Both the position numbers and the translations under genes were made by a program. Under the pieces are notes generated by a model, which saw only the letters and a list, made by a program, of their open reading frames with translations, did no database searches and was not told the origin of the DNA. A DNA stretch of 64,000 bases from Qingshengfaniella alkalisoli (GTDB lineage Bacteria; Pseudomonadota; Alphaproteobacteria; Rhodobacterales; Rhodobacteraceae). Below, piece by piece: positions 1-64,000 of this stretch. Where the stretch lies: assembly GCF_007855645.1 (NCBI RefSeq), contig NZ_CP042261.1, positions 1,158,501 through 1,222,500 on the forward strand, written 5' to 3'. Numbering within the stretch: the stretch's first letter is position 1; every line of letters starts with the position of its first letter.

Positions 1-2
1 AG

Positions 3-1616
3 TACACCTTCGAATGGGACGGCATCGAGCCGAACATCGCCAAGGAATGGGAAGTCAGCGAGGACGGCCTGACCTACACCTTCCACCTGCGCGAGGGTCA
101 CAAATGGTCGGATGGGACGCCGTTCACCGCAGATGACGTGCTTTTTGCAGTCAATGACGTCATCAACAATGACGAATTTATCGGCAACCGACCTGCAGCC
201 CTTCTGGGTGCGGTCGCAAGCGCACCCGACCCGCAAACCGTCGTGATCACCCTGTCCACACCCAACAGTCTGTTCCTTGAACATCTGGCGTCCGTGGACG
301 GAATCCAGGTCGTTCACATGCAAAAGGCGTTCTGCTCGCAGTATCATCCGGACTACAACCCCGACGCCAACAAGCTGGCAACCGATGCCGGCCTGACCGG
401 CTGGGGCGAAGCGATGATGAACAATTGTGGTATCAGCCGTGCCCGCAATGCTGACCGCCCGACCTTGTTCGCGTGGGACCAGCAGACCGATTATGACGGC
501 ATCAACACGCCGCTGAAATTCGTGCGCAACCCCTATTACTTCAAGGTCGATCAGGACGGGAACCAGCTTCCCTATATCGACGAGTTGAGCATGACGCAGG
601 TCGAAGACGCGAATTCCATCGTACTGATGGGTATCGCGGGCGAGATCGATATGACCAACCGTCATATCGACAATGTCGCCAACAAGCCTGTCTTCTTCGA
701 CAACCAGGAAAAGGGCGACTATTCGCTCTATGACACGGTCCCGGCGGATATGAATTCCGCGATCATCCAGTTGAACCTGAACTATGAAGATGACGGTTTC
801 CGCGAAGTGTTCCAGGACAAGGACTTCCGCATCGCGCTGAGCCACGGCATCGACCGCGAAGAAATCATCGACGTGGTCTATGCGGGACAGGGCGAGCCCT
901 ACCAAGCAGCACCACGCCCGGAATCGCCCTTCTACGATGAAGAACTGGCCAAGCAGTACACGGAATGGGATCCGGACACCGCCAACCAGATGCTCGATGA
1001 TCTGGGCCTGACGGACACCAATGACGAAGGCATCAGGCTGCTGCCCGATGGTCGCCCGATCAGCATTCGTATCGACGTGACAACGGATATCGGCGTCTAT
1101 CTGGACATCCTCGAACTCGTCGCTCTTCAGTGGGAAGAAATCGGCATCGACCTGGATGTGCGCAAAGCTGAACGGTCCTATGTCTATGAACAGAAGGACA
1201 ACAACCGCCATATGGCCCATGTCTGGAAAGGCGATGGCGGACTTGGCGATGCGATGCTCGACTCGCGCTACTACGTGCCGATGAGTGGAGAGTCCGCCTT
1301 TGCTCTGCTCTGGGCACGCAACTGGTTCGATCCGAACAACGCGATCATCGAGGAGCCGCCGGCGGAAGTCGCGCAACAACTCGACCTTTACAAGAAGATG
1401 TATGAGGCAACCTCGACCGAAGAACGTGACGATCTGTTCCGCCAGATACTCGATATCACCAAGGACGAGTTCTACACCATCGGCATTTCGCTGCCTCCGA
1501 AGAGCTTCGGCATCGCATCAAACAAGCTGGGCAACGTTCCACAGGACCAGCCGATGGCATGGATCTATCCGAACCCCGGCCCGATGAACACGTCGCTGCT
1601 GTTCTTCCGCCAGTAA
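3..1616 (+). CDS. ABC transporter solute-binding protein, family 5 (5' end cut off)
   Basis: This is the C-terminal 537 residues of a periplasmic solute-binding protein of the peptide/nickel/oligosaccharide family (SBP_bac_5). The reading frame is open to the left window edge, so the signal peptide and the true start lie outside. The text near the edge (YTFHLREGHKWSDGTPFTAD) is the classic family motif, followed by the usual Arg/Asn-rich core and the segment DFRIALSHGIDREEI. The protein would bind a substrate in the periplasm and pass it to the permeases encoded just downstream. The large size and the DUF2264 neighbour fit an oligosaccharide as well as a peptide ligand; family 5 proteins bind both, so the substrate is inference. 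A strong hairpin separates this gene from the first permease gene. Confidence 0.93.
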   Translation, partial: YTFEWDGIEPNIAKEWEVSEDGLTYTFHLREGHKWSDGTPFTADDVLFAVNDVINNDEFIGNRPAALLGAVASAPDPQTVVITLSTPNSLFLEHLASVDGIQVVHMQKAFCSQYHPDYNPDANKLATDAGLTGWGEAMMNNCGISRARNADRPTLFAWDQQTDYDGINTPLKFVRNPYYFKVDQDGNQLPYIDELSMTQVEDANSIVLMGIAGEIDMTNRHIDNVANKPVFFDNQEKGDYSLYDTVPADMNSAIIQLNLNYEDDGFREVFQDKDFRIALSHGIDREEIIDVVYAGQGEPYQAAPRPESPFYDEELAKQYTEWDPDTANQMLDDLGLTDTNDEGIRLLPDGRPISIRIDVTTDIGVYLDILELVALQWEEIGIDLDVRKAERSYVYEQKDNNRHMAHVWKGDGGLGDAMLDSRYYVPMSGESAFALLWARNWFDPNNAIIEEPPAEVAQQLDLYKKMYEATSTEERDDLFRQILDITKDEFYTIGISLPPKSFGIASNKLGNVPQDQPMAWIYPNPGPMNTSLLFFRQ

Positions 1617-1624
1617 CCTCCCGA

Positions 1625-1654
1625 GGGCAATCCGCGCATCCGCGCGGGTTGCCC
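1625..1654 (+). terminator. Intercistronic hairpin between binding-protein and permease genes
   Basis: A 13-bp stem (GGGCAATCCGCGC with GCGCGGGTTGCCC, one G-T pair) closes a 4-base loop nine bases after the binding-protein stop codon. No T-tract follows, so it is more likely a 3'-end-stabilising or partial-termination element than a full terminator. Such hairpins commonly give the binding protein higher expression than the membrane subunits; that role is inferred here. Confidence 0.7.
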
Positions 1655-1670
1655 ATCAAGGACAAAACCA

Positions 1671-2666
1671 ATGCTTCAATTTATCGCCAACCGGATCCTC
1701 ACGATGATCGGCATGACGCTCGTGCTGTCCTTCGTGTGCTTCTTCATCATCCAGCTGCCACCGGGTGACGTCATCAGCGCATATGCGGCCGAACTTTCCG
1801 CCAGCGGCGACTCCTCGTCCACCGCGCAGGTGACTGAAATGCTGCGGCAACGCTATGGTCTGGATCAGCCGTTTTTCGTCCAATACCTGAAATGGCTGCG
1901 AAACCTTCTGGTCGGCGATCTGGGCTATAGCTTCAACCTCGGCAAACCCGTGGCCGAAATCATCAACAGCCGTATCGGCATCTCGCTTCTGGTCGAGATT
2001 ATGGCCGTGACCGTTCTGTGGGGCATCGCCGTGCCCATCGGCATCTATTCGGCCGTGCGCCGCTATTCGGTGGGTGACATGTTCGCCACCGTCTTCGGCT
2101 TCATCGGCCTGGCTGTTCCCAATTTCCTGCTGGCCTTGCTGATCATGTACGCGGTCTTCCTGCTGACCGGCACAGCGGTCGAAGGACTGTTTTCCGCAGA
2201 ATACGCCAACGCGCCCTGGTCGCTCGGTCGTATTCTCGACTTCCTCAGCCATGTGTGGATCCCCGTGCTCGTGATCGCGACCGGTGGTGCTGCGCATATC
2301 ATCCGCGTGCTGCGCGCCAATCTTCTGGACGAATTGCACAAGCCCTATGTCGTCACCGCCCGCGCCAAGGGCATGAAGGAAAACCGGCTGATCATGCGTT
2401 ACCCCGTCCGCGTCGCGATGATCCCGCTGGTCGCCACGGTTGGCTGGGTGCTGCCCACGGTCATCTCCAGTTCCATCGTGACGGCCATCGTTTTGAACCT
2501 TCCCACCCTGTCGCCCATTCTGCTGCGTTCGCTGCTCAGCCAGGACATGCATCTGGCCGGCGCATTGATCCTGTTCATGGGCATCCTGACACTGGTGGGT
2601 ACCTTGGTCTCCGACCTGCTGCTGGCGTGGATTGACCCGCGCATCCGCACCGGAATGGCACGATAA
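1671..2666 (+). CDS. ABC transporter permease, DppB/OppB type
   Basis: A 331-residue inner-membrane permease of the peptide/nickel transporter class. The N-terminal transmembrane helix (MLQFIANRILTMIGMTLVLS) is followed by the family's periplasmic segment with RYGLDQPFFVQYLKWL and GDLGYSF, then five more predicted helices. The cytoplasmic coupling loop reads YVVTARAKGMKENRL, the EAA-type motif that docks on the ATPase. Length is typical for DppB. It follows the binding-protein gene after a hairpin-bearing gap of 54 bases and ends at the start of the second permease reading frame. It would form the heterodimeric channel with the next gene product. Confidence 0.95.
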   Translation: MLQFIANRILTMIGMTLVLSFVCFFIIQLPPGDVISAYAAELSASGDSSSTAQVTEMLRQRYGLDQPFFVQYLKWLRNLLVGDLGYSFNLGKPVAEIINSRIGISLLVEIMAVTVLWGIAVPIGIYSAVRRYSVGDMFATVFGFIGLAVPNFLLALLIMYAVFLLTGTAVEGLFSAEYANAPWSLGRILDFLSHVWIPVLVIATGGAAHIIRVLRANLLDELHKPYVVTARAKGMKENRLIMRYPVRVAMIPLVATVGWVLPTVISSSIVTAIVLNLPTLSPILLRSLLSQDMHLAGALILFMGILTLVGTLVSDLLLAWIDPRIRTGMAR

Positions 2667-2683
2667 TGACGGAGGCAACAGGC

Positions 2684-3832
2684 ATGACCCAAACCGACGC
2701 AACACCCGAATTCGAAGCTCCGACGCCACTGGTCACGCAAGGCACGGAAACGCAATTCCAGCTGATCTGGCGGGCCTTCCGCGCGCACAAGCTGGCGATG
2801 TTCAGCCTCTTCGTGCTTGGTTTTCTCTACCTGATCGCGATCTTCTGCGAATTCATCGCGCCCAACGACCCGCATGACGTGAATGCGCGCTACACCTATG
2901 CGCCGCCGCAAAGCATCCATTTCATCGACCGCGATGAAGATGGCGGCTGGGCCATTCGTCCGCATGTCTACGGCTACAAGATGGAGGTCGACCCCGTCGC
3001 CCTGCGCCGGTCCTTCGTACCGGACGAGGAAACCAAGTATTACCTGCACTGGTTCCCGAAGACACATGAAACGAAGATGTGGGGAATGTTCACCATCGAC
3101 CGGCATCTGTTCGGTGTGGATGGCAGACGCGAGGTGCTGTTCCTGCTCGGCTCCGACCGCCTTGGGCGCGACCTGTTTTCGCGGCTCGTTTATGGCGCGC
3201 GCATTACCCTGTCCATCGGTCTGGCCGGTATCGCGATCAGCCTTGTTCTGGGTGTCATCATCGGCGGCATCTCCGGCTATTACGGCGGCTGGGTGGACAA
3301 TGCGATCCAGCGCGTGATCGAGTTCATCCGATCCATCCCACCAATCCCGTTATGGATGGGCTTCGCTGCGGCCCTGCCCCGAGACTGGTCTGCGCTGCAG
3401 AACTACTTCGCTATTACGCTCATCCTGTCGCTTATTGGCTGGACCGAACTCGCCCGCGTGGTCCGAAGCAGGTTCCTGTCGCTGAAGGGCGAAGACTATG
3501 TCGCCGCCGCGCGTCTCGACGGAGCAAAAGACATGCGGATCATCATGCGGCATATGCTGCCCGCCTTCACAAGCCACATCATCGCGACGGCAACACTGGC
3601 TATTCCCGGCATGATCCTTGCGGAAACTTCGCTGAGCTTCCTGGGACTTGGCCTGCAATCGCCGGTGATCTCGTGGGGCGTGTTGCTGCAAGAGGCGCAG
3701 AACCTGCGCGCCTTGGCCGATGCGCCATGGTTGCTGTGGCCCGGCGTGTTCATCGTTATCACGATCCTTGCGATGAACTTCCTCGGCGATGGGCTGCGCG
3801 ATGCAGCTGACCCCTACGGCTCGAACCACTGA
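2684..3832 (+). CDS. ABC transporter permease, DppC/OppC type, with large periplasmic insert
   Basis: A DppC-like inner-membrane permease. I chose the ATG at 2684 because a GGAGG lies eight bases before it; an in-frame ATG at 2666 overlaps the upstream stop codon and would add six residues. The first helix lies around residues 40-60 and is followed by an insert of roughly 90 residues rich in His, Arg and Asp before the conserved LGSDRLGRDLFSRLVYGAR motif. Ordinary DppC proteins have a much shorter segment here and total near 300 residues, against 382 here. The coupling loop is YVAAARLDGAKDMRIIMRHM. The insert may contact the large binding protein; that is inference. Confidence 0.94.
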   Translation: MTQTDATPEFEAPTPLVTQGTETQFQLIWRAFRAHKLAMFSLFVLGFLYLIAIFCEFIAPNDPHDVNARYTYAPPQSIHFIDRDEDGGWAIRPHVYGYKMEVDPVALRRSFVPDEETKYYLHWFPKTHETKMWGMFTIDRHLFGVDGRREVLFLLGSDRLGRDLFSRLVYGARITLSIGLAGIAISLVLGVIIGGISGYYGGWVDNAIQRVIEFIRSIPPIPLWMGFAAALPRDWSALQNYFAITLILSLIGWTELARVVRSRFLSLKGEDYVAAARLDGAKDMRIIMRHMLPAFTSHIIATATLAIPGMILAETSLSFLGLGLQSPVISWGVLLQEAQNLRALADAPWLLWPGVFIVITILAMNFLGDGLRDAADPYGSNH

Positions 3833-3841
3833 GGTATGACC

Positions 3842-5527
3842 ATGACCAACAATGTGCTTGAAGTCAGCAATCTGTCCGTCGGGTTCGATCTGCATCACGC
3901 CAGCATCGATGTGGTGAAGAAGGTTTCATTCAACCTGGAACGGGGTGAAACACTGTGTGTCGTGGGCGAAAGCGGATCGGGCAAATCCGTCACCGCCCGC
4001 GCCCTGATGCGCATCGCCAAGCCGGGCAAGATCACGTCGGGCAGCATCCGTCTGTATGGCGAAGCAGGTGACGTTACGGACATCTCCAAACTGGACGACA
4101 TGAGCGCGGAGATGCGCGCTATCCGCGGCGACCGCATCGGGATGGTGTTCCAGGAACCGATGAGTTCGCTCAGCCCTGTGCACACCATCGGTGATCAGAT
4201 CATCGAAGCGATCCTGCTGCATCGCGACATGACACCCGAGCAGGCTCGCCAAGAAGCAATCGAGTCCCTGCGCCGCGTCCAGATCCCCAACCCTGAGAAC
4301 GCCATGGACAAGTATTCCTTCGAGTTCTCGGGCGGCATGCGTCAACGCGCAATGATCGCGATGGCGCTGTCTTGCGAACCCGAGGTGCTGATCGCAGATG
4401 AGCCGACCACCGCGCTCGACGTCACCACGCAGGCCGAGATCCTGCGCCTAATCAAGCGGTTGCAGCGTGAACTCGGCATGTCGGTGATCTTCATCACCCA
4501 TGACATGGGCGTGGTTGCGGAAATCGCGGATCGCGTGGCGGTGATGTATCATGGCGAACTCGTCGAACTTGGCCCGGTCAGCGAAGTGTTCCACCGCCCG
4601 CAGGCCGACTACACGCGCCATCTGATCGGCGCGTCGTCCAAGTTCAGGATCATCGGTGATCACGACCGGGGCGGCACCCTGCCTCCGCAACACCCCGACA
4701 CATTGCTGGATGTGAAGGATCTGGACCTGACCTTCCGCAAGACAACGGGCTTTCTGTTCAAGAAGACACAGCAATTCCACGCGCTGAAGAAGGTGTCCTT
4801 TTCGCTGCTTCATGGCGAAAACCTCGGGATCGTCGGAGAAAGCGGATCGGGCAAGACAACGCTTGTGCGCGCACTTGTTGGACTTTTGACGGCTGATAGC
4901 GGCAGTGCCATCTACACCAGCAAGGACGGGCGGCAGTTCGATCTGCTGCAACCCAACGCGCTGCGCAATGCCGGGCTGAACCGCGAAATCCGCATGGTGT
5001 TTCAGGACCCGTTTTCATCGCTCAATCCGCGCATGACGGTGGAGCAGATCATCGCCGAACCCCTGATCCTGGAAGGTCGCCAGCCCAAGAAGGAAATCCG
5101 CGAAAAGGTCGCGCATCTTCTGGACCGCGTCGGCCTGCCCCAGAACGTGATGAGCCGCTACCCTCACGCCTTCTCGGGCGGTCAGCGTCAGCGGATCAGT
5201 ATCGCGCGGGCGCTCGCCGTCGATCCAAGGCTGATCATCGCGGACGAGGCCACATCGGCGCTCGATGGCTCGATCCGGTCGCAGATTCTGGACTTGATGT
5301 TCGACCTGCAGTCGGAACTGGGGCTAAGCTATATCTTTGTCGGCCATGATCTCGGTGTTGTTCGCTACTTCTGCGACCGGATCGCGGTGATGCATAAGGG
5401 CAATCTGGTCGAAATCGGCACCGCCGCCGATGTCTGCCAGAAGCCACAGCGCGACTACACCCAGAAACTGATTTCGGCCGTTCCGGGCAATGATCCGGAC
5501 CACCGCAGACTTATCGCAGCAGAATAA
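3842..5527 (+). CDS. Fused dual ABC ATPase, DppD-DppF type
   Basis: One polypeptide of 561 residues carries both ATPases of a peptide-type importer. The N-terminal domain has Walker A GESGSGKS near residue 42, signature FSGGMRQR and Walker [13 protein letters not shown]. The C-terminal domain has Walker A GESGSGKT, signature FSGGQRQR and Walker [13 protein letters not shown], and each half ends with the oligopeptide-transporter C-terminal extension. Both nucleotide sites look intact. ATG at 3842 is preferred since GAGG stands seven bases before it; ATG at 3836 is only one base from the same GAGG. The fusion is common in alphaproteobacterial transporters (for example YejF-like proteins). It powers the permease pair encoded upstream. 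Confidence 0.95.
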
Positions 5528-5546
5528 CCTTCAGGCAGGAGACATC

Positions 5547-7397
5547 ATGAATCCTCTCGCGGACAACCCGCTCAAAACCCGTGCCGATTTCGCACGATCC
5601 GTCGTTCAGTTGTGGGAACCGACCAAGCCCTACTTCAGCGAAGGCAAGGCGCGTGTGAACTTCGGTTTGCCCGCCGCGCATTTTCCCATGGTCGCGGCCG
5701 AACTCGAAGGTTTCGCCCGCCCGTTGTTCGGTCTTGCCCCGCTGGCCGCCGGCGATCTGCCATTCGACGACTGGGACATGATTCGCGAAGGCTATGCCAA
5801 CGGCACCGACCCTGAACATCCCGAATTCTGGGGCAACTACGACGGCGTCGACCAGCGTCAGGTGGAATCCGCTGCCATCGGGTTCGGCCTGATCTTCGCC
5901 AAGGAACAGATCTGGGATCCGCTCACGGATAAGCAGAAAGAAAACGTCGCCAACTGGCTGAAATTCTGCCAGACACGCCCCGTTGCCAATAATAACTGGC
6001 ATTTCTTCCATGTTCTGGGGTCGCTTGGGCTGGAATCCGTAGGCGTCGAGCATGATCTGAGCGTGCGTGAAAACGCGCTCGATACGCTGGAAAGCTTCTA
6101 TATCGGCGAAGGCTGGTATGCCGATGGAGAAGCGCGCCGCTTCGATCACTACATCCCGTTCGCTATGCATTTCTACGGGCTGATCTATTCCAAGATCGCC
6201 AAGGGTGACGAAGAACGCTGCGACCGCTTCCGCGACCGCGCACGCCAGTTCGCGCAGGAATTCAAGCACTGGTTTGACGAAGACGGCGCCAGCCTCGCCT
6301 TCGGCCGCTCCATGACCTATCGCTTCGCACAGGCATCCTTCTGGGCCGGCCTGGCCTTCGCGGATGTCGAAGCCCTGCCATGGGGTGAAATCCGTGGGCT
6401 TTGGGCCCGCAACATGCGCTGGTGGGGCGAGCGGGACTATTTCGACCGCGACGGCATCATGCCCGTTGGATACGCCTATCCCAATCTGCATATGTGCGAG
6501 ATCTACAACTCGCCAGGCTCACCGTACTGGGCGATGAAGTCCTTCCTTCCGCTCGCCTTGCCCGAGACACACCCGTTCTGGCAGGCGGATGAGATCGAGA
6601 AACAGGAAAGCGACGATTTGCTGCATTCCGACGTCGCGGGTATGATCGGCTTCCGCGCGGGTCGTAACCGCGTGATGCTGTCGTCCTGCAATGAAATGCG
6701 CATGCCGTTGCGTGGTGCCGCCGAGAAATACGCGAAATTCGCCTATTCGACAGCCTTCGGATTCTCGATGGACCCCGATCGGCTCGGTTTTACCGTGAAC
6801 CCGTTTGATAATATGCTCGCACTTTCAAGGGATAGCCGCAGCTTCTTCACACGTTCAGAGTTCGATGAATCCCTGATCGGCCCTGACTTCCTGTGGTCCA
6901 AATGGTTGCCTGATGACGACATCGAAGTCGAAACCTGGTTGATCGCCCGCGCACCCTGGCACATTCGCGCGCACAAGATCACAACGGCACGGCCACTGGT
7001 GGCAACGGAGGGCGGTTTCGCGATCGAACGCACGGACGCCTCATCCATGGAAGGTGGCGTCAATGGTCGCGTGTCCGAGGCGGTCACCGAGCATGCCGCC
7101 TCCTACGCCGTGGACATGTCGCCCGAAGCGCGTACACCCATGACCCGCTGGCGCACGCATCCGAACAGTTCGCTATACTTCCCACAGACCCATGTGCCGC
7201 ATCTGGTCGCTGAGCTTGCACCGGGGACCACATGGCTCATTGGGGCCTACGCAGCGACGCCTGACCCGGAGCAAGGTCCACAATGGTTGGAAAATGTACC
7301 GGACGCGCCAAGCATCGAATGGCTGGAACAAGCACGTGACTCCGCCAGTGACATCAAGGGACGAAAGTTCCGGGAACGTCAGGTGAAACTGATCTGA
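5547..7397 (+). CDS. DUF2264 family protein, probable glycan-processing enzyme
   Basis: A 616-residue protein of the DUF2264 family. The start is the ATG at 5547, preceded by CAGGAG; an earlier in-frame ATG overlaps the ATPase gene and is unlikely. The N-terminal half is rich in Trp, His and Tyr (for example NNWHFFHVLG and WYADGEARRFDHYIPFAMHF), as expected of an alpha/alpha toroid resembling polysaccharide lyases and unsaturated glycosyl hydrolases; the C-terminal third looks beta-rich. No signal peptide is visible, so it probably acts in the cytoplasm on the imported product. It is the last gene of the ABC operon, 19 bases after the ATPase stop. The exact reaction is not known to me. Confidence 0.85.
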   Translation: MNPLADNPLKTRADFARSVVQLWEPTKPYFSEGKARVNFGLPAAHFPMVAAELEGFARPLFGLAPLAAGDLPFDDWDMIREGYANGTDPEHPEFWGNYDGVDQRQVESAAIGFGLIFAKEQIWDPLTDKQKENVANWLKFCQTRPVANNNWHFFHVLGSLGLESVGVEHDLSVRENALDTLESFYIGEGWYADGEARRFDHYIPFAMHFYGLIYSKIAKGDEERCDRFRDRARQFAQEFKHWFDEDGASLAFGRSMTYRFAQASFWAGLAFADVEALPWGEIRGLWARNMRWWGERDYFDRDGIMPVGYAYPNLHMCEIYNSPGSPYWAMKSFLPLALPETHPFWQADEIEKQESDDLLHSDVAGMIGFRAGRNRVMLSSCNEMRMPLRGAAEKYAKFAYSTAFGFSMDPDRLGFTVNPFDNMLALSRDSRSFFTRSEFDESLIGPDFLWSKWLPDDDIEVETWLIARAPWHIRAHKITTARPLVATEGGFAIERTDASSMEGGVNGRVSEAVTEHAASYAVDMSPEARTPMTRWRTHPNSSLYFPQTHVPHLVAELAPGTTWLIGAYAATPDPEQGPQWLENVPDAPSIEWLEQARDSASDIKGRKFRERQVKLI

Positions 7398-7404
7398 CTG
7401 AGAC

Positions 7405-7429
7405 GCCCTTGCTCTGCCGGAGCAAGGGC
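7405..7429. terminator. Bidirectional hairpin between DUF2264 gene and sufS
   Basis: A perfect 10-bp stem (GCCCTTGCTC with GAGCAAGGGC) around a 5-base loop lies between the two convergent genes, eight bases after the DUF2264 stop and four before the end of sufS. It lacks a clear T-tract on either strand, so termination efficiency is uncertain. Confidence 0.6.
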
Positions 7430-7433
7430 ATAA

Positions 7434-8654
7434 TCACGTGAACAGATCGTGGCAAAGCTCAAGCGCATCGACCAGCAGGTCCACTTCGCTTTCCGTATTG
7501 TAAAGACCGAAGGACGCGCGACAGGTCGCCGTCTCACCGAGATGCTGCATCAAGGGCTGGGCACAGTGATGCCCGGCCCGCACCGCGACGCCCTTCTTGT
7601 CCAGCACGGTCGAGATGTCATGCGGATGTGCGGCACCGTCCAGCGTAAAGGAAAAGATTGCACCCTTGTTCGGCGCGGTCCCCTGAACGTTGAGCCAGTT
7701 CAAGCCGTCCAGACGGCTACGGGCATAATCGCATAGCCGTGCTTCATGCGCGGCAATGTTATCCATACCAAGCGCCGCCATGTAATCCAGCGCCGCGCCC
7801 AACCCGATCATCTGCACGATGCCGGGAGTGCCTGCCTCGAACTTCATCGGCGGGTCATTCCATGAAATGGCATCGCGCGTGACTTCGCGGATCATGTCTC
7901 CCCCGCCCATAAAGGGTCGCATTTCTTCGAGCCGTTCCTGGCGGACATGGATCGCCCCGGACCCCGATGGCCCGTACAGCTTGTGCCCCGTGATCGCGTA
8001 AAAATCGCAGCCAATGTCCTGCACATCAACGGGCATATGCACCGCCGCTTGCGACCCGTCGACCAACACCGGAACACCCTTGGCATGCGCCCCTTCGGTG
8101 ATCGCCTTCACGTCGACTTTTGTGCCCAGCACGTTGGACATATGCGTCACCGCGACCAGCTTGGTCTTCGGGCCAATCGCGTCGATGACCTTCTGCGGAT
8201 CCAGTGCGCCAGTGCTGTCCACATCGACCCATTTGATCACGATGCCTTGCCGTTCGCGCAGGAAATGCCAAGGAACGATATTGGCGTGGTGCTCCATCAC
8301 CGAAAGGACGATCTCGTCCCCCGCTTCCATTCGTGGCATCGCCCAGCCATAGGCGACCATGTTGATCCCTTCAGTCGTGCCCGAATTCATCACGATTTCC
8401 CGTTCGCTGCCCGCGTTCAGGAAACGGGCGATCTTGCTACGGACGGCTTCGTATTTCTCGGTCGCCAGGTTCGACAGGAAATGCAGGCCGCGATGAACAT
8501 TCGAATACTCTTGGCTATAGGCCTGCGTGATTGCGTCAATGACAACCTGCGGCTTCTGGGCAGACGCGCCATTGTCGAGATACACCAACGGCTTGCCATT
8601 GACCTGCCGCGCAAGGATCGGGAAATCCGCGCGAACCTTGTCGACATCATACAT
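7434..8654 (-). CDS. sufS: SufS cysteine desulfurase (group II)
   Basis: A PLP-dependent desulfurase of 406 residues that removes sulfur from L-cysteine for Fe-S cluster assembly. The start MYDVDKVRADFPIL is the family's normal N-terminus; the reading frame extends further upstream but there it overlaps the yip1-like gene. Visible hallmarks are the PLP-facing HANIVPW, the lysine of GHKLYGPSGSG that forms the Schiff base, and the catalytic cysteine in RAGHHCAQPLM, set on the short loop typical of group II enzymes. It is the last gene of the suf operon, two bases after the yip1-like stop. No sufE or sufU partner is visible nearby. Confidence 0.96.
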   Translation of the reverse strand: MYDVDKVRADFPILARQVNGKPLVYLDNGASAQKPQVVIDAITQAYSQEYSNVHRGLHFLSNLATEKYEAVRSKIARFLNAGSEREIVMNSGTTEGINMVAYGWAMPRMEAGDEIVLSVMEHHANIVPWHFLRERQGIVIKWVDVDSTGALDPQKVIDAIGPKTKLVAVTHMSNVLGTKVDVKAITEGAHAKGVPVLVDGSQAAVHMPVDVQDIGCDFYAITGHKLYGPSGSGAIHVRQERLEEMRPFMGGGDMIREVTRDAISWNDPPMKFEAGTPGIVQMIGLGAALDYMAALGMDNIAAHEARLCDYARSRLDGLNWLNVQGTAPNKGAIFSFTLDGAAHPHDISTVLDKKGVAVRAGHHCAQPLMQHLGETATCRASFGLYNTESEVDLLVDALELCHDLFT

Positions 8655-8656
8655 TG

Positions 8657-9253
8657 TCAAACTCCCGTGGGCGTCAGCCCGAAAATCGCAAGAAGAAGGC
8701 TCAGACCGAAGGCGATGGCAAAGGCTGAAACCATGATCATCAGGAAGACCTGCCACAGCGACTTGAACCCGTGCAGCTCGGCGACAAAACACGTCATGAT
8801 CCACAGAAACAGGAACAGCCCGGCGATACCGACCAGATCAGCCAGAACCGGCATCACGAACATCAGGATCGTTTGCAGCACCTGCAGGCAGACCATGACG
8901 AATTGCAGCCAAACGAAAAGAGTCAGCGACTGGTGAAACGTGCCGACCCCTCCCATGGCGCGCCCGATGCGGTAGGCCGCAAAGACGGTGACGTAGAGCA
9001 GTGTAATCTGAAGTGCTGCCAGCAGGACGGGATTGGTCAACAGAATAGATTGAAACGGGACGCCGCCCGCCGTGATCATCAACGTGCCCTGCCCAAGCAC
9101 GACCGAGATCGCCACGACGACGCACAGCATCTGCCACAGCAACGCCGGTGGCAGGTTCAGCCCCAGCATCCGGCGGGCGGTATCGCGTGGCTGGCGGATC
9201 GTGGCCACCGCTTCAGAGATCAGATTTCCTATCGAGATGTGACCGGCGGCCAT
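8657..9253 (-). CDS. Yip1-like integral membrane protein (second of a tandem pair)
   Basis: A 198-residue membrane protein with about five hydrophobic helices after a short cytoplasmic N-terminus (GNLISEAVATIRQPRDTARR). The pattern matches the Yip1 family, small membrane proteins of uncertain bacterial role. A segment YRIGRAMGGVGTFHQSLTLF resembles HLVARALGGKGSWFTARIAL in the preceding gene product, which suggests the two are diverged paralogues and might pair in the membrane. It sits between that gene and sufS inside the suf operon, so a link to Fe-S assembly at the membrane is possible but is inferred from position only. Confidence 0.85.
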   Translation of the reverse strand: MAAGHISIGNLISEAVATIRQPRDTARRMLGLNLPPALLWQMLCVVVAISVVLGQGTLMITAGGVPFQSILLTNPVLLAALQITLLYVTVFAAYRIGRAMGGVGTFHQSLTLFVWLQFVMVCLQVLQTILMFVMPVLADLVGIAGLFLFLWIMTCFVAELHGFKSLWQVFLMIMVSAFAIAFGLSLLLAIFGLTPTGV

Positions 9254-9262
9254 GTCTTCACC

Positions 9263-9772
9263 CTATTCCTGTGCAACTGTGTTGTCGCCCTTGGGCCATT
9301 CACCCTCGATCAACGATGCGAGCCACACTATGCAGAAGACGGCGGCAAGTACCAGACCGACAAAGGTAAGTTCCGGCCCCGGTCCGATAAACCCGGCGGT
9401 CAACCCGTGCAGCAGCCAGACCGGGGTTGCGACAAGCATGCTCCAGAACAGCGCGATCCGCGCGGTGAACCAGCTGCCTTTTCCGCCGAGCGCCCGCGCA
9501 ACCAGATGTGAAATGGCTGCGATACCATAACAGATCAGCGGCATGAAAACGCCCCACGCCAGAAGTGCAGCGCCCACGCGTGCATCGAAGGGCACATCGG
9601 GGTTCAAGGTCGCTTCTCGCGACAGGCGCGGAAGCTGGGCAACGAAGATCAGCCCGCAGGCCAGCAACAACGTCACCAAAGCACGGTCCTCGCGCTGACC
9701 CGCAGCAAGCAGGCGCCGCATCACACGACGCGGCGCCCGGTAACTTGCAACGATATCCCTGGTGACGGACAT
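9263..9772 (-). CDS. Yip1-like membrane protein (first of a tandem pair)
   Basis: A 169-residue integral membrane protein, beginning with a basic cytoplasmic stretch (YRAPRRVMRRLLAAGQRED) and followed by four hydrophobic segments. It shares the ARALGGKGSW-type motif with the next gene product. Its start codon shares one base with the sufD stop (9772), and it ends nine bases before the next gene, so it is clearly part of the suf transcript. I do not recognise a catalytic motif. Function unknown; membrane tethering of the SUF machinery is one testable idea. Confidence 0.8.
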   Translation of the reverse strand: MSVTRDIVASYRAPRRVMRRLLAAGQREDRALVTLLLACGLIFVAQLPRLSREATLNPDVPFDARVGAALLAWGVFMPLICYGIAAISHLVARALGGKGSWFTARIALFWSMLVATPVWLLHGLTAGFIGPGPELTFVGLVLAAVFCIVWLASLIEGEWPKGDNTVAQE

Positions 9773-11058
9773 CAGCCTCGGCGACGCATCAGCCAGCCTT
9801 CGAGACGGGCCAGAATATCCGCAGCAAGGCGTTCATCCTCGATCTCCTCGATCGCTTCGGCAAGGAAGGCCAGCGTCAGAAGGTCGGTTGCAGTGCCTTT
9901 GTCCACGCCGCGCGCACGCAGGTAGAACAACGCATCTTCGTCAATCGCGCCCGATGTCGAGCCATGCGAGCAGACCACGTCATCGGCATAGATTTCCAGC
10001 TCCGGCTTGGCCAGGAACTGGCTGTCACCATCGAGCAGCAACGACTGGCTGATCTGGTAGCCATCGGTTTTCTGCGCGCCCGGCTTCACAAGGATCTTAC
10101 CTTGGAAAACACCGACAGCACCGTTGCGCAGCACCTTCTTGAAGACTTGGCGGCTTTCGCAGTTCACAGCATCGTGAGTGATGAACACCGTGTCGTCATT
10201 GTGGAAATCACCGTCGCCCACACAGGCACCCGCAACATGCGCGACCGCGTCATCGCCGGTCAGTTCGATCACGCAATCATTGCGCGTCATCGCGCCGTTG
10301 ATCGACAGAGTGAAGGATTTGAACGTGCTTTCCTGACCCAGGCGGGTGAACAGATGCGTCGAGGCACGCCGCTCATGGTCCCGCCCTTGCGAACGGACAT
10401 GATGGAATGCGCCGTTGTCGGCGATCTCGACTTCCATCACGGAATTCAGACGCGCAGACGACACACCGCTTTCGAGGATGGTAACTTCGGCACTTTCATC
10501 GACTTTCACGATGTGATGCAACAGCACGTCGGAGCTGTCAGACGTGCGGCGATACTCCAGCGCGATCGGCTTCTCGGCCTTTCCCGTGGCATGAATCACC
10601 ACACCTTCGGTCGCAAATGCCGTGTTCAACGCGGCAAGCGGACGCTCAACCGGCGTTTGACCACGGGTTTCCAGAACGCCGTAGACATCCTTTGCCCAGT
10701 GGATGTCACGCGCGACAACATCTGTCAGCATCTCGACGCTGACACCGGCCTGAGCGGGGTCGTCAGATTCATCGGCGCTGAAAATACCATCGACGAACAC
10801 AAGACGCACGCGGTCGATTTCCGAGAACATCTCCGGATCGTCCTCATCGAACAGCGCGGCCGGGACCGGCTCCACCTGGGTCAGCGTCACCGGACGGGTG
10901 TATTTCCAATACTCGTCACGCGCACCGGGCAGGCCCATCTTGTTCAGCCGTTCCAGCGCATCCTTGCGCGTATCAGCCAGACAGCCGGTCGGCTCGGGCA
11001 GCGCGAGCGACGCAAGCCGCGCCTCCAACGCATCCAGTTTCGGTTGAGCGACTGCCAT
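9772..11058 (-). CDS. sufD: SufD, scaffold subunit of SufBCD
   Basis: A 428-residue member of the SufB/SufD family. It pairs with SufB and SufC to form the cytoplasmic SufBCD complex that assembles Fe-S clusters. The C-terminal core carries SHGSTSGAIDEDALFYLRAR, the conserved family segment with the histidine used at the SufB-SufD interface. The N-terminal half has the variable helical domain (WKYTRPVTL). Its start meets the sufC stop at 11058, a one-base overlap that suggests coupled translation. Length is normal for SufD. Confidence 0.96.
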   Translation of the reverse strand: MAVAQPKLDALEARLASLALPEPTGCLADTRKDALERLNKMGLPGARDEYWKYTRPVTLTQVEPVPAALFDEDDPEMFSEIDRVRLVFVDGIFSADESDDPAQAGVSVEMLTDVVARDIHWAKDVYGVLETRGQTPVERPLAALNTAFATEGVVIHATGKAEKPIALEYRRTSDSSDVLLHHIVKVDESAEVTILESGVSSARLNSVMEVEIADNGAFHHVRSQGRDHERRASTHLFTRLGQESTFKSFTLSINGAMTRNDCVIELTGDDAVAHVAGACVGDGDFHNDDTVFITHDAVNCESRQVFKKVLRNGAVGVFQGKILVKPGAQKTDGYQISQSLLLDGDSQFLAKPELEIYADDVVCSHGSTSGAIDEDALFYLRARGVDKGTATDLLTLAFLAEAIEEIEDERLAADILARLEGWLMRRRG

Positions 11059-11813
11059 TACGCGTCCTCCGCCACAATGTCCGCGTAGCCGTTTTCTTCA
11101 ACTTCCAGCGCCAGTTCCGGCCCGCCGGTTTTCACAATACGACCGTTCGACATGATGTGAACGACGTCGGGTTTGATGTGGTTCAGCAGGCGTTGGTAGT
11201 GCGTGATCACGAGGAAAGCGCGGCCTTCGTCGCGCAGCGCGTTCACACCGTCTGACACCAGCTTCATCGCGTCCACGTCGAGACCGGAATCGGTTTCGTC
11301 GAGAATGCACATCTTCGGGCCGAGAACAGCCATCTGAAGGATTTCGTTGCGCTTCTTTTCGCCACCCGAGAAGCCCATATTGACCGGACGCTTCAGCATG
11401 TCGGCGTCGATCTTCAGTTCCTTGGCTTTTTCGCGGATCAGCTTCAGGAAGTCAGCGGCGCTGATTTCCTCTTCGCCGCGTGCCTTGCGCTGTGCATTGA
11501 AGGCCGTGCGCAGGAAGGTCATGTTGCCCACGCCCGGAATTTCGACCGGGTACTGGAAGGCCAGGAACAGACCGGCTGCGGCACGTTCTTCGGGCTCCAG
11601 CTCCAGCAGGTCTGCGCCTTCCAGCGTAGCAGAACCATCGGTGACCTCATAACCGTCGCGACCCGACAGCACATAGCTCAGCGTCGATTTACCGGACCCG
11701 TTCGGCCCCATGATCGCATGTACCTTGCCTGCCTCGACGGACAGGTCCACGCCCTTGAGGATTTGCTTGTCCTCTTCTTCAAGTTTGACGTGCAGGTTTT
11801 TGATTTCCAGCAT
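11058..11813 (-). CDS. sufC: SufC, ATPase of SufBCD
   Basis: A 251-residue ABC-type ATPase that drives conformational change in SufBCD. Start MLEIKNLHVKLEEED is the family's standard N-terminus; in-frame upstream codons at 11822 and 11831 could add up to six residues but have no better ribosome site. Walker A is GPNGSGKST, the signature region is the SufC-specific FSGGEKKRNEILQM, Walker B is MCILDETDSGLD, and the switch histidine is in VITHYQRLL. It lies between sufB and sufD, 68 bases after sufB. Confidence 0.96.
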   Translation of the reverse strand: MLEIKNLHVKLEEEDKQILKGVDLSVEAGKVHAIMGPNGSGKSTLSYVLSGRDGYEVTDGSATLEGADLLELEPEERAAAGLFLAFQYPVEIPGVGNMTFLRTAFNAQRKARGEEEISAADFLKLIREKAKELKIDADMLKRPVNMGFSGGEKKRNEILQMAVLGPKMCILDETDSGLDVDAMKLVSDGVNALRDEGRAFLVITHYQRLLNHIKPDVVHIMSNGRIVKTGGPELALEVEENGYADIVAEDA

Positions 11814-11881
11814 TTTTCTTACCATCTTCAATATCAGGGAGGGCCGCTTCGCACGACCCGAGTATCTGTTGTCCGAACCGC

Positions 11882-13408
11882 TTAGCCGACCGAGCCTTCA
11901 AGGCTGATCGCGACCAGTTGCTGCGCTTCCATCGCGAATTCCATCGGCAGGGCCTGCAGCACTTCCTTGGCGAAACCGTTGACGATCAGGGCCACCGCCT
12001 CTTCTTCGTCCATACCCCGCTGGCGGCAGTAGAACATCTGGTCGTCATCGACCTTAGACGTGGTGGCTTCGTGTTCGACGCGCGATGAATTGTTCTTCAC
12101 CTCGATGTAAGGGACGGTGTGCGCCCCGCACTGATCGCCGATCAGCAGGCTGTCGCATTGCGTGTAGTTGCGACTGTTCTTCGCTTTCGGGTGCATCGAC
12201 ACCAGACCGCGATAAGTGTTTTGCGCCTTGCCAGCCGAAATCCCCTTGGACACGATCCGTGACCGGGTATTCTTGCCCAGATGGATCATCTTGGTTCCGG
12301 TATCGGCCTGCTGGTGGTTGTTGGTGATGGCGATGGAATAGAACTCGCCCTGGCTTTCATTGCCGCGCAGGATGCAGGACGGGTATTTCCACGTAACGGC
12401 AGATCCCGTTTCAACCTGCGTCCACATAACCTTGGCACGATCGCCACGGCAATCGGCGCGCTTGGTCACGAAGTTGTAGATACCGCCCTTGCCGTTTTCA
12501 TCACCGGGGAACCAGTTCTGAACGGTCGAGTACTTAACCTCTGCATCCTCTTCCAGAACGATTTCCACCACGGCCGCGTGCAACTGGTGCGTGTCGCGCT
12601 GAGGTGCGGTGCAGCCTTCGAGATAGGACACGTAGCTGCCCTTGTCAGCGATGATCAGTGTTCGCTCGAACTGGCCCGTGTTCTCCGCGTTGATCCGGAA
12701 ATAGGTGGACAGTTCCATCGGGCAGCGCACGCCCGGCGGCACATAAACGAACGACCCGTCCGAGAATACGGCGCTGTTGAGCGTGGCAAAGTAGTTATCG
12801 GAGATCGGCACAACCGAGCCCAGATATTTCTTCACCAGTTCAGGGTGGTTCTTGATCGCCTCGGAAATCGAGCAGAAGATCACGCCCGCCTTTTCCAGTT
12901 CCTTCTGAAAGGTCGTTCCGACAGACACGCTGTCGAACACGGCATCAACGGCGACCTTACGACCCTCTGCCGGAGCATTTTCCGCGCCTTCGACACCAGC
13001 AAGTATCATCTGCTCCTTCAGCGGGATTCCCAGCTTCTCATAGGTAGCCAACAGCTTGGGGTCGACATCGTCCAGCGATTTCGGCTTTTCCGCCATCGAC
13101 TTGGGTTTGGCGTAGTAATACTGTTCCTGGTAGTCGATGGGCGGGTAGTTTACCATCGCCCAGTTCGGTTCTTCCATCTGGCCCCAGCGCTCGAAGGCCT
13201 TCAGACGCCAGTCCGTCATCCATTCGGGTTCGCCGTTTTTCTCGGAGATCAGACGAACGATGTCTTCGTTCAGCCCCTTGGGGGCGTAGTCCATCTCGAT
13301 ATCGGTTTCCCAGCCGTATTTGTATTTGCCCGCCATCGACTGGACGGTTTCCACCGTCTCGCGATCGACACCTTCACGGACTTCGACTTTGCTATCCAAA
13401 GCAGCCAT
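11882..13408 (-). CDS. sufB: SufB, cluster-assembly scaffold
   Basis: A 508-residue SufB, the scaffold on which the nascent Fe-S cluster forms. The N-terminus contains [19 protein letters not shown] and [10 protein letters not shown], both typical, and the C-terminal core contains [20 protein letters not shown], with the invariant Glu, His and Cys residues of the family. A purine-rich ribosome site (AAGGAAACGAAGG) precedes the ATG. It follows the iscS-like gene after 58 bases in the suf operon. Confidence 0.97.
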
Positions 13409-13466
13409 GACCTTCGTTTCCTTCCCGGCGCGCCATGCGCCACATCAAAATTCCTGTCCTGCCCTG

Positions 13467-14513
13467 TCAGGCAGCCCGGCGCTTGTGCCGGACATAGTGA
13501 TTGATCCAGACTTCCGCAAATCGCGTGATCTGTTCTTCCGTCGTCTGCGGCCCGATGGAAACGCGCACCGCGCTCGCTGCGGTGGTTTCGTCATACCCCA
13601 TGGCGCGCAGGACGCGGCTGGCCTTGACCTTGCCCGATGAACAGGCCGACCCGGCCGAAATGGCAAACCCCGCCAGATCCATTTGCATGACCTGCGTTTC
13701 GCCCTTCCACCCCGGAACCGCGAAACATGAGGTATTCGGAAGCCGCTGCGACTCTTTCCCGACTAAAATAGTCTCTTTTGCGCCGGAGGCCAACAGACTT
13801 TCTAGAATGTTTCTAAGTTTCTTTACGTCTTCCCAGACGCCATCCGCCAGATCCCGCGCAGCAGCCTCCGCAGCCGCCCCGAAACCGGCAATGGCGGCGA
13901 CGTTCTCAGTCCCCGACCGTCGGCCCATTTCCTGCCCGCCGCCCTTGATCATCGCCTCGACATCAAGCCCGCGCTTTAGAACCAGTGCGCCGATGCCTTT
14001 CGGCCCGCCAAGCTTGTGCGCCGAGATCAACCCCATCTGCACGCCCGACCAGTCAAATGCTAGGGGCACCTTCCCGAAACCTTGGGTAAAATCGCTGACC
14101 GCCAATCCTTCAGGCAATGCTTGGATCACACCGGTTTCACTGTTGGCGAACTGTAGCGTGGAACCGGCTGGATCATTGAGCGTCACCAGCCCATCAGTTC
14201 CCGCAGAGATATCCGTATTAATCCAAGATGATACAGCATCATGTTCAACTTCAGACCCGCGGAATCCCCGTCCGGACAGTGCAAGCGCAGCTGCTTCGGT
14301 GGCGCCGGATGTAAACACGATATCGGATGCTTGCGCACCGAAGGCTTCTGCAATCTGGCCGCGCGCTTGCTCGACAATGGCTTTCGCCCTGCGCCCCTCA
14401 GCGTGCACCGAAGACGGGTTGCCCACCTCGTCGAGCGTCGCGATCATCGCGGCGCGGGCTTCCGGCCGCAAAGGCGCAGTCGCGTTCCAGTCGAGATAGA
14501 CCCGCTCCGCCAT
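13467..14513 (-). CDS. iscS: IscS/NifS-type cysteine desulfurase (group I)
   Basis: A 348-residue PLP enzyme, the second cysteine desulfurase of this operon. The N-terminus MAERVYLDWNATAPLRPEA is diagnostic. The Schiff-base lysine sits in ISAHKLGGPKG, and the catalytic cysteine is in SAGSACSSGKV, on the longer mobile loop of group I enzymes. It is shorter than canonical IscS (about 400 residues). The ATG at 14513 overlaps the iscR stop by one base; a GTG at 14516 is an alternative. A locally AT-rich patch near 13740-13830 stands out from the gene's usual composition and contains an Irr-box-like sequence. Confidence 0.93.
   Translation of the reverse strand: MAERVYLDWNATAPLRPEARAAMIATLDEVGNPSSVHAEGRRAKAIVEQARGQIAEAFGAQASDIVFTSGATEAAALALSGRGFRGSEVEHDAVSSWINTDISAGTDGLVTLNDPAGSTLQFANSETGVIQALPEGLAVSDFTQGFGKVPLAFDWSGVQMGLISAHKLGGPKGIGALVLKRGLDVEAMIKGGGQEMGRRSGTENVAAIAGFGAAAEAAARDLADGVWEDVKKLRNILESLLASGAKETILVGKESQRLPNTSCFAVPGWKGETQVMQMDLAGFAISAGSACSSGKVKASRVLRAMGYDETTAASAVRVSIGPQTTEEQITRFAEVWINHYVRHKRRAA
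13801..13817. promoter_or_regulatory. Irr-box-like sequence inside iscS coding region
   Basis: TCTAGAATGTTTCTAAG matches the Irr (ICE) consensus TTTAGAA-N3-TTCTAAA at 12 of 14 defined positions. It lies within the desulfurase gene in an AT-rich patch. It may be chance or a secondary site; a functional role is not shown by the sequence. Confidence 0.3.
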
Positions 14514-14971
14514 CACTCATCCACAATTGCAAACAGGTTCGGAACAGCCGGGCACGGCGCAAGCTGGTTGCCGACCACATCCGACAGCCGCGTCTGATGC
14601 AGGAACACATAGACATGAGCGCTAAAGCCTTCCCAGAGCCGGTTTGTCAGAGACTGCGCACGAGACCCCGACGCACCGCCCGACGCCCCCTGTCCCTTGT
14701 GCAAGGCGCTGACGGTTTCATCGACTGCCGCCAGAATATCGGCGACCCGGATCTCGGAAGGCGATCGAGAAAGTCGGTAACCACCACCGGGGCCCCGCAC
14801 AGATTCCACCAACTCGGCCCGACGCAGCTTTACGAAGAGCTGTTCGAGATAGGCCAGCGATATATCCTGCCGCTTCGCGATTTCGCCAAGCGTTACAAGG
14901 CTGTCCTCCGGCTGAAGCGCCAGATCGGTCAACGCGACCATTGCATAACGTCCCTTGGTGCTGAGTTTCAT
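14513..14971 (-). CDS. iscR: IscR-type Rrf2 regulator lacking the classic cysteine triad
   Basis: A 152-residue Rrf2-family regulator, first gene of the suf operon. MKLSTKGRYAMVALTDLAL is the canonical IscR N-terminus with the winged-helix DNA-binding domain (residues 1-70; SLAYLEQLFVKLRRAELV and VRGPGGGYRLSR). The region that holds three cysteines in E. coli IscR reads HKGQGASGGASGSRAQSLTN here, with none. The only cysteine is Cys140 near the C-terminus (QLAPCPAVPN). A Rhodobacter sphaeroides IscR with this non-classical arrangement has been described as a repressor of Fe-S genes that still binds a cluster. It likely senses Fe-S status and controls its own operon. Confidence 0.94.
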   Translation of the reverse strand: MKLSTKGRYAMVALTDLALQPEDSLVTLGEIAKRQDISLAYLEQLFVKLRRAELVESVRGPGGGYRLSRSPSEIRVADILAAVDETVSALHKGQGASGGASGSRAQSLTNRLWEGFSAHVYVFLHQTRLSDVVGNQLAPCPAVPNLFAIVDE

Positions 14972-15000
14972 CGCAGGCCCCGCTGTCCCATTGACCATTG

Positions 15001-15030
15001 GCATCGGGAACGTTACTTCCCTCCCGATGC
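15001..15030 (-). promoter_or_regulatory. Inverted repeat in the iscR leader
   Basis: An 8-bp inverted repeat (GCATCGGG and CCCGATGC) separated by 14 bases lies 30 bases before the iscR start codon, downstream of the predicted transcription start. It could fold in the leader RNA or be an operator for IscR; neither is established by the sequence. Confidence 0.45.
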
Positions 15031-15050
15031 GAACCCCGCCCAAATGCGGG

Positions 15051-15067
15051 TTTAGAACCGTTCTAAA
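15051..15067. promoter_or_regulatory. Irr box (iron control element) overlapping the suf promoter
   Basis: TTTAGAACCGTTCTAAA is a perfect palindrome with 8-base arms and matches the alphaproteobacterial Irr binding consensus TTTAGAA-N3-TTCTAAA at every defined base. It covers the predicted -10 of the iscR-suf promoter, which favours repression by Irr when heme and iron are scarce. Consensus and suf linkage are from the published alphaproteobacterial iron regulon; binding here is inferred. Confidence 0.85.
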
Positions 15068-15088
15068 GTTGGGCGTGCGTGCCGTCAA
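15060..15088 (-). promoter_or_regulatory. Predicted promoter of iscR-suf operon
   Basis: On the minus strand, TTGACG (15083-15088) and TAGAAC (15060-15065) are 17 bases apart, a good housekeeping-sigma promoter for this group. The -10 lies within the Irr palindrome. The predicted start is near 15053, giving a leader of about 80 bases. Confidence 0.65.
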
Positions 15089-15130
15089 GCGTGACAAACC
15101 CGCCCCATGTTGGAGAAAGTCCGCCGACCC

Positions 15131-15784
15131 ATGCCTGAGGTAATTTTCCCCGGACCAGAAGGCCGCCTTGAAGGCCGCTACCACCCGCAAAAGACGAAAG
15201 ATTCTCCGATTGCGATCATTCTGCACCCCCATCCGCAATTCGGGGGCACGATGAATAACCGCGTCGTATATAATCTGCACTATGCCTTCCACAAAATGGG
15301 CTTTACGGTGCTTCGCTTCAATTTCCGCGGCGTCGGTCGCAGTCAGGGCGAATACGATCAGGGCGTCGGCGAGTTGTCGGATGCCGCGTCGGCGCTCGAT
15401 TACCTGCAGTCGATGAACCAGAACGCCAAGCATTGCTGGGTTGCTGGTTTCTCCTTCGGCGCGTGGATTGGGATGCAGTTGCTGATGCGCCGCCCGGAGA
15501 TCACGGGTTTCATCTCTGTCTCACCACCGGCGAACATGTATGACTTCTCGTTTCTGGCGCCCTGCCCATCTTCGGGGTTGGTCATCAACGGCACGTCGGA
15601 TCGCGTGGCACCGCCCGAGGATACCCGCAACCTCGTAAACAAGCTGCATGAGCAGAAGGGCATCACCATCACCCATTCGGAGATCGAGGGCGCCGGCCAC
15701 TTCTTCGAGGATCCGCATATGGACACGATGATCGGCTCGGTCGACGACTATGTCCGCCGCCGCCTGACCGAGACCACACGATGA
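15131..15784 (+). CDS. Small alpha/beta hydrolase
   Basis: A 217-residue cytoplasmic alpha/beta hydrolase of the short dienelactone-hydrolase/esterase-like group often found in Rhodobacterales. The oxyanion region HPHPQFGGTMNN, the nucleophile elbow AGFSFGAWIG (Ser in GFSFG), the acid in NGTSDRVAPPEDT and the catalytic histidine in EGAGHFFED are all visible. The ATG at 15131 opens MPEVIFPGPEGRLEG, the expected N-terminus; an in-frame ATG at 15107 would add eight residues. It is divergent from iscR and overlaps the next gene by four bases (ATGA). Substrate unknown. Confidence 0.88.
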   Translation: MPEVIFPGPEGRLEGRYHPQKTKDSPIAIILHPHPQFGGTMNNRVVYNLHYAFHKMGFTVLRFNFRGVGRSQGEYDQGVGELSDAASALDYLQSMNQNAKHCWVAGFSFGAWIGMQLLMRRPEITGFISVSPPANMYDFSFLAPCPSSGLVINGTSDRVAPPEDTRNLVNKLHEQKGITITHSEIEGAGHFFEDPHMDTMIGSVDDYVRRRLTETTR

Positions 15785-16377
15785 CTGATCGCGCGCCCGA
15801 GGACCTGGTCCGCCAACTGGCCTTTCTGAACGAAGCCGACCGGCTGAAGTCCGTCGAGCGCGCAACCACTTTGAATGATGGCTCGCGGCAGGAAAACAGT
15901 GGCGAGCATTCCTGGCATGTCGCGCTTTACGCGATGGTGCTTGACGGGCAAGCCGAACCGGACGTCCGGCTGGATCGCGTGATCAAGATGCTGCTGCTGC
16001 ATGATTTGGTCGAGATCGACGCGGGCGACAACCCGATCCACGCCCCGACCAGCGATCCTGCGCAGCAAGCACTTGCCGAAAAAACTGCGGCAGATCGTAT
16101 TTTCGGGTTATTGCCAGAAGCACAGGCGATTGAGTTTCGCGCGCTTTGGAACGAGTTCGAGGCCGCAGAAAGCCCGGATGCCCGCTTCGCCAAAGCAATG
16201 GATCGTGTTCAGCCCCTGCAAACCAATCTGGCACTGGACGGCAAGCTTTGGGAAATGCACGGGGTCACCGAAGAGCAGATTCGCAGACGCGTGGGGAATC
16301 CGATTTCCAAAGGCGCACGGACGCTTTGGGACCACCTGTCCGCAAAGCTGGCAACTCATTTCGCGGTGAAGTCATGA
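15781..16377 (+). CDS. HD-domain phosphohydrolase (HDDC2/YfbR-like)
   Basis: A 198-residue HD-domain protein. Metal ligands are visible as the His of NSGEHSWHVALYA, the HD pair in LLLHDLVEIDAGD, and a later Asp in AKAMDRVQPL. The layout fits the HDDC2/YfbR group of 5'-deoxynucleotidases, which act on nucleoside monophosphates, but related proteins have other substrates. It overlaps the upstream hydrolase gene by four bases and is probably co-transcribed. A GC-rich hairpin directly follows. Confidence 0.88.
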   Translation: MTDRAPEDLVRQLAFLNEADRLKSVERATTLNDGSRQENSGEHSWHVALYAMVLDGQAEPDVRLDRVIKMLLLHDLVEIDAGDNPIHAPTSDPAQQALAEKTAADRIFGLLPEAQAIEFRALWNEFEAAESPDARFAKAMDRVQPLQTNLALDGKLWEMHGVTEEQIRRRVGNPISKGARTLWDHLSAKLATHFAVKS

Positions 16378-16850
16378 AATTACCGCCGGAGATCACCCCC
16401 GGCGGCGGAACTCGTTAAAATCACTAGCGTGCGACGGCCTTTGGCCTGCACAAAATTGCTTGCTATGAAATCCTCAGTAGGATCTTGGGAAGGATCTGAA
16501 GGCCGATTTCACACACAAAAAGACACAAACGCCCAGCCTGCAAACCCGTAGGTATCTAAACAAGCAGCCAGCCATCTGCGCCGACAACGGGAAACCCCTC
16601 ATAGGTTCGGCATCTTAGCGGTGAGGCTTATGGTGCACCGCAACTTCTCAGACATCCGGTATCTACCAAGAGACCGGTAATCTCTCAAGCGAAATTCCGC
16701 CGATATTATGTTTCTTTTAAAAAAGGTCTTTTCTGTAAAAATATCAAATAGGCCACGTTTCGTATACCTCCGCATACAGCCTTCCACGCTCCAACACTTT
16801 GAGGTAGAAGGCGCGAGAGACGATTCACCATTGAACGAAGGATACCGGCC
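16378..16850. other. 473-bp intergenic region upstream of icd
   Basis: This is the longest gene-free stretch in the window. Apart from the terminator-like hairpin, it holds an imperfect hairpin at 16429-16451 (GTGC/GCAC and GGCC/GGCC) and another at 16656-16677 (CCGGTATCT with AGAGACCGG, one mismatch, loop ACCA). The last 150 bases are unusually AT-rich for this genome. I see no convincing protein gene; it probably contains the icd promoter and a long leader, and could encode a small RNA. Confidence 0.5.
16383..16405 (+). terminator. Hairpin after the HD-domain gene
   Basis: A 7-bp stem (CCGCCGG with CCGGCGG) around a 9-base loop lies six bases after the stop codon. No T-run follows immediately (GCGGAACTCGTTAAAA), so it is a weak terminator candidate. 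Confidence 0.45.
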
Positions 16851-18065
16851 GTGACCAAGATCAAGGTTGAAAACCCGGTCGTCGAGCTTGACGGCGACGA
16901 GATGACTCGGATTATCTGGGACTTTATCAAGAAGAAGCTGATCCTGCCCTATCTCGATATTGACCTGCTCTATTACGATCTTGGCATCGAAGAGCGTGAT
17001 CGCACGGATGACCAGATCACTGTGGATGCGGCAGAGAAAATCAAGGAAGTCGGCGTCGGCGTTAAATGTGCCACCATCACGCCTGACGAGGCACGCGTCG
17101 AGGAATTCGGCCTCAAGCGCATGTATCGCAGCCCGAACGGCACGATCCGTAACATCCTCGGCGGCGTGATCTTCCGTGAACCGATCATCTGCTCCAACGT
17201 GCCGCGCCTTGTTCCGGGCTGGACCCAGCCGATCATTGTCGGTCGTCACGCATTCGGCGACCAGTACCGCGCAACCGATTTCAGGTTCCCCGGCGCGGGC
17301 AAGCTGTCGATCAAGTTCGTCGGCGACGACGGTGAAACCATCGAGCACGAAGTGTTCCAGGCACCCGGTTCCGGCGTCACGATGGCAATGTACAACCTCG
17401 ACGACTCAATCCGCGATTTCGCACGCGCGTCGATGAATTACGGCCTTGCCCGCAACTATCCGGTTTACCTGTCCACGAAGAACACGATCCTGAAGGCCTA
17501 TGACGGTCGGTTCAAGGACATCTTCCAGGAAATCTACGACGCCGAATTCAAAGAAGAATTCGAAAAGCGCGGCCTGACCTATGAGCACCGCCTGATCGAC
17601 GACATGGTCGCGGCAGCGATGAAATGGTCCGGCGGATATGTCTGGGCCTGCAAGAACTACGATGGCGACGTGCAGTCCGACACGGTCGCGCAGGGCTTTG
17701 GCTCGCTGGGACTGATGACGTCGCAACTGATGACGCCCGATGGCAAGATCGTCGAGGCCGAAGCCGCTCACGGCACGGTCACACGTCACTACCGCCAGCA
17801 TCAGGCCGGCAAGGAAACGTCGACCAACTCCATCGCATCGATCTACGCTTGGACCGGCGGTCTGAAGCACCGCGCGAAGCTGGACAGCAACGAAGCGCTG
17901 TTGAACTTCGCCACCACGCTGGAAAAGGTCATCGTCGATACGGTCGAAAGCGGTCACATGACCAAGGATCTCGCCCTCTTGGTTGGGCCGGATCAATCCT
18001 GGCTGTCCACGATGGGCTTCCTGGAAAAAGTCGACGAGAACCTGAACAAGGCACTTGCCGGCTGA
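16851..18065 (+). CDS. icd: NADP-dependent isocitrate dehydrogenase
   Basis: A 404-residue homodimeric (eukaryote-like, subfamily II) isocitrate dehydrogenase that converts isocitrate to 2-oxoglutarate and CO2, making NADPH in the TCA cycle. The start is a GTG with GAAGGA eight bases before it. Substrate and metal motifs include [46 protein letters not shown] and the NADP-binding [15 protein letters not shown]. Length matches the family. It appears to be transcribed alone, with a hairpin terminator downstream. Confidence 0.97.
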
Positions 18066-18089
18066 TCAGGATCAGATAGACAATTCGAA

Positions 18090-18121
18090 GGGGGTGGCAT
18101 CGGTCGCCCCCTTTTCCTTTT
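18090..18121 (+). terminator. Rho-independent terminator of icd
   Basis: A 9-bp stem with two G-T pairs (GGGGGTGGC with GTCGCCCCC), loop ATCG, followed by TTTTCCTTTT. This is a good intrinsic terminator 24 bases after the icd stop. Confidence 0.8.
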
Positions 18122-18136
18122 CACTTGCGGGGTTTC

Positions 18137-18742
18137 ATGGCTGAGAATGCAACCAAGCATACGCCGCTCGAAGATGCGCAAGGGCTTGGCGCGGGCGTTT
18201 TTCTATGTGCGCTAGGGCTGGTCTTTTTGACCCATCTGGGCTTCATCACGGGTCAGACGGCAGGGATTGCGGTCATCATCTCCTATCTGACGGGTTGGTC
18301 CTTCGGGCCGATTTTCTTCGTTATCAACCTGCCCTTCTATCTGCTTGCGTGGCACAGGTTGGGGCCGGAGTTCACGCTGAAAACGGTTCTATGCGTCACC
18401 GCTTTGTCGGTTCTGACCAGCGTTATTCCGCAAGGTTTCGGCATCACACATCTGAACCCCGCGCTTGGCGCGATCGCCTTCGGTGTGATGACGGGTGTCG
18501 GGCTTCTGGCGCTGTTTCGTCACAAAGGCAGCCTTGGCGGGATCGGCGTCGTCGGGCTGCTCATTCAAGATACCACGGGCTTTCGCGCGGGGTATTTTCA
18601 GCTTGCCGTCGATCTGGTGATCTTTTGCGTGGCATTTCTGCTATTTCCCGCCGAACGCGTCCTGTATTCGCTGCTTGGCGCGGTCGTGCTGAACCTGATC
18701 ATCGCTATCAACCACCGCCGCGACCGCTATCTCGGCACTTGA
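18137..18742 (+). CDS. YitT-family membrane protein
   Basis: A 201-residue integral membrane protein with about five helices. The pattern GFITGQTAGIAVIISYLTGW, FFVINLPFYLLAW and GHKGSLGGIGVVG-like segment (RHKGSLGGIGVV) match the YitT/DUF161 family. The ATG at 18137 opens MAENATKHTPLED; an upstream in-frame TTG at 18125 is less likely. Function of the family is not established. The gene lies 13 bases before the SMR exporter gene and may be co-transcribed with it. Confidence 0.85.
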   Translation: MAENATKHTPLEDAQGLGAGVFLCALGLVFLTHLGFITGQTAGIAVIISYLTGWSFGPIFFVINLPFYLLAWHRLGPEFTLKTVLCVTALSVLTSVIPQGFGITHLNPALGAIAFGVMTGVGLLALFRHKGSLGGIGVVGLLIQDTTGFRAGYFQLAVDLVIFCVAFLLFPAERVLYSLLGAVVLNLIIAINHRRDRYLGT

Positions 18743-18755
18743 ACCGGAGCCCATC

Positions 18756-19091
18756 ATGCCTGTCCACTACCTGACACTTCTGGTTGCTGTCGCGTCAGAG
18801 ATCATCGCGACCTCTGCACTGGCTGCCTCCCAGCAATTCACCCGGATCGGGCCGAGCATTCTGGTCGTCATCGGTTACGCAGCGTCATTCTATTTCCTGT
18901 CCCTCACGCTGAAAGTCATGCCCGTGGGGATCGTCTATGCGATCTGGTCGGGGCTAGGCGTCATCGGTATCTCCGTCATCGGGCTCATTTTTCTGGGCCA
19001 GCGGCTGGATCTGCCCGCGGTGTTCGGAATGGCCCTGATTGTCGCCGGAGTGCTGGTGATCCATCTCTTTTCGCGCAGTTCCGGTCATTAG
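18756..19091 (+). CDS. SMR-family small multidrug/guanidinium exporter
   Basis: A 111-residue four-helix exporter of the small multidrug resistance family. The essential proton- and substrate-binding glutamate is present at residue 15 in [13 protein letters not shown], and the dimer-packing [15 protein letters not shown] of helix 3 is intact. Family members export quaternary cations or guanidinium derivatives by proton antiport as antiparallel dimers; which applies here cannot be read from sequence. It follows the YitT-like gene and precedes typA by 66 bases. Confidence 0.92.
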
Positions 19092-19157
19092 GGGCTGGTA
19101 ATTTCTGCATCTGCACTATAGGTCGCGGCCAACTCCCTAAATTCAGGAACGCGTCCC

Positions 19158-20978
19158 ATGGACCTGCGCAATATCGCAATCATCGCCCACGTCGACCACG
19201 GCAAGACAACGCTCGTGGATGAACTGCTGAAGCAGTCCGGGGCATTTCGAGAAAACCAAGCCGTCGCAGAACGCGCGATGGACAGCAATGATCTTGAGCG
19301 TGAACGCGGGATCACCATTCTGGCCAAGGCAACCTCGGTCGAATGGAACGGCACGCGCATCAACATCGTAGACACCCCCGGTCACGCCGATTTCGGTGGC
19401 GAGGTGGAGCGCATCCTGTCCATGGTCGATGGAGTCGTCCTGCTGGTTGATGCCGCCGAAGGTCCGATGCCGCAAACCAAGTTCGTGACATCGAAGGCAC
19501 TGGCGCTCGGCCTGCGCCCCATCGTTGTTTTGAACAAGGTGGACAAGCCGGACGCAGAACCCGATCGCGCGCTTGACGAGGTCTTCGACCTGTTTGCCGC
19601 ACTCGACGCCGACGATGACCAGCTTGATTTCCCCGTTCTCTATGCGTCGGGCCGCAGCGGCTGGGCGGATGAGGAACTGGACGGTCCGCGCAAGGATCTG
19701 AACGCGCTGTTCAAGCTGGTGGTCGATCACGTCCCTGCCCCCAAACAGATCGAAAACCGCGATCAGCCCTTCCGCATGCTGGCAACCACGCTTGGCTCCG
19801 ACCCGTTCATCGGTCGCCTTCTGACCGGTCGCGTCGAAAGCGGCACGCTGAAGGCCGGCACCACGCTGAATGCACTGTCGCGCAAGGGCGACCGGATCGA
19901 ACAGTTCCGCGTCACAAAGATCATGGCCTTTCGCGGCCTCGGCCAGCAACCGATTGACGAAGCCGAGGCAGGTGACATCGTCAGCATCGCAGGCATGTCC
20001 AAGGCGACCGTGGCCGACACCCTGTGCGACCCGTCCCTTGATACGCCGATCCCGGCGCAACCTATTGATCCGCCGACGATCACGGTGACTTTCGGCATCA
20101 ATGACAGCCCGCTGGCGGGCCGTGATGGCAAGAAAGTGCAGTCGCGCGTCATTCGTGACCGCTTGCTCAAGGAAGCCGAATCCAACGTTGCGATCAAGGT
20201 GACCGACACCCCCGGCGGCGAGGCCTTCGAAGTCGCGGGTCGGGGCGAATTGCAGATGGGCGTTCTGATCGAGAACATGCGTCGCGAAGGGTTCGAGCTG
20301 TCGATCTCCCGGCCGCAGGTCCTGTTCCGCGAAGAGAACGGCCAGCGGATGGAGCCAATCGAAGAAGTCACCATCGACGTTGATGACGAATATTCCGGCG
20401 CGGTGATCGAAAAGCTGACCGGCCCTCGCAAGGGTGATCTGGCCGAGATGAAGCCGGGCGGTGCGGGCAAGACGCGGATCGTCGCGCATGTTCCGTCGCG
20501 CGGCCTGATCGGCTATCACGGCGAGTTCCTGACCGATACACGTGGCTCGGGCGTTCTGAACCGTGTCTTCCACGGCTGGGCACCGCATAAGGGCCCGATC
20601 CCGGGACGTCGCGCGGGTGTGCTGATCTCGATGGAGAACGGCACTTCGGTCGCCTATGCACTGTGGAACCTCGAAGAACGCGGTCGGATGTTCATCCCGG
20701 CGCAGGAGGCAATCTATCAGGGCATGATCATCGGCGAGCACAGCCGCGAGAACGATCTGGAAGTGAACCCCCTGAAGGGCAAGAAACTGACCAACGTGCG
20801 CGCCAGCGGCAATGATGATGCCGTGCGCCTGACGCCGCATATCCAGTTCTCGCTCGAAGAGGCCATCGCCTATATCGACGATGACGAGCTGGTCGAGGTC
20901 ACACCCAACGCCATCCGCCTGCGCAAGCGCTTCCTTGATCCGCATGAACGCAAGCGCCAGGCGAGAGCAGCCAGCTAA
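19158..20978 (+). CDS. typA: TypA/BipA translational GTPase
   Basis: A 606-residue ribosome-binding GTPase of the EF-G class that supports 50S assembly and stress growth. GTPase motifs are clear: [10 protein letters not shown] (G1), RERGITI (G2), [10 protein letters not shown] (G3) and NKVDKPDA (G4). The domain III/V region [17 protein letters not shown] and the TypA-specific C-terminal domain ([19 protein letters not shown]) are complete. Length is normal. A bidirectional hairpin lies between it and the convergent pirin gene. Confidence 0.97.
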
Positions 20979-20985
20979 GACAAGC

Positions 20986-21009
20986 ACTGGCGCCCGAAAG
21001 GGCGTCAGT
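20986..21009. terminator. Bidirectional hairpin between typA and pirin gene
   Basis: A 10-bp stem (ACTGGCGCCC with GGGCGTCAGT, one G-T pair) is capped by a stable GAAA tetraloop. It starts eight bases after the typA stop and covers the pirin stop codon. No T-tract follows on either side. Confidence 0.6.
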
Positions 21010-21979
21010 CCTCCTTGCGACGGACCTCTGGTTTCAGCCGCAGCTTTTCCGGTAGCGGGATAAATTCATCCTTGTCGTTGATGGGCAAGTCAAACAGCCC
21101 CTCGCCCCAGCGCGCCGCTTGCCATTCTTCTTTCGCAGCTTCGATCTTGTCCCGCGACGAGGCCACGAAATTCCACCAGATGTAGCGCGGCCCCCCTAAG
21201 GTTTCTCCGCCAAGCATGACCAGCCGCGCACCCTGCGCGCCCGCGCCGATCGTGATCTTGTCACCCGGTCGAAAGATCATCATGCGGCCCTTATCGAACA
21301 CATCGCCCGCGACCGTGACCGCGCCGTCGATGACGTAGATCCCGCGATCTTCATGATCGTCCGGCAAAGGCATACGTGCATTGGGCGCAAGAGTCACATC
21401 GCCGTAAAACATATCCGTGAATGTTGATACCGGCGCAGCTTCTCCATAGGCGCGCCCCATGATCAGCCGCATGTCGATCCCGTCACCCGAGATCACAGGC
21501 AATGTCTCCTTACCGTGATGTTCGAAGGTCGGCGTGCGATCCTCATCGCGTTCAGGCAGTGCCACCCATGTCTGGATGCCGAACAGGCTGCTGGGACCGC
21601 TGCGCGATTGTGCGCTGGTGCGCTCGGAATGGCTGACGCCCTTGCCCGCCACCATCCAGTTCACCGCACCGGGCGTGATGACCTGATCCGTTCCGATGCT
21701 GTCCCGGTGATGAAAATCGCCCTGAAACAGGTATGTGACCGTTCCCAGCCCTATATGGGGGTGCGGGCGCACGTCGATACCCTGCCCGGTCAGGAATTCG
21801 GCAGGACCCATTTCATCGAAAAAGATAAAGGGGCCGACCATCTGGCGCTTGGGTGCCGGCAAGGCGCGACGGACCTCGAAACCGCCAATGTCACGTGATC
21901 GCGGGATGATCAGCGTTTCGATGGCATCATTACCCACCAGATCGGGGCAGCCGGGTTCCAGGGCGGGGTTCCAACTCAT
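21005..21979 (-). CDS. Pirin-family protein
   Basis: A 324-residue cupin protein of the pirin family. The N-terminal cupin has the metal-binding signature RPHPHIGLGTVTYLFQGDFHHRD, of which PHPHIGLGTV and HHRD carry the ligands, and the C-terminal cupin includes the pirin segment PLPDDHEDRGIYVIDG. Some bacterial pirins oxidise quercetin and others modulate metabolism; function here is open. It is transcribed alone on the minus strand, with a palindromic motif (21988-22006) ahead of its start. Confidence 0.9.
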   Translation of the reverse strand: MSWNPALEPGCPDLVGNDAIETLIIPRSRDIGGFEVRRALPAPKRQMVGPFIFFDEMGPAEFLTGQGIDVRPHPHIGLGTVTYLFQGDFHHRDSIGTDQVITPGAVNWMVAGKGVSHSERTSAQSRSGPSSLFGIQTWVALPERDEDRTPTFEHHGKETLPVISGDGIDMRLIMGRAYGEAAPVSTFTDMFYGDVTLAPNARMPLPDDHEDRGIYVIDGAVTVAGDVFDKGRMMIFRPGDKITIGAGAQGARLVMLGGETLGGPRYIWWNFVASSRDKIEAAKEEWQAARWGEGLFDLPINDKDEFIPLPEKLRLKPEVRRKED

Positions 21980-21987
21980 CGCGCATC

Positions 21988-22006
21988 CTCCGTTTTCCTA
22001 ACGGAA
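21988..22006. promoter_or_regulatory. Palindromic motif upstream of pirin gene
   Basis: CTCCGTTTTCCTAACGGAA is an imperfect palindrome of the form TCCG-N9-CGGA, nine bases before the pirin start codon. A closely similar 19-base sequence lies at 41197-41215 ahead of comEC. It may be an operator or a leader hairpin; part of it also supplies the pirin ribosome-binding purines on the minus strand. Confidence 0.35.
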
Positions 22007-22096
22007 GCCTATGCGACAGCGTGCAGTTTCGACAATCACGAACTATCGCCTGGATTGCGCGGAAAGGGCTGCGCCAATGCACAGCCCTACGCTTGA

Positions 22097-23134
22097 TCAG
22101 TTGGCCTTCAGGTAGGCCACCAGGATATCGCGTGCGGCTTCAAGATCGGTCTTGTGAACCATCTCCGTAACCGTGTGAATGTAGCGCGTGCCGACCACGA
22201 TGCCGACCGCACGCGCGCCTGCGGCGGCCTGCTGCGCAGCCGCACCGTCTTGGCCACCCGAGCGCAGCATGGTGCGCTGATACGGAATCTTCTTCTTCTC
22301 GGCCAGTGCCGCGAAGTCGCGTACAAGCCCCTTGTCCGCGATAAACGACCCGTCACGGACATGCAGACCAAAGCCTTCGCCTTGCTGCGTCGTGCGATCC
22401 TGTTCGGGAACGCCGGGAGTGTCGCAAGCCAGCGTCGTGTCAATACCTATGCCGATATCGGGCTTCACCGCATAGGCCGCCGTGCGCGCGCCGCGCAGAC
22501 CGACCTCTTCCTGCGATGTGAAGGCCACGTGGATATCTGCTTCGTTCTTAGCGTCACCCAGCCCCCGGATCGCTTCGATGCCCAGCCAGACAGCTACACG
22601 GTTATCGAGCGCCTTGGACACGACCTTGTCACCGATTTCGATGAATGGTTCATCCATCACGACGTAATCGCCGACCTGCACGACGTCCTTTGCCTTCTCG
22701 CCCATACCGATATCGACGAAGAACTCGGCAGGTTCAGGGATCTTCTTGCGGACTTCGGGGGTCGCGATATGCACCGGTCGGCCACCGGGGTTCATCACCC
22801 CCTTGTAATCGCCATTGTCAGTGCACACGAGCACACGGCGCGAAAACAGGTTTCGTGGATCAAACCCGCCCACCGGTTGCAGATACAGAAAGCCCTTGTC
22901 GGAGACATGGCTGACCAGAAATCCGATCTCGTCCATATGGCACAGCAGCATGATCCTCTTGGGGTTCTTGCCCTTGCGCGACTTGCGGCGACACAGGAGA
23001 GACCCCATCGCGTCCACCTCGACATCATCGAAGAGACCCTTGATCTCTTTCTTGACCAGATCGCGGACGCGTTCTTCATTGCCAGGCACGCCTGGCGTTT
23101 CACACAGGGCCTTCAACAGGTCGAGATTCATCAT
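22097..23134 (-). CDS. M42-family metallo-aminopeptidase
   Basis: A 345-residue peptidase of family M42 (FrvX/glutamyl aminopeptidase-like), which forms tetrahedral dodecamers that trim peptides in the cytoplasm. Zinc ligands and catalytic residues are visible in MLLCHMDEIGFLV (His, Asp), SKALDNRVAVWL (bridging Asp), FTSQEEVGLRGA (Glu pair), GIGIDTTLA (Asp) and the late His of GTRYIHTVTEMV. The start may be residue 1 or 2 (ATG ATG). It lies 26 bases after accA and could share its transcript. Confidence 0.92.
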   Translation of the reverse strand: MMNLDLLKALCETPGVPGNEERVRDLVKKEIKGLFDDVEVDAMGSLLCRRKSRKGKNPKRIMLLCHMDEIGFLVSHVSDKGFLYLQPVGGFDPRNLFSRRVLVCTDNGDYKGVMNPGGRPVHIATPEVRKKIPEPAEFFVDIGMGEKAKDVVQVGDYVVMDEPFIEIGDKVVSKALDNRVAVWLGIEAIRGLGDAKNEADIHVAFTSQEEVGLRGARTAAYAVKPDIGIGIDTTLACDTPGVPEQDRTTQQGEGFGLHVRDGSFIADKGLVRDFAALAEKKKIPYQRTMLRSGGQDGAAAQQAAAGARAVGIVVGTRYIHTVTEMVHKTDLEAARDILVAYLKAN

Positions 23135-23160
23135 CTGCTCCTTGAACCGATTTTGGTGAC

Positions 23161-24123
23161 TCAGGCGTCGAGACCTTTCGATCCCATATCCAGATACTTT
23201 TTGCGCCGCGCGGCTGTAAGCTTCGCCGCATCCTTGCCAGAAAGATCCTTGAGCATGTCCGCAATGGATTTGCCGACGCGATCAATGGCGTCTTTCGGCG
23301 CCCGCTGTGCTCCGCCCTTCGGTTCGGGAATAACCACGTCTGCAACGCCCAGCTTGTGAAGGTCCTGCGCCGTCAGGCGAAGCGCCTCGGCGGCTTCACG
23401 CATCTTGTCGGCGCTTTTCCAAAGGATGGACGCGCAGCCTTCAGGCGAAATCACGGAATAGACGGAATGTTCCAGCATCGCCAAACGGTCAGCCGTCGCG
23501 AAAGCTACAGCTCCGCCGGAGCCGCCCTCACCGATGATGACACTGATCAGCGGAACATTGATGGTCAGGCATTTCTCGGTAGATCGCGCGATAGCCTCTG
23601 ACTGGCCGCGTTCTTCCGCCCCTTTGCCCGGATAGGCACCGGGAGTGTCAACCAGCGTGATGACCGGCAGGCCGAAACGATCCGCCATATCCATCAGCCG
23701 GATCGCCTTGCGATAGCCTTCTGGCCGCGCCATTCCGAAATTGTGGCGCAGGCGCGATTGCGTATCGGCACCTTTTTCATGGCCGATCACGACGACAGGT
23801 TGATCGTCGAAACGCGCAAGCCCCCCCATCACTGCATGATCATCCGCGAAATTCCGGTCACCCGCCAATGGCGTGTATTCGGTGAAAAGTGCCTGGATGT
23901 AATCCTTGCAATGCGGACGGTCAGGATGGCGTGCCACCTGACATTTACGCCAGGGCGTCAGCCCCTTGTAGAGACTGTCTAGAAGCGTCACCGCCTTCTG
24001 ATCGAGTGCGACGGCTTCCTTTTCGACATCCATCTCGTTATTGGAGCGCGCGAGCGCGCGTAATTCCTCTGCCTTGCCTTCAATCTCAGCAAGAGGTTTT
24101 TCAAAATCGAGATAGCTGTGCAT
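23161..24123 (-). CDS. accA: Acetyl-CoA carboxylase carboxyltransferase subunit alpha
   Basis: A 320-residue AccA. With AccD (not in this window) it transfers carboxyl from biotin to acetyl-CoA, the first step of fatty acid synthesis. The start [15 protein letters not shown] has an excellent ribosome site (GGAGGTGTC before ATG). Conserved segments include [34 protein letters not shown], and [13 protein letters not shown], which form the biotin and CoA sites. Full length. It is followed by the M42 peptidase gene. Confidence 0.97.
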
Positions 24124-24237
24124 GACACCTCCGAAACCGTGGTCCGCAGCTATATGGCCTTCATAAGGACCGGATGCAACAATCCTCGGGCCGCTGCGAG
24201 CGAATTCAATGCGATGGGATCGATACAGGGAAGAAAG

Positions 24238-24314
24238 TGGTCGGGACGGCAAGATTCGAACTTGCGACCCCCTGTACCCAAAACAGGTGCGCTACCAGAC
24301 TGCGCTACGCCCCG
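24238..24314 (-). tRNA. tRNA-Pro (anticodon TGG)
   Basis: A 77-base tRNA with the CCA end encoded. On the minus strand the acceptor 5' strand is CGGGGCG, pairing with CGTCCCG (one G-T pair), then A73 and CCA. The anticodon stem is CCTGT/ACAGG around loop TTTGGGT, giving TGG, with the G37 expected for proline tRNA. The T-arm is GCAAG-TTCGAAT-CTTGC. C1-G72 is typical of bacterial tRNA-Pro. Confidence 0.97.
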
Positions 24315-24359
24315 ACGGAGGCTTCTCTAATCGGCATGGCCGGAAATGAAAAGCGGAAA

Positions 24360-24830
24360 TTACTCGCAGGGCCAAACTACGGACGTGTCGTCAAATGCGG
24401 GGTGGCGGATTTCCGTCCCTTCCCCGATTCCATAGCGTCCCGCCGTGCCCCCATTGACTTCCAGAACGGCCAGAATGTCAGGACCGGCTGAGATAGGGCT
24501 TTCGTCATGAGGGATGGCATTTTCGTGAACCGAGCGCACAATACCGTCGGGGCCGATGAATATCATATCCAGCGGGATAAGCGTGTTTCGCATCCAGAAA
24601 GACACCGGCTGCGGTTCATCATAAACAAAAACCATCCCAGAGCGCGCGCCAAGTGATTCGCGGTGCATCAGTCCTCTTGCCCGCTCCTGAGCGGTATCGG
24701 CAAGTTCCACCGTAAAACTCGCTTGCCCCCAAGGGCCACGCAAATCTATGCGTTCAGGACGACACTGAGCATTGGCTATTCCCGAAACCGATACGCAGGC
24801 AAGCGCAGTTAGCGAGATCAGCCATTTCAT
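24360..24830 (-). CDS. DUF192 secreted protein
   Basis: A 156-residue protein with a signal peptide (MKWLISLTALACVSVSGIANA) followed by the DUF192 domain: RARGLMHRESLGARSGMVFV, VSFWMRNTLIPLDMIFI and the late AVLEVNGGTAGRYGI. Members are small periplasmic proteins of unknown biochemical role, reported with a beta-rich fold. The ATG at 24830 overlaps the stop of the cold-shock gene by four bases (ATGA), so translation is probably coupled. Confidence 0.9.
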   Translation of the reverse strand: MKWLISLTALACVSVSGIANAQCRPERIDLRGPWGQASFTVELADTAQERARGLMHRESLGARSGMVFVYDEPQPVSFWMRNTLIPLDMIFIGPDGIVRSVHENAIPHDESPISAGPDILAVLEVNGGTAGRYGIGEGTEIRHPAFDDTSVVWPCE

Positions 24831-25393
24831 GCGCGGACAAATTCCTGTTCGTGTGCCCCTTCCAATGCCGATTCCCAAGACATGACGACAGCGGCCATGT
24901 AACCGCGGCTGCCTTCAATCACGCGAAGGCCAATTGCCTCACCCGGCTGCAGATCGGCAAGGCCAGAGCGGCGGAGTATTTCGATATGGATGAACACATC
25001 CTCCGGCTTGCCAAATATATTAGCAAAACCAAAGCCTTTGGCTTTGTCGAACCATTTCACCCGCGCCGGTTCCAAAGGACCCGCCTGCGACATATCCACG
25101 GATTCTTCCGCAAATCCAGACAGGGGGCTATCAAGATCGGATAAAGGCGGCTCGATATCGTGCACTTCCACGGCCTGCCGCCCACGCGGCGTGGCCTGCA
25201 TCAGAATCGTGATACGTGCACCGTCAGCGACAGAGCTTTGACCGAAATTCCGCAAGACGTTGGCGTGCAAAAGGATATCAGGTCCACCACTATCAGCAAC
25301 CACGAACCCGAACCCTTTCGAGGGGTCAAACCACTTTACGACACCTTCTACGACCGTTGCCTCGTCTTCCGTACTCATCTCGTCCACACGCAT
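24827..25393 (-). CDS. Double cold-shock-domain protein
   Basis: A protein of about 188 residues with two cold-shock domains, each an OB-fold nucleic-acid binder. The first carries GVVKWFDPSKGFGFVVAD and DILLHANVL; the second, after an acidic linker, carries RVKWFDKAKGFGFANIF and DVFIHIEIL. Both RNP1 (KGFGFV/KGFGFA) and RNP2-like motifs are present. Start is uncertain: 25393 (MRVDEMSTED) or 25378 (MSTED). Probably an RNA chaperone or regulator in the cytoplasm. The gene is translationally coupled to the DUF192 gene downstream. Confidence 0.88.
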   Translation of the reverse strand: MRVDEMSTEDEATVVEGVVKWFDPSKGFGFVVADSGGPDILLHANVLRNFGQSSVADGARITILMQATPRGRQAVEVHDIEPPLSDLDSPLSGFAEESVDMSQAGPLEPARVKWFDKAKGFGFANIFGKPEDVFIHIEILRRSGLADLQPGEAIGLRVIEGSRGYMAAVVMSWESALEGAHEQEFVRA

Positions 25394-25489
25394 TTGAGGG
25401 GCGTCCGTCTGCCCAAACCGACGCCTTATATTATTGTTACTTAACTTTACGCTTGCCGCCTCCAGATTAGCAAGCAAGGTTAAGAAAAT

Positions 25490-25509
25490 AGCGGCAAAAA
25501 TCCGCCGCT
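25490..25509 (-). terminator. Terminator-like hairpin after pdxH
   Basis: On the minus strand AGCGGC and GCCGCT form a 6-bp stem with an 8-base loop, followed by ATTTTC. It lies 41 bases after the pdxH stop and before the cold-shock gene, and probably separates the two transcripts. Confidence 0.5.
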
Positions 25510-25549
25510 TTGGCCATCAACGAAAATTGATTTCAATGTAAACGAAATC

Positions 25550-26155
25550 TTAAGGGTTGAGCCGGTCGATCGTCCATGCAGCTGAAACCGTCGAGCGACT
25601 CCAGCGGAAGCGATCGTGCAACCGAAAATCGCCGTTACTCCAAAATTCGAACTGGATGGGCCTAAGGCGGTAACCGCCCCAATGCGCGGGACGGTCGGGA
25701 TGATCCCCCTTTTCCGCCTCGATCCGGCCCAGCCGGTCTTCCAAGGTTTTGCGATCAGGCAGGGGTTCAGACTGCCGCGAAGCCCAGGCGCCCAAGCGGC
25801 TGCCCAGCGGCCGGGAATGGTAGTAGCGGTCCGACGCTGCGGCGGAGACCTTTTCCACCGCCCCGCGCACACGGATTTGACGTCCCAGCGATTTCCAGTG
25901 AAACAGCAACGCCGCGCGAGGATTCGCGGCCAGTTCCTGACCCTTGGCGCTATCGTAGTTGGTGAAGAATACCAGATCCTCGCCCTCGATATCCTTCAGC
26001 AAAACGATTCGAGCGTCCGGAAGCCCGTCCTTATCCACCGTGGCCAGCGTCATCGCGTTGGGATCAGATGGCTCTGTCGCGCTCGCCTCTCCCAGCCAGC
26101 GTGACAGTATTTCGCACGGGTCGGTGCCTTCGAAAATGCCTGAACGGTCTGTCAC
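25550..26155 (-). CDS. pdxH: Pyridoxine/pyridoxamine 5'-phosphate oxidase
   Basis: A 201-residue FMN-dependent oxidase that makes pyridoxal 5'-phosphate. I place the start at a GTG (26155) because GGAG stands seven bases before it and the resulting N-terminus TDRSGIFEGTDPCEI matches the family; a TTG further upstream has no ribosome site. FMN and substrate motifs are visible: DARIVLLKDIEGEDLVFFTN, FHWKSLGRQIRVRG, SRPLGSRLGAWASRQSEPL and the C-terminal RLNP. The enzyme supplies PLP to, among others, the two desulfurases and the aminotransferase in this window. It is divergent from fabI. Confidence 0.95.
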   Translation of the reverse strand: MTDRSGIFEGTDPCEILSRWLGEASATEPSDPNAMTLATVDKDGLPDARIVLLKDIEGEDLVFFTNYDSAKGQELAANPRAALLFHWKSLGRQIRVRGAVEKVSAAASDRYYHSRPLGSRLGAWASRQSEPLPDRKTLEDRLGRIEAEKGDHPDRPAHWGGYRLRPIQFEFWSNGDFRLHDRFRWSRSTVSAAWTIDRLNP

Positions 26156-26246
26156 GTCTGTCTCCGGAATCGGTCTGAATGGTGCTTGCAAAGTGTTGCC
26201 GAAGCCCAACGTCTAGTGCAAGTCGCCGTTATCCCACCCCACAATC

Positions 26247-26275
26247 TTGATGAGCGCCTCCGGATCGCCTAAACG
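26247..26275 (+). promoter_or_regulatory. Predicted promoter of fabI
   Basis: TTGATG (26247-26252) and TAAACG (26270-26275) are 17 bases apart, 31 bases before the fabI start. The -10 lacks the usual final T, a feature of many CarD-dependent promoters in Rhodobacter relatives; carD is present in this window. Confidence 0.35.
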
Positions 26276-26306
26276 ATTTCCATTCGATAGGTGGCAGGAG
26301 AAGAGC

Positions 26307-27113
26307 ATGTCGACCAAGCTGATGCAGGGCAAACGCGGGCTTATCATGGGGCTCGCCAACGATAAATCCATCGCCTGGGGCATTGCGAAAGCCTGCGCCG
26401 AACAAGGGGCGGAGCTGGCATTCTCCTATCAGGGCGATGCGTTGAAGAAGCGGGTTGGCCCATTGGCCGAACAACTCGGATCAAACGAGTTGATCGAATG
26501 TGATGTTTCCAGCGAAGAGTCTATCGACGCGCTGTTCGCGTATCTGGAAAAGATCTGGGGCAAGTTGGATTTCGTGGTCCACGCCATTGGTTTTTCCGAC
26601 AAGAGCGAGTTGCGCGGGCGCTATGTGGACACCAGTCGCGCGAATTTCCAGATGTCTATGGATATCTCGGTCTACTCGTTTACCGCCGTGGTCCAGCGCG
26701 CCGAGAAGATGATGAATGAAGGCGGCTCCTGCCTGACACTGACCTACTACGGCGCAGAAAAGGTGATGCCGCACTACAATGTCATGGGGGTAGCAAAGGC
26801 TGCACTCGAAGCCTCCGTGCGCTATCTGGCCGAAGATCTTGGCAAAGATGGTATCCGCGTGAACGCGATTTCTGCCGGCACTATCAAGACGCTTGCGGCC
26901 TCCGGTATCGGCGATTTCCGCTACATCATGAAATGGAACGAATACAACGCCCCCTTGCGCCGGACCGTCACGCAGGACGAGGTAGGCAAATCCGCGCTGT
27001 ATCTTCTGTCTGACCTTAGCTCAGCCGTCACGGGCGAGATCCTGCATGTCGATTCGGGATATCACGTCGTTGGCATGAAAGCCGTTGACGCCCCCGATAT
27101 TTCAAAGGGCTGA
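26307..27113 (+). CDS. fabI: Enoyl-ACP reductase (NADH), FabI type
   Basis: A 268-residue short-chain dehydrogenase-like reductase for the last step of each fatty acid elongation cycle. The start MSTKLMQGKRGLIMGLANDK has CAGGAG just ahead. The N-terminal GLANDKSIAWGIA is the FabI variant of the Rossmann motif, and the catalytic pair Tyr-x6-Lys is seen in YNVMGVAK. The late GEILHVDSGYHVVGM is typical. Length is normal. The gene is followed by a LysE-type exporter gene after four bases. Confidence 0.96.
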   Translation: MSTKLMQGKRGLIMGLANDKSIAWGIAKACAEQGAELAFSYQGDALKKRVGPLAEQLGSNELIECDVSSEESIDALFAYLEKIWGKLDFVVHAIGFSDKSELRGRYVDTSRANFQMSMDISVYSFTAVVQRAEKMMNEGGSCLTLTYYGAEKVMPHYNVMGVAKAALEASVRYLAEDLGKDGIRVNAISAGTIKTLAASGIGDFRYIMKWNEYNAPLRRTVTQDEVGKSALYLLSDLSSAVTGEILHVDSGYHVVGMKAVDAPDISKG

Positions 27114-27117
27114 TCGA

Positions 27118-27732
27118 ATGCCGCTATTCGAATTCTTCTCGGTCGCGTTACTGAGCCTGATGGCCGCGATCAGCCCTGGCCCGGCCGTGCTGATGTCCGC
27201 CAAAACTGGCTTGACCGAAGGTTTCCGGACGGGGGCTAGCCTCGCTTGCGGCATTGGCACCGGTGCCGTGATCTGGGCTATGGCCGCGCTGTTCGGACTG
27301 GCCATGGTGTTCGAGGTCGCGCCTGCCCTGCTTACGGCCCTGAAAATCCTTGGCGCGGGCTATCTGATGTGGATGGCATACGGCATGTGGCGCCACGCGT
27401 CTGAACCAATGCTCATGGACACGGATATACGCCCGCCGCGCAGCGCGGCATCCGCCTTTCGGCTGGGTCTGTTCACGCAGCTTGCCAACCCCAAGCCAGC
27501 CGTGATGTTCAGCGCGATTTTCATCGGGGCGGTTGATCCGGGCACACCTTGGCCCGTCTTCGCCGCGCTTCTGGCCGTCGTTTTCCTGAACGAATTCGGA
27601 TGGAACACCTTCGTCGCCCGCCTGTTCTCACTGGAACGCACGCGGCGCGGCTATGTCAGCCTCAAAACATTGATCGACCGGTGCTTCGGCGGCATGCTTG
27701 CCCTGCTCGGCATCAAGATCGCAGCTAGCTAG
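27118..27732 (+). CDS. LysE/RhtB-family exporter
   Basis: A 204-residue membrane protein with about six helices of the LysE/RhtB amino acid exporter family. The N-terminal SPGPAVLMSAKTGLTEGFRTG is the diagnostic motif, and LGLFTQLANPKPAVMFSAIF is the conserved middle segment. Family members export amino acids or related compounds; the substrate is unknown here. It lies four bases after fabI and nine before gpt, so the genes probably form one transcript. Confidence 0.92.
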   Translation: MPLFEFFSVALLSLMAAISPGPAVLMSAKTGLTEGFRTGASLACGIGTGAVIWAMAALFGLAMVFEVAPALLTALKILGAGYLMWMAYGMWRHASEPMLMDTDIRPPRSAASAFRLGLFTQLANPKPAVMFSAIFIGAVDPGTPWPVFAALLAVVFLNEFGWNTFVARLFSLERTRRGYVSLKTLIDRCFGGMLALLGIKIAAS

Positions 27733-27741
27733 GGACACGCC

Positions 27742-28248
27742 ATGACCGACCGTCTTCCCCACGAAAAAGGCTTCCACATCAGTTGGGACCAGATCCATCG
27801 CGACAGCCGCGCGCTTGCGTGGCGTCTGGACGGGCATGGGCCTGCCGAGGACGGAAGCTGGAAGGCCGTCGTCGCCATCACGCGCGGCGGCATGGCGCCT
27901 GCGATGATCGTCAGCCGCGAGTTGGACATTCGTACCGTCGATACGATTTCCGTGAAGTCCTATGACCATCAGGATCAGTCCGAAGCGGTCGTGCTGAAAT
28001 CACCGGACAAGGAACTGATGGGCGACGGCGAAGGCATCCTGATCGTCGATGACCTTGTGGATACCGGCAAGACACTGGCCTTGGTGCGAAAGATGTTCCC
28101 CAAGGCGCATCTGGCGACGGTATACGCCAAACCCCAAGGGCGCGAGCAGGTCCAGACCTACATTACCGAGGTCAGTCAGGACACCTGGATCTTCTTCCCG
28201 TGGGACATGGCACTGCAATATGTCCGCCCCTATCGAGGGACGGAATGA
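27742..28248 (+). CDS. gpt: Xanthine(-guanine) phosphoribosyltransferase
   Basis: A 168-residue type I phosphoribosyltransferase that salvages xanthine and guanine to nucleotides with PRPP. The PRPP-binding loop is [18 protein letters not shown], the N-terminal loop is [20 protein letters not shown], and the C-terminal [13 protein letters not shown] packs over the purine as in Gpt. Length fits the family. The next gene starts within its stop codon (ATGA). Confidence 0.93.
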
Positions 28249-29432
28249 CCGCCCCCTATTCCGCGACGATCAGGAACACCTTTGCGCCGCCTGTGATGGA
28301 AGCACGGCGCTGGCTGGCACAAGCCACGCTGCCCGAAGACAAGCCGCTTCTCAACGTCTCGCAAGCTGCTCCGGTTGATCCACCGCCGGAACCACTGCGG
28401 CAGGCGATGTCGCAGGCAATTCTGGAACACCCCCAGGCACATCTTTACGGTCCCGTTCTCGGCAATCTCGACTTACGCGAAGCATTGGCAGCCAAGAACA
28501 GCACGGTTTATGGCGGTGATATCCGGACGGAGCAGATCGCGATCACCGCAGGTTGTAACGAGGCCTTCGCAGCCACGATTTCGAGCATCGCTCAGGCGGG
28601 TGACGAGATCATCCTGCCCTGCCCTTGGTATTTCAACCACAAGATGTGGCTGGACATGCAAGGGATCACCGCGCGCCCGCTCGCTACGGACGACACGCTG
28701 CTACCCGACCCCAGACACGCGACGGCGTTGATCGGCCCAAAGACCCGTGCGATCGTGCTGGTCACCCCCAACAATCCCGGCGGCGCAGAATACCCGGCAG
28801 CCCTCCTGCGCGACTTCCTGGACCTGGCGCGTGCGCATGGGCTGGCCTTGCTGATTGACGAGACTTACCGCGATTTTCACAGCGTCGATGGCGCACCGCA
28901 TGATCTGTTCACCGACCCCGATTGGCACGATACGCTGATCCAGCTTTATTCCTTTTCCAAGGCTTACCGCCTGACCGGCCACCGCGTCGGCGCCATTGTC
29001 GCCTCACAAGAACGGCTGGCCGAGGTCGAGAAGTTCCTCGACACGGTCACGATCAGCCCGCCGCAGACCGGCCAGATCGGTGCGCTTTACGGGCTCAGGG
29101 CACTTGATGACTGGCTGGCGGGCGAGCGACAAGAAATCCTGTCACGCCGCCAACGCATTCTCGACCGGATGACCGGGCTGAACGGCTGGCACCTGCACGG
29201 CTGCGGCGCCTATTTCGCCTATGTCCGGCATCCTTTCGACATGCCGTCGCCCGAGTTGGCGCGCCGCCTTGTGAGTGACGCGGGCATTCTGCTGCTACCC
29301 GGCACGATGTTCATGCCGGACAGCCACGCGGACGCGAACAAACAGCTACGGATCGCCTTCGCGAATGTCGACGCAGGCGGTATCGACAGACTGTTTGACC
29401 GCCTGTCTGCACTGGACTATCGCTGGCGCTGA
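28245..29432 (+). CDS. PLP-dependent aminotransferase, class I/II
   Basis: A 395-residue fold-type I aminotransferase. The PLP lysine is in [15 protein letters not shown], the cofactor Asp and Tyr lie in [10 protein letters not shown], and the Asn in TPNNPGG is conserved, as is the C-terminal Arg of [10 protein letters not shown]. The donor/acceptor specificity cannot be read, so I give no gene name. The start at 28245 overlaps the gpt stop by four bases, implying coupling. Downstream is a PpiD-like chaperone gene after 82 bases. Confidence 0.92.
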
Positions 29433-29514
29433 ACGCAGCTAATCCCAACCAAGGTTGCCGCCTTCCCGCAAAGTGACTACACCTGCGGGAGTTTGCGAAG
29501 AGGAACGCGGAAGT

Positions 29515-31368
29515 ATGGCAAGTCAGGGCAAGAAAAAAGCCTCCAATATCATCGTATGGATCATTCTGGCGCTGCTGATCGTGGGCCTCATGGGCTTCGG
29601 CGCAGGTAATTTCGGTGGCACGGTTCGTACAGCCGCATCCGTGGGCGACACCGAGGTTGAAGTCACCACCTATAGCCGAGCGCTGCAACAACGTCTCCAG
29701 ACGCTGCAAACCCAGACAGGCCAGTCCCTGACCCTTGCCGAGGCGCAGCAGATGGGTATCGACGGCGCCGTGCTGACCGGGCTTCTCAACAGTGCCGCTT
29801 TGGATGAAGCCGCACGCAAGGCCGGTCTGTCTGTTGGTGACGACAACGTCGCCGAACAGATCCAGCAGATCTCGTCCTTTCAGGGTGTGGACGGAAGTTT
29901 CGACCGCGAAGCCTACAACTTCGCGCTGCAACGCAACGGCATGTCAGCGGGGGATTTCGAAGACACGATCCGCGCCGATCTGACCCGTGGTCTTTTGCAA
30001 AGCGCGCTTGTTTCCGGGGCACTGCCATCCCCGGTCTATGCCAACACGATCTTCGATTTCATTGCTGAGCAGCGCGACTTTACCTATGCCGAAATCGACC
30101 GCGCCGATTTGGATGAGGCTCCAACTCAACCGACGGCCGACGAAGTCCGCGCCTTTTACGACGCGAATGCCGAGCAGTTCACCTTGCCCGAGCGCCGCAA
30201 GCTGACCTATGCGTGGCTGACACCTGACATGCTCATCGACGAGGTGGAATTGGACGAAACCGCCCTGCGTGAACTCTACGATTCTCGTATCGACGAATTC
30301 CAACGCCCCGAAACGGTCATCGCTGAACGCCTGGTGTTCGCAGATGACGAAGCGGCAGCAGCAGCCAAGGCGCAGCTTGACGCAGGAGAAACGACGTTCG
30401 ATGCGCTGGTTGAAGACCGCGGGCTGACACTGACCGATGTCGATCTGGACGAAATCACACGCGATGATCTGAACACCGAAGCCGCCGATGCTGTTTTTGC
30501 ACTGGGTGAGCCCGGCATTGTGGGCCCCACCCCGACCGACCTTGGCCCCGCGATATTCCGCGTGAATGCCGTTCTGGCCGCGCAAACAACCGAGTTCGAA
30601 GACGCCCTCCCTGAGCTCCGCGACGAATTGGCGATGCAGCGCGCGCGCCGGATCATCGAAGCGGACGTCGAAACCACCGACGACATGCTCGCAGGCGGAG
30701 CGACGCTGGAAGATCTGGCCAAGGAAACCGACATGGTTCTTGGCACGGTCGAATGGACCGGCAATGAACATGAAGGACTGGCCGCCTATCCCGAATTCGC
30801 GGCGATCGCTGACACGCTTACGCAGGATGATTTCCCGGAGATCCGGCAGCTTGAAGATGGCGGTATCTATGCCGTGCGCCTGGACGAGATCGTTCCCCCG
30901 ACGCTTCAATCTTTTGAAGCTGTCGAGGCCGATGCCCGCGATGCGGCTACGCAGCAGAAACTAATTGATGCGCTGACGGCGAAAGCCGACGAAGTGACCG
31001 CGCAGCTCGGGGAGGGGCAGACCTTCGAGGAGCTTGGCTTTGATCCGGTTGCAAAGGTCGATCTGACCCGTCGCGGCTTCATTGAAGAAGTGCCCGAAGA
31101 ACTTCTGTCCCGGCTTTTCGAAATCGACGCCGGCGATCTGGTGACTGTCTCGGGCGAAGACTCGGTGTTCGTCGCCCGTCTGGACAGTGTCCGCACCCCG
31201 GCCGCCAACGATCCCGGTCGGGAGATGATGAACCAGCAACTCCAGGGGCAAGTCGCTCAGGCCGTCGCCCAGGACATTCTGGTCCAATTCTCGCGCGCGA
31301 TCCAGCAAAGCGAAGGCATCACCGTCAACCAGAACGCGCTTAACGCCGTTCACGCGCAAATGCAGTAA
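29515..31368 (+). CDS. PpiD-like membrane-anchored peptidyl-prolyl isomerase/chaperone
   Basis: A 617-residue protein with one N-terminal membrane anchor (residues about 11-32, IIVWIILALLIVGLMGFGAG) and a large acidic periplasmic part. The layout (SurA_N-like segment near residues 50-190, a parvulin-type domain near 230-370, then a second rotamase-like region) matches SurA/PpiD folding factors that act at the Sec exit. The parvulin active-site residues look degenerate, as in many alphaproteobacterial members, so it may act as a holdase. It is followed by trpE after two bases, an arrangement I believe is common in Rhodobacterales. Confidence 0.88.
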   Translation: MASQGKKKASNIIVWIILALLIVGLMGFGAGNFGGTVRTAASVGDTEVEVTTYSRALQQRLQTLQTQTGQSLTLAEAQQMGIDGAVLTGLLNSAALDEAARKAGLSVGDDNVAEQIQQISSFQGVDGSFDREAYNFALQRNGMSAGDFEDTIRADLTRGLLQSALVSGALPSPVYANTIFDFIAEQRDFTYAEIDRADLDEAPTQPTADEVRAFYDANAEQFTLPERRKLTYAWLTPDMLIDEVELDETALRELYDSRIDEFQRPETVIAERLVFADDEAAAAAKAQLDAGETTFDALVEDRGLTLTDVDLDEITRDDLNTEAADAVFALGEPGIVGPTPTDLGPAIFRVNAVLAAQTTEFEDALPELRDELAMQRARRIIEADVETTDDMLAGGATLEDLAKETDMVLGTVEWTGNEHEGLAAYPEFAAIADTLTQDDFPEIRQLEDGGIYAVRLDEIVPPTLQSFEAVEADARDAATQQKLIDALTAKADEVTAQLGEGQTFEELGFDPVAKVDLTRRGFIEEVPEELLSRLFEIDAGDLVTVSGEDSVFVARLDSVRTPAANDPGREMMNQQLQGQVAQAVAQDILVQFSRAIQQSEGITVNQNALNAVHAQMQ

Positions 31369-31370
31369 TC

Positions 31371-32876
31371 ATGACGCCTGACTTTTCCGAGTTCGCCCAA
31401 GGATACGAGGCGGGAAAGAACCAACTGGTCTATGCCCGCCTGGCCGCCGATCTGGACACACCCGTTTCGCTTATGTTGAAACTGGCCGATGCCCGCCCCG
31501 ACAGCTTCATGCTGGAATCGGTGACGGGCGGCGAGGTGCGCGGACGGTATTCCATTATCGGCATGAAGCCTGATCTGATCTGGCGGTGTCGCGGCACGAC
31601 GGCCGAGCTGAATCGCATGGCACGATTCGACCCCGACAGTTTTCAGGTCGAAGACAAACCCCCGCTCGACAGCCTCCGGGCATTGATTGCCGAGAGTCGC
31701 ATCGACATGCCCGAGGACCTGCCCGCGATGTCGGCAGGGCTTTTCGGCTATCTCGGCTATGACATGATCCGGCTGGTCGAGCATCTGCCAAACGTCAATC
31801 CAGACGCTCTGGGCCTGCCTGACGCTGTGTTGATCCGCCCGTCGGTCGTCGCCGTGCTGGACGGGGTGAAGGGTGAAGTAACGGTCGTCGCGCCCGCATG
31901 GGTCGAAAGCGGACAGTCGGCCAAAGCCGCCTATGCGCAAGCCGCAGAACGGGTCATGGACGCGATCCGCGATCTGGAACGTCAGGCCGCGGGCGAAAGC
32001 CGCTCTCTTGGGCAAGAGGTGCAAGACGCGTCCGAGCCCGTCTCCAACTTCACGAAGCAGGGCTATCTGGACGCTGTAGAAAAGGCGAAGGAATACATCC
32101 GCGCGGGAGACATCTTCCAGGTCGTGCCAGCGCAGCGCTGGACGCAGGACTTCAAGCTCCCGCCCTTCTCGCTGTATCGATCGCTCAGGCGCACCAACCC
32201 ATCGCCCTTCATGTTCTACTTCAATTTCGGCGGCTTTCAGGTCATCGGCGCCAGCCCGGAAATTCTCGTGCGGGTCTTTGGCAAGCAGGTTACCGTTCGC
32301 CCGATCGCCGGCACCCGTCCGCGCGGCGAAACCCCTGAAGAAGACCGCGCGTTGGAGGCTGATCTGCTGGCCGACAAGAAAGAGTTGGCCGAACACCTGA
32401 TGCTTCTCGATCTGGGTCGCAACGATGCCGGGCGCGTGTCAAAGATCGGCTCCGTGCGCCCGACAGAGGAATTCATCGTCGAGCGTTACAGCCATGTGAT
32501 GCATATGGTCTCCAATGTCGTGGGTGAGCTGTCCGACGATCACGACGCGCTGTCGGCCCTGCTTGCAGGCATGCCCGCGGGTACCGTGTCAGGTGCGCCC
32601 AAGGTGCGTGCGATGGAAATCATCGACGAGTTGGAGCCGGAAAAGCGCGGCGTCTATGCAGGTGGTGTGGGCTATTTTGCAGCCAATGGCGATATGGATA
32701 TGTGTATCGCGTTGCGCACCGCCGTTCTGAAAGATGAAAAGCTTTACATTCAGGCCGGTGGCGGCGTCGTCTATGACAGCGATCCCGAAGCCGAGTTTCA
32801 AGAAACAGTCAACAAATCCAAAGCGATACGACGCGCAGCGGAAGAAGCGGGGCGTTTCAACGGCGGGAACAGCTAG
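31371..32876 (+). CDS. trpE: Anthranilate synthase component I
   Basis: A 501-residue chorismate-utilising enzyme that makes anthranilate with ammonia from TrpG, the first step of tryptophan synthesis. The feedback-inhibition region LLESVTGGEVRGRYSIIG-like segment (MLESVTGGEVRGRYSIIG) is at residues 40-60, and the catalytic core shows QVVPAQRW, NPSPFMFYFNFGGFQVIGAS, RPIAGTRPRGETPEED and GTVSGAPKVRAMEII. Full length. The gene follows the PpiD-like gene by two bases, away from trpGDC, with an unrelated-looking minus-strand gene in between. Confidence 0.96.
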   Translation: MTPDFSEFAQGYEAGKNQLVYARLAADLDTPVSLMLKLADARPDSFMLESVTGGEVRGRYSIIGMKPDLIWRCRGTTAELNRMARFDPDSFQVEDKPPLDSLRALIAESRIDMPEDLPAMSAGLFGYLGYDMIRLVEHLPNVNPDALGLPDAVLIRPSVVAVLDGVKGEVTVVAPAWVESGQSAKAAYAQAAERVMDAIRDLERQAAGESRSLGQEVQDASEPVSNFTKQGYLDAVEKAKEYIRAGDIFQVVPAQRWTQDFKLPPFSLYRSLRRTNPSPFMFYFNFGGFQVIGASPEILVRVFGKQVTVRPIAGTRPRGETPEEDRALEADLLADKKELAEHLMLLDLGRNDAGRVSKIGSVRPTEEFIVERYSHVMHMVSNVVGELSDDHDALSALLAGMPAGTVSGAPKVRAMEIIDELEPEKRGVYAGGVGYFAANGDMDMCIALRTAVLKDEKLYIQAGGGVVYDSDPEAEFQETVNKSKAIRRAAEEAGRFNGGNS

Positions 32877-32877
32877 G

Positions 32878-34053
32878 CTATTCCCGCGCCGCAACCAGCT
32901 GGGCAATCTCCACGCCGTCGGTGCGGGCCAGCCAGTCGCTGATCTCAGCCCGCACAAGCATGCTGTCGCGGACAAGAACAATCGCCTGCCCGTCCCGTTC
33001 GGCGCGGGCAACCGCGCTGGACAGGGTGTTCGCGATACCCTGCGCAGTCTCGATTACGCGGTAAGGCAGAAATACCTCGATCCCCTGCCGCTCCAGCATG
33101 ACACGTTCGACCCCGGCGGACGGAGACGCCAGCATCACCCGCCGAGCATCGGGTTCCGAAAAACCGGGGTTTGGCAGAAACTCAGCAAGCTGCTCGGAAC
33201 TGCGCGGATCGAGAACAAGGCTGTCTTCGACGATGGCCGTGGCCCAGCCGGGCGTGTCTCGACCGGCCAATGGCTGAAGGAGCACGAAGATCAGTCTCGG
33301 GCCGTCAGCCGCGCCGATATCCGGCAAGTCTCCATGCGGCACATCCGGCAACGGTCGTGATGCGACATCATGGAGTTGCGCGAGGTCTGCCATCTCGACA
33401 ACACTGTCCGTCGTGGCTGAGACAACTTCCAACCCGGACATCTGCATTGCCGGAGCTTGCTCCACTTCAGACAACTTTGCGACTTCCGGTGCTGGGATCA
33501 GCGAAGCCGGCAACTCCGGATCGAATACTGGCAGGTCGTACGTCCCCGTCGCTTCCAACCGCAGCAATGCCGGCGCAGATCCGACTGGATCTTCCGCGCG
33601 CAGCCCGGCGACAGGCACCATTCCCCTTGGGCCAAGGGGCATCCCATCAATATGCGTAAGATCATCATTGGCCATTTTCCAGGCTGGCGCGTCGGGAACT
33701 GCCTGGGCCAAGGGTACGTCGGCCGTGGGAACAGACGCAGCGTTCAACGGAAAAGGCAGCTGCACATCGATGCCCGGGCGCGGCCCACCTAGCCGAATCT
33801 CATTTTGATGGACCGTCGGAATCAGCGGCGTGCGCCCTCCGAAAGGGGCTGCCATCTGGCGCGGGGCGGTTGGTAAAGGCGCAGGTGCTGTCTGCGCTGG
33901 CGGGTCGGCCGGGGGCGGCGTGTCAGCCTCGACGCCGATTTCGTCAGACGCAACTTCCATCTCGGGCACGTCCAGTTGCAGGGCAGCAACCACCAGCAGC
34001 GCACCACCCACGACGACGCCCCAGAATAGCCCTGCAACCAGCCCTTTCGTCAT
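32878..34053 (-). CDS. Proline-rich membrane-anchored protein, possibly YibQ-like divergent deacetylase
   Basis: A 391-residue protein with an N-terminal membrane helix (GLVAGLFWGVVVGGALLVVAA) and a long Pro/Ala-rich linker to about residue 250, followed by a folded C-terminal region beginning RLIFVLLQPLAG. The N-terminus and the tail (RVIETAQGIANTLSSAVARA) recall the divergent polysaccharide deacetylase (YibQ) proteins seen beside trp genes in related bacteria, but the deacetylase core appears mostly lost or reduced. That link is tentative. It would sit in the inner membrane with the bulk in the periplasm. It converges on trpE (one base between stops) and diverges from trpG. Confidence 0.6.
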   Translation of the reverse strand: MTKGLVAGLFWGVVVGGALLVVAALQLDVPEMEVASDEIGVEADTPPPADPPAQTAPAPLPTAPRQMAAPFGGRTPLIPTVHQNEIRLGGPRPGIDVQLPFPLNAASVPTADVPLAQAVPDAPAWKMANDDLTHIDGMPLGPRGMVPVAGLRAEDPVGSAPALLRLEATGTYDLPVFDPELPASLIPAPEVAKLSEVEQAPAMQMSGLEVVSATTDSVVEMADLAQLHDVASRPLPDVPHGDLPDIGAADGPRLIFVLLQPLAGRDTPGWATAIVEDSLVLDPRSSEQLAEFLPNPGFSEPDARRVMLASPSAGVERVMLERQGIEVFLPYRVIETAQGIANTLSSAVARAERDGQAIVLVRDSMLVRAEISDWLARTDGVEIAQLVAARE

Positions 34054-34140
34054 GCCACTGCCCTTTGCTTCGGCGCGGTTATCTTGTTATCGCTGCCGCC
34101 ACAGTCGGTCGTAACGGCTTCGACGCCCCTTGACCACCCA

Positions 34141-34169
34141 TTGCCGAACTGAACAAGTGTCTGCATAGT
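34141..34169 (+). promoter_or_regulatory. Candidate promoter of trpG operon
   Basis: TTGCCG (34141-34146) and CATAGT (34164-34169) are separated by 17 bases, 40 bases before the trpG start. The match is moderate. No Trp-rich leader peptide or attenuator hairpin was seen in this 156-bp gap. Confidence 0.35.
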
Positions 34170-34209
34170 TGCGAAGGCTTTCCGCCATCCAAGAAGAAGA
34201 ACCGGACTC

Positions 34210-34794
34210 ATGCTGCTACTTATAGATAACTACGACAGTTTCACCTATAATCTGGTGCATTATCTGGGCGAGTTGGGTGCCGATGTCCGGGTCTGGCGTA
34301 ACGACGCGATAACGGCGGATCAGGCCCTTGAGCTGACCCCTTCGGCGATCCTACTGTCGCCCGGCCCTTGCACGCCGGATCAGGCGGGTATCTGCCTGGA
34401 ACTGACCGAAGCGGCGGCCCAGGCCAAGATCCCCCTGATGGGCGTTTGCCTTGGCCACCAGACCATCGGTCAGGCGTTCGGTGGAAAGGTCGTGCGGTGC
34501 CATGAAATCGTGCATGGCAAGATGGGAGAGATCCACCACAAGGACGCCGGCATCTTTCGTGATCTGCCTTCACCCTTCAAGGCTACCCGCTATCATTCCC
34601 TGGTCGTGGAGCGCGAAAGCCTGCCCGACTGCCTGGAAGTCACTGCCTGGCTCGACGACGGCACCATCATGGGGCTGAGGCACAAGGAACTGCCGATCGA
34701 GGGCGTCCAGTTCCACCCGGAAAGCATCGCCTCCGAGCACGGTCACCAGATGCTCGCCAACTTCCTCGGCAAGAACGCGGCAGTAGCGGCATGA
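34210..34794 (+). CDS. trpG: Anthranilate synthase component II (glutamine amidotransferase)
   Basis: A 194-residue class I glutamine amidotransferase that supplies ammonia to TrpE. The catalytic triad is visible as Cys80 in [11 protein letters not shown], and His169 and Glu171 in [12 protein letters not shown]. The N-terminal [20 protein letters not shown] is diagnostic. It may also serve para-aminobenzoate synthesis, as in some bacteria. It opens the trpG-trpD-trpC-moaC-moeA-lexA group and overlaps trpD by four bases. Confidence 0.96.
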
Positions 34795-35810
34795 GCGACG
34801 ATCTGAAACCGCTGATCGCTGCTGCGGCCCAACGACCTTTGACCAGCGACGAGGCCCGCCGGGCCTTCGACATTCTGTTCGAGGGCAACGCCACGCCAAG
34901 CCAGATGGGCGGTTTCCTGATGGCACTGCGGACCCGCGGCGAAACGGTAGAGGAATACGCCGCCGCCGCTGCCGCGATGCGCGAACGCTGCATTCCCGTG
35001 AAGGCACCTGATCGCGCAATGGATATCGTGGGAACCGGCGGTGACGGGGTGGGCACGCTGAACATCTCCACCGCCACCGCTTTCGTTGTAGCGGGGGCTG
35101 GTGTCGCGGTCGCCAAACACGGCAATCGCAATCTCAGTTCAAAGTCCGGCGCGGCCGACGCACTCGGCAAACTGGGTATCGAGGTGATGAACGGCGCGGA
35201 TGTCGTCGAAAACGCGCTGGCCGAGAACGGCATCGCCTTTTTAATGGCCCCAATGCACCACCCCGCCATGCGGCATGTCATGCCCACGCGATCGGAACTT
35301 GGCACGCGGACAATTTTCAACATCCTCGGGCCGCTTACGAACCCTGCCGGCGTCAAATACCAACTGACAGGCGCATTTTCGCGCGACATCATCCGACCAA
35401 TGGCCGAGACGTTGCAACGACTTGGATCGCATGGTGCCTGGCTTGTGCATGGCAGTGACGGTATCGATGAGATGACGATTACCGGCACGACATGGGTGGC
35501 CGCGCTGAAGAATGGCGAAGTCACCGAATTCGAAATTCACCCTGAAGATGCAAAACTGCCCGTCCACCCTCTGGAGGCGATCCTTGGTGGTGAACCGGCC
35601 GAAAACGCCCGCGCTTTGGCTGCCCTGCTGGATGGGGCGCAAAGCGCCTATCGCGATGCGGTCTGCCTGAATGCCGCTGCCGCTCTGGTTGTGGTCGGCG
35701 AGGCATCGGATTTGCCCGAAGGCGTGGCCATGGCCCGTGAAAGCATCGACAGCGGCGCAGCGAAACACAAAGTGGAAGGGCTGGCCAAGGCCAGCAAGGC
35801 AAACGCATGA
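34791..35810 (+). CDS. trpD: Anthranilate phosphoribosyltransferase
   Basis: A 339-residue enzyme that joins anthranilate to PRPP in the second committed step of tryptophan synthesis. PRPP and metal motifs are clear: [39 protein letters not shown] and LGPLTNPAG. The start overlaps trpG and the end overlaps trpC, each by four bases (ATGA). Length is typical. Confidence 0.97.
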
Positions 35811-36619
35811 GCGAAACCATTCTGGACAAGATCAAAGCCTACAAGCTGGAAGAGGTCGCCGCCCGGAAGGCCGAAACCCCCCTTGACACGGTGGAACAAC
35901 GCGCCAAGGCCGCAGAACCCACGCGCGGTTTTGCAGATGCACTTCTGGAAGCATCCCGAACCGGCTACGGCCTGATCGCGGAGATCAAGAAGGCAAGCCC
36001 GTCAAAAGGGCTGATCCGACCAGATTTCGACCCGCCTGCCTTGGCGAAGGCCTATGAGGATGGCGGCGCGGCATGCCTGTCGGTGCTGACCGATACGCCC
36101 TCCTTTCAGGGGGACGACACCTATCTGACGCAAGCGCGGCAAGCCACGTCTCTGCCGGCCCTGCGCAAGGATTTCCTGTATGATCCCTATCAGGTGATCG
36201 AGGCACGCGGGCTCGGGGCGGATTGCATCCTGATCATCATGGCCAGCGTCAGCGATGCGCAAGCGGCGGAACTGGAAGCCACCGCGTTTGAATGGGACAT
36301 GGATGTGCTGGTCGAGGTCCACAACCAGGACGAGCTCGAACGCGCCAACCAACTGAAATCACGCTTGTTGGGCATCAACAACCGCGATCTGCATTCCTTC
36401 GAGACATCGCTGGACACCACTCGCAAGCTGGCCCGGATCGTCCCCGAGGACCGCATCATCGTGGCGGAATCAGGCATATCCACCCGTGAAGATCTGGCCG
36501 ACCTCGCACGTTACGGGGTGCGTTCCTTCCTGATCGGCGAGAGCCTGATGCGGCAGGATGATGTCGCCAGTGCCACGCGTCGGCTGCTGAGCCAGCCGCT
36601 GACCTCCGGCATGCACTGA
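35807..36619 (+). CDS. trpC: Indole-3-glycerol-phosphate synthase
   Basis: A 270-residue TIM-barrel enzyme that closes the indole ring. Motifs include [20 protein letters not shown] (catalytic Lys region), [42 protein letters not shown] and [12 protein letters not shown]. It stands alone, not fused to TrpF. The next gene, moaC, begins on its last base. trpF, trpB and trpA are not in this window. Confidence 0.97.
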
Positions 36620-37098
36620 TGGCTGGCCTGACCCATTTCGACGATGCGGGCCATGCGCATATGGTCGATGTGTCCCAAAAGGACATTACAGCGCGTGTGG
36701 CCGTTGCGTCAGGTGCCGTCAGGATGCTGCCGGAAACACTTGCCCTGGTTCGCGAAGGTCGGGTCGAGAAGGGCGATCCACTGGCCGTGGCAAGGCTGGC
36801 GGGCATAATGGGCGCAAAACGCACCTCCGATCTGATCCCCTTGTGTCATCCCTTGCCCATCACCAAGGTTGCCGTGGATTTGCGCGAGGATGAAGCCCTG
36901 CCCGGCATCCGCATTCAAGCCACCGTCAAGACGACTGGTCAGACTGGCGTGGAAATGGAGGCCCTGACCGCCGTATCCACCGCGGCACTAACGCTTTACG
37001 ACATGCTGAAGGCTGCCGAAAAGAGCATGGAAATCACTGATATCCACCTTGACATGAAAGAAGGCGGCAAGTCAGGCCGATACGAGGTCAAGGGGTGA
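36619..37098 (+). CDS. moaC: Cyclic pyranopterin monophosphate synthase MoaC
   Basis: A 159-residue molybdenum cofactor enzyme that converts the MoaA product to cyclic pyranopterin monophosphate. Family signatures [34 protein letters not shown] and the catalytic Lys region [19 protein letters not shown] are complete. It shares one base with trpC and overlaps moeA by four bases (GTGA). Confidence 0.96.
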
Positions 37099-38264
37099 TA
37101 TCTGTCCCCGAGGCATTGGGGCGGATTTTCGCATTACTGACGCCTGTTGGAACGGAAAACATTCCCTTACGGCAAGCCAACGGGCGCGTGCTGGCAGTAG
37201 ATGCAATCGCGCCGCGCGACCAACCGCCCTTCCCTGCTTCCGCGATGGACGGCTACGCGATCCGGCATGATGACGCGGAACTCGGGAAAGAACTCACCGT
37301 TATCGGCACCTCGGCAGCCGGTGCCGCCTTCGCAGGGCCTATCGGCAACGGGAAAGCCGTTCGCATTTTCACCGGTGCGCCCGTACCTGTCGGCGCAGAT
37401 CGGATCGTTATCCAGGAGCACACGACGCGCGACGCAGACCGGATCAAGATCAGCGACCTGTCTGAGCAAGACTTTATCCGTGCGCGTGCCTCTGATTTTG
37501 CGGAGGGCTTCCGCTTGGGCGCACCACGTCGCTTGGGGGCCACTGAACTCACCCTTCTCGCGTCGATGAACCAGCCTGAAATCGAGGTATATCGCCGCCC
37601 CAAAGTAGCGATCATCTCTACCGGCGACGAACTTGTCATGCCTGGCGACGATGTGCGGGCTGACCAGATTTTTGCTTCGAACGCTTTTGGGCTGGCCGCG
37701 CTGGTCGAGAACATGGGCGGCATCGCGCAAATACTGCCAATTGCGCGTGATAATCTGTCAGCCTTGCGCGGCGCATTCGATCTCGCCGCGAACTCGGACT
37801 TGATTGTCACCAGCGGTGGCGCCTCGGTCGGCGACCACGATCTTCTAGGGAACGCTGCTGAAGAGCTTGGTTTGACGCGTTATTTCTACAAGGTCGCGAT
37901 GCGTCCGGGCAAGCCGCTGATGGCTGGTATGTTCAATGGAATACCCTTGATTGGGCTTCCCGGAAATCCAGTATCATCAATAGTATGCGGCACAATCTTT
38001 GTGTGCCCAGCCTTGCGCTACCTGCAAGGCCTTCCAGCTGCGCCGATACAGCGTATAACCGCGACACTCGGCCGGGATCTGCCGCATAATGGTCCGCGAG
38101 AACATTACATGCGTGCGATGTTCGAAAGCGGTTCGGTTACCGTCTATGACCACCAGGACAGTTCTCTTCAGACAATCCTCAGTGGCGCGAACTGTTTGCT
38201 GATCCGCCCGCCCAACGCTGCGCCTGCCCAGGCCGGTCAAGAAGTGGAAATCATTCAAATATGA
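37095..38264 (+). CDS. moeA: Molybdopterin molybdotransferase MoeA
   Basis: A 389-residue enzyme that inserts molybdate into adenylylated molybdopterin. The start is a GTG within the moaC stop (GTGA). Motifs include [51 protein letters not shown] and the MoaB/Mog-like GGASVGDHD, followed by [12 protein letters not shown] and GLPGNPVSS. Full length. Composition at the 3' end is slightly more AT-rich than in its neighbours. lexA follows after 73 bases with its own promoter. Confidence 0.96.
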
Positions 38265-38273
38265 CAGAATGAA

Positions 38274-38302
38274 TTGACACAAATCAGGAACGCACCTAGA
38301 AC
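38274..38302 (+). promoter_or_regulatory. Predicted lexA promoter
   Basis: A perfect TTGACA (38274-38279) and TAGAAC (38297-38302) are 17 bases apart, 36 bases before the lexA start. The spacer and -10 hold the SOS box, so LexA bound there would block RNA polymerase. Confidence 0.75.
38288..38302. promoter_or_regulatory. SOS box (LexA operator) upstream of lexA
   Basis: GAACGCACCTAGAAC is the direct repeat GAAC-N7-GAAC, the reverse complement of the GTTC-N7-GTTC operator known for alphaproteobacterial LexA. It overlaps the predicted -10 and is positioned for autorepression, relieved after DNA damage. Confidence 0.9.
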
Positions 38303-38337
38303 ATTATGCAAACATGTTCGCGCGAGGGCCCTGTCGT

Positions 38338-39018
38338 ATGCTGACCAAGAAGCAACTTGATCTGCTCGACCTTATCAATCGTAAAGTTCAGAAAGACGGC
38401 GTGCCTCCGTCTTTCGATGAAATGAAAGAGGCGCTGGATCTGCGATCCAAATCCGGCATTCATAGGTTGATCACCGCTTTGGAAGAACGTGGGTTCATTC
38501 GCCGCCTCGCACACAAAGCCCGCGCAATCGAAATTGTGAAGCTGCCCGAAGCGCTGGAGGGCCGTTCCAATGGCTTCACGCCGCGGGTGATCGAAGGTGA
38601 CAAACCCGCGGTCCCCGCAGCTGCTGCGCAGAACGGAAACCAAGTGCCTCTTCTGGGGCGCATCGCAGCCGGTTTGCCGATTGAAGCAATAAATGACGGT
38701 GCCGACAGTGTAAGTGTCCCTCCGAACATGCTTCGCAATGCCGGCGCACATTATGCGCTGGAAGTGAAAGGTGACTCTATGATCGAGGCGGGCATCAATG
38801 ACGGAGATGTGGTTGTCATCCGCGAAGGGTCGTCTGCAGAGAACGGCGAAATCGTTGTCGCTGTGGTAGAAGGCTATGAAGCCACGCTGAAGCGTTATCG
38901 CAAACGCGGCAGTACGATTGCACTGGAACCCGCGAATGCGTCCTATGAAACCCGGATGTTCCGTGAGGATCAGGTTGAAGTGCAGGGGAAGCTTGTCGGC
39001 TTGATCCGGACCTACTGA
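38338..39018 (+). CDS. lexA: LexA SOS repressor
   Basis: A 226-residue repressor and self-cleaving peptidase. The winged-helix N-terminus begins [20 protein letters not shown]. The cleavage site is Ala111-Gly112 (RIAAGLP), the nucleophile Ser147 (GDSMIEAGI) and the general base Lys185 (EATLKRYRK). The ATG at 38338 is preferred, as the N-terminal MLTKKQ is conserved; an in-frame ATG at 38314 lies past the SOS box and is less likely. It is autoregulated through the operator at 38288. It converges on comEC with a seven-base overlap of coding ends. Confidence 0.97.
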
Positions 39019-41186
39019 TTGCTCGCACTGACCTGACCGATCTGCTCGAAAACCCCGTAAACAACTTCAAGGGCAGCGAGGGCGTCTTCTGGCGGGGCAG
39101 ATAGAGGGCCCGGATAGACACCCAAGCGGAGCTTCTTTGAGTTCCATAACCGTTCACCGGATGCGATGCGGCTAGAACGTATTATCCAGCCCGGCCCGTC
39201 TTTTGTGACCGAGAGCGCCCCTGTCGCGTTAAAGCTGTCCGGCGCAAGAAGCTGCGGACAATCCAATTGTCGATCCGGAACGTCAGCCGAGATGGTCAGA
39301 CCTTCAGGACATTCAACCAGTCCCCGCGCTTTTCCTGGTGTCAGAACAGTTACGTGAATATCCCCAAGAAATAGCCGGCCCTTGGGCTTTGCCCGCGCCG
39401 ATGCCTCACGCTGACCGGCCGCGTCCCCATCATTTTCCAACCATTCTGACGCCGCAAACCCATCGCCTCTCGGTTTGCTCAGCACGCGTCCTTCGTTGCC
39501 GGCAAGCCCCACGAGTCCACCGCTCGGGCTGATCAACATGTCGGGTCTTTGAGAACCGAGCCAAAGACTCGCAGCAACCGACAACATGATCGCGCCGACC
39601 AATCGCAGCCAGCCCATCGAGATCACAACACCCACCGCACCCAAACCGATCAAGGGCAGCACATTCGCCGGTGGGGCCACAATCTTCCTGACCCCGCCCG
39701 ACCAATCTGCCACCCAGGACGCGCTGAAAAATATCCAGTCGATACCCAGCCCCATGATCGCGAAAGGCCATCTTTCCAATCCTAGCGGTGCAAGCAGGAA
39801 CGCAAGCAGGCCCGCAGGCATAACAATGGTGCCCATCACCGGAACCGCCAGCAGGTTCGCCAACAGCCCATACCTTGCCATCTGATTGAAATGCGCCGCC
39901 GCAATAGGAGCTGTCGCAAGCCCTGCGATCACGGAGGTAACCACCAGGGTCAATACGGGCCACAGCCATTTGGGCACATGAGAACGGTCGATTTTTTTCA
40001 TACCGGAGAAGGCCCAGATCAGCGCCGTTGTCGCAGCAAACGACATCTGAAACCCCGGACTCAAAAGCGTCTCCGGAAACAACACCAGAACGATGATCGC
40101 GGCCAATGCAACCGCGCGCAACGTGATTGCCTTACGGTCCAGAAGTACGGCGGCGAGCATCACCGAAACCATGATGAACGCCCTTTGCGTCGCGATGCTG
40201 CCACCAGACAGAAGCAGGTAGAGGGACGCGCAGAAGAAGGCGCCGACCGCCGCACATTTCTTCGCGTTCACCCGTAACGCCAATGGCGGCAGGATCGCGA
40301 TCGCCGTGCGCAATGCCGCGAACACCACGCTCGTCAGAAGCCCCATATGCAGCCCTGAAATTGCCAGAAGATGCGCGAGATTGGTTGCGCGCATGGTTTC
40401 CGTGCTTTTCTGGTCCAACGAAGATCGGTCCCCCGTGAGGACTGCCGCGGCGAATGCTCCCGTCTGTCCCGACAAGTGGCTTTGCACCCATGCGGACAAC
40501 GCCGTTCGCACTCCGAATACCCTGATCCGCCAACTTATTTCCGCCGGAACGATCCGGACGACCGGGTTGCGGCTGTAGCCCACTGCACCCAATCTGTCGA
40601 ACCACGCGTGACGCTGAAAATCGAACCCACCCGGCTCCACCGGGCCTTCAGGAGCCGACAGATGCCCGGTCGTCGCCACGCGCCAACCCGGCTGGAGGAC
40701 ACCAACGGGAACGAACCCATGCAACGACACCCGCACCTTGTCAGGGATGCGCGAGATGGGCGTGTTTTCAAGATACACTTGGTCCAAGGTGATCCGCAGT
40801 TTGTCACTGCCTGATCGGTCGATCTCGATCAGGCGCCCCTCTATCGGGCCGAAATAGCGAAACCCAAGAACCGGACCTGCAACCTGATGGGCACGCGCGC
40901 CCGTCAAAGCGACCCCGACCAACACCAGCGCCAACGCGTAAAGCAGAGGCCCTGTCGTTTCATCGGCATAACGAGCGCCAAGCACCAACGCAGCCGCTGT
41001 CAGCGCGAGAAAAGTCAGAACCGCCGGCGCAAGTTCATTCGGCAGTCGGAAATAAAGCCCGATCCCGGTCGCAAGAAAAACCGGCACCCACAACAGAAGC
41101 CGCCCCCGCTGAAGAGCGATGGTCCGAACAGGGCTGATCGATTGCAGCAATTGAAGCTCCGGGTGATCTTGCCACCAAGTCTTCAT
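39012..41186 (-). CDS. comEC: ComEC/Rec2-family DNA uptake channel protein
   Basis: A 724-residue membrane protein with an N-terminal DUF4131 region, an OB-fold-like segment ([20 protein letters not shown]), the Competence domain beginning [18 protein letters not shown], and about ten transmembrane helices. The C-terminal part is soluble but shows no metallo-beta-lactamase HxHxDH motif, so the nuclease-like domain of ComEC from Bacillus is missing or replaced. It would carry single-stranded DNA across the inner membrane. Start ATG 41186 follows a TTG that could be used instead. lexA converges on it. Confidence 0.9.
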
Positions 41187-41196
41187 CAATCATGGT

Positions 41197-41215
41197 TTCC
41201 GATTTCTTAACGGAA
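41197..41215. promoter_or_regulatory. Palindromic motif between comEC and gltX
   Basis: TTCCGATTTCTTAACGGAA is an imperfect palindrome (TTCCG-N9-CGGAA) that begins 11 bases ahead of the comEC start. Arms, spacing and most loop bases match the motif ahead of the pirin gene at 21988-22006. Confidence 0.35.
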
Positions 41216-41305
41216 GCCACTTGCGGGGCCGGAATCGCACGGCGCGACCCTTTACGGACCAAGGGCCGCAGTCTAATCATTGCGCGAAATTCCAAGGAGC
41301 CAGAA

Positions 41306-42709
41306 ATGACCGATCAACAGGTTGTCACCCGTTTTGCCCCATCTCCCACCGGATACCTGCATATCGGCGGGGCACGGACGGCGCTGTTCAACTGGCTCTA
41401 TGCGCGTGGGCGCGGCGGCAAGTTTCTGTTACGGATCGAAGACACCGACCGGGCCCGGTCGACCCCTGAAGCGACCCAAGCCATTCTGGACGGCATGTCA
41501 TGGCTGCGCCTTGATCATGACGGCGACGTGATCAGCCAGTTTGAACGTGCGAACCGACATGCGGAGGTCGCGCACCAGATGCTGGATGCGGGCCACGCCT
41601 ACAAGTGTTTCTCGACACAGGAAGAAATCGCCGCCTTCCGCGAACAAGCCCGTGCAGAAGGCCGTTCCACCCTGTTCCAGTCACCTTGGCGCGATGCCGA
41701 CCCGTCGACCTTCCCTGACGCCCCATACGTCATTCGCCTTAAGGCCCCTCGCGACGGCGAAACGGTGATCGAAGATCAGGTTCAGGGCGCTGTTACCTGG
41801 AAAAACGACCAGCTGGACGACATGATCTGCCTGCGCTCGGACGGCACGCCGACCTACATGCTCGCCGTCGTCGTCGACGATCACGATATGGGCGTCACCC
41901 ATGTGATACGCGGCGACGATCATCTGGCCAATGCCGCCCGCCAGATTCTTGTTTACAACGCGATGGGATGGGATGTACCGGTTTTCGCTCATATCCCACT
42001 GATCCATGGCCCCGACGGCAAGAAACTGTCCAAGCGGCACGGCGCTCTTGGCGTCGAGGAATACCGCGCGATGGGCTATCCGGTTGAAGGGATGCGCAAC
42101 TATCTGACCCGACTCGGTTGGAGCCACGGCGATGACGAGGTGTTCACCACGGAGCAGGCCTTGGAATGGTTCGGATTCGACGGAATTGGCAAGTCTCCGG
42201 CCCGTTTTGACTTCAAAAAACTGGAAAATATCTGTGGTCAGCATATCGCCATGACGGATGATGCTGCACTGCTTGCAGAGATCGAAGACTTTCTGTCCGC
42301 AACTGGTCAGCCGAAGCTAACCGGCGGGCAACAAGAGGGGCTTTCGCGGGCCATGTACTGCCTGAAGGATCGCGCGAAAACAATTCCACAACTTATTGAA
42401 AAAGCATATTTTGTGCTTGCAGATCGCCCACTTGAACTGGATGAGAAATCATCGAAGGCTATCGACGATGTATCCTGCAGTATACTGATAGAATTGACGC
42501 CGCAGCTGCAAAATGCTAGCTGGGAGCGCGAAACGCTGGAGGCTGTCGTCGCTGATGTGGCAGAGCGGAACGGAACAAAGCTTGGCAAGGTCGCGCAACC
42601 ATTGCGTGCAGCGCTTGCCGGTCGCGCCGTTTCACCCAGTGTCTTTGATATGATGCTTGTCATTGGTCGGGATGAAACCATCGCCCGCCTGACGGATGCG
42701 ACCAGCTGA
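41306..42709 (+). CDS. gltX: Glutamate-tRNA ligase
   Basis: A 467-residue class I aminoacyl-tRNA synthetase. The start [20 protein letters not shown] has AAGGAG ahead of it. The HIGH-like motif is HIGGA near residue 18 and the KMSKS-like motif is KKLSKRHG near residue 237. Length is normal for bacterial GltX. The 3' third is more AT-rich than the 5' part. Alphaproteobacteria often have two GltX copies and use one to charge tRNA-Gln for the amidotransferase route; which role this one has is not visible. Confidence 0.96.
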
Positions 42710-42789
42710 GGCCGGCATGCGCTGGCCCGGCTTTACGATTACCCTCGAACCGTGTGCGCTCGTCGTACCGGTCGGCAACGGAGGACCTG

Positions 42790-44094
42790 ATGCCTGACAC
42801 ATCTCAATCCACACGCACTGCCACGCTGTCTTTTGACGACAAGACACTGGACCTGCCGATCTATTCCCCGACGCTGGGACCGGACGTAATCGATGTAAGC
42901 AAGCTCTACGCCCAAGGCGGCGTGTTCACCTATGACCCGGGCTTCACATCGACCGCATCGTGCGATTCGACGATCACCTTCATTGACGGCGGTCAGGGGC
43001 AGTTGCTGCACCGCGGCTATCCGATCGACCAGCTTGCCGAGAAATCCCACTATCTCGAAGTCTGCTATCTTCTGCTTTACGGCGAACTTCCGACCGGCGC
43101 GGAACTGGAAGATTTCGAAAGCCGAGTCACCAAACACACCATGGTGCATGAACAGATGCACCGCTTCTTCACCGGCTTCCGCCGTGATGCTCATCCGATG
43201 GCCATCATGACCGGTGTTGTAGGTGCGATGTCGGCCTTCTACCACGACTCCACCGACATCACGGACCCGTGGCAGCGCGAAGTCGCGGCGATCCGTATGG
43301 TCGCCAAGCTGCCGACGATCGCGGCAATGGCCTATAAATACTCCGTCGGTCAGCCCTTCGTCTATCCGCGCAACGATCTGGATTACTCCGCGAACTTCTT
43401 GCGTATGTGCTTTGCGGTTCCCGCCGAGGAATTTGAGGTCAACCCGATCCTCAGCCGCGCGATGGACCGGATCTTCATCCTGCATGCCGACCACGAACAG
43501 AACGCATCGACCTCAACCGTGCGCCTGGCTGGCTCATCGGGTGCAAACCCGTTCGCCTGTATTGCGGCCGGGATTGCCTGCCTGTGGGGGCCAGCCCATG
43601 GCGGCGCAAACCAGGCTTGTCTGGAAATGCTGCGTGAAATCGGCAGCGTGGACCGTATCCCGGAATACATCGCGCGCGCGAAGGACAAGAACGATCCGTT
43701 CCGCCTGATGGGTTTCGGTCACCGCGTCTACAAGAACTTCGACCCGCGCGCGAAGGTGATGAAGCAGTCGGCCGACGAAGTTCTGGAACTACTGGGTGTC
43801 GAAAACAACCCCACATTGCAAGTTGCCAAGGAACTGGAGAAGCAGGCGCTGGACGATGATTACTTCGTCAGCAAGAAGCTGTTCCCGAATGTCGATTTCT
43901 ATTCTGGCATTATCCTGGAGGCGATGGGCTTCCCGACCTCGATGTTCACCCCGATCTTCGCGCTATCGCGCACTGTCGGTTGGATTTCCCAGTGGAAGGA
44001 AATGATCGGCGATCCGAACCAGAAAATCGGCCGTCCGCGTCAGCTCTATATGGGGGCTACCGAACGCGACTATGTTGATGTCGAAAACCGCTAG
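42790..44094 (+). CDS. gltA: Citrate synthase
   Basis: A 434-residue type II (hexameric, Gram-negative style) citrate synthase that condenses oxaloacetate and acetyl-CoA. The start is at 42790, preceded by GGAGGACCTG. Catalytic histidines lie in [16 protein letters not shown] and [18 protein letters not shown], and the catalytic Asp in [11 protein letters not shown]. The N-terminal beta-strand domain ([33 protein letters not shown]) marks the NADH-sensitive large form. It is followed by a strong terminator. Confidence 0.97.
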
Positions 44095-44116
44095 CAAGGC
44101 GATGTAGCAACGCACG

Positions 44117-44143
44117 AAGCCGCCCTTACCATGGGCGGCTTTT
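44117..44143 (+). terminator. Rho-independent terminator of gltA
   Basis: AAGCCGCCC and GGGCGGCTT form a 9-bp stem around a 7-base loop, followed by TTTTCT. It stands 22 bases after the gltA stop. Confidence 0.85.
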
Positions 44144-44234
44144 CTGTCGCATGGTCCGGGGAATTCGACTCGCCGCCTTTGGCGACATGTGATTTTATTC
44201 GCGGGCGCCCTGACCACGGCCAAGAAAGGATGCC

Positions 44235-44732
44235 ATGAAAAGCTTTGTCCCCGGCCCCGACACTCAAAAGGCGTTTCGCGAGGCGTTGGGACAGTTCGCT
44301 ACCGGCGTTACGGTCGTGACGACAAACAGCCCGGATGGACCGATCGGCATCACGGCAAACAGCTTTGCGAGCGTATCGCTCAACCCGCCACTGGTTCTGT
44401 GGTCACCAGCCAAGGCGTCGGCGCGCTATGACGTGTTCGCAATGGCGGAAAGGTTCGCGATTCACATCATGGCCTCGGACCAACTGGATATCGTCCGGGG
44501 CTTTGCCCGCAATCCCGATTTCTTCGACGGGTTATCATGGAACCCCGATGAGGCTGGCGTGCCGCTGATTGACGACTGCTTGGCACGTTTCGACTGTGCC
44601 AAGGAAAGCCAGATGGATGGCGGCGATCATCTGGTCATTCTGGGCCGGGTCCTTCAGGCATCACACCGCACCGGTGCGCCGCTTCTGTTCGCACGAGGTC
44701 AGTTTGGACAATTCAATCTGTTGGACGGCTAG
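44235..44732 (+). CDS. Flavin reductase-like protein
   Basis: A 165-residue protein of the flavin reductase domain family (HpaC/RutF-like), which reduce FMN or FAD with NAD(P)H for a partner monooxygenase or carry flavin themselves. The N-terminal FREALGQFATGVTVVTTNSPDG and GITANSFASVSLNPPLVLW are the family signature; later ILGRVLQA and GAPLLFARGQFG complete the barrel. No partner monooxygenase gene is adjacent. It converges on the minus-strand membrane gene with a four-base overlap. Confidence 0.92.
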   Translation: MKSFVPGPDTQKAFREALGQFATGVTVVTTNSPDGPIGITANSFASVSLNPPLVLWSPAKASARYDVFAMAERFAIHIMASDQLDIVRGFARNPDFFDGLSWNPDEAGVPLIDDCLARFDCAKESQMDGGDHLVILGRVLQASHRTGAPLLFARGQFGQFNLLDG

Positions 44733-45571
44733 GAGTTCTCACGCGGGAGAACCATCGCGATCATCGCCATGGCGCACCCCACCAACGCCAGGATTTGCGA
44801 GGGCCCCAGCGTCGCAAGTTCGGCAGGAGCAAACTGCACAGCGGCCATGACAACGGCAGAAAGAAGTACCGGACCGTAGATCGTCACTGCCCCGCCCAGA
44901 TGGACCACACACAGCACCGCCGCAGCAACGATTGCCAGTTTTGTCGTATCAATATCCACCGGATACCCCCAGAGCGCCCAGATCAAGCCAGCAGTCGAGG
45001 TCAGCGCCGCCCCCAGCAAATGTGCGGCGAGCGCGACGGAATCAGACTGCCTCGGGCGGCACAACATGGCGAGGCCGACCAGACTTCCCGCGACGACGAC
45101 CGGCAATTGCTCATCTGTCATGCCTTCAGGCAAAACAAAGAACTCCGATATATCGCGGGCAGTATTCTGCGGCAGCGCGATCAAGCAGAATAATGCAAGG
45201 GCCGACGCCGACAGAAGCGTGAAGGCCGCATTTCCAACGCCCCGTGTCAACGCCCAGACGGCAAAGGCTATAACGATACTCAGCCCTATCGGAGCAACCA
45301 CACCCCAAACCGTCCCTGCCGCGACCTGATCGGGTGCGATCATTCCGACCGAGGACCCTATCACAAGGTAGATCACGTGCGCCGGGTCGATACGTTGTCT
45401 GTTGGTCGCAAGATCATACCCGGCCACCAATAGCACGGCGCAGGATATCTGTAGCGCGGACTGGACGTTCAACAGATCCGGCCGGAAGATTGGCATCACC
45501 ACGACCAACACAACGACGGCGACAGCCATCAAGCGTCTAATCAGGTGGATAGGCGAAGGGGGTCGAGTCAT
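44729..45571 (-). CDS. Divergent LivM-like membrane protein
   Basis: A 280-residue integral membrane protein with about eight to nine helices. Parts recall the branched-chain amino acid permease LivM: a GYDLATN segment where LivM has its first conserved loop, and HLGGAVTIYGPVLLSAVVMA near the C-terminus like the LivM GGxGTxxGP motif. The usual cytoplasmic coupling loop that contacts the ATPase is shortened (RPRQSDSVALAAHLLGA). Its start overlaps the upstream gene by four bases. With the two upstream genes it forms a transporter-like operon that has no binding protein. Substrate and direction unknown. Confidence 0.7.
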   Translation of the reverse strand: MTRPPSPIHLIRRLMAVAVVVLVVVMPIFRPDLLNVQSALQISCAVLLVAGYDLATNRQRIDPAHVIYLVIGSSVGMIAPDQVAAGTVWGVVAPIGLSIVIAFAVWALTRGVGNAAFTLLSASALALFCLIALPQNTARDISEFFVLPEGMTDEQLPVVVAGSLVGLAMLCRPRQSDSVALAAHLLGAALTSTAGLIWALWGYPVDIDTTKLAIVAAAVLCVVHLGGAVTIYGPVLLSAVVMAAVQFAPAELATLGPSQILALVGCAMAMIAMVLPRENS

Positions 45572-46461
45572 ACCGATACCTTCCCGTTTGCCGCGCCCAG
45601 CCCGACAGCGCCAACGAGCAGCGCGGAGCAGGCAATCAGACCACCATCAACACGCAGCAATTCGCCAAAGCAGAACACGGCCCCGAACAGTAAGGACGTC
45701 AGTGCGCAAAGTAACATCGACCGCATCCCGCAACTGATGAACGTCATGCCCCCGAGGATTGCCACAATTGACAGGCCAGCATGCGGCGCCGTGCTTGGTG
45801 TCGCATGTAGCAGCGCACCCGCAAGCGCCGCCAGAACACATGACAGGACGAAACCGGCAAGCGCGAAGCGGCCAAGGCGCAGGCCAAACATTCGGGCCAG
45901 TTCGGGGTTGCTCTGCGATGCGCGCATCGTCAGGCGTGGCAAGCGCCAATTTCTGAACAGAAGGAACCCGGCACCGAGCAATGCAGCCGCCGCATAAGGC
46001 GACCATCGCGGTAAAATAAAAGCCTGTTCAAAGTCGAGATCATCCAGCCCCACAGTGGCGATGATCGTAACTGCCAGCAGCGCAAGAGTTCCGCGTCTGA
46101 CATCTGGTTGTAGCGGATGCACGAACAGGGCGAACACAGCGATACCAATCAGCCCGACGGCCAATAGAAGGATCGCCGTGAACGCAACCGGATGGATCAA
46201 GTCCCTCGGCAGGTGCGCGAGCAACACGTCCGGCGCGGTGGCCCCAAGAAGCATAAAGGCCGGAAAAGTCAGATTCACGAGATCAGAGAGCCCGTAGAAG
46301 ATGATCAATCCGGCAGCTAGCAGAAAGACGAGCGACGCAACGGTGATCGCATCAAGCATGCTGCTGCGCCAGATATTGGCGGGCCACAGGCTCCATGCAC
46401 CGCCGAGCGTTGCAGTCAGTAGTATAATAATCAGGATCGCGCTGCCAGTTCTGCCGCTCAT
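45568..46461 (-). CDS. Divergent LivH-like membrane protein
   Basis: A 297-residue membrane protein with about eight helices. The similarity to LivH is clearer than in the next gene: GLIIFYGLSDLVNLTFPAFM resembles the LivH loop after its first helices, and RASQSNPELARMFGLRLGRF matches the LivH cytoplasmic coupling loop (RAxxxNPELAxxxG). A late glycine pair in ILGGMTFISCGM fits too. The start shares one base with the ATPase-like gene stop, and the end overlaps the next gene by four bases. It should form a membrane heterodimer with the next protein. Confidence 0.75.
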   Translation of the reverse strand: MSGRTGSAILIIILLTATLGGAWSLWPANIWRSSMLDAITVASLVFLLAAGLIIFYGLSDLVNLTFPAFMLLGATAPDVLLAHLPRDLIHPVAFTAILLLAVGLIGIAVFALFVHPLQPDVRRGTLALLAVTIIATVGLDDLDFEQAFILPRWSPYAAAALLGAGFLLFRNWRLPRLTMRASQSNPELARMFGLRLGRFALAGFVLSCVLAALAGALLHATPSTAPHAGLSIVAILGGMTFISCGMRSMLLCALTSLLFGAVFCFGELLRVDGGLIACSALLVGAVGLGAANGKVSV

Positions 46462-47270
46462 CAGTGGATCGGCCCCTCTCGCGCGCGAGTTTTCGCATCA
46501 AGGAGGATATTCTCCGCGTCGAGCTTCATTGCAAGCTCAGCAGTGTTTTCGGTTATCAGCAAAGACGTCGATCCGCCCCAATGATCCGCAATCAGAGCAG
46601 ACATTTCGGGTCTCGTTTCGACGGGCAGATTGGACAGTGGATCATCGAGCACAACCAGCTCCGGTTCCCGAAGGGTCGCGATTGCGATGGCCAGCAGCAA
46701 ACGCTCGAAAGGAGGAAGTCCTGAAGCGGCACCGTCAAACCCGCCAAGTCGGTTGAACGCGGTGCCCTCCGGCAAGACCCCGTTGCGCCCGCGCCCGGCC
46801 GACAGCCGCGCCAATCGCAGGTTTTCATCGACCGTCAGATCGTCAAATACACCACCACCGCGCGGGATATAGGCGAACCAACGGCGGATCGTGGTGAAGC
46901 GCGCCCGCGCCCGCAGCTGTGTACCGTCCCACAAGACGCGTCCGGCGGCAGGCTGTTCCAACCCCATTACACAGCGCAGAATGTCACGACCTAGCCCGTC
47001 CGTGTCTCCGAGCAGGGCTGTGCAGTCATTTCGTCCCACTGTAAATGAAAGCGCCTGGTGGCCGGCGATCTGCAGCTCCTCCACCCGCATGCGCGCGATT
47101 GTCCTGCGCCGTTTCGGCGCCGTCCGGTCTTCCAGCGGGCGTATACCGGGGCCTTTCACCGCCTCGCGAATCTTTTCGGGAGAGATGTTCGGTGCGACCG
47201 GAGAACCAGCCGAACGCTCTTTCGCGCGACGCAATGCCAGCGCCAGACGTTCCTGTCCGCTGCTATCCAT
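46461..47270 (-). CDS. LivF/LivG-like ABC ATPase with degenerate nucleotide motifs
   Basis: A 269-residue protein shaped like the ATPase of a branched-chain amino acid transporter, with an extra N-terminal region of about 60 residues rich in basic residues. Start ATG 47270 has GGAGGTGTGC ahead. The P-loop position reads GDTDGLGRD (residues 88-96), so the Walker A lysine is replaced (by alignment with GPNGAGKTT it is glycine). The ABC signature reads ASGLPPFER instead of LSGGEQQ, and Walker B reads LVVLDDP, with Asp210 in place of the catalytic Glu. Regions between (CVMGLEQPAAGRVLWDG, FDDLTVDENLRL) remain family-like. It probably cannot hydrolyse ATP normally. Confidence 0.75.
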   Translation of the reverse strand: MDSSGQERLALALRRAKERSAGSPVAPNISPEKIREAVKGPGIRPLEDRTAPKRRRTIARMRVEELQIAGHQALSFTVGRNDCTALLGDTDGLGRDILRCVMGLEQPAAGRVLWDGTQLRARARFTTIRRWFAYIPRGGGVFDDLTVDENLRLARLSAGRGRNGVLPEGTAFNRLGGFDGAASGLPPFERLLLAIAIATLREPELVVLDDPLSNLPVETRPEMSALIADHWGGSTSLLITENTAELAMKLDAENILLDAKTRAREGPIH

Positions 47271-47404
47271 GCACACCTCCGTCGAACTGAAGGAACATGA
47301 AACCAGCCAGAAAGCCCTGCGAATGGCCCGTCCGATCAAACATCAATACCACCGCTCAAAATACTCTGAACCGCCTGCCACGGCCCAGCTAACAGCCGAT
47401 TCAA

Positions 47405-47420
47405 TAAGAAATTATTCTTA
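47405..47420. promoter_or_regulatory. AT-rich palindrome upstream of Liv-like operon
   Basis: TAAGAAATTATTCTTA has perfect 6-base arms around ATTA, about 135 bases ahead of the ATPase-like gene, and is followed at once by CCTTAGGTTA. It lies in the 240-bp gap downstream of the SIMPL gene, where the operon promoter should be. It is an operator candidate; no regulator is identified. Confidence 0.4.
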
Positions 47421-47510
47421 CCTTAGGTTAGCCAGAGCGGTCCGACAAGGGACAGGCGGATCAAGCTGGTTGGCCGCAGGCATTTCAAGGACGCCCGCGA
47501 CCCAATCACA

Positions 47511-48197
47511 TCAGTCAGCGATATTGACGACGACATTGACGGAGGCAGTGATCCCAACCTCTCCGGCGGCGATGGGCATGCCACCATCTGCCATCGAAGC
47601 CGCACGCATCATCATCTCGGGACGTGGAGACGATTGCGGGTCGGAAATCGACTGGATATCGCCGAGTGTCACGTCCGCAGCCTCGGCATACAGCGCGGCC
47701 TTATCCAGCGCATCCTGAACTGCCGCGCGACGGGCCTCGTCAAGCAAAGCCGCGTCGTTCTGCATCCCAAAGGAAAGGCTATCGAGACGGTTTGCGCCAT
47801 CCTCCGTTACTGCACTGTCCAGAAGCGTGCCAAGGGTGGACAGGTCGCGCACGCGCACAGCGAGTACAGATTGCGCCTCGAAGCCCTGCTCAATCAGATT
47901 GCCCTCATTGTCGCGATCACGCAGCGGCATCAGGTTCAGCGTATCGCTTTGCATATCCCGCGCTTCGACCCCGCTGGCTTCAAGCCGCGCAATCAAGGCG
48001 GCGGACGCCTCTCGCATCTGCGTCATCGCAGCGGCGGCACTGTCGTTTCGCGCCACAACGCCGATGCGTATAGTTGCCATATCAGGGGCAGCAGTGGCTT
48101 CGCCCTGCCCTGACACCATGATCTGGCGTGTGTCTGCCTGCGCCACGGAGAACGCGGAAACGAGCGCGGCGGCCAAGGCTACGGTTTTGAGCGACAT
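47511..48197 (-). CDS. SIMPL-domain (DUF541) periplasmic protein
   Basis: A 228-residue protein with a signal peptide (MSLKTVALAAALVSAFSVAQA) and the SIMPL/DUF541 domain: IMVSGQGEATAAPDMATIRI at the start of the mature protein, SALAVRVRDL-like middle (SVLAVRVRDLSTLGTLLDSA) and GEVGITASVNVVV at the end. Members are periplasmic or outer-surface proteins reported to help in oxidative stress or membrane integrity; function is not settled. AAGGAAC precedes the ATG. It diverges from the large GspL/PilM-like gene. Confidence 0.9.
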   Translation of the reverse strand: MSLKTVALAAALVSAFSVAQADTRQIMVSGQGEATAAPDMATIRIGVVARNDSAAAAMTQMREASAALIARLEASGVEARDMQSDTLNLMPLRDRDNEGNLIEQGFEAQSVLAVRVRDLSTLGTLLDSAVTEDGANRLDSLSFGMQNDAALLDEARRAAVQDALDKAALYAEAADVTLGDIQSISDPQSSPRPEMMMRAASMADGGMPIAAGEVGITASVNVVVNIAD

Positions 48198-48311
48198 ATC
48201 AAGTTCCTTTTTGGCATTGATCCTAACTAAGCAAGATAGGGTGTCTATTCCCGCCGTGGAAACCTGATATAGTGAACGTATTAAACACGTTGATGTGAGT
48301 TCCGCACTGCC

Positions 48312-50165
48312 ATGACCGGGTCCTTTGCTCTCCACTTTACCGAATCCGCCATCATCCTGGCGAAATATGTCGGGGCGGAATGGCAGGAATGCGGTCATGT
48401 AGACACCGGATCAACGCAACTGGCCAAGGACGTAAAACAGCTATGCGCTGACGGCGGAGCAACAAACATCGTGGCCGTTCTGCCCGCAGAGCAAATCCGA
48501 ATAGAGACGTTTCCAATCACTCCCGCGCTTGCGGTCGCTGATCCGTCTGACGCGCTGTGCAGTCTGATCGAGGATCGGATCAAGCTGCCTCGGACCGAGT
48601 TCTGCTTCGATTGGCTTATGACCAGTGAAAGCATGGCCGTCGCAATCGTCGCGCGCAAGACAATGCGGGAAGCCGCCGTTTTCGTCACGGCCTGCGGATT
48701 GAAGCTGGCAGGCATGGCCGGGCCCGCCGGATTGCCAAAACTGGCCTCACCGCCATGGTTCGGCGATCTGGATACGATCCTTGACAGCGCGACCGCAGCA
48801 AACGTCGCCCCGATACCTCCGGTCACGCCCATTGCGCCCAAGCGTGCCCCACCACCGGCTGCGGCAGCCAAACGGGCCATTTCATCACCTGCGCCCCCCG
48901 ATATCAACATCGCGCGGGAACACGCCCGTTTCGCGGCCCGTCTGCAACCATTTGAAGGTAATCCCGACCACTTCGAAGATAGCGACGCCTCTGCTCCTGT
49001 CGCCGATGTAGAACGGCGGTCCTTGGGGGCACTTATCGGAAGGCTTCGGCCCAACCCGCCAAAACGAACCGCGACTGGAAAGGCGAAACTCGTTCTGACC
49101 CTGGCGGCGGTTCTGACGCTGGTTCTGGGGACAGTCGTTCTGCTGCCACGCTCGGAACCGGCGACACAACACACCGAAGCCCCGGTCGCAGAAATCATGT
49201 CTGGCAGCGTGCCGGAAGCCACGCCTGAACCGGACGTCGAAGACCCCGCCACGGACGTTACACCGGTGCCGCGGTTCGCGGATGCGGATCTCATCTTTTC
49301 GCCTGACAGCGCCATGCGTCACTCTCCCGTCGCTGCGGATCTGGATGGTTTGGAACAGCCCGGTCTCGACCCGGAGCTGGGCGCGGATGCGGTGGCGCTG
49401 CAAGACGCGACAGGCTTGACGCGGCCGGAAATGGCACTGCGGCTGTCAGCGGTCCCCGAGGCGGGTGAAGCGAGCGGTGAAGACATCGTCATTGCCGACG
49501 ATGCCGGGGCCGATCCCGAACCCGACCCGCTTCTGGAGGCGATGCGCAAGGCACGTCCACCGCAGCGCCCCGACGATCTGGCCGAGCGGTTCGAGCGCTA
49601 CCAGTTCGGTGGACGGACCTTTGCAGAACTCGCGCGTTTACGCCCAACCCAGCGCCCTGACGAGATCGAAGACGCCGCCGCCAGAATCGCCGAAGCACAG
49701 GCATTGATCGCCGAGGCAACGGAGCTCGCCGCTGATCAGACGCCCCGGCCCAAGCTTCGCCCGGATGGTGTGATCGAGCGCGCCGTCGCAGCTCGCGTTG
49801 CGGCGAAAATGGAAGGACGCGAAGATCTGGCCGAAGTCGCAACAGCCGCGTCGACCGCCGCCGTTGCACCGGCGCGCCCGCAACCACAACCGCAACAACC
49901 GGCACCACAGGCGCAGCCGCAGCAAACCGTGTTGACCACGCGCGGCGCTGGCCCTGACAAGATTATCCTCTCTGATATCAATCTGCTTGGGACATTTGGT
50001 AAATCCGGATCGCAACGCGCCTTGGTGCGGCTGTCCAGCGGTCGGGTGATGAATGTCTCGGTCGGTGATCGTTTGGACGGCGGGCGGGTTGCTGCCATCC
50101 GCACCGGTGAACTGACCTACACCAAGGGCAACCGGAACTATCTTCTGCGCATGCCTCAGGGCTAG
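48312..50165 (+). CDS. Bitopic membrane protein: GspL/PilM-like N-domain plus GspC/PilP-like C-domain
   Basis: A 617-residue protein of unusual build. Residues 1-150 are cytoplasmic and resemble the actin-like fold of secretion/pilus proteins GspL and PilM (FALHFTESAIILAKYVG at the start, NIVAVLPAEQIRIETFPI later). One membrane helix lies near residues 258-280 (KLVLTLAAVLTLVLGTVVLL). A long acidic, Pro-rich periplasmic linker carries three RPxxRPD motifs at residues 415, 444 and 479. The last 70 residues (SDINLLGTFGKSGSQRALVR, RVMNVSVGDRLDGG) resemble the homology region of GspC/PilP. No other secretion or pilus gene is nearby. The domain readings are by pattern only. Confidence 0.65.
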   Translation: MTGSFALHFTESAIILAKYVGAEWQECGHVDTGSTQLAKDVKQLCADGGATNIVAVLPAEQIRIETFPITPALAVADPSDALCSLIEDRIKLPRTEFCFDWLMTSESMAVAIVARKTMREAAVFVTACGLKLAGMAGPAGLPKLASPPWFGDLDTILDSATAANVAPIPPVTPIAPKRAPPPAAAAKRAISSPAPPDINIAREHARFAARLQPFEGNPDHFEDSDASAPVADVERRSLGALIGRLRPNPPKRTATGKAKLVLTLAAVLTLVLGTVVLLPRSEPATQHTEAPVAEIMSGSVPEATPEPDVEDPATDVTPVPRFADADLIFSPDSAMRHSPVAADLDGLEQPGLDPELGADAVALQDATGLTRPEMALRLSAVPEAGEASGEDIVIADDAGADPEPDPLLEAMRKARPPQRPDDLAERFERYQFGGRTFAELARLRPTQRPDEIEDAAARIAEAQALIAEATELAADQTPRPKLRPDGVIERAVAARVAAKMEGREDLAEVATAASTAAVAPARPQPQPQQPAPQAQPQQTVLTTRGAGPDKIILSDINLLGTFGKSGSQRALVRLSSGRVMNVSVGDRLDGGRVAAIRTGELTYTKGNRNYLLRMPQG

Positions 50166-50271
50166 GCGCTCACATTCGCGTCACCTTTGAAACAGTCGCA
50201 ACCGACGCATTCACACTGCCGTCGAAAACCGCCATCATATCAAGACGCAACACGCCATACACGGAGACTCA

Positions 50272-52218
50272 ATGGAAGGTTTTCTGTTCCAGGCCATGAT
50301 CTATCTGACGGCAATGGTCGTCGCGGTGCCCATTGTCGCCCGTCTGGGTCTGGGATCGGTGCTTGGCTATCTCCTGGCGGGTGTTGTGATCGGCCCGGCG
50401 CTTGGCCTTGTAGGTAGCGAAACCAAGGATCTGCAACACTTCGCCGAATTCGGGGTGGTGATGATGCTGTTCCTGATCGGGCTGGAACTGGAACCACGTG
50501 CGCTTTGGGCCATGCGTCAAAAGCTGCTCGGCTTGGGCGGATTGCAAGTCACCGTCACCACCGCGTTGATCGCGGGCGCAGGTATGGCACTGGGTCATGA
50601 CTGGAAGGTCTCACTAGCAGTGGGCATGATCTTTGCCCTGTCATCCACCGCAATCGTGCTTCAAACGCTGACCGAGAAAGGTTTGATGCAGACCAGCGGT
50701 GGGCGTGGTGCGTTCTCGGTTCTGCTGACACAGGACCTCGCCGTGATCCCGATGCTGGCCGTTATGCCCCTGCTCGCCAGCGCGGCCATCCCCGCAGACC
50801 ATGGCGAGGATGCGGCGCATGGCGGCCACGGCATAATGGACACCGACGCCAGCACGGCCGTCTTTTCCTTCATCGATACGCTGCCGGGTTGGGGGGTTAC
50901 CCTGCTGACGCTCGGCTCCATCGTGTCCATCGTGCTGGCCGGCATCTATCTAACGCGACCGGCGTTCAGCTTCATTCATGGCTCGCGCATGCGGGAAATG
51001 TATACGGCGTTCGCGCTGTTCATCGTGATTACCATCGCGTGCCTGATGCTGATGGTCGATCTGTCCCCTGCCTTGGGAACCTTTCTTGCAGGCGTCGTCC
51101 TGGCCAACTCCGAATTCCGGCACGAATTGGAATCGGATTTGGAGCCATTCAAGGGGCTGCTTCTGGGCCTGTTTTTCATCACTGTCGGCGCGGGCATTGA
51201 TTTCAACATATTCTTCGGCGAGCCGGGCCTCGTGCTGGGCCTGACGCTGGCCGTAGTTCTGATCAAGGGGGCGGTGCTGTTCCTGCTGGCACTGATCTTC
51301 CGAATAAAGGGACGCGATCGGTGGCTGTTCACGCTCGGTCTGGCCCAAGCCGGTGAGTTTGGCTTCGTTCTGATCGGATTCGCCACGCAGCAAAGTGTGT
51401 TGGGCGGAGAACTGTCTCAGACGCTTTATCTGGTCGTCGCCTTATCCATGCTTCTGACGCCTCTGCTGTTCATACTTTACGAATTCATCGCCAAGCGACT
51501 GCGCGAGAGCGATCCAGCGATGACCCCCGACGTTATCACGGAACGAGGCCCAATCATCATTGCTGGCGTGGGTCGCTTTGGGCAGGTCGTCAATCGCATG
51601 ATCCAGATGAGCGGCTTCAAGGCCATCGTTCTGGACCATGATCTCAACACCATCCGCCTGATGCGCAGCTTTGGCTTCAAGGGATTTCTGGGCGACCCCA
51701 CCCGTCCCGAGTTGCTAAAGGCTGCAGGAATCGAAGAAGCGAGCGTTCTTGTCGCCGCGATGGATGAAAAGGACGCCACAACGCGGATCGTCAGGCACGC
51801 GCGGTCCATCCGGCCGGATCTTCATATCGTTGCCCGCGCCAGGGATCGGGTGCATGTCTATGAATTGTACCAGGCGGGCGCCAATGACATCGTGCGCGAG
51901 ATGTTCGACAGTTCGCTACGTGCCGCCCGCTATGTGTTGGAAAACATGGGCGTATCTGAGTTTGAGGCCGCAAAGCTAGAGAAGACATTCTTCCAGATGG
52001 ACCGGCACGCTGTTCGTGAACTGGCGGAGTTCTGGAACCCGTCCATCCCGGTCGGACAGAACAAGGCGTATATAGAGCGATCGAAAGAGCTGAATAAAGA
52101 ACTCGAAGCCGCGCTGGTCAGCCAGCTTGTCACCGCCCAGGAGCAGGAGGAAAAGCTGGATACGGATCGCGAAACTGCGCCTCGATCACGCCGCGTATCC
52201 TTTCAGCACAAGGCATAG
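50272..52218 (+). CDS. KefB/KefC-type monovalent cation/proton antiporter
   Basis: A 648-residue CPA2 transporter. The N-terminal two thirds form about twelve helices, with LFLIGLELEPRALW, STAIVLQTLTEKGLM and LTQDLAVIPML matching the ion-binding region of KefC. A TrkA-N (RCK) domain starts near residue 420 with the Rossmann motif GPIIIAGVGRFGQVVNRMIQ and DHDLNTIRLM. KefC proteins expel potassium in exchange for protons under electrophile stress. A His-rich cytoplasmic or periplasmic loop (ADHGEDAAHGGHG) is of note. No KefF/KefG partner is adjacent. Confidence 0.94.
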   Translation: MEGFLFQAMIYLTAMVVAVPIVARLGLGSVLGYLLAGVVIGPALGLVGSETKDLQHFAEFGVVMMLFLIGLELEPRALWAMRQKLLGLGGLQVTVTTALIAGAGMALGHDWKVSLAVGMIFALSSTAIVLQTLTEKGLMQTSGGRGAFSVLLTQDLAVIPMLAVMPLLASAAIPADHGEDAAHGGHGIMDTDASTAVFSFIDTLPGWGVTLLTLGSIVSIVLAGIYLTRPAFSFIHGSRMREMYTAFALFIVITIACLMLMVDLSPALGTFLAGVVLANSEFRHELESDLEPFKGLLLGLFFITVGAGIDFNIFFGEPGLVLGLTLAVVLIKGAVLFLLALIFRIKGRDRWLFTLGLAQAGEFGFVLIGFATQQSVLGGELSQTLYLVVALSMLLTPLLFILYEFIAKRLRESDPAMTPDVITERGPIIIAGVGRFGQVVNRMIQMSGFKAIVLDHDLNTIRLMRSFGFKGFLGDPTRPELLKAAGIEEASVLVAAMDEKDATTRIVRHARSIRPDLHIVARARDRVHVYELYQAGANDIVREMFDSSLRAARYVLENMGVSEFEAAKLEKTFFQMDRHAVRELAEFWNPSIPVGQNKAYIERSKELNKELEAALVSQLVTAQEQEEKLDTDRETAPRSRRVSFQHKA

Positions 52219-52222
52219 AAAA

Positions 52223-52246
52223 AGCCGCGCCTTTTTCGGCACGGCT
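52223..52246 (-). terminator. Terminator between kefC-like gene and carD
   Basis: On the minus strand AGCCGTGCC and GGCGCGGCT form a 9-bp stem (one G-T pair) with loop GAAAAA, then TTTTTC: a strong carD terminator. On the plus strand the same hairpin has one mismatch and is followed by CTTTCT, so it may also end the antiporter transcript. Confidence 0.8.
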
Positions 52247-52272
52247 CTTTCTGAATGCGGGATTGATCCCTA

Positions 52273-52782
52273 TCAGGCGGCGCGGCTCAGAAGAACCTCG
52301 TCCACCTTTTGTTGCGCATCATCTTCGCCAGTGCCGCCAACAGCAGCAACTTCGCGGGTCAGGCGCTCCAACGCAGCTTCATAAAGCTGACGTTCGGAAT
52401 AACTTTGTTCGCGCTGATCGTCGGCACGATGAAGATCGCGCACCACTTCGGCAATCGCAATCAGGTCGCCCGAATTGATCTTTTGCTCATACTCCTGGGC
52501 GCGACGTGACCACATGGCCTTTTTAACCTTGGCCTTGCCTTTCAGAATCGTCAGGGCCTGACCAATGACATCGGGGGTGGACAACGAACGCATCCCGACC
52601 TCCGTGGCCTTGTTCGTAGGAACCCGCAACGTCATCTTATCTTTCTCGAAAGAGATGACGAACAGTTCCAGCGTCATGCCGGCAATTTCCTGTTCTTCGA
52701 TCGATACGATCTGACCAACGCCATGAGCCGGATAAACGACGTAGTCATTCGGGCGAAATTCGGACGACTTCGCTTTAGTCAT
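52273..52782 (-). CDS. carD: CarD-family RNA polymerase-binding regulator
   Basis: A 169-residue CarD/CdnL protein. The N-terminal RNA-polymerase-interacting domain (FRPNDYVVYPAHGVGQIVSI) precedes a helical DNA-binding domain with the conserved WSRRAQEYEQKINSGD, whose Trp wedges into the open promoter. In Rhodobacter relatives CarD activates the many promoters that lack the -7 T and limits its own expression. I start at 52782 (MTKAKSSEFRP); upstream in-frame codons lack support. It ends at a strong terminator. Confidence 0.96.
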   Translation of the reverse strand: MTKAKSSEFRPNDYVVYPAHGVGQIVSIEEQEIAGMTLELFVISFEKDKMTLRVPTNKATEVGMRSLSTPDVIGQALTILKGKAKVKKAMWSRRAQEYEQKINSGDLIAIAEVVRDLHRADDQREQSYSERQLYEAALERLTREVAAVGGTGEDDAQQKVDEVLLSRAA

Positions 52783-52913
52783 CAGGTTCTTATCCTTTGT
52801 TGTTGCCGCGTCTTCCTTGACCGGAACGGTGCCCCCGGCAGCATACGAGGGCAAGAAAGGCCACCCCCGCACCATCCTGCAGGAGGGTCAAACCGTCACA
52901 ATGTCGAAAGAAG

Positions 52914-52919
52914 AATATA
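52914..52919 (-). promoter_or_regulatory. Candidate -10 element of carD
   Basis: TATATT on the minus strand fits a -10 box, 132 bases ahead of the carD start; the -35 position (TTTTCG, 17 bases upstream) is poor. Unlike typical promoters of this group it has the -7 T, consistent with reports that the carD promoter of a relative is not CarD-dependent. Confidence 0.3.
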
Positions 52920-53012
52920 GCAAATAATTCGGGCCACGAAAAGGCGCCTGCGAAATCACTCTAACTTCGCAGTACAACGTCATGAAAAGGCTAAATGTAA
53001 CGTAACGTTAAC

Positions 53013-53351
53013 TTAACCACCTTCACCCGGCGCTTCGGAAAAGTACTTCTCCATCTTGCCAGATTCGCCGTCGCGCTCTTCCGCTTCCGGCAGCGGGTCT
53101 TTCTTGGTGTAGATTACCGGCCAGATCTCGCTGTATTTGCGATTGAACTCGACCCATCCTTCCATGCCCGGCTCGGTATCGGGGCGGATCGCGTCAGCCG
53201 GACATTCCGGTTCGCAGACGCCACAATCGATACATTCATCCGGGTGGATGACCAATGTGTTCTCACCTTCGTAGAAGCAATCGACGGGGCATACTTCGAC
53301 ACAGTCGGTGTATTTGCAAGCGATACAGTTCTCGGTGACAACGTAAGTCAT
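53013..53351 (-). CDS. fdxA: 7Fe ferredoxin FdxA
   Basis: A 112-residue ferredoxin with one [3Fe-4S] and one [4Fe-4S] cluster. The start [17 protein letters not shown] is standard. The first motif reads Cys-x2-Cys-x4-Cys-x3-Cys-Pro ([20 protein letters not shown]) and the second Cys-x2-Cys-x2-Cys-x3-Cys-Pro ([17 protein letters not shown]). The C-terminal extension with [16 protein letters not shown] is typical of alphaproteobacterial FdxA. It carries electrons in the cytoplasm; its partner here is unknown. It lies between carD and the S4-protein gene on the same strand. Confidence 0.95.
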
Positions 53352-53400
53352 TTGATAGCTCGTAACTGGTTCGGTGGTCTTCCTATGCCTCTCAATCAGA

Positions 53401-53775
53401 TCATTCAAGCGGCATCGACTTGGTTTTCCGGGCTGCGCGGCGGGATTTGCTGTCGGGCTTTCCGGCAACCGGCTTGGGTGCCGATGGATCGGGGGCCGTG
53501 GCGGGGGTCTGATCGTCGTAAAGCAGGCGTGCCTCCGATGCAGGTCCCCTTCTTTCGCCCAAAGCCAACACCCTTACGACACGAATGGTTTTACCTTGTG
53601 GAAAGGTCAACGTGTCGCCGGCGCGCACGGGGACGGACGCTTTTTTCGCCCGTTCCGAGTTGATCCGCAGATGTCCGCCGGTCACGACGTCCGCCGCGCG
53701 GCTGCGCGACTTGAAGAAGCGCGCATACCACAGCCATTTATCGGCCCGCAGTGTTGCTGGCGCGCTATCTGACAT
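53401..53775 (-). CDS. S4-domain RNA-binding protein (Hsp15-like)
   Basis: A 124-residue protein with an N-terminal S4 domain ([20 protein letters not shown], followed by [10 protein letters not shown]-like [19 protein letters not shown]) and a basic C-terminal tail. The layout matches HslR/Hsp15, which binds stalled 50S subunits carrying nascent chain tRNA. It begins one base after the helicase stop and likely belongs to the same transcript. Confidence 0.9.
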
Positions 53776-53776
53776 C

Positions 53777-56584
53777 TCAGCCCTTGTCGCGCAGCCCCAT
53801 CAGAGCGGCCGCGAACGGGTTGTCAGGATCGATCTTGTCTTCCTTCTTCGGCTTGGACGAGAAAGTGCGCGGTCCATCCTGCTTGCCGCCCTGACGCTTA
53901 CCCTTGGGCTTGCCGGATTTCGGTTTTCCCTTGCCTTGGCGCTGCTGGCTGGCGGGCCGCCCTCCGCCACGGCGTTTGGGTGCCCATTTGAAGGTGTAGA
54001 AAACCTCGATCTGCGGCTCTGTAGCTGCAGTTTGGGCGGCTTCGACCGGCGTCTCCTTCGCTTCACTCACGTCCGTCTGAGCGGTGTCCCCGTCCTGCGG
54101 CCGCGCGTCATCCGCTGGCACTTCCGGGGCCTGTTCTTCTGTCGTGGTTTCTTCGGTCGTGGGCACATCGGCAGATGCTTCCGTTGCCGCATCCTTGACC
54201 TCGACCCGCTGCTTTTCACGCTCGCCGCGTTCGGCAGCATAACCCAGCCCCTGCATCAATTCGGCGAACTGTTCCAGGGTCATACCGGTGATCGACAGCA
54301 TGTCCGGCGTCGCCTCGAACCCGCCGCGCGTGTCCTGAACACGCAGAAGATCGGCCAGGCGCTCCAGCATATCGATGCGGATCGCACGCTCGCCAGCGGC
54401 ACGGTAGCCTGACATGGTGTGATAACCGTCCTGCGTATCCTTGCCAGTAGGCACAGTGACCAAGCCGGGCGGCGGTGCCTCAGGAAAGTCATCAAGCCCC
54501 TTCTGAAGCGCCCAAAGCACAAGGCGCAGACGCGTCGGTGCGGGCTTCAACAGAAGCGGCATGAAGATCGTGAACTGACCAAACCGCACGCCATGCTTGC
54601 GCAGGGCCGACCGCGCATCCTGATCCAGCGCACGCACGTCGTCAGCGACCTGATCACGGGGGATGATGCCGTGACCTTCCAGCATGCGGAACGCAAAGCC
54701 GCGCGCGAGGCCTGTCAGCGCTTCGTCTCGGGACAGCCCCAAGAGAGGCTCGAACAGCGCGGCAATCTTGCGGTCAATGAAGTGCTGCAAGCGCCGCTGG
54801 ACCTTCTGGACGACATCCGGTCCGGCCTCTTCATCAACGAAGGCAACCACTTGCGGCTTCAAGGGTTCCGGCCCCGCGACCAGCTTGCCGACCGCATTGT
54901 TGCCCCACATCAGCCCGCCCTGATCGGTGAAATCGATTTCGGTATCCGGCGCATTGTAGAAGCGGTCCGAGCGCAGATGGTATTCCGGCGCCAGTGCCTG
55001 CAGGCTGGCCTGCCGCAGCGTCTTGGCTTCATCCGCCGTCGCTGCCTTGTCCTGACTGAAGCGGAACCCGTCAAGGCGACCAACAAACTGGCCTTCCACC
55101 GTCACTTCACCCTTATCGTTCACCTCAGCCACAAGGCTCTCCTTCTGCTTCAACCGCCGAAGCAAGACTGACGTCCGGCGATCTACAAATCTTTGGGTCA
55201 GACGTTCATGCAATGCGTCCGACAGTCGGTCTTCTACCGCGCGCGTGCGCTCGCGCCAATGGCTTTCGTCATCCAGCCACCCTTTGCGCTGCGCGACATA
55301 GGTCCATGTGCGGATAAAGGCCAGACGTTTCGACAATGTGTCGATATCTCCTTCCACACGATCAATGCGTTTGACCTGTCGCGCAAGCCAATCATCGGGG
55401 ATTCGACCCAATTCGGAAAGATGTTCGTAGATGCCCTGCAACATATTGGCGTGTTCAGCATGGCTGATGCCACGAAAATCGGGGATTCGGCACACATCCC
55501 AAAGCAACCGAACCGCGTTCGGGTTGGTGCTGCGCGCCTGAATATCGGGGCTGGCGGCAAGGGTTTTCAGCGCGATCAGGTCGTCGGCATCACGCCCACG
55601 TGACAGCCATTCGTCCTGCGGCGGGCGCTCCAGCGATCCGATCAGGCGGTCCACGGTTCCGAATTCAAGCACCGAGTTTCGCCACTGCATTTTCTTGATG
55701 GGTGTAAAGCGGTTGTCGATGATGGCCTCGACGACCTCATCGGGCAGCGTGGGTGCCTCTCCCGTAACACCGAAACTGCCATGCTGGGTATGCCGCCCTG
55801 CCCGTCCCGCGATCTGGGCCAGCTCGTTTGGCTGCAGCGGGCGCATACGGCGGCCGTCGAATTTGGACAGGGCCGAGAACGCAACATGCTTGATATCCAG
55901 GTTCAGCCCCATTCCGATGGCGTCGGTCGCCACGAGGTAATCGACATCACCATTCTGGTAGAGATCGACCTGTGCGTTTCGCGTCCGCGGGCTGAGCGCC
56001 CCCATGACCACCGCTGCCCCACCCTTCTGACGGCGGAGCAGTTCCGCGATAGCATAGACGTTGTCGACGGAGAAGCCGACGATCGCCGAACGCCCCGGCA
56101 TGCGGCTGATCTTTTTCGGCCCTGCATAAACGAGTTCCGACATGCGCTCACGGCTTTGGAACTGCACACCCGGCACCTGCGACGCGATGGCGGACCGCAT
56201 GGTCCCGGCACCCAGAAACAGTGTCTCGTGCTGACCACGCGCATTCAGCAATCGGTCGGTAAAGACATGGCCGCGTTCCGGGTCGGCACAAAGCTGGATC
56301 TCGTCGATTGCTACAAAGTCCGCACCAATTCCTACCGGCATAGCTTCGACAGTGCAGACCCAGTATTTCGCGCGATCCGGAACAATGCGTTCTTCGCCCG
56401 TGACCAGCGCAACGACGGACGGACCGCGAATGGCCTTGATCTTGTCATAGACCTCACGTGCAAGCAGCCGCAGCGGAAGGCCGATAACCCCTGTAGGGTA
56501 GGCCAGCATCCGTTCGATAGCGTAGTGGGTTTTTCCGGTGTTGGTCGGGCCAAGTATGGCCTCGACGCGCCCCTTGGACGGCAT
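53777..56584 (-). CDS. Suv3-like helicase with basic C-terminal extension
   Basis: A 935-residue superfamily 2 helicase related to mitochondrial Suv3. The start is ATG 56584 (MPSKGRVEAIL), with a GTG one codon upstream. Walker A is LGPTNTGKTH near residue 10, motif II is AIDEIQLC, and later motifs include IVGFSVDNVYA, YLVATDAIGMGLNLDI and QIAGRAGR. A long helical central region follows, then an acidic stretch and a Lys/Arg/Gly/Gln-rich tail that should bind RNA. In mitochondria Suv3 works with an RNA-degrading exonuclease; the bacterial role is little studied. The Hsp15-like gene follows. Confidence 0.92.
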   Translation of the reverse strand: MPSKGRVEAILGPTNTGKTHYAIERMLAYPTGVIGLPLRLLAREVYDKIKAIRGPSVVALVTGEERIVPDRAKYWVCTVEAMPVGIGADFVAIDEIQLCADPERGHVFTDRLLNARGQHETLFLGAGTMRSAIASQVPGVQFQSRERMSELVYAGPKKISRMPGRSAIVGFSVDNVYAIAELLRRQKGGAAVVMGALSPRTRNAQVDLYQNGDVDYLVATDAIGMGLNLDIKHVAFSALSKFDGRRMRPLQPNELAQIAGRAGRHTQHGSFGVTGEAPTLPDEVVEAIIDNRFTPIKKMQWRNSVLEFGTVDRLIGSLERPPQDEWLSRGRDADDLIALKTLAASPDIQARSTNPNAVRLLWDVCRIPDFRGISHAEHANMLQGIYEHLSELGRIPDDWLARQVKRIDRVEGDIDTLSKRLAFIRTWTYVAQRKGWLDDESHWRERTRAVEDRLSDALHERLTQRFVDRRTSVLLRRLKQKESLVAEVNDKGEVTVEGQFVGRLDGFRFSQDKAATADEAKTLRQASLQALAPEYHLRSDRFYNAPDTEIDFTDQGGLMWGNNAVGKLVAGPEPLKPQVVAFVDEEAGPDVVQKVQRRLQHFIDRKIAALFEPLLGLSRDEALTGLARGFAFRMLEGHGIIPRDQVADDVRALDQDARSALRKHGVRFGQFTIFMPLLLKPAPTRLRLVLWALQKGLDDFPEAPPPGLVTVPTGKDTQDGYHTMSGYRAAGERAIRIDMLERLADLLRVQDTRGGFEATPDMLSITGMTLEQFAELMQGLGYAAERGEREKQRVEVKDAATEASADVPTTEETTTEEQAPEVPADDARPQDGDTAQTDVSEAKETPVEAAQTAATEPQIEVFYTFKWAPKRRGGGRPASQQRQGKGKPKSGKPKGKRQGGKQDGPRTFSSKPKKEDKIDPDNPFAAALMGLRDKG

Positions 56585-56637
56585 CACTCATTCCTTCGGG
56601 ATGCGTGGTTCCACATCCCTTTTTTGATCCATCTTAA

Positions 56638-57198
56638 TCAGAGCGCACTTCCGCCGTGCGCCTGCTCAAGCCTTTCCAGGGCGTCTTTTATGTCCGGCTG
56701 ATGCGGATGTATAGCATGCACGGCCCGATACACGCTGATCGCTTCCTTTTCGTAGCCAAGCTGCACCAGGATCTGTGCCAATCCCGTCATTGCACCGAAA
56801 TGCCGAGGGTTGAGCGCCAGGACCCGTTCCAGATCGCTCATCGCCGGCCCCAGCTTTTCTTCGGCATAGAATGCCATTGCACGCCCGTTCCAGCCTTCGG
56901 CGAAGTCCGGTGCGTGGTCGGTCAAAGCAGTGAAATGTTCGATGGCGGTCGTGGTGTCCCCGGCCTCCAGCGCCGCGCGACCACGCTCCAGCAACAGATC
57001 AACCGAGGGCGAGCCACTGTCGGACCACTCAGACCAGATCTGCTCCTCGACTGCCTCCCAGTCCTGCGTCCGTGGATCGCGCAACTGATCGAACAGCGTG
57101 TCCAAACCTGTTGATTGGGCGAACAAAGTGCCCGCAAGTAAGGAGACACATAATTGTGTCGTGACGGTACATTTGAAAAGCTGCCACAGTCGGGTCAT
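56638..57198 (-). CDS. Secreted tetratricopeptide-repeat protein
   Basis: A protein of 186 to 192 residues with an N-terminal signal-like segment (LCVSLLAGTLFAQSTGLD) and about three TPR units (ALEAGDTTTAIEHFTALTDH, GPAMSDLERVLALNPRHFGA, EAISVYRAVHAIHPHQPDIK). It probably acts as a periplasmic scaffold. The start is either 57198 (MTRLW) or 57216 (MDYIPD). It is 53 bases ahead of the Suv3-like gene and is divergent from the SCP2 gene. Confidence 0.85.
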   Translation of the reverse strand: MTRLWQLFKCTVTTQLCVSLLAGTLFAQSTGLDTLFDQLRDPRTQDWEAVEEQIWSEWSDSGSPSVDLLLERGRAALEAGDTTTAIEHFTALTDHAPDFAEGWNGRAMAFYAEEKLGPAMSDLERVLALNPRHFGAMTGLAQILVQLGYEKEAISVYRAVHAIHPHQPDIKDALERLEQAHGGSAL

Positions 57199-57263
57199 AT
57201 CCGGAATGTAGTCCATTTGCCGTGAATGTCGATAAATTCACGGTTCTACTCGGGAGATATATC

Positions 57264-57551
57264 ATGAGTGACATCGTCGCAAAGGCCGTTGACGCGCTGA
57301 ACGACAAGATGGATGGCGGCTTCGACGGGACCGCCAAGTTCGAGATCGAAGATGAAGGTTCAATCATCATCGACGAGAACGGTGCGAAAGCAGATGACGG
57401 CGACGCGGATGTCACCCTGACGGCCGATGCCGAGACGTTTCAGGCTATCCTCGAAGGCGATCTGGATCCGACTGCCGCATTCATGTCCGGCAAGCTGAAA
57501 GTCGATGGAGATATGGGGCTTGCGATGAAGCTGGGCAGCGCGCTGGCGTGA
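57264..57551 (+). CDS. SCP2 sterol-binding-domain protein
   Basis: A 95-residue protein consisting of one SCP2 lipid-binding domain, with the family pattern of FDGTAKFEIEDEGSIIIDE, DVTLTADAETFQAILEGDLD and a final KLKVDGDMGLAMKLGS. CGGGAG precedes the ATG. Small bacterial SCP2 proteins bind acyl chains or lipids; the partner is unknown. The next gene starts inside its stop codon (GTGA), suggesting a link with a lipase-like hydrolase. Confidence 0.93.
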   Translation: MSDIVAKAVDALNDKMDGGFDGTAKFEIEDEGSIIIDENGAKADDGDADVTLTADAETFQAILEGDLDPTAAFMSGKLKVDGDMGLAMKLGSALA

Positions 57552-58519
57552 CCCGGGTCCAGCATATCCAGCCGGATAAATCCGCATTCCCGTCCGCCCC
57601 ATTCCACGCCGACGTCGCGGACGCGCCCAAGGGCGCATTCGCGGCTTGGGCGATGGCTGCGGACGGCGTGAAGATCAGGCTGGGCATGCTGTCCAAAGGA
57701 AAAGCCGGGACGATTTTTCTTCTGCCCGGCCGCACGGAATACATCGAAAAATACGGTCGCACCGCATCCGATTTCCTGGAACGGGGCTATGGCATGGTCA
57801 GCATCGACTGGCGCGGGCAAGGATTGTCAGAGCGGTTGCTCGACGACCCCCTGATCGGGCATGTCGAGGATTTTCTGGACTATCAGAAAGATCTGGCACA
57901 GCTTCGCGTCTTTGCCTTGGCACAGGACATGCCGCGCCCCTGGTATATGATCGCGCATTCCATGGGCGGAGCCATCGGCTTGCGCGCACTGGATGACCGC
58001 TTCGACGTGCAGGCCTGCGCCTTCAGTGCGCCGCTTTGGGGCTTGCAGATGAACGGCGTTTTGCGCCCGGTTGCCTGGGGGCTCAGTTGGTTAGGGCACA
58101 AGATGGCCTGGAACGGGCTGATTACGCCCAGCACCTCTCGCCAGACCTATGTGAGCGAGGCTCCCCGCAGCGACAACATGCTGACGCATGATCCGGACAT
58201 GATGGATTATATGAAGCGCCATCTGGACGTGGAGCCGGGGCTGCATCTGGGCGGCCCGTCCATCCCGTGGCTCTATCGCACGCTCGCCGAAAGTCGCGAT
58301 CTGGTGGCAAACGCTACCCCGCAGATACCAACGCTAACCTTCGTGCCGGAACTGGAATACATCGTCAGCACCGACGCTATGTTCGACACCGCCAAGCGCT
58401 GGCCGCTGGGCGACACCGTGGTTGTCCCCGGCGGCAAGCACGAAACGATGATGGAGACGCCCGAGCGGCGGCAATTGTTTCTGGACCGCTGCGTCGCGCT
58501 GTTCGAGCAGAACGCCTAG
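57548..58519 (+). CDS. Lysophospholipase-like alpha/beta hydrolase
   Basis: A 323-residue alpha/beta hydrolase of the monoglyceride lipase/PldB class. It starts at a GTG overlapping the SCP2 stop by four bases. The oxyanion segment is LLPGRTEYIEKYG, the nucleophile elbow is MIAHSMGGAIGLRAL, the acid Asp is near EYIVSTDAMFD, and the catalytic His is in VVPGGKHETMMETPE. It probably acts on lysophospholipids or monoacylglycerols, which fits the coupled SCP2 lipid-binding gene. It converges on the Anbu gene with a four-base overlap. Confidence 0.92.
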   Translation: MTRVQHIQPDKSAFPSAPFHADVADAPKGAFAAWAMAADGVKIRLGMLSKGKAGTIFLLPGRTEYIEKYGRTASDFLERGYGMVSIDWRGQGLSERLLDDPLIGHVEDFLDYQKDLAQLRVFALAQDMPRPWYMIAHSMGGAIGLRALDDRFDVQACAFSAPLWGLQMNGVLRPVAWGLSWLGHKMAWNGLITPSTSRQTYVSEAPRSDNMLTHDPDMMDYMKRHLDVEPGLHLGGPSIPWLYRTLAESRDLVANATPQIPTLTFVPELEYIVSTDAMFDTAKRWPLGDTVVVPGGKHETMMETPERRQLFLDRCVALFEQNA

Positions 58520-59241
58520 ATCTCGATTTCGGAAAACGCAGCGCGCAGCGCCTGCGACCAAGCGGTGCTCATTGCAGCAAAGACTTCATCCCCCTGTTCG
58601 ATCCGGCGGAAACTCGACACACGACATTCATCGCGCCGGATCACCGTCATATCCAAGGGCATCCCCACCGACAGGTTCGAGCGCAGCGTCGAATCCATAG
58701 ACAGAAGCGCGACCTTCTGTGCATCGGCGAGGCTTGTCTTGGGTGTCACCACACGGTCGAGAATTGGCTTGCCGTATTTATGTTCACCGATCTGGAAGAA
58801 GGGCGTATCTGGCGTGGCCTCGATGAAATTGCCTTCGGGGTAGACCATAAACATCCGCATCGGACCGCCCTGGCGCTGACCGGCGACGATCATGCTGGCA
58901 GAGGCCGCCTGTGCGTTGCGGGTCATCTTTGCGCTAACCTCGGTCGCCACATCGGACAGTGTCTTGCCGATCACCTCGGCCACCTTGAACATGCTTTCGG
59001 TATGCATGATCGACGGGGTCGCGGATTCCTCGGGCGCTTCGATAGCTTCTTCCAGCCGCGCGATGACGTTTTGGGTCACCGACAGGTTGCCCGCAGTCAT
59101 CATGACGATCACCCGCTCACCCGGTTCTTCGAAGATATACATCTTCTTGTAGGTTGAGATGTGATCCAGCCCCGCATTGGTGCGTGTGTCGCTCAGCAAC
59201 ACCATACCTTCATTCACCAAGAGCCCGACGCAGTATGTCAT
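58516..59241 (-). CDS. Anbu-type proteasome-like peptidase
   Basis: A 241-residue Ntn-hydrolase of the Anbu (ancestral beta subunit) group, related to the proteasome beta subunit and HslV. The N-terminus MTYCVGLLVNEGMVLLSDTR places a threonine after the initiator Met, as expected for an Ntn nucleophile, and SDTRTNAG and KKMYIFEEPGERVIVMMTAG match the family core. Anbu proteins form open helical or ring assemblies; a substrate is not established. It is the last gene of a four-gene minus-strand cluster with transglutaminase, alpha-E and ATP-grasp proteins. Confidence 0.95.
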   Translation of the reverse strand: MTYCVGLLVNEGMVLLSDTRTNAGLDHISTYKKMYIFEEPGERVIVMMTAGNLSVTQNVIARLEEAIEAPEESATPSIMHTESMFKVAEVIGKTLSDVATEVSAKMTRNAQAASASMIVAGQRQGGPMRMFMVYPEGNFIEATPDTPFFQIGEHKYGKPILDRVVTPKTSLADAQKVALLSMDSTLRSNLSVGMPLDMTVIRRDECRVSSFRRIEQGDEVFAAMSTAWSQALRAAFSEIEI

Positions 59242-59279
59242 TGAAGTCTCCGAAAGCCTGAAACAGGCAGAGCGACAAT

Positions 59280-60110
59280 CTATTGCTGCACCGCCTGCAC
59301 GGCAACCCTGACGTCGAGATGTTCTCCGCCGTTTCCAAGTGCGACGCCACGTATCGGGGCCGCGTCGTACGCATCATAGCCGGAGCATATCCGCACATAG
59401 CGTTCATCCGGGCAGCAGCCATTGGCGGGATCGAAGCCGACCCAGCCGAGATCAGCAATGTACAGTTCCGCCCAAGCATGGCTTGCCTCGACGGATGTAG
59501 GGCTGTCGGCCGCCGCTTCAGGGTCGGACAGCAGATAGCCGGTCACGTAGCGCGCCGGTATGGCCTGCTCAACCGCCAACGCGATCAGCGTGTGCGTATG
59601 ATCCTGACAGACGCCCCGCCCCAGCGCCAGCGCCTCGGCCGCCGTGGTGCGGGCATCCGTCGATCCCGGCATATAGGCAATTGCTGCGCTGACCGCGTTT
59701 GAAAGCGCGTGCGCCTGATCCAGCCGACCTGGCCCGGCTTTGCTCACGACCCCCTCACCCAATTCCGCGATTGCCAGATCAGGCCGCGTTGCGCGAGTCG
59801 TCGACAAATACACATCCGGCTTTATGAGTTCGCGATGGCCACGCAACACTCCTGTCAGGTCGGTCGTCTCGACGATACCGTTGACCTCGATAACAGCCCG
59901 CGTGACTGGCCCCTTGATACTGACAGTCTGCGCCCGATCCCCTGCCCCGTCGGTGAATTGCGCTCCGACCACAGCATCGTTGGTTGTGACGGACCATTCT
60001 TCAATTTTTTGTCCATCGAAAACCGAAGGAAACAACCGCTGGCTTTGCAATAAACGACGGCGAGGCTGTTCATAGGAATATTCAGTGTGATGCGAGATGC
60101 TCAGCCTCAT
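59280..60110 (-). CDS. Transglutaminase-like cysteine peptidase-fold protein
   Basis: A 276-residue protein of the bacterial transglutaminase-like group. The N-terminal domain starts MRLSISHHTEYSYEQPRRR, as usual for the family. The catalytic triad is visible: Cys in ALGRGVCQDHTHTLIAL, His in VEASHAWAELYI, and Asp in WVGFDPANGCCPDERYV. These proteins may cut or form isopeptide bonds. The start overlaps the alpha-E gene by four bases, and the Anbu gene follows after 38 bases. Confidence 0.95.
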   Translation of the reverse strand: MRLSISHHTEYSYEQPRRRLLQSQRLFPSVFDGQKIEEWSVTTNDAVVGAQFTDGAGDRAQTVSIKGPVTRAVIEVNGIVETTDLTGVLRGHRELIKPDVYLSTTRATRPDLAIAELGEGVVSKAGPGRLDQAHALSNAVSAAIAYMPGSTDARTTAAEALALGRGVCQDHTHTLIALAVEQAIPARYVTGYLLSDPEAAADSPTSVEASHAWAELYIADLGWVGFDPANGCCPDERYVRICSGYDAYDAAPIRGVALGNGGEHLDVRVAVQAVQQ

Positions 60111-61057
60111 TGGACACCCCGCAAATAGGTATTCTGGATTTCGCTGCTCAGTTCTGCAACCTGCCGCTCAAAGCGCGTGATAAACTCGTGCAAGCCCTCG
60201 TCGAAGATTGCGTCGCTCGTAAGCCCGTGCAATTCGTCGCGAATAGTCATCACCATTTCATCCGCCCTCTGCGGGCGATCATATTCTTTGGACAGGTTCA
60301 GCAAATAGCGCGACGCTTCGTCGATGGCCGTTCTGAAAGACCGTGGGCATTGCGGGTTCAGGATCAACAGGTCCACGATCTTCGCCGGTGTCACATCCCC
60401 ACCATAGGCCCAGTGAAACGCGCGGTGCATCCGCATACTGCGCAGCAGGATCATCCATTGAAAATTATCCATCCCGGAACCGACATATGCAATATCCGGC
60501 AGCAACACGAAATACTTCACGTCGAGAAGCCGCGCCGTGTTGTCCGCCTTTTCCAGGTTGTACCCGAGATACAAGAAATCGTAGCCGTCATTGCGCAATT
60601 GCGTAGCGTAGATCGTGCCTTGTATCAGCGCGCCCTGCCGAGACGTCCATTCCGTCAGCGTACTGAGATCCAACTCGCTGCGTTCCGTTCGAGCGAGTTG
60701 CTCCAACTCCTGATATGCCCCGTTGATCGCGTCCCACACATCGCCGGTCAGTGCCGTCCGGACAATCCTGGCGTTTTCACGCAGATGAAAAATGCAGGAC
60801 GCGACCGAAGACGGGTTGTCACGGTCAAAAAACATATGGCTTACGACGTTGCGCTCCACCGCCTCGCCATATTTCTGGGTAAACTGGCCCATGGACCCGC
60901 TGGCCTTGAGGATGGCTTCCCATTCCGATCGATATCCCTTCGCGGTGTCTGGCAGCAACTGGATGCGCGACCCGACATCCAGAAGCCTTGCGGTGGTTTC
61001 CGCGCGTTCCAGATAGCGCGATAGCCAGTAGAGGTTATCTGCGGTTCTGCTCAACAT
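60107..61057 (-). CDS. Alpha-E domain protein
   Basis: A 316-residue all-helical protein of the alpha-E family (COG2307). Features are the N-terminal LSRTADNLYWLSRYLERAET and SFQWMILLRS-like DNFQWMILLRSMRMHRAFHW. It has no known catalytic residues and nearly always occurs with a circularly permuted ATP-grasp protein. It lies six bases after the ATP-grasp gene and overlaps the transglutaminase gene by four bases. Confidence 0.95.
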   Translation of the reverse strand: MLSRTADNLYWLSRYLERAETTARLLDVGSRIQLLPDTAKGYRSEWEAILKASGSMGQFTQKYGEAVERNVVSHMFFDRDNPSSVASCIFHLRENARIVRTALTGDVWDAINGAYQELEQLARTERSELDLSTLTEWTSRQGALIQGTIYATQLRNDGYDFLYLGYNLEKADNTARLLDVKYFVLLPDIAYVGSGMDNFQWMILLRSMRMHRAFHWAYGGDVTPAKIVDLLILNPQCPRSFRTAIDEASRYLLNLSKEYDRPQRADEMVMTIRDELHGLTSDAIFDEGLHEFITRFERQVAELSSEIQNTYLRGVQ

Positions 61058-61063
61058 TATGCG

Positions 61064-62479
61064 CTACTCCGCCAATACCCAGGTGTCCTTGACGCCCCCG
61101 CCCTGCGACGAGTTCACGACAAGCGAGCCTTCCTTCAGCGCTACGCGGGTCAGGCCGCCAGGTACCAGTTCCACCTTTTCACCGACAAGGCAGAAGGGAC
61201 GCAGATCGACATGACGCTGGGCCAGCCCCTCGTCAACAAAGGTGGGTGTCGTAGACAGCGCCAGCGTTGGTTGCGCAATGTATTTGGACGGATTCTGTCG
61301 CAGCTTGGCCGCGAACAGCTCTATTTCGTCGTGGCTGGCCTTGGGGCCGACCAGCATACCATAGCCACCTGAGCCGTGGACTTCCTTCACCACCAGTTCC
61401 GGCAGCTTGTCCAGAACGTATGACAGATCGTCCGGCTTGGCGCATTGCCATGTCGGCACGTTGTTCAGAATGGGTTCTTCGCCAAGATAGAAGCGGATCA
61501 TCTCCGGCACATAGGTATAGATCGCCTTGTCATCGGCCACGCCCGCACCGGGCGCGGAGCAGATCGAGACACCTCCCGAGCGATAGACGTTCATCAGCCC
61601 CGGCACGCCGAGCATGGAATCGGGACGAAAACACAGCGGATCGATGAATGCATCGTCGATCCGGCGATAGATCACGTCCACACGCTTTGGCCCTTCGGTC
61701 GTGCGCATCCAGACGAAATCTCCCTCGACATACAGATCCTGTCCTTCGACCAATTCTACCCCCATCATATCGGCGAGGAAGGAATGTTCATAATAGGCAG
61801 AATTGAAATGGCCGGGGGTCAGGACCACAATTTGCGGATCGCCTTCGCACTTCTGCGGCGCCAAGGAAGACAGTGTCCGGCGCAGCTTCGTAGGATAGCT
61901 GTCCACCGGCGCGATCCGATTCTCCTGAAACAGCCGGGGGAACAACCGCATCATCGCTTCGCGGTTTTCCAGCATGTAGGACACGCCCGAAGGGGTGCGG
62001 CAGTTGTCTTCGAGCACGTAAAAATCATCTGGCCCGGTACGCACCAGGTCGACTCCCACAATATGGCTGTAGACAGAACGCGGCGGCTTGAAACCTACTG
62101 CGGATTTCTCATAGGCTTCATTCTGATAGACCAAGTGCGCGGGCACGCGCCCTGCCCGCACAATTTCTCCGCGCCCATACACATCCGCGACAAATGCATT
62201 CAGCGCCAGGGCCCGCTGGCGGATTCCGCGTTCCAGCCGTGACCATTCACGCGCTGTGAAGACGCGTGGAAACATGTCGAAAGGGATTAATCTGTCCGGG
62301 TCTCCACCTTCGCCGTAAACCGCGAATGTGATGCCGATACGCCGGAACATGGCCTCGGCCTCGGCCTGCTTTCGCTTGCGAACATCCTGCGACATCTGCG
62401 TCTGCCAGCCGTCAAGCGCCTCATAGGGAGGTCGAACTGCCTCCCCGTCTTTCATCTCGTTGAAGTAACTTGTGCTCAT
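61064..62479 (-). CDS. Circularly permuted type 2 ATP-grasp protein
   Basis: A 471-residue protein of the ATP-grasp family with circular permutation (COG2308), predicted to act as a peptide ligase that adds amino acids or forms amide bonds. The start MSTSYFNEMKDGEAVRPPYE has GAGGGCAT ahead. Motifs include VGVDLVRTGPDDFYVLEDNC, VVKEVHGSGGYGMLVGPKAS and LRPFCLVGEKVELVPGGLTR. Its genes with alpha-E, transglutaminase and Anbu form a linked set known from comparative genomics. First gene of the minus-strand operon. Confidence 0.95.
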   Translation of the reverse strand: MSTSYFNEMKDGEAVRPPYEALDGWQTQMSQDVRKRKQAEAEAMFRRIGITFAVYGEGGDPDRLIPFDMFPRVFTAREWSRLERGIRQRALALNAFVADVYGRGEIVRAGRVPAHLVYQNEAYEKSAVGFKPPRSVYSHIVGVDLVRTGPDDFYVLEDNCRTPSGVSYMLENREAMMRLFPRLFQENRIAPVDSYPTKLRRTLSSLAPQKCEGDPQIVVLTPGHFNSAYYEHSFLADMMGVELVEGQDLYVEGDFVWMRTTEGPKRVDVIYRRIDDAFIDPLCFRPDSMLGVPGLMNVYRSGGVSICSAPGAGVADDKAIYTYVPEMIRFYLGEEPILNNVPTWQCAKPDDLSYVLDKLPELVVKEVHGSGGYGMLVGPKASHDEIELFAAKLRQNPSKYIAQPTLALSTTPTFVDEGLAQRHVDLRPFCLVGEKVELVPGGLTRVALKEGSLVVNSSQGGGVKDTWVLAE

Positions 62480-62648
62480 ATGCCCTCGATGCCCCACGTC
62501 TCCAGTTGGTTGCACGACAAGAGCGATCTGCAAAGGGAAACCTTCTGCTCCGCACATCAAGCGTGGTTGAACTGACCAAAATTGTGGCGCGTCGCGAAAC
62601 TTCGATCCCAAGTATTGGACAGTTGCGAAACGGAACGGTTCATTCGTG

Positions 62649-62678
62649 CTTGAATGACGTTACCGCCCCGTCCTATGT
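62649..62678 (+). promoter_or_regulatory. Candidate heat-shock (RpoH) promoter of pepF-like gene
   Basis: CTTGAA (62649-62654) and CCTATGT (62672-62678) are 17 bases apart, 26 bases ahead of the oligoendopeptidase start. The pattern resembles alphaproteobacterial sigma-32 promoters (CTTGAA and CCTATnT). This is a pattern match only. Confidence 0.4.
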
Positions 62679-62704
62679 CGGAGGCAACACAGGAAGGGGT
62701 TTCC

Positions 62705-64000
62705 ATGACCAAGTTTTCGTCGCCCGTATTCGATGCCAGCGAAGGCGCTGGAAAAAGCGCATTCGGCAACCTACCCGACTGGGACCTGAGCGATCTGTAT
62801 ACCGCACCGGACGCACCCGAGTTGTCGCGCGATCTGGAGTGGCTGGACCAGGCCTGCACTTCCTTCGCAGCCGACTATGAGGGCAAACTCGACACGCTGG
62901 ATGCGGCGGGGCTGCTGGAATGCGTGGAGCGCGATGAAAAGTTGTCGATGATCGCGGGACGGATCATGTCCTATGCGGGGCTGCGGTATTACCAGAACAC
63001 CGTTGATCCGGACCGTGCGAAGTTCATGTCGGACATGCAGGACCGTATCACCGTCATGACATCGCAATTGGTGTTTTATTCGCTGGAACTGAACCGGCTG
63101 GACGATGACAAGCTGGCCGCAATGTTTGCCGAAAATGAAAAGCTTGCCCGCTACAAACCGATATTTGATCGTCTGCGCGCGATGAAGCCCTATCAGCTTT
63201 CGGACGAGTTAGAAAAATTCCTCCACGATCAATCCACCGTCGGTGCGGCGGCCTGGAACAAGCTGTTCGATGAAACCATCGCCGCACTGGAGTTCACGGT
63301 CGATGGCGAAGACCTGAACTTGGAAGCCACACTCAACCTGCTGACCGAACAGGACAGGTCCAAACGCGAAGCCGCAGCCCATGAACTGGCTCGTGTCCTG
63401 GGCGAGAATATCAAGCTGTTTGCCCGTGTCCACAACACGCTGGCCAAGGAGAAAGAGGTCACCGACCGCTGGCGTGGAATGCCGACGCCGCAAACCGGCC
63501 GTCACCTGTCCAACCACGTGGAACCCGAGGTCGTTGAAGCGCTGCGCAACGCGGTCGTGGCCGCCTACCCCAAGCTGTCGCATCGTTACTACGAATTGAA
63601 GCGCAAGTGGCTTGGGCTGGATACGATGCAGGTCTGGGACCGCAACGCGCCGTTGCCATCAGAAGAAACACGCACGATTGATTGGGACGAGGCCAAGGCC
63701 ACGGTCATGGATGCTTATTCAGATTTTGACCCGCTTATGGCCGAGATCGCCGAGCCGTTCTTCGACGAGGGCTGGATCGATGCGGGCGTGAAGCCTGGCA
63801 AGGCCCCTGGCGCATTCGCCCATCCGACGGTGACCGATGTCCACCCCTATGTGATGCTCAACTACCTGGGCAAGCCGCGTGACGTGATGACACTGGCGCA
63901 TGAGTTGGGTCATGGCGTCCACCAGGTACTGGCCGCGGATCAGGGCGAATTGCTGTCCTCCACCCCGCTGACGCTGGCCGAAACCGCCAGTGTGTTTGGC
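62705..64000 (+). CDS. pepF: M3-family oligoendopeptidase F (3' end cut off)
   Basis: The first 432 residues of a zinc metallopeptidase of family M3 (oligoendopeptidase F type), running off the right window edge. The start ATG 62705 has AGGAAGGGG ahead. The zinc-binding HExxH is present as HELGH at residues 399-403, within VMTLAHELGHGVHQVLA, preceded by the conserved FAHPTVTDVHPYVMLNYLG. M3 enzymes degrade short peptides in the cytoplasm. The remaining part of the gene (roughly 170 residues) lies outside the window. The gene is divergent from the ATP-grasp/Anbu operon. Confidence 0.95.
   Translation, partial: MTKFSSPVFDASEGAGKSAFGNLPDWDLSDLYTAPDAPELSRDLEWLDQACTSFAADYEGKLDTLDAAGLLECVERDEKLSMIAGRIMSYAGLRYYQNTVDPDRAKFMSDMQDRITVMTSQLVFYSLELNRLDDDKLAAMFAENEKLARYKPIFDRLRAMKPYQLSDELEKFLHDQSTVGAAAWNKLFDETIAALEFTVDGEDLNLEATLNLLTEQDRSKREAAAHELARVLGENIKLFARVHNTLAKEKEVTDRWRGMPTPQTGRHLSNHVEPEVVEALRNAVVAAYPKLSHRYYELKRKWLGLDTMQVWDRNAPLPSEETRTIDWDEAKATVMDAYSDFDPLMAEIAEPFFDEGWIDAGVKPGKAPGAFAHPTVTDVHPYVMLNYLGKPRDVMTLAHELGHGVHQVLAADQGELLSSTPLTLAETASVFG

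Follow-up and report, generated by a model that had tools for sequence, protein, structure and literature searches.

Genes and setting of the locus

Three minus-strand genes of Qingshengfaniella alkalisoli, transcribed in the order P0001, P0002, P0003 and here termed the trio, lie on a 2.26 Mb contig of a genome of 3.93 Mb in 5 contigs. Their positions (Table 1) are numbered from the first letter of the window, i.e. the whole stretch of 64,000 nucleotides that was analysed. P0001 and P0002 overlap by 1 base (TGATG), and P0002 and P0003 by 4 bases (ATGA); the coordinates and both overlaps given in an initial annotation of this DNA proved correct when read again on the sequence. P0001 begins with the ATG at 47270, with a GGAGGT ribosome-binding site 4 bases upstream. 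In each of the three genes codon usage in the true frame beats that in the other 5 frames, GC by codon position is normal, as in the neighbouring genes, and all frames are open, with zero lesions across 2.5 kb.

Table 1. Positions of the trio and of adjoining features in the window
Feature	Position	Strand	Remark
Flavin reductase gene	44235-44732	+	
P0003	44729-45571	-	280 aa
P0002	45568-46461	-	297 aa
P0001	46461-47270	-	269 aa
Basic N-terminal extension of P0001, residues 1-60	47091-47270	-	
Ribosome-binding site GGAGGT of P0001	47275-47280	-	sequence read directly
Terminator-like hairpin, SIMPL gene/trio gap	47366-47388	-	consensus scan only
SIMPL-domain gene	47511-48197	-	
Gene for 617-aa protein	48312-50165	+	no Pfam match

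At the distal end of the trio, the oppositely oriented flavin reductase gene and P0003 overlap tail to tail by 4 bases (44729-44732). Immediately upstream, and on the same strand as the trio, is the gene for an exported SIMPL (DUF541) protein. The terminator-like hairpin lying between them suggests that the trio is a separate transcription unit, the scan that located it having returned 7 sites vs 3.6 expected by chance. Beyond the SIMPL gene, on the plus strand, is the gene for the 617-aa protein, the C-terminal end of which appears, by eye, to be GspC/PilP-like.

In 15/15 relatives examined SIMPL is accompanied by the plus-strand neighbour found here at 48312, and in 7 of the stretches a Na/H exchanger-type gene joins the pair. 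Trio genes adjoin this pair in none of the 15 relatives, i.e. the linkage of SIMPL to the trio is not conserved, and in 2 of them the trio's side of SIMPL carries unrelated genes; thus, the trio occupies a junction that was not observed in these relatives. A mobile element or edge repeats at the trio were considered and rejected, convincing repeats being absent, and a search for an RNA element at the trio found none. Assignment as a defence system was likewise rejected, the sole match (PADLOC mad3, E 4e-5) being weak and to a generic ATPase.

Liv/Urt ancestry and loss of the ATP site

P0001 matches Pfam ABC_tran (PF00005) with 34.8 bits (cut-off 25), and its best NCBIfam model is UrtE, at 58.6 bits far under the cut-off of 285.8. 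Within the host genome it is most similar, at 30% identity, to a LivF encoded in an intact binding protein-LivH-LivM-LivG-LivF operon. The AlphaFold model (mean pLDDT 74) retrieves ABC ATPases from the PDB with Foldseek (E 7e-14), relatives being present in the alignment on which the model was built. P0001 is best described as a predicted pseudo-ATPase with an ABC ATPase fold of the LivF/UrtE type. P0002, with 39.3 bits against Pfam BPD_transp_2 (cut-off 26.8), is assigned as a LivH/UrtB-type permease. P0003 has zero matches in Pfam and NCBIfam, and its predicted structure (pLDDT 48) is too poor for fold confirmation; however, comparison by hhalign with a LivM profile built without P0003 gave a probability of 96.5% (E 1e-9) over residues 15-277, and P0003 is classed by this profile as a probable, very divergent LivM-type permease. 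Together, the LivH/UrtB-, LivM- and LivF/UrtE-type matches support the Liv/Urt ancestry proposed for the trio.

The motifs of P0001 were read from an alignment with 88 ABC relatives. At Walker A (GxxGxGK[ST]) the sequence is GDTDGLGRD, without the Lys, where 87/88 of the aligned relatives have GxxxxGK[ST]; the Q-loop is lost, its position reading PRG, and the LSGGQ signature is missing, LPPFER standing in its place. The initial annotation had reported that the Walker A lysine, the LSGGQ signature and the Walker B glutamate were all absent. The first two losses are borne out by the alignment, and the third requires refinement: the catalytic Glu is indeed absent, but is replaced by Asp in a Walker B motif (LVVLDDP) that retains its own Asp. 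The switch reads ITEN where LivF-type relatives have VEQN, a change that is minor and only partly a loss, because those relatives already have Gln, not His. With both Walker A and the signature gone, pairing with a canonical ATPase would still leave both composite sites incomplete, and, as judged by sequence, the description of P0001 as 'nucleotide-blind' holds.

Among positions conserved in ≥70% of relatives, P0001 retains 2/12 catalytic and 14/21 structural ones (Fisher P = 0.01; of the three conservation thresholds this one favours the contrast most, and 80% and 90% give P of about 0.09-0.10, with small counts). The loss of catalytic positions thus looks selective. That the motif losses are an annotation artefact, i.e. 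sequencing error or a wrong frame, is scarcely credible: no other frame holds or restores a canonical motif, a concealing frameshift being thereby rejected, and all of the motifs were lost independently, so that the artefact is refuted as far as a single assembly permits.

The basic N-terminal extension attributed to P0001 is present, with a computed pI of 11.6 over its 60 residues. It carries coding signal, codon usage favouring the true frame, and is predicted to form a helix at residues 4-21 and to be disordered thereafter; confidence in the AlphaFold model is low at residues 20-56.

Missing energy-coupling parts and the docking loops

In ABC importer structures, cytoplasmic loops of the permeases dock the ATPases. 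The equivalent loops are, we presume, the one retained in P0002 and the one shortened in P0003. An alignment with 12 LivH-type proteins places the P0002 loop at residues about 169-199, where it is whole, its conserved Arg-Ala and Gly included. By contrast, the loop of about 30 residues in LivM proteins is reduced to about 10 (169-178) in P0003. P0002 is without the AHG(E) loop that LivH-type permeases conserve, and other conserved residues are lost as well; it may be that solute transport is also gone.

The operon encodes a single ATPase-like gene, with LivG absent. The loss of the P0003 docking loop, the retention of that in P0002 and the lack of a LivG encoded nearby go beyond what had been described for the locus. 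The claim that no solute-binding protein is present is corroborated: none of the genome's 8 Peripla_BP_6 proteins is near the trio, the nearest on the same contig being about 200 kb away. Read from the encoded proteins, the energy-coupling parts (ATP-site residues of both faces, second ATPase, one docking loop, binding protein) are all missing or broken, and the membrane pair stays, along with one presumed docking interface.

In its 3.9 Mb the host has a rich set of ABC importers, with 36 stretches of BPD_transp_2 and about 100 of ABC ATPase type; many intact Liv-type operons are present.

Some sugar importers share one ATPase, and the trio might similarly import with ATP, using a canonical ATPase pair supplied by another operon, P0001 being redundant. 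The abundance of ABC ATPase stretches, about 100, and the intact docking loop of P0002 would allow this, but in P0003, lacking its loop, there is nothing for an ATPase pair to push, a binding protein is absent nearby and P0001 has been retained as the first gene; we consider such borrowing decidedly improbable. It is also unlikely that P0001, or P0002/P0003, acts as a regulator by binding canonical Liv/Urt subunits in a dominant-negative or sensing manner. Partners would be at hand in the many intact Liv-type operons, one of which has the LivF 30% identical to P0001, and the retained loop of P0002 might take a canonical ATPase; however, the similarity of P0001 to its own genome's LivF is low.

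Distribution, and decay versus maintenance

An orthologue of the trio was found neither in the genus (one genome) nor in 298 and 397 genera of the family, nor in 395 genomes of the order, 385 of the class and 399 of the phylum (overlapping samples), nor among plasmids and viral contigs. The matches in these searches were only canonical proteins at the LivH/LivM level. A scan of GTDB genomes with P0001 gave, among the matches listed, general ABC ATPases alone, none more than about 33% identical, the queries being short exact peptides, which may overlook distant relatives. Among the genomes searched the trio is an orphan, found in one only. Conservation of the trio and of its altered motifs across Rhodobacterales, which had been proposed as a check on function, did not materialise in these samples.

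The main rival of an ATP-independent complex is a recently silenced relic: genes long constrained in some unusual role that was lost so recently that there has been too little time for the frames to close. This is possible, though we lean against it. The confinement of the trio to one genome, its extreme divergence and the loss of permease residues alongside ATPase residues all accord with a relic; against it, there is no lesion in 2.5 kb, and neither the codon signal nor the ribosome site nor the start/stop overlaps are damaged.

The open frames can be given a scale. As about 2.5% of single-base changes in the trio create a stop, after about 120 (119) neutral substitutions (4.7%) all of its frames would stay open only 5% of the time, and the number required for 95% breakage falls further if indels are counted. 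In 4000 simulated runs of neutral substitution to the first stop, begun with the host's LivF, LivH and LivM genes, a mean of 0.4/12 catalytic positions was lost before that stop, with a maximum of 5, compared with the 10/12 lost by P0001. These catalytic losses are too many for a neutral phase that left the frames open; it follows that the ATP site went while the frames were still maintained, in the past, and that even the ancestor of a relic would have lived long without an ATPase. The earlier argument against simple decay is thus supported, and now quantified, by the open-frame estimate and the simulations.

A possible ATP-independent complex and its relation to known systems

The reading that we put forward, tentatively and as rather less than an even prospect, is that the trio is a Liv/Urt-type (HAAT) importer stripped of energy coupling and retained as a membrane complex that works without ATP. 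Its ancestor would have been a Liv/Urt-type ABC importer that lost its energy-coupling parts, leaving P0002 and P0003 as a heterodimeric membrane core. P0001 would dock on the sole surviving loop, that of P0002, and serve there in structure or gating, with its basic tail perhaps placed along the membrane or over the face of P0003 vacated by the missing second ATPase. The deletion of the loop in P0003 and its retention in P0002 fit a complex with one ATPase-like subunit, not two. The selective catalytic loss, the incomplete composite sites, the missing LivG and binding protein and the open frames with their intact codon signal also favour this reading; the orphan status of the trio, the residues lost from P0002, the poor model of P0003 and the weaker contrast at stricter conservation thresholds count against it. 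Such a core might let a small polar solute through along its gradient, or be gated by it; candidates are of the class handled by the relatives, i.e. urea, an amide or an amino acid. Assembly, ATP-independence in the cell and solute transport are what we infer from these features, and the role of 'sensor, channel or scaffold' suggested initially is to be taken in the same conditional sense. The bolder proposition, that a bacterial ABC importer has here been turned into a channel, facilitator or receptor independent of nucleotide, its old ATPase surviving as a pseudo-enzyme that acts as scaffold and one docking site having been removed to match, is conceivable, if doubtful.

An importer operon minus its ATP site, its partner ATPase and one docking loop would constitute a natural test of the ATP-free membrane part, the importance of the trio being conditional on expression and selection being shown.

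As in the Liv/Urt (HAAT) importers, a membrane pair of LivH/UrtB type and, probably, LivM/UrtC type and a LivF/UrtE-type ABC fold are encoded in one operon. The trio differs from them in being without LivG, a binding protein and the ATP-site motifs, and in the deletion of one docking loop, its proteins sharing no more than about 30% identity with canonical Liv/Urt members.

That an ABC ATPase may have one dead site is well established. Working ABC proteins can bear degenerate residues at Walker A, Walker B, the H-loop and the signature, among them the degenerate-site exporters Pdr5, ABCG5/G8, TAP, CFTR and SUR, of which Pdr5 is the extreme, every motif of one site being changed (PMC7756269). 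In these exporters, however, one site is still canonical, and the degenerate site of several binds ATP where this has been measured (PMC7756269). In P0001, by contrast, neither half-site is present.

A different precedent is the solitary BioY, the membrane part of an ABC-type importer, which was reportedly observed by Finkenwirth in 2013 (reference 26 of PMC4820897) to transport without an ATPase module. BioY has an unrelated fold (ECF S-component) and retains no pseudo-ATPase, but it resembles the complex proposed for the trio in that the membrane part of an importer is reported to act without an ATPase module.
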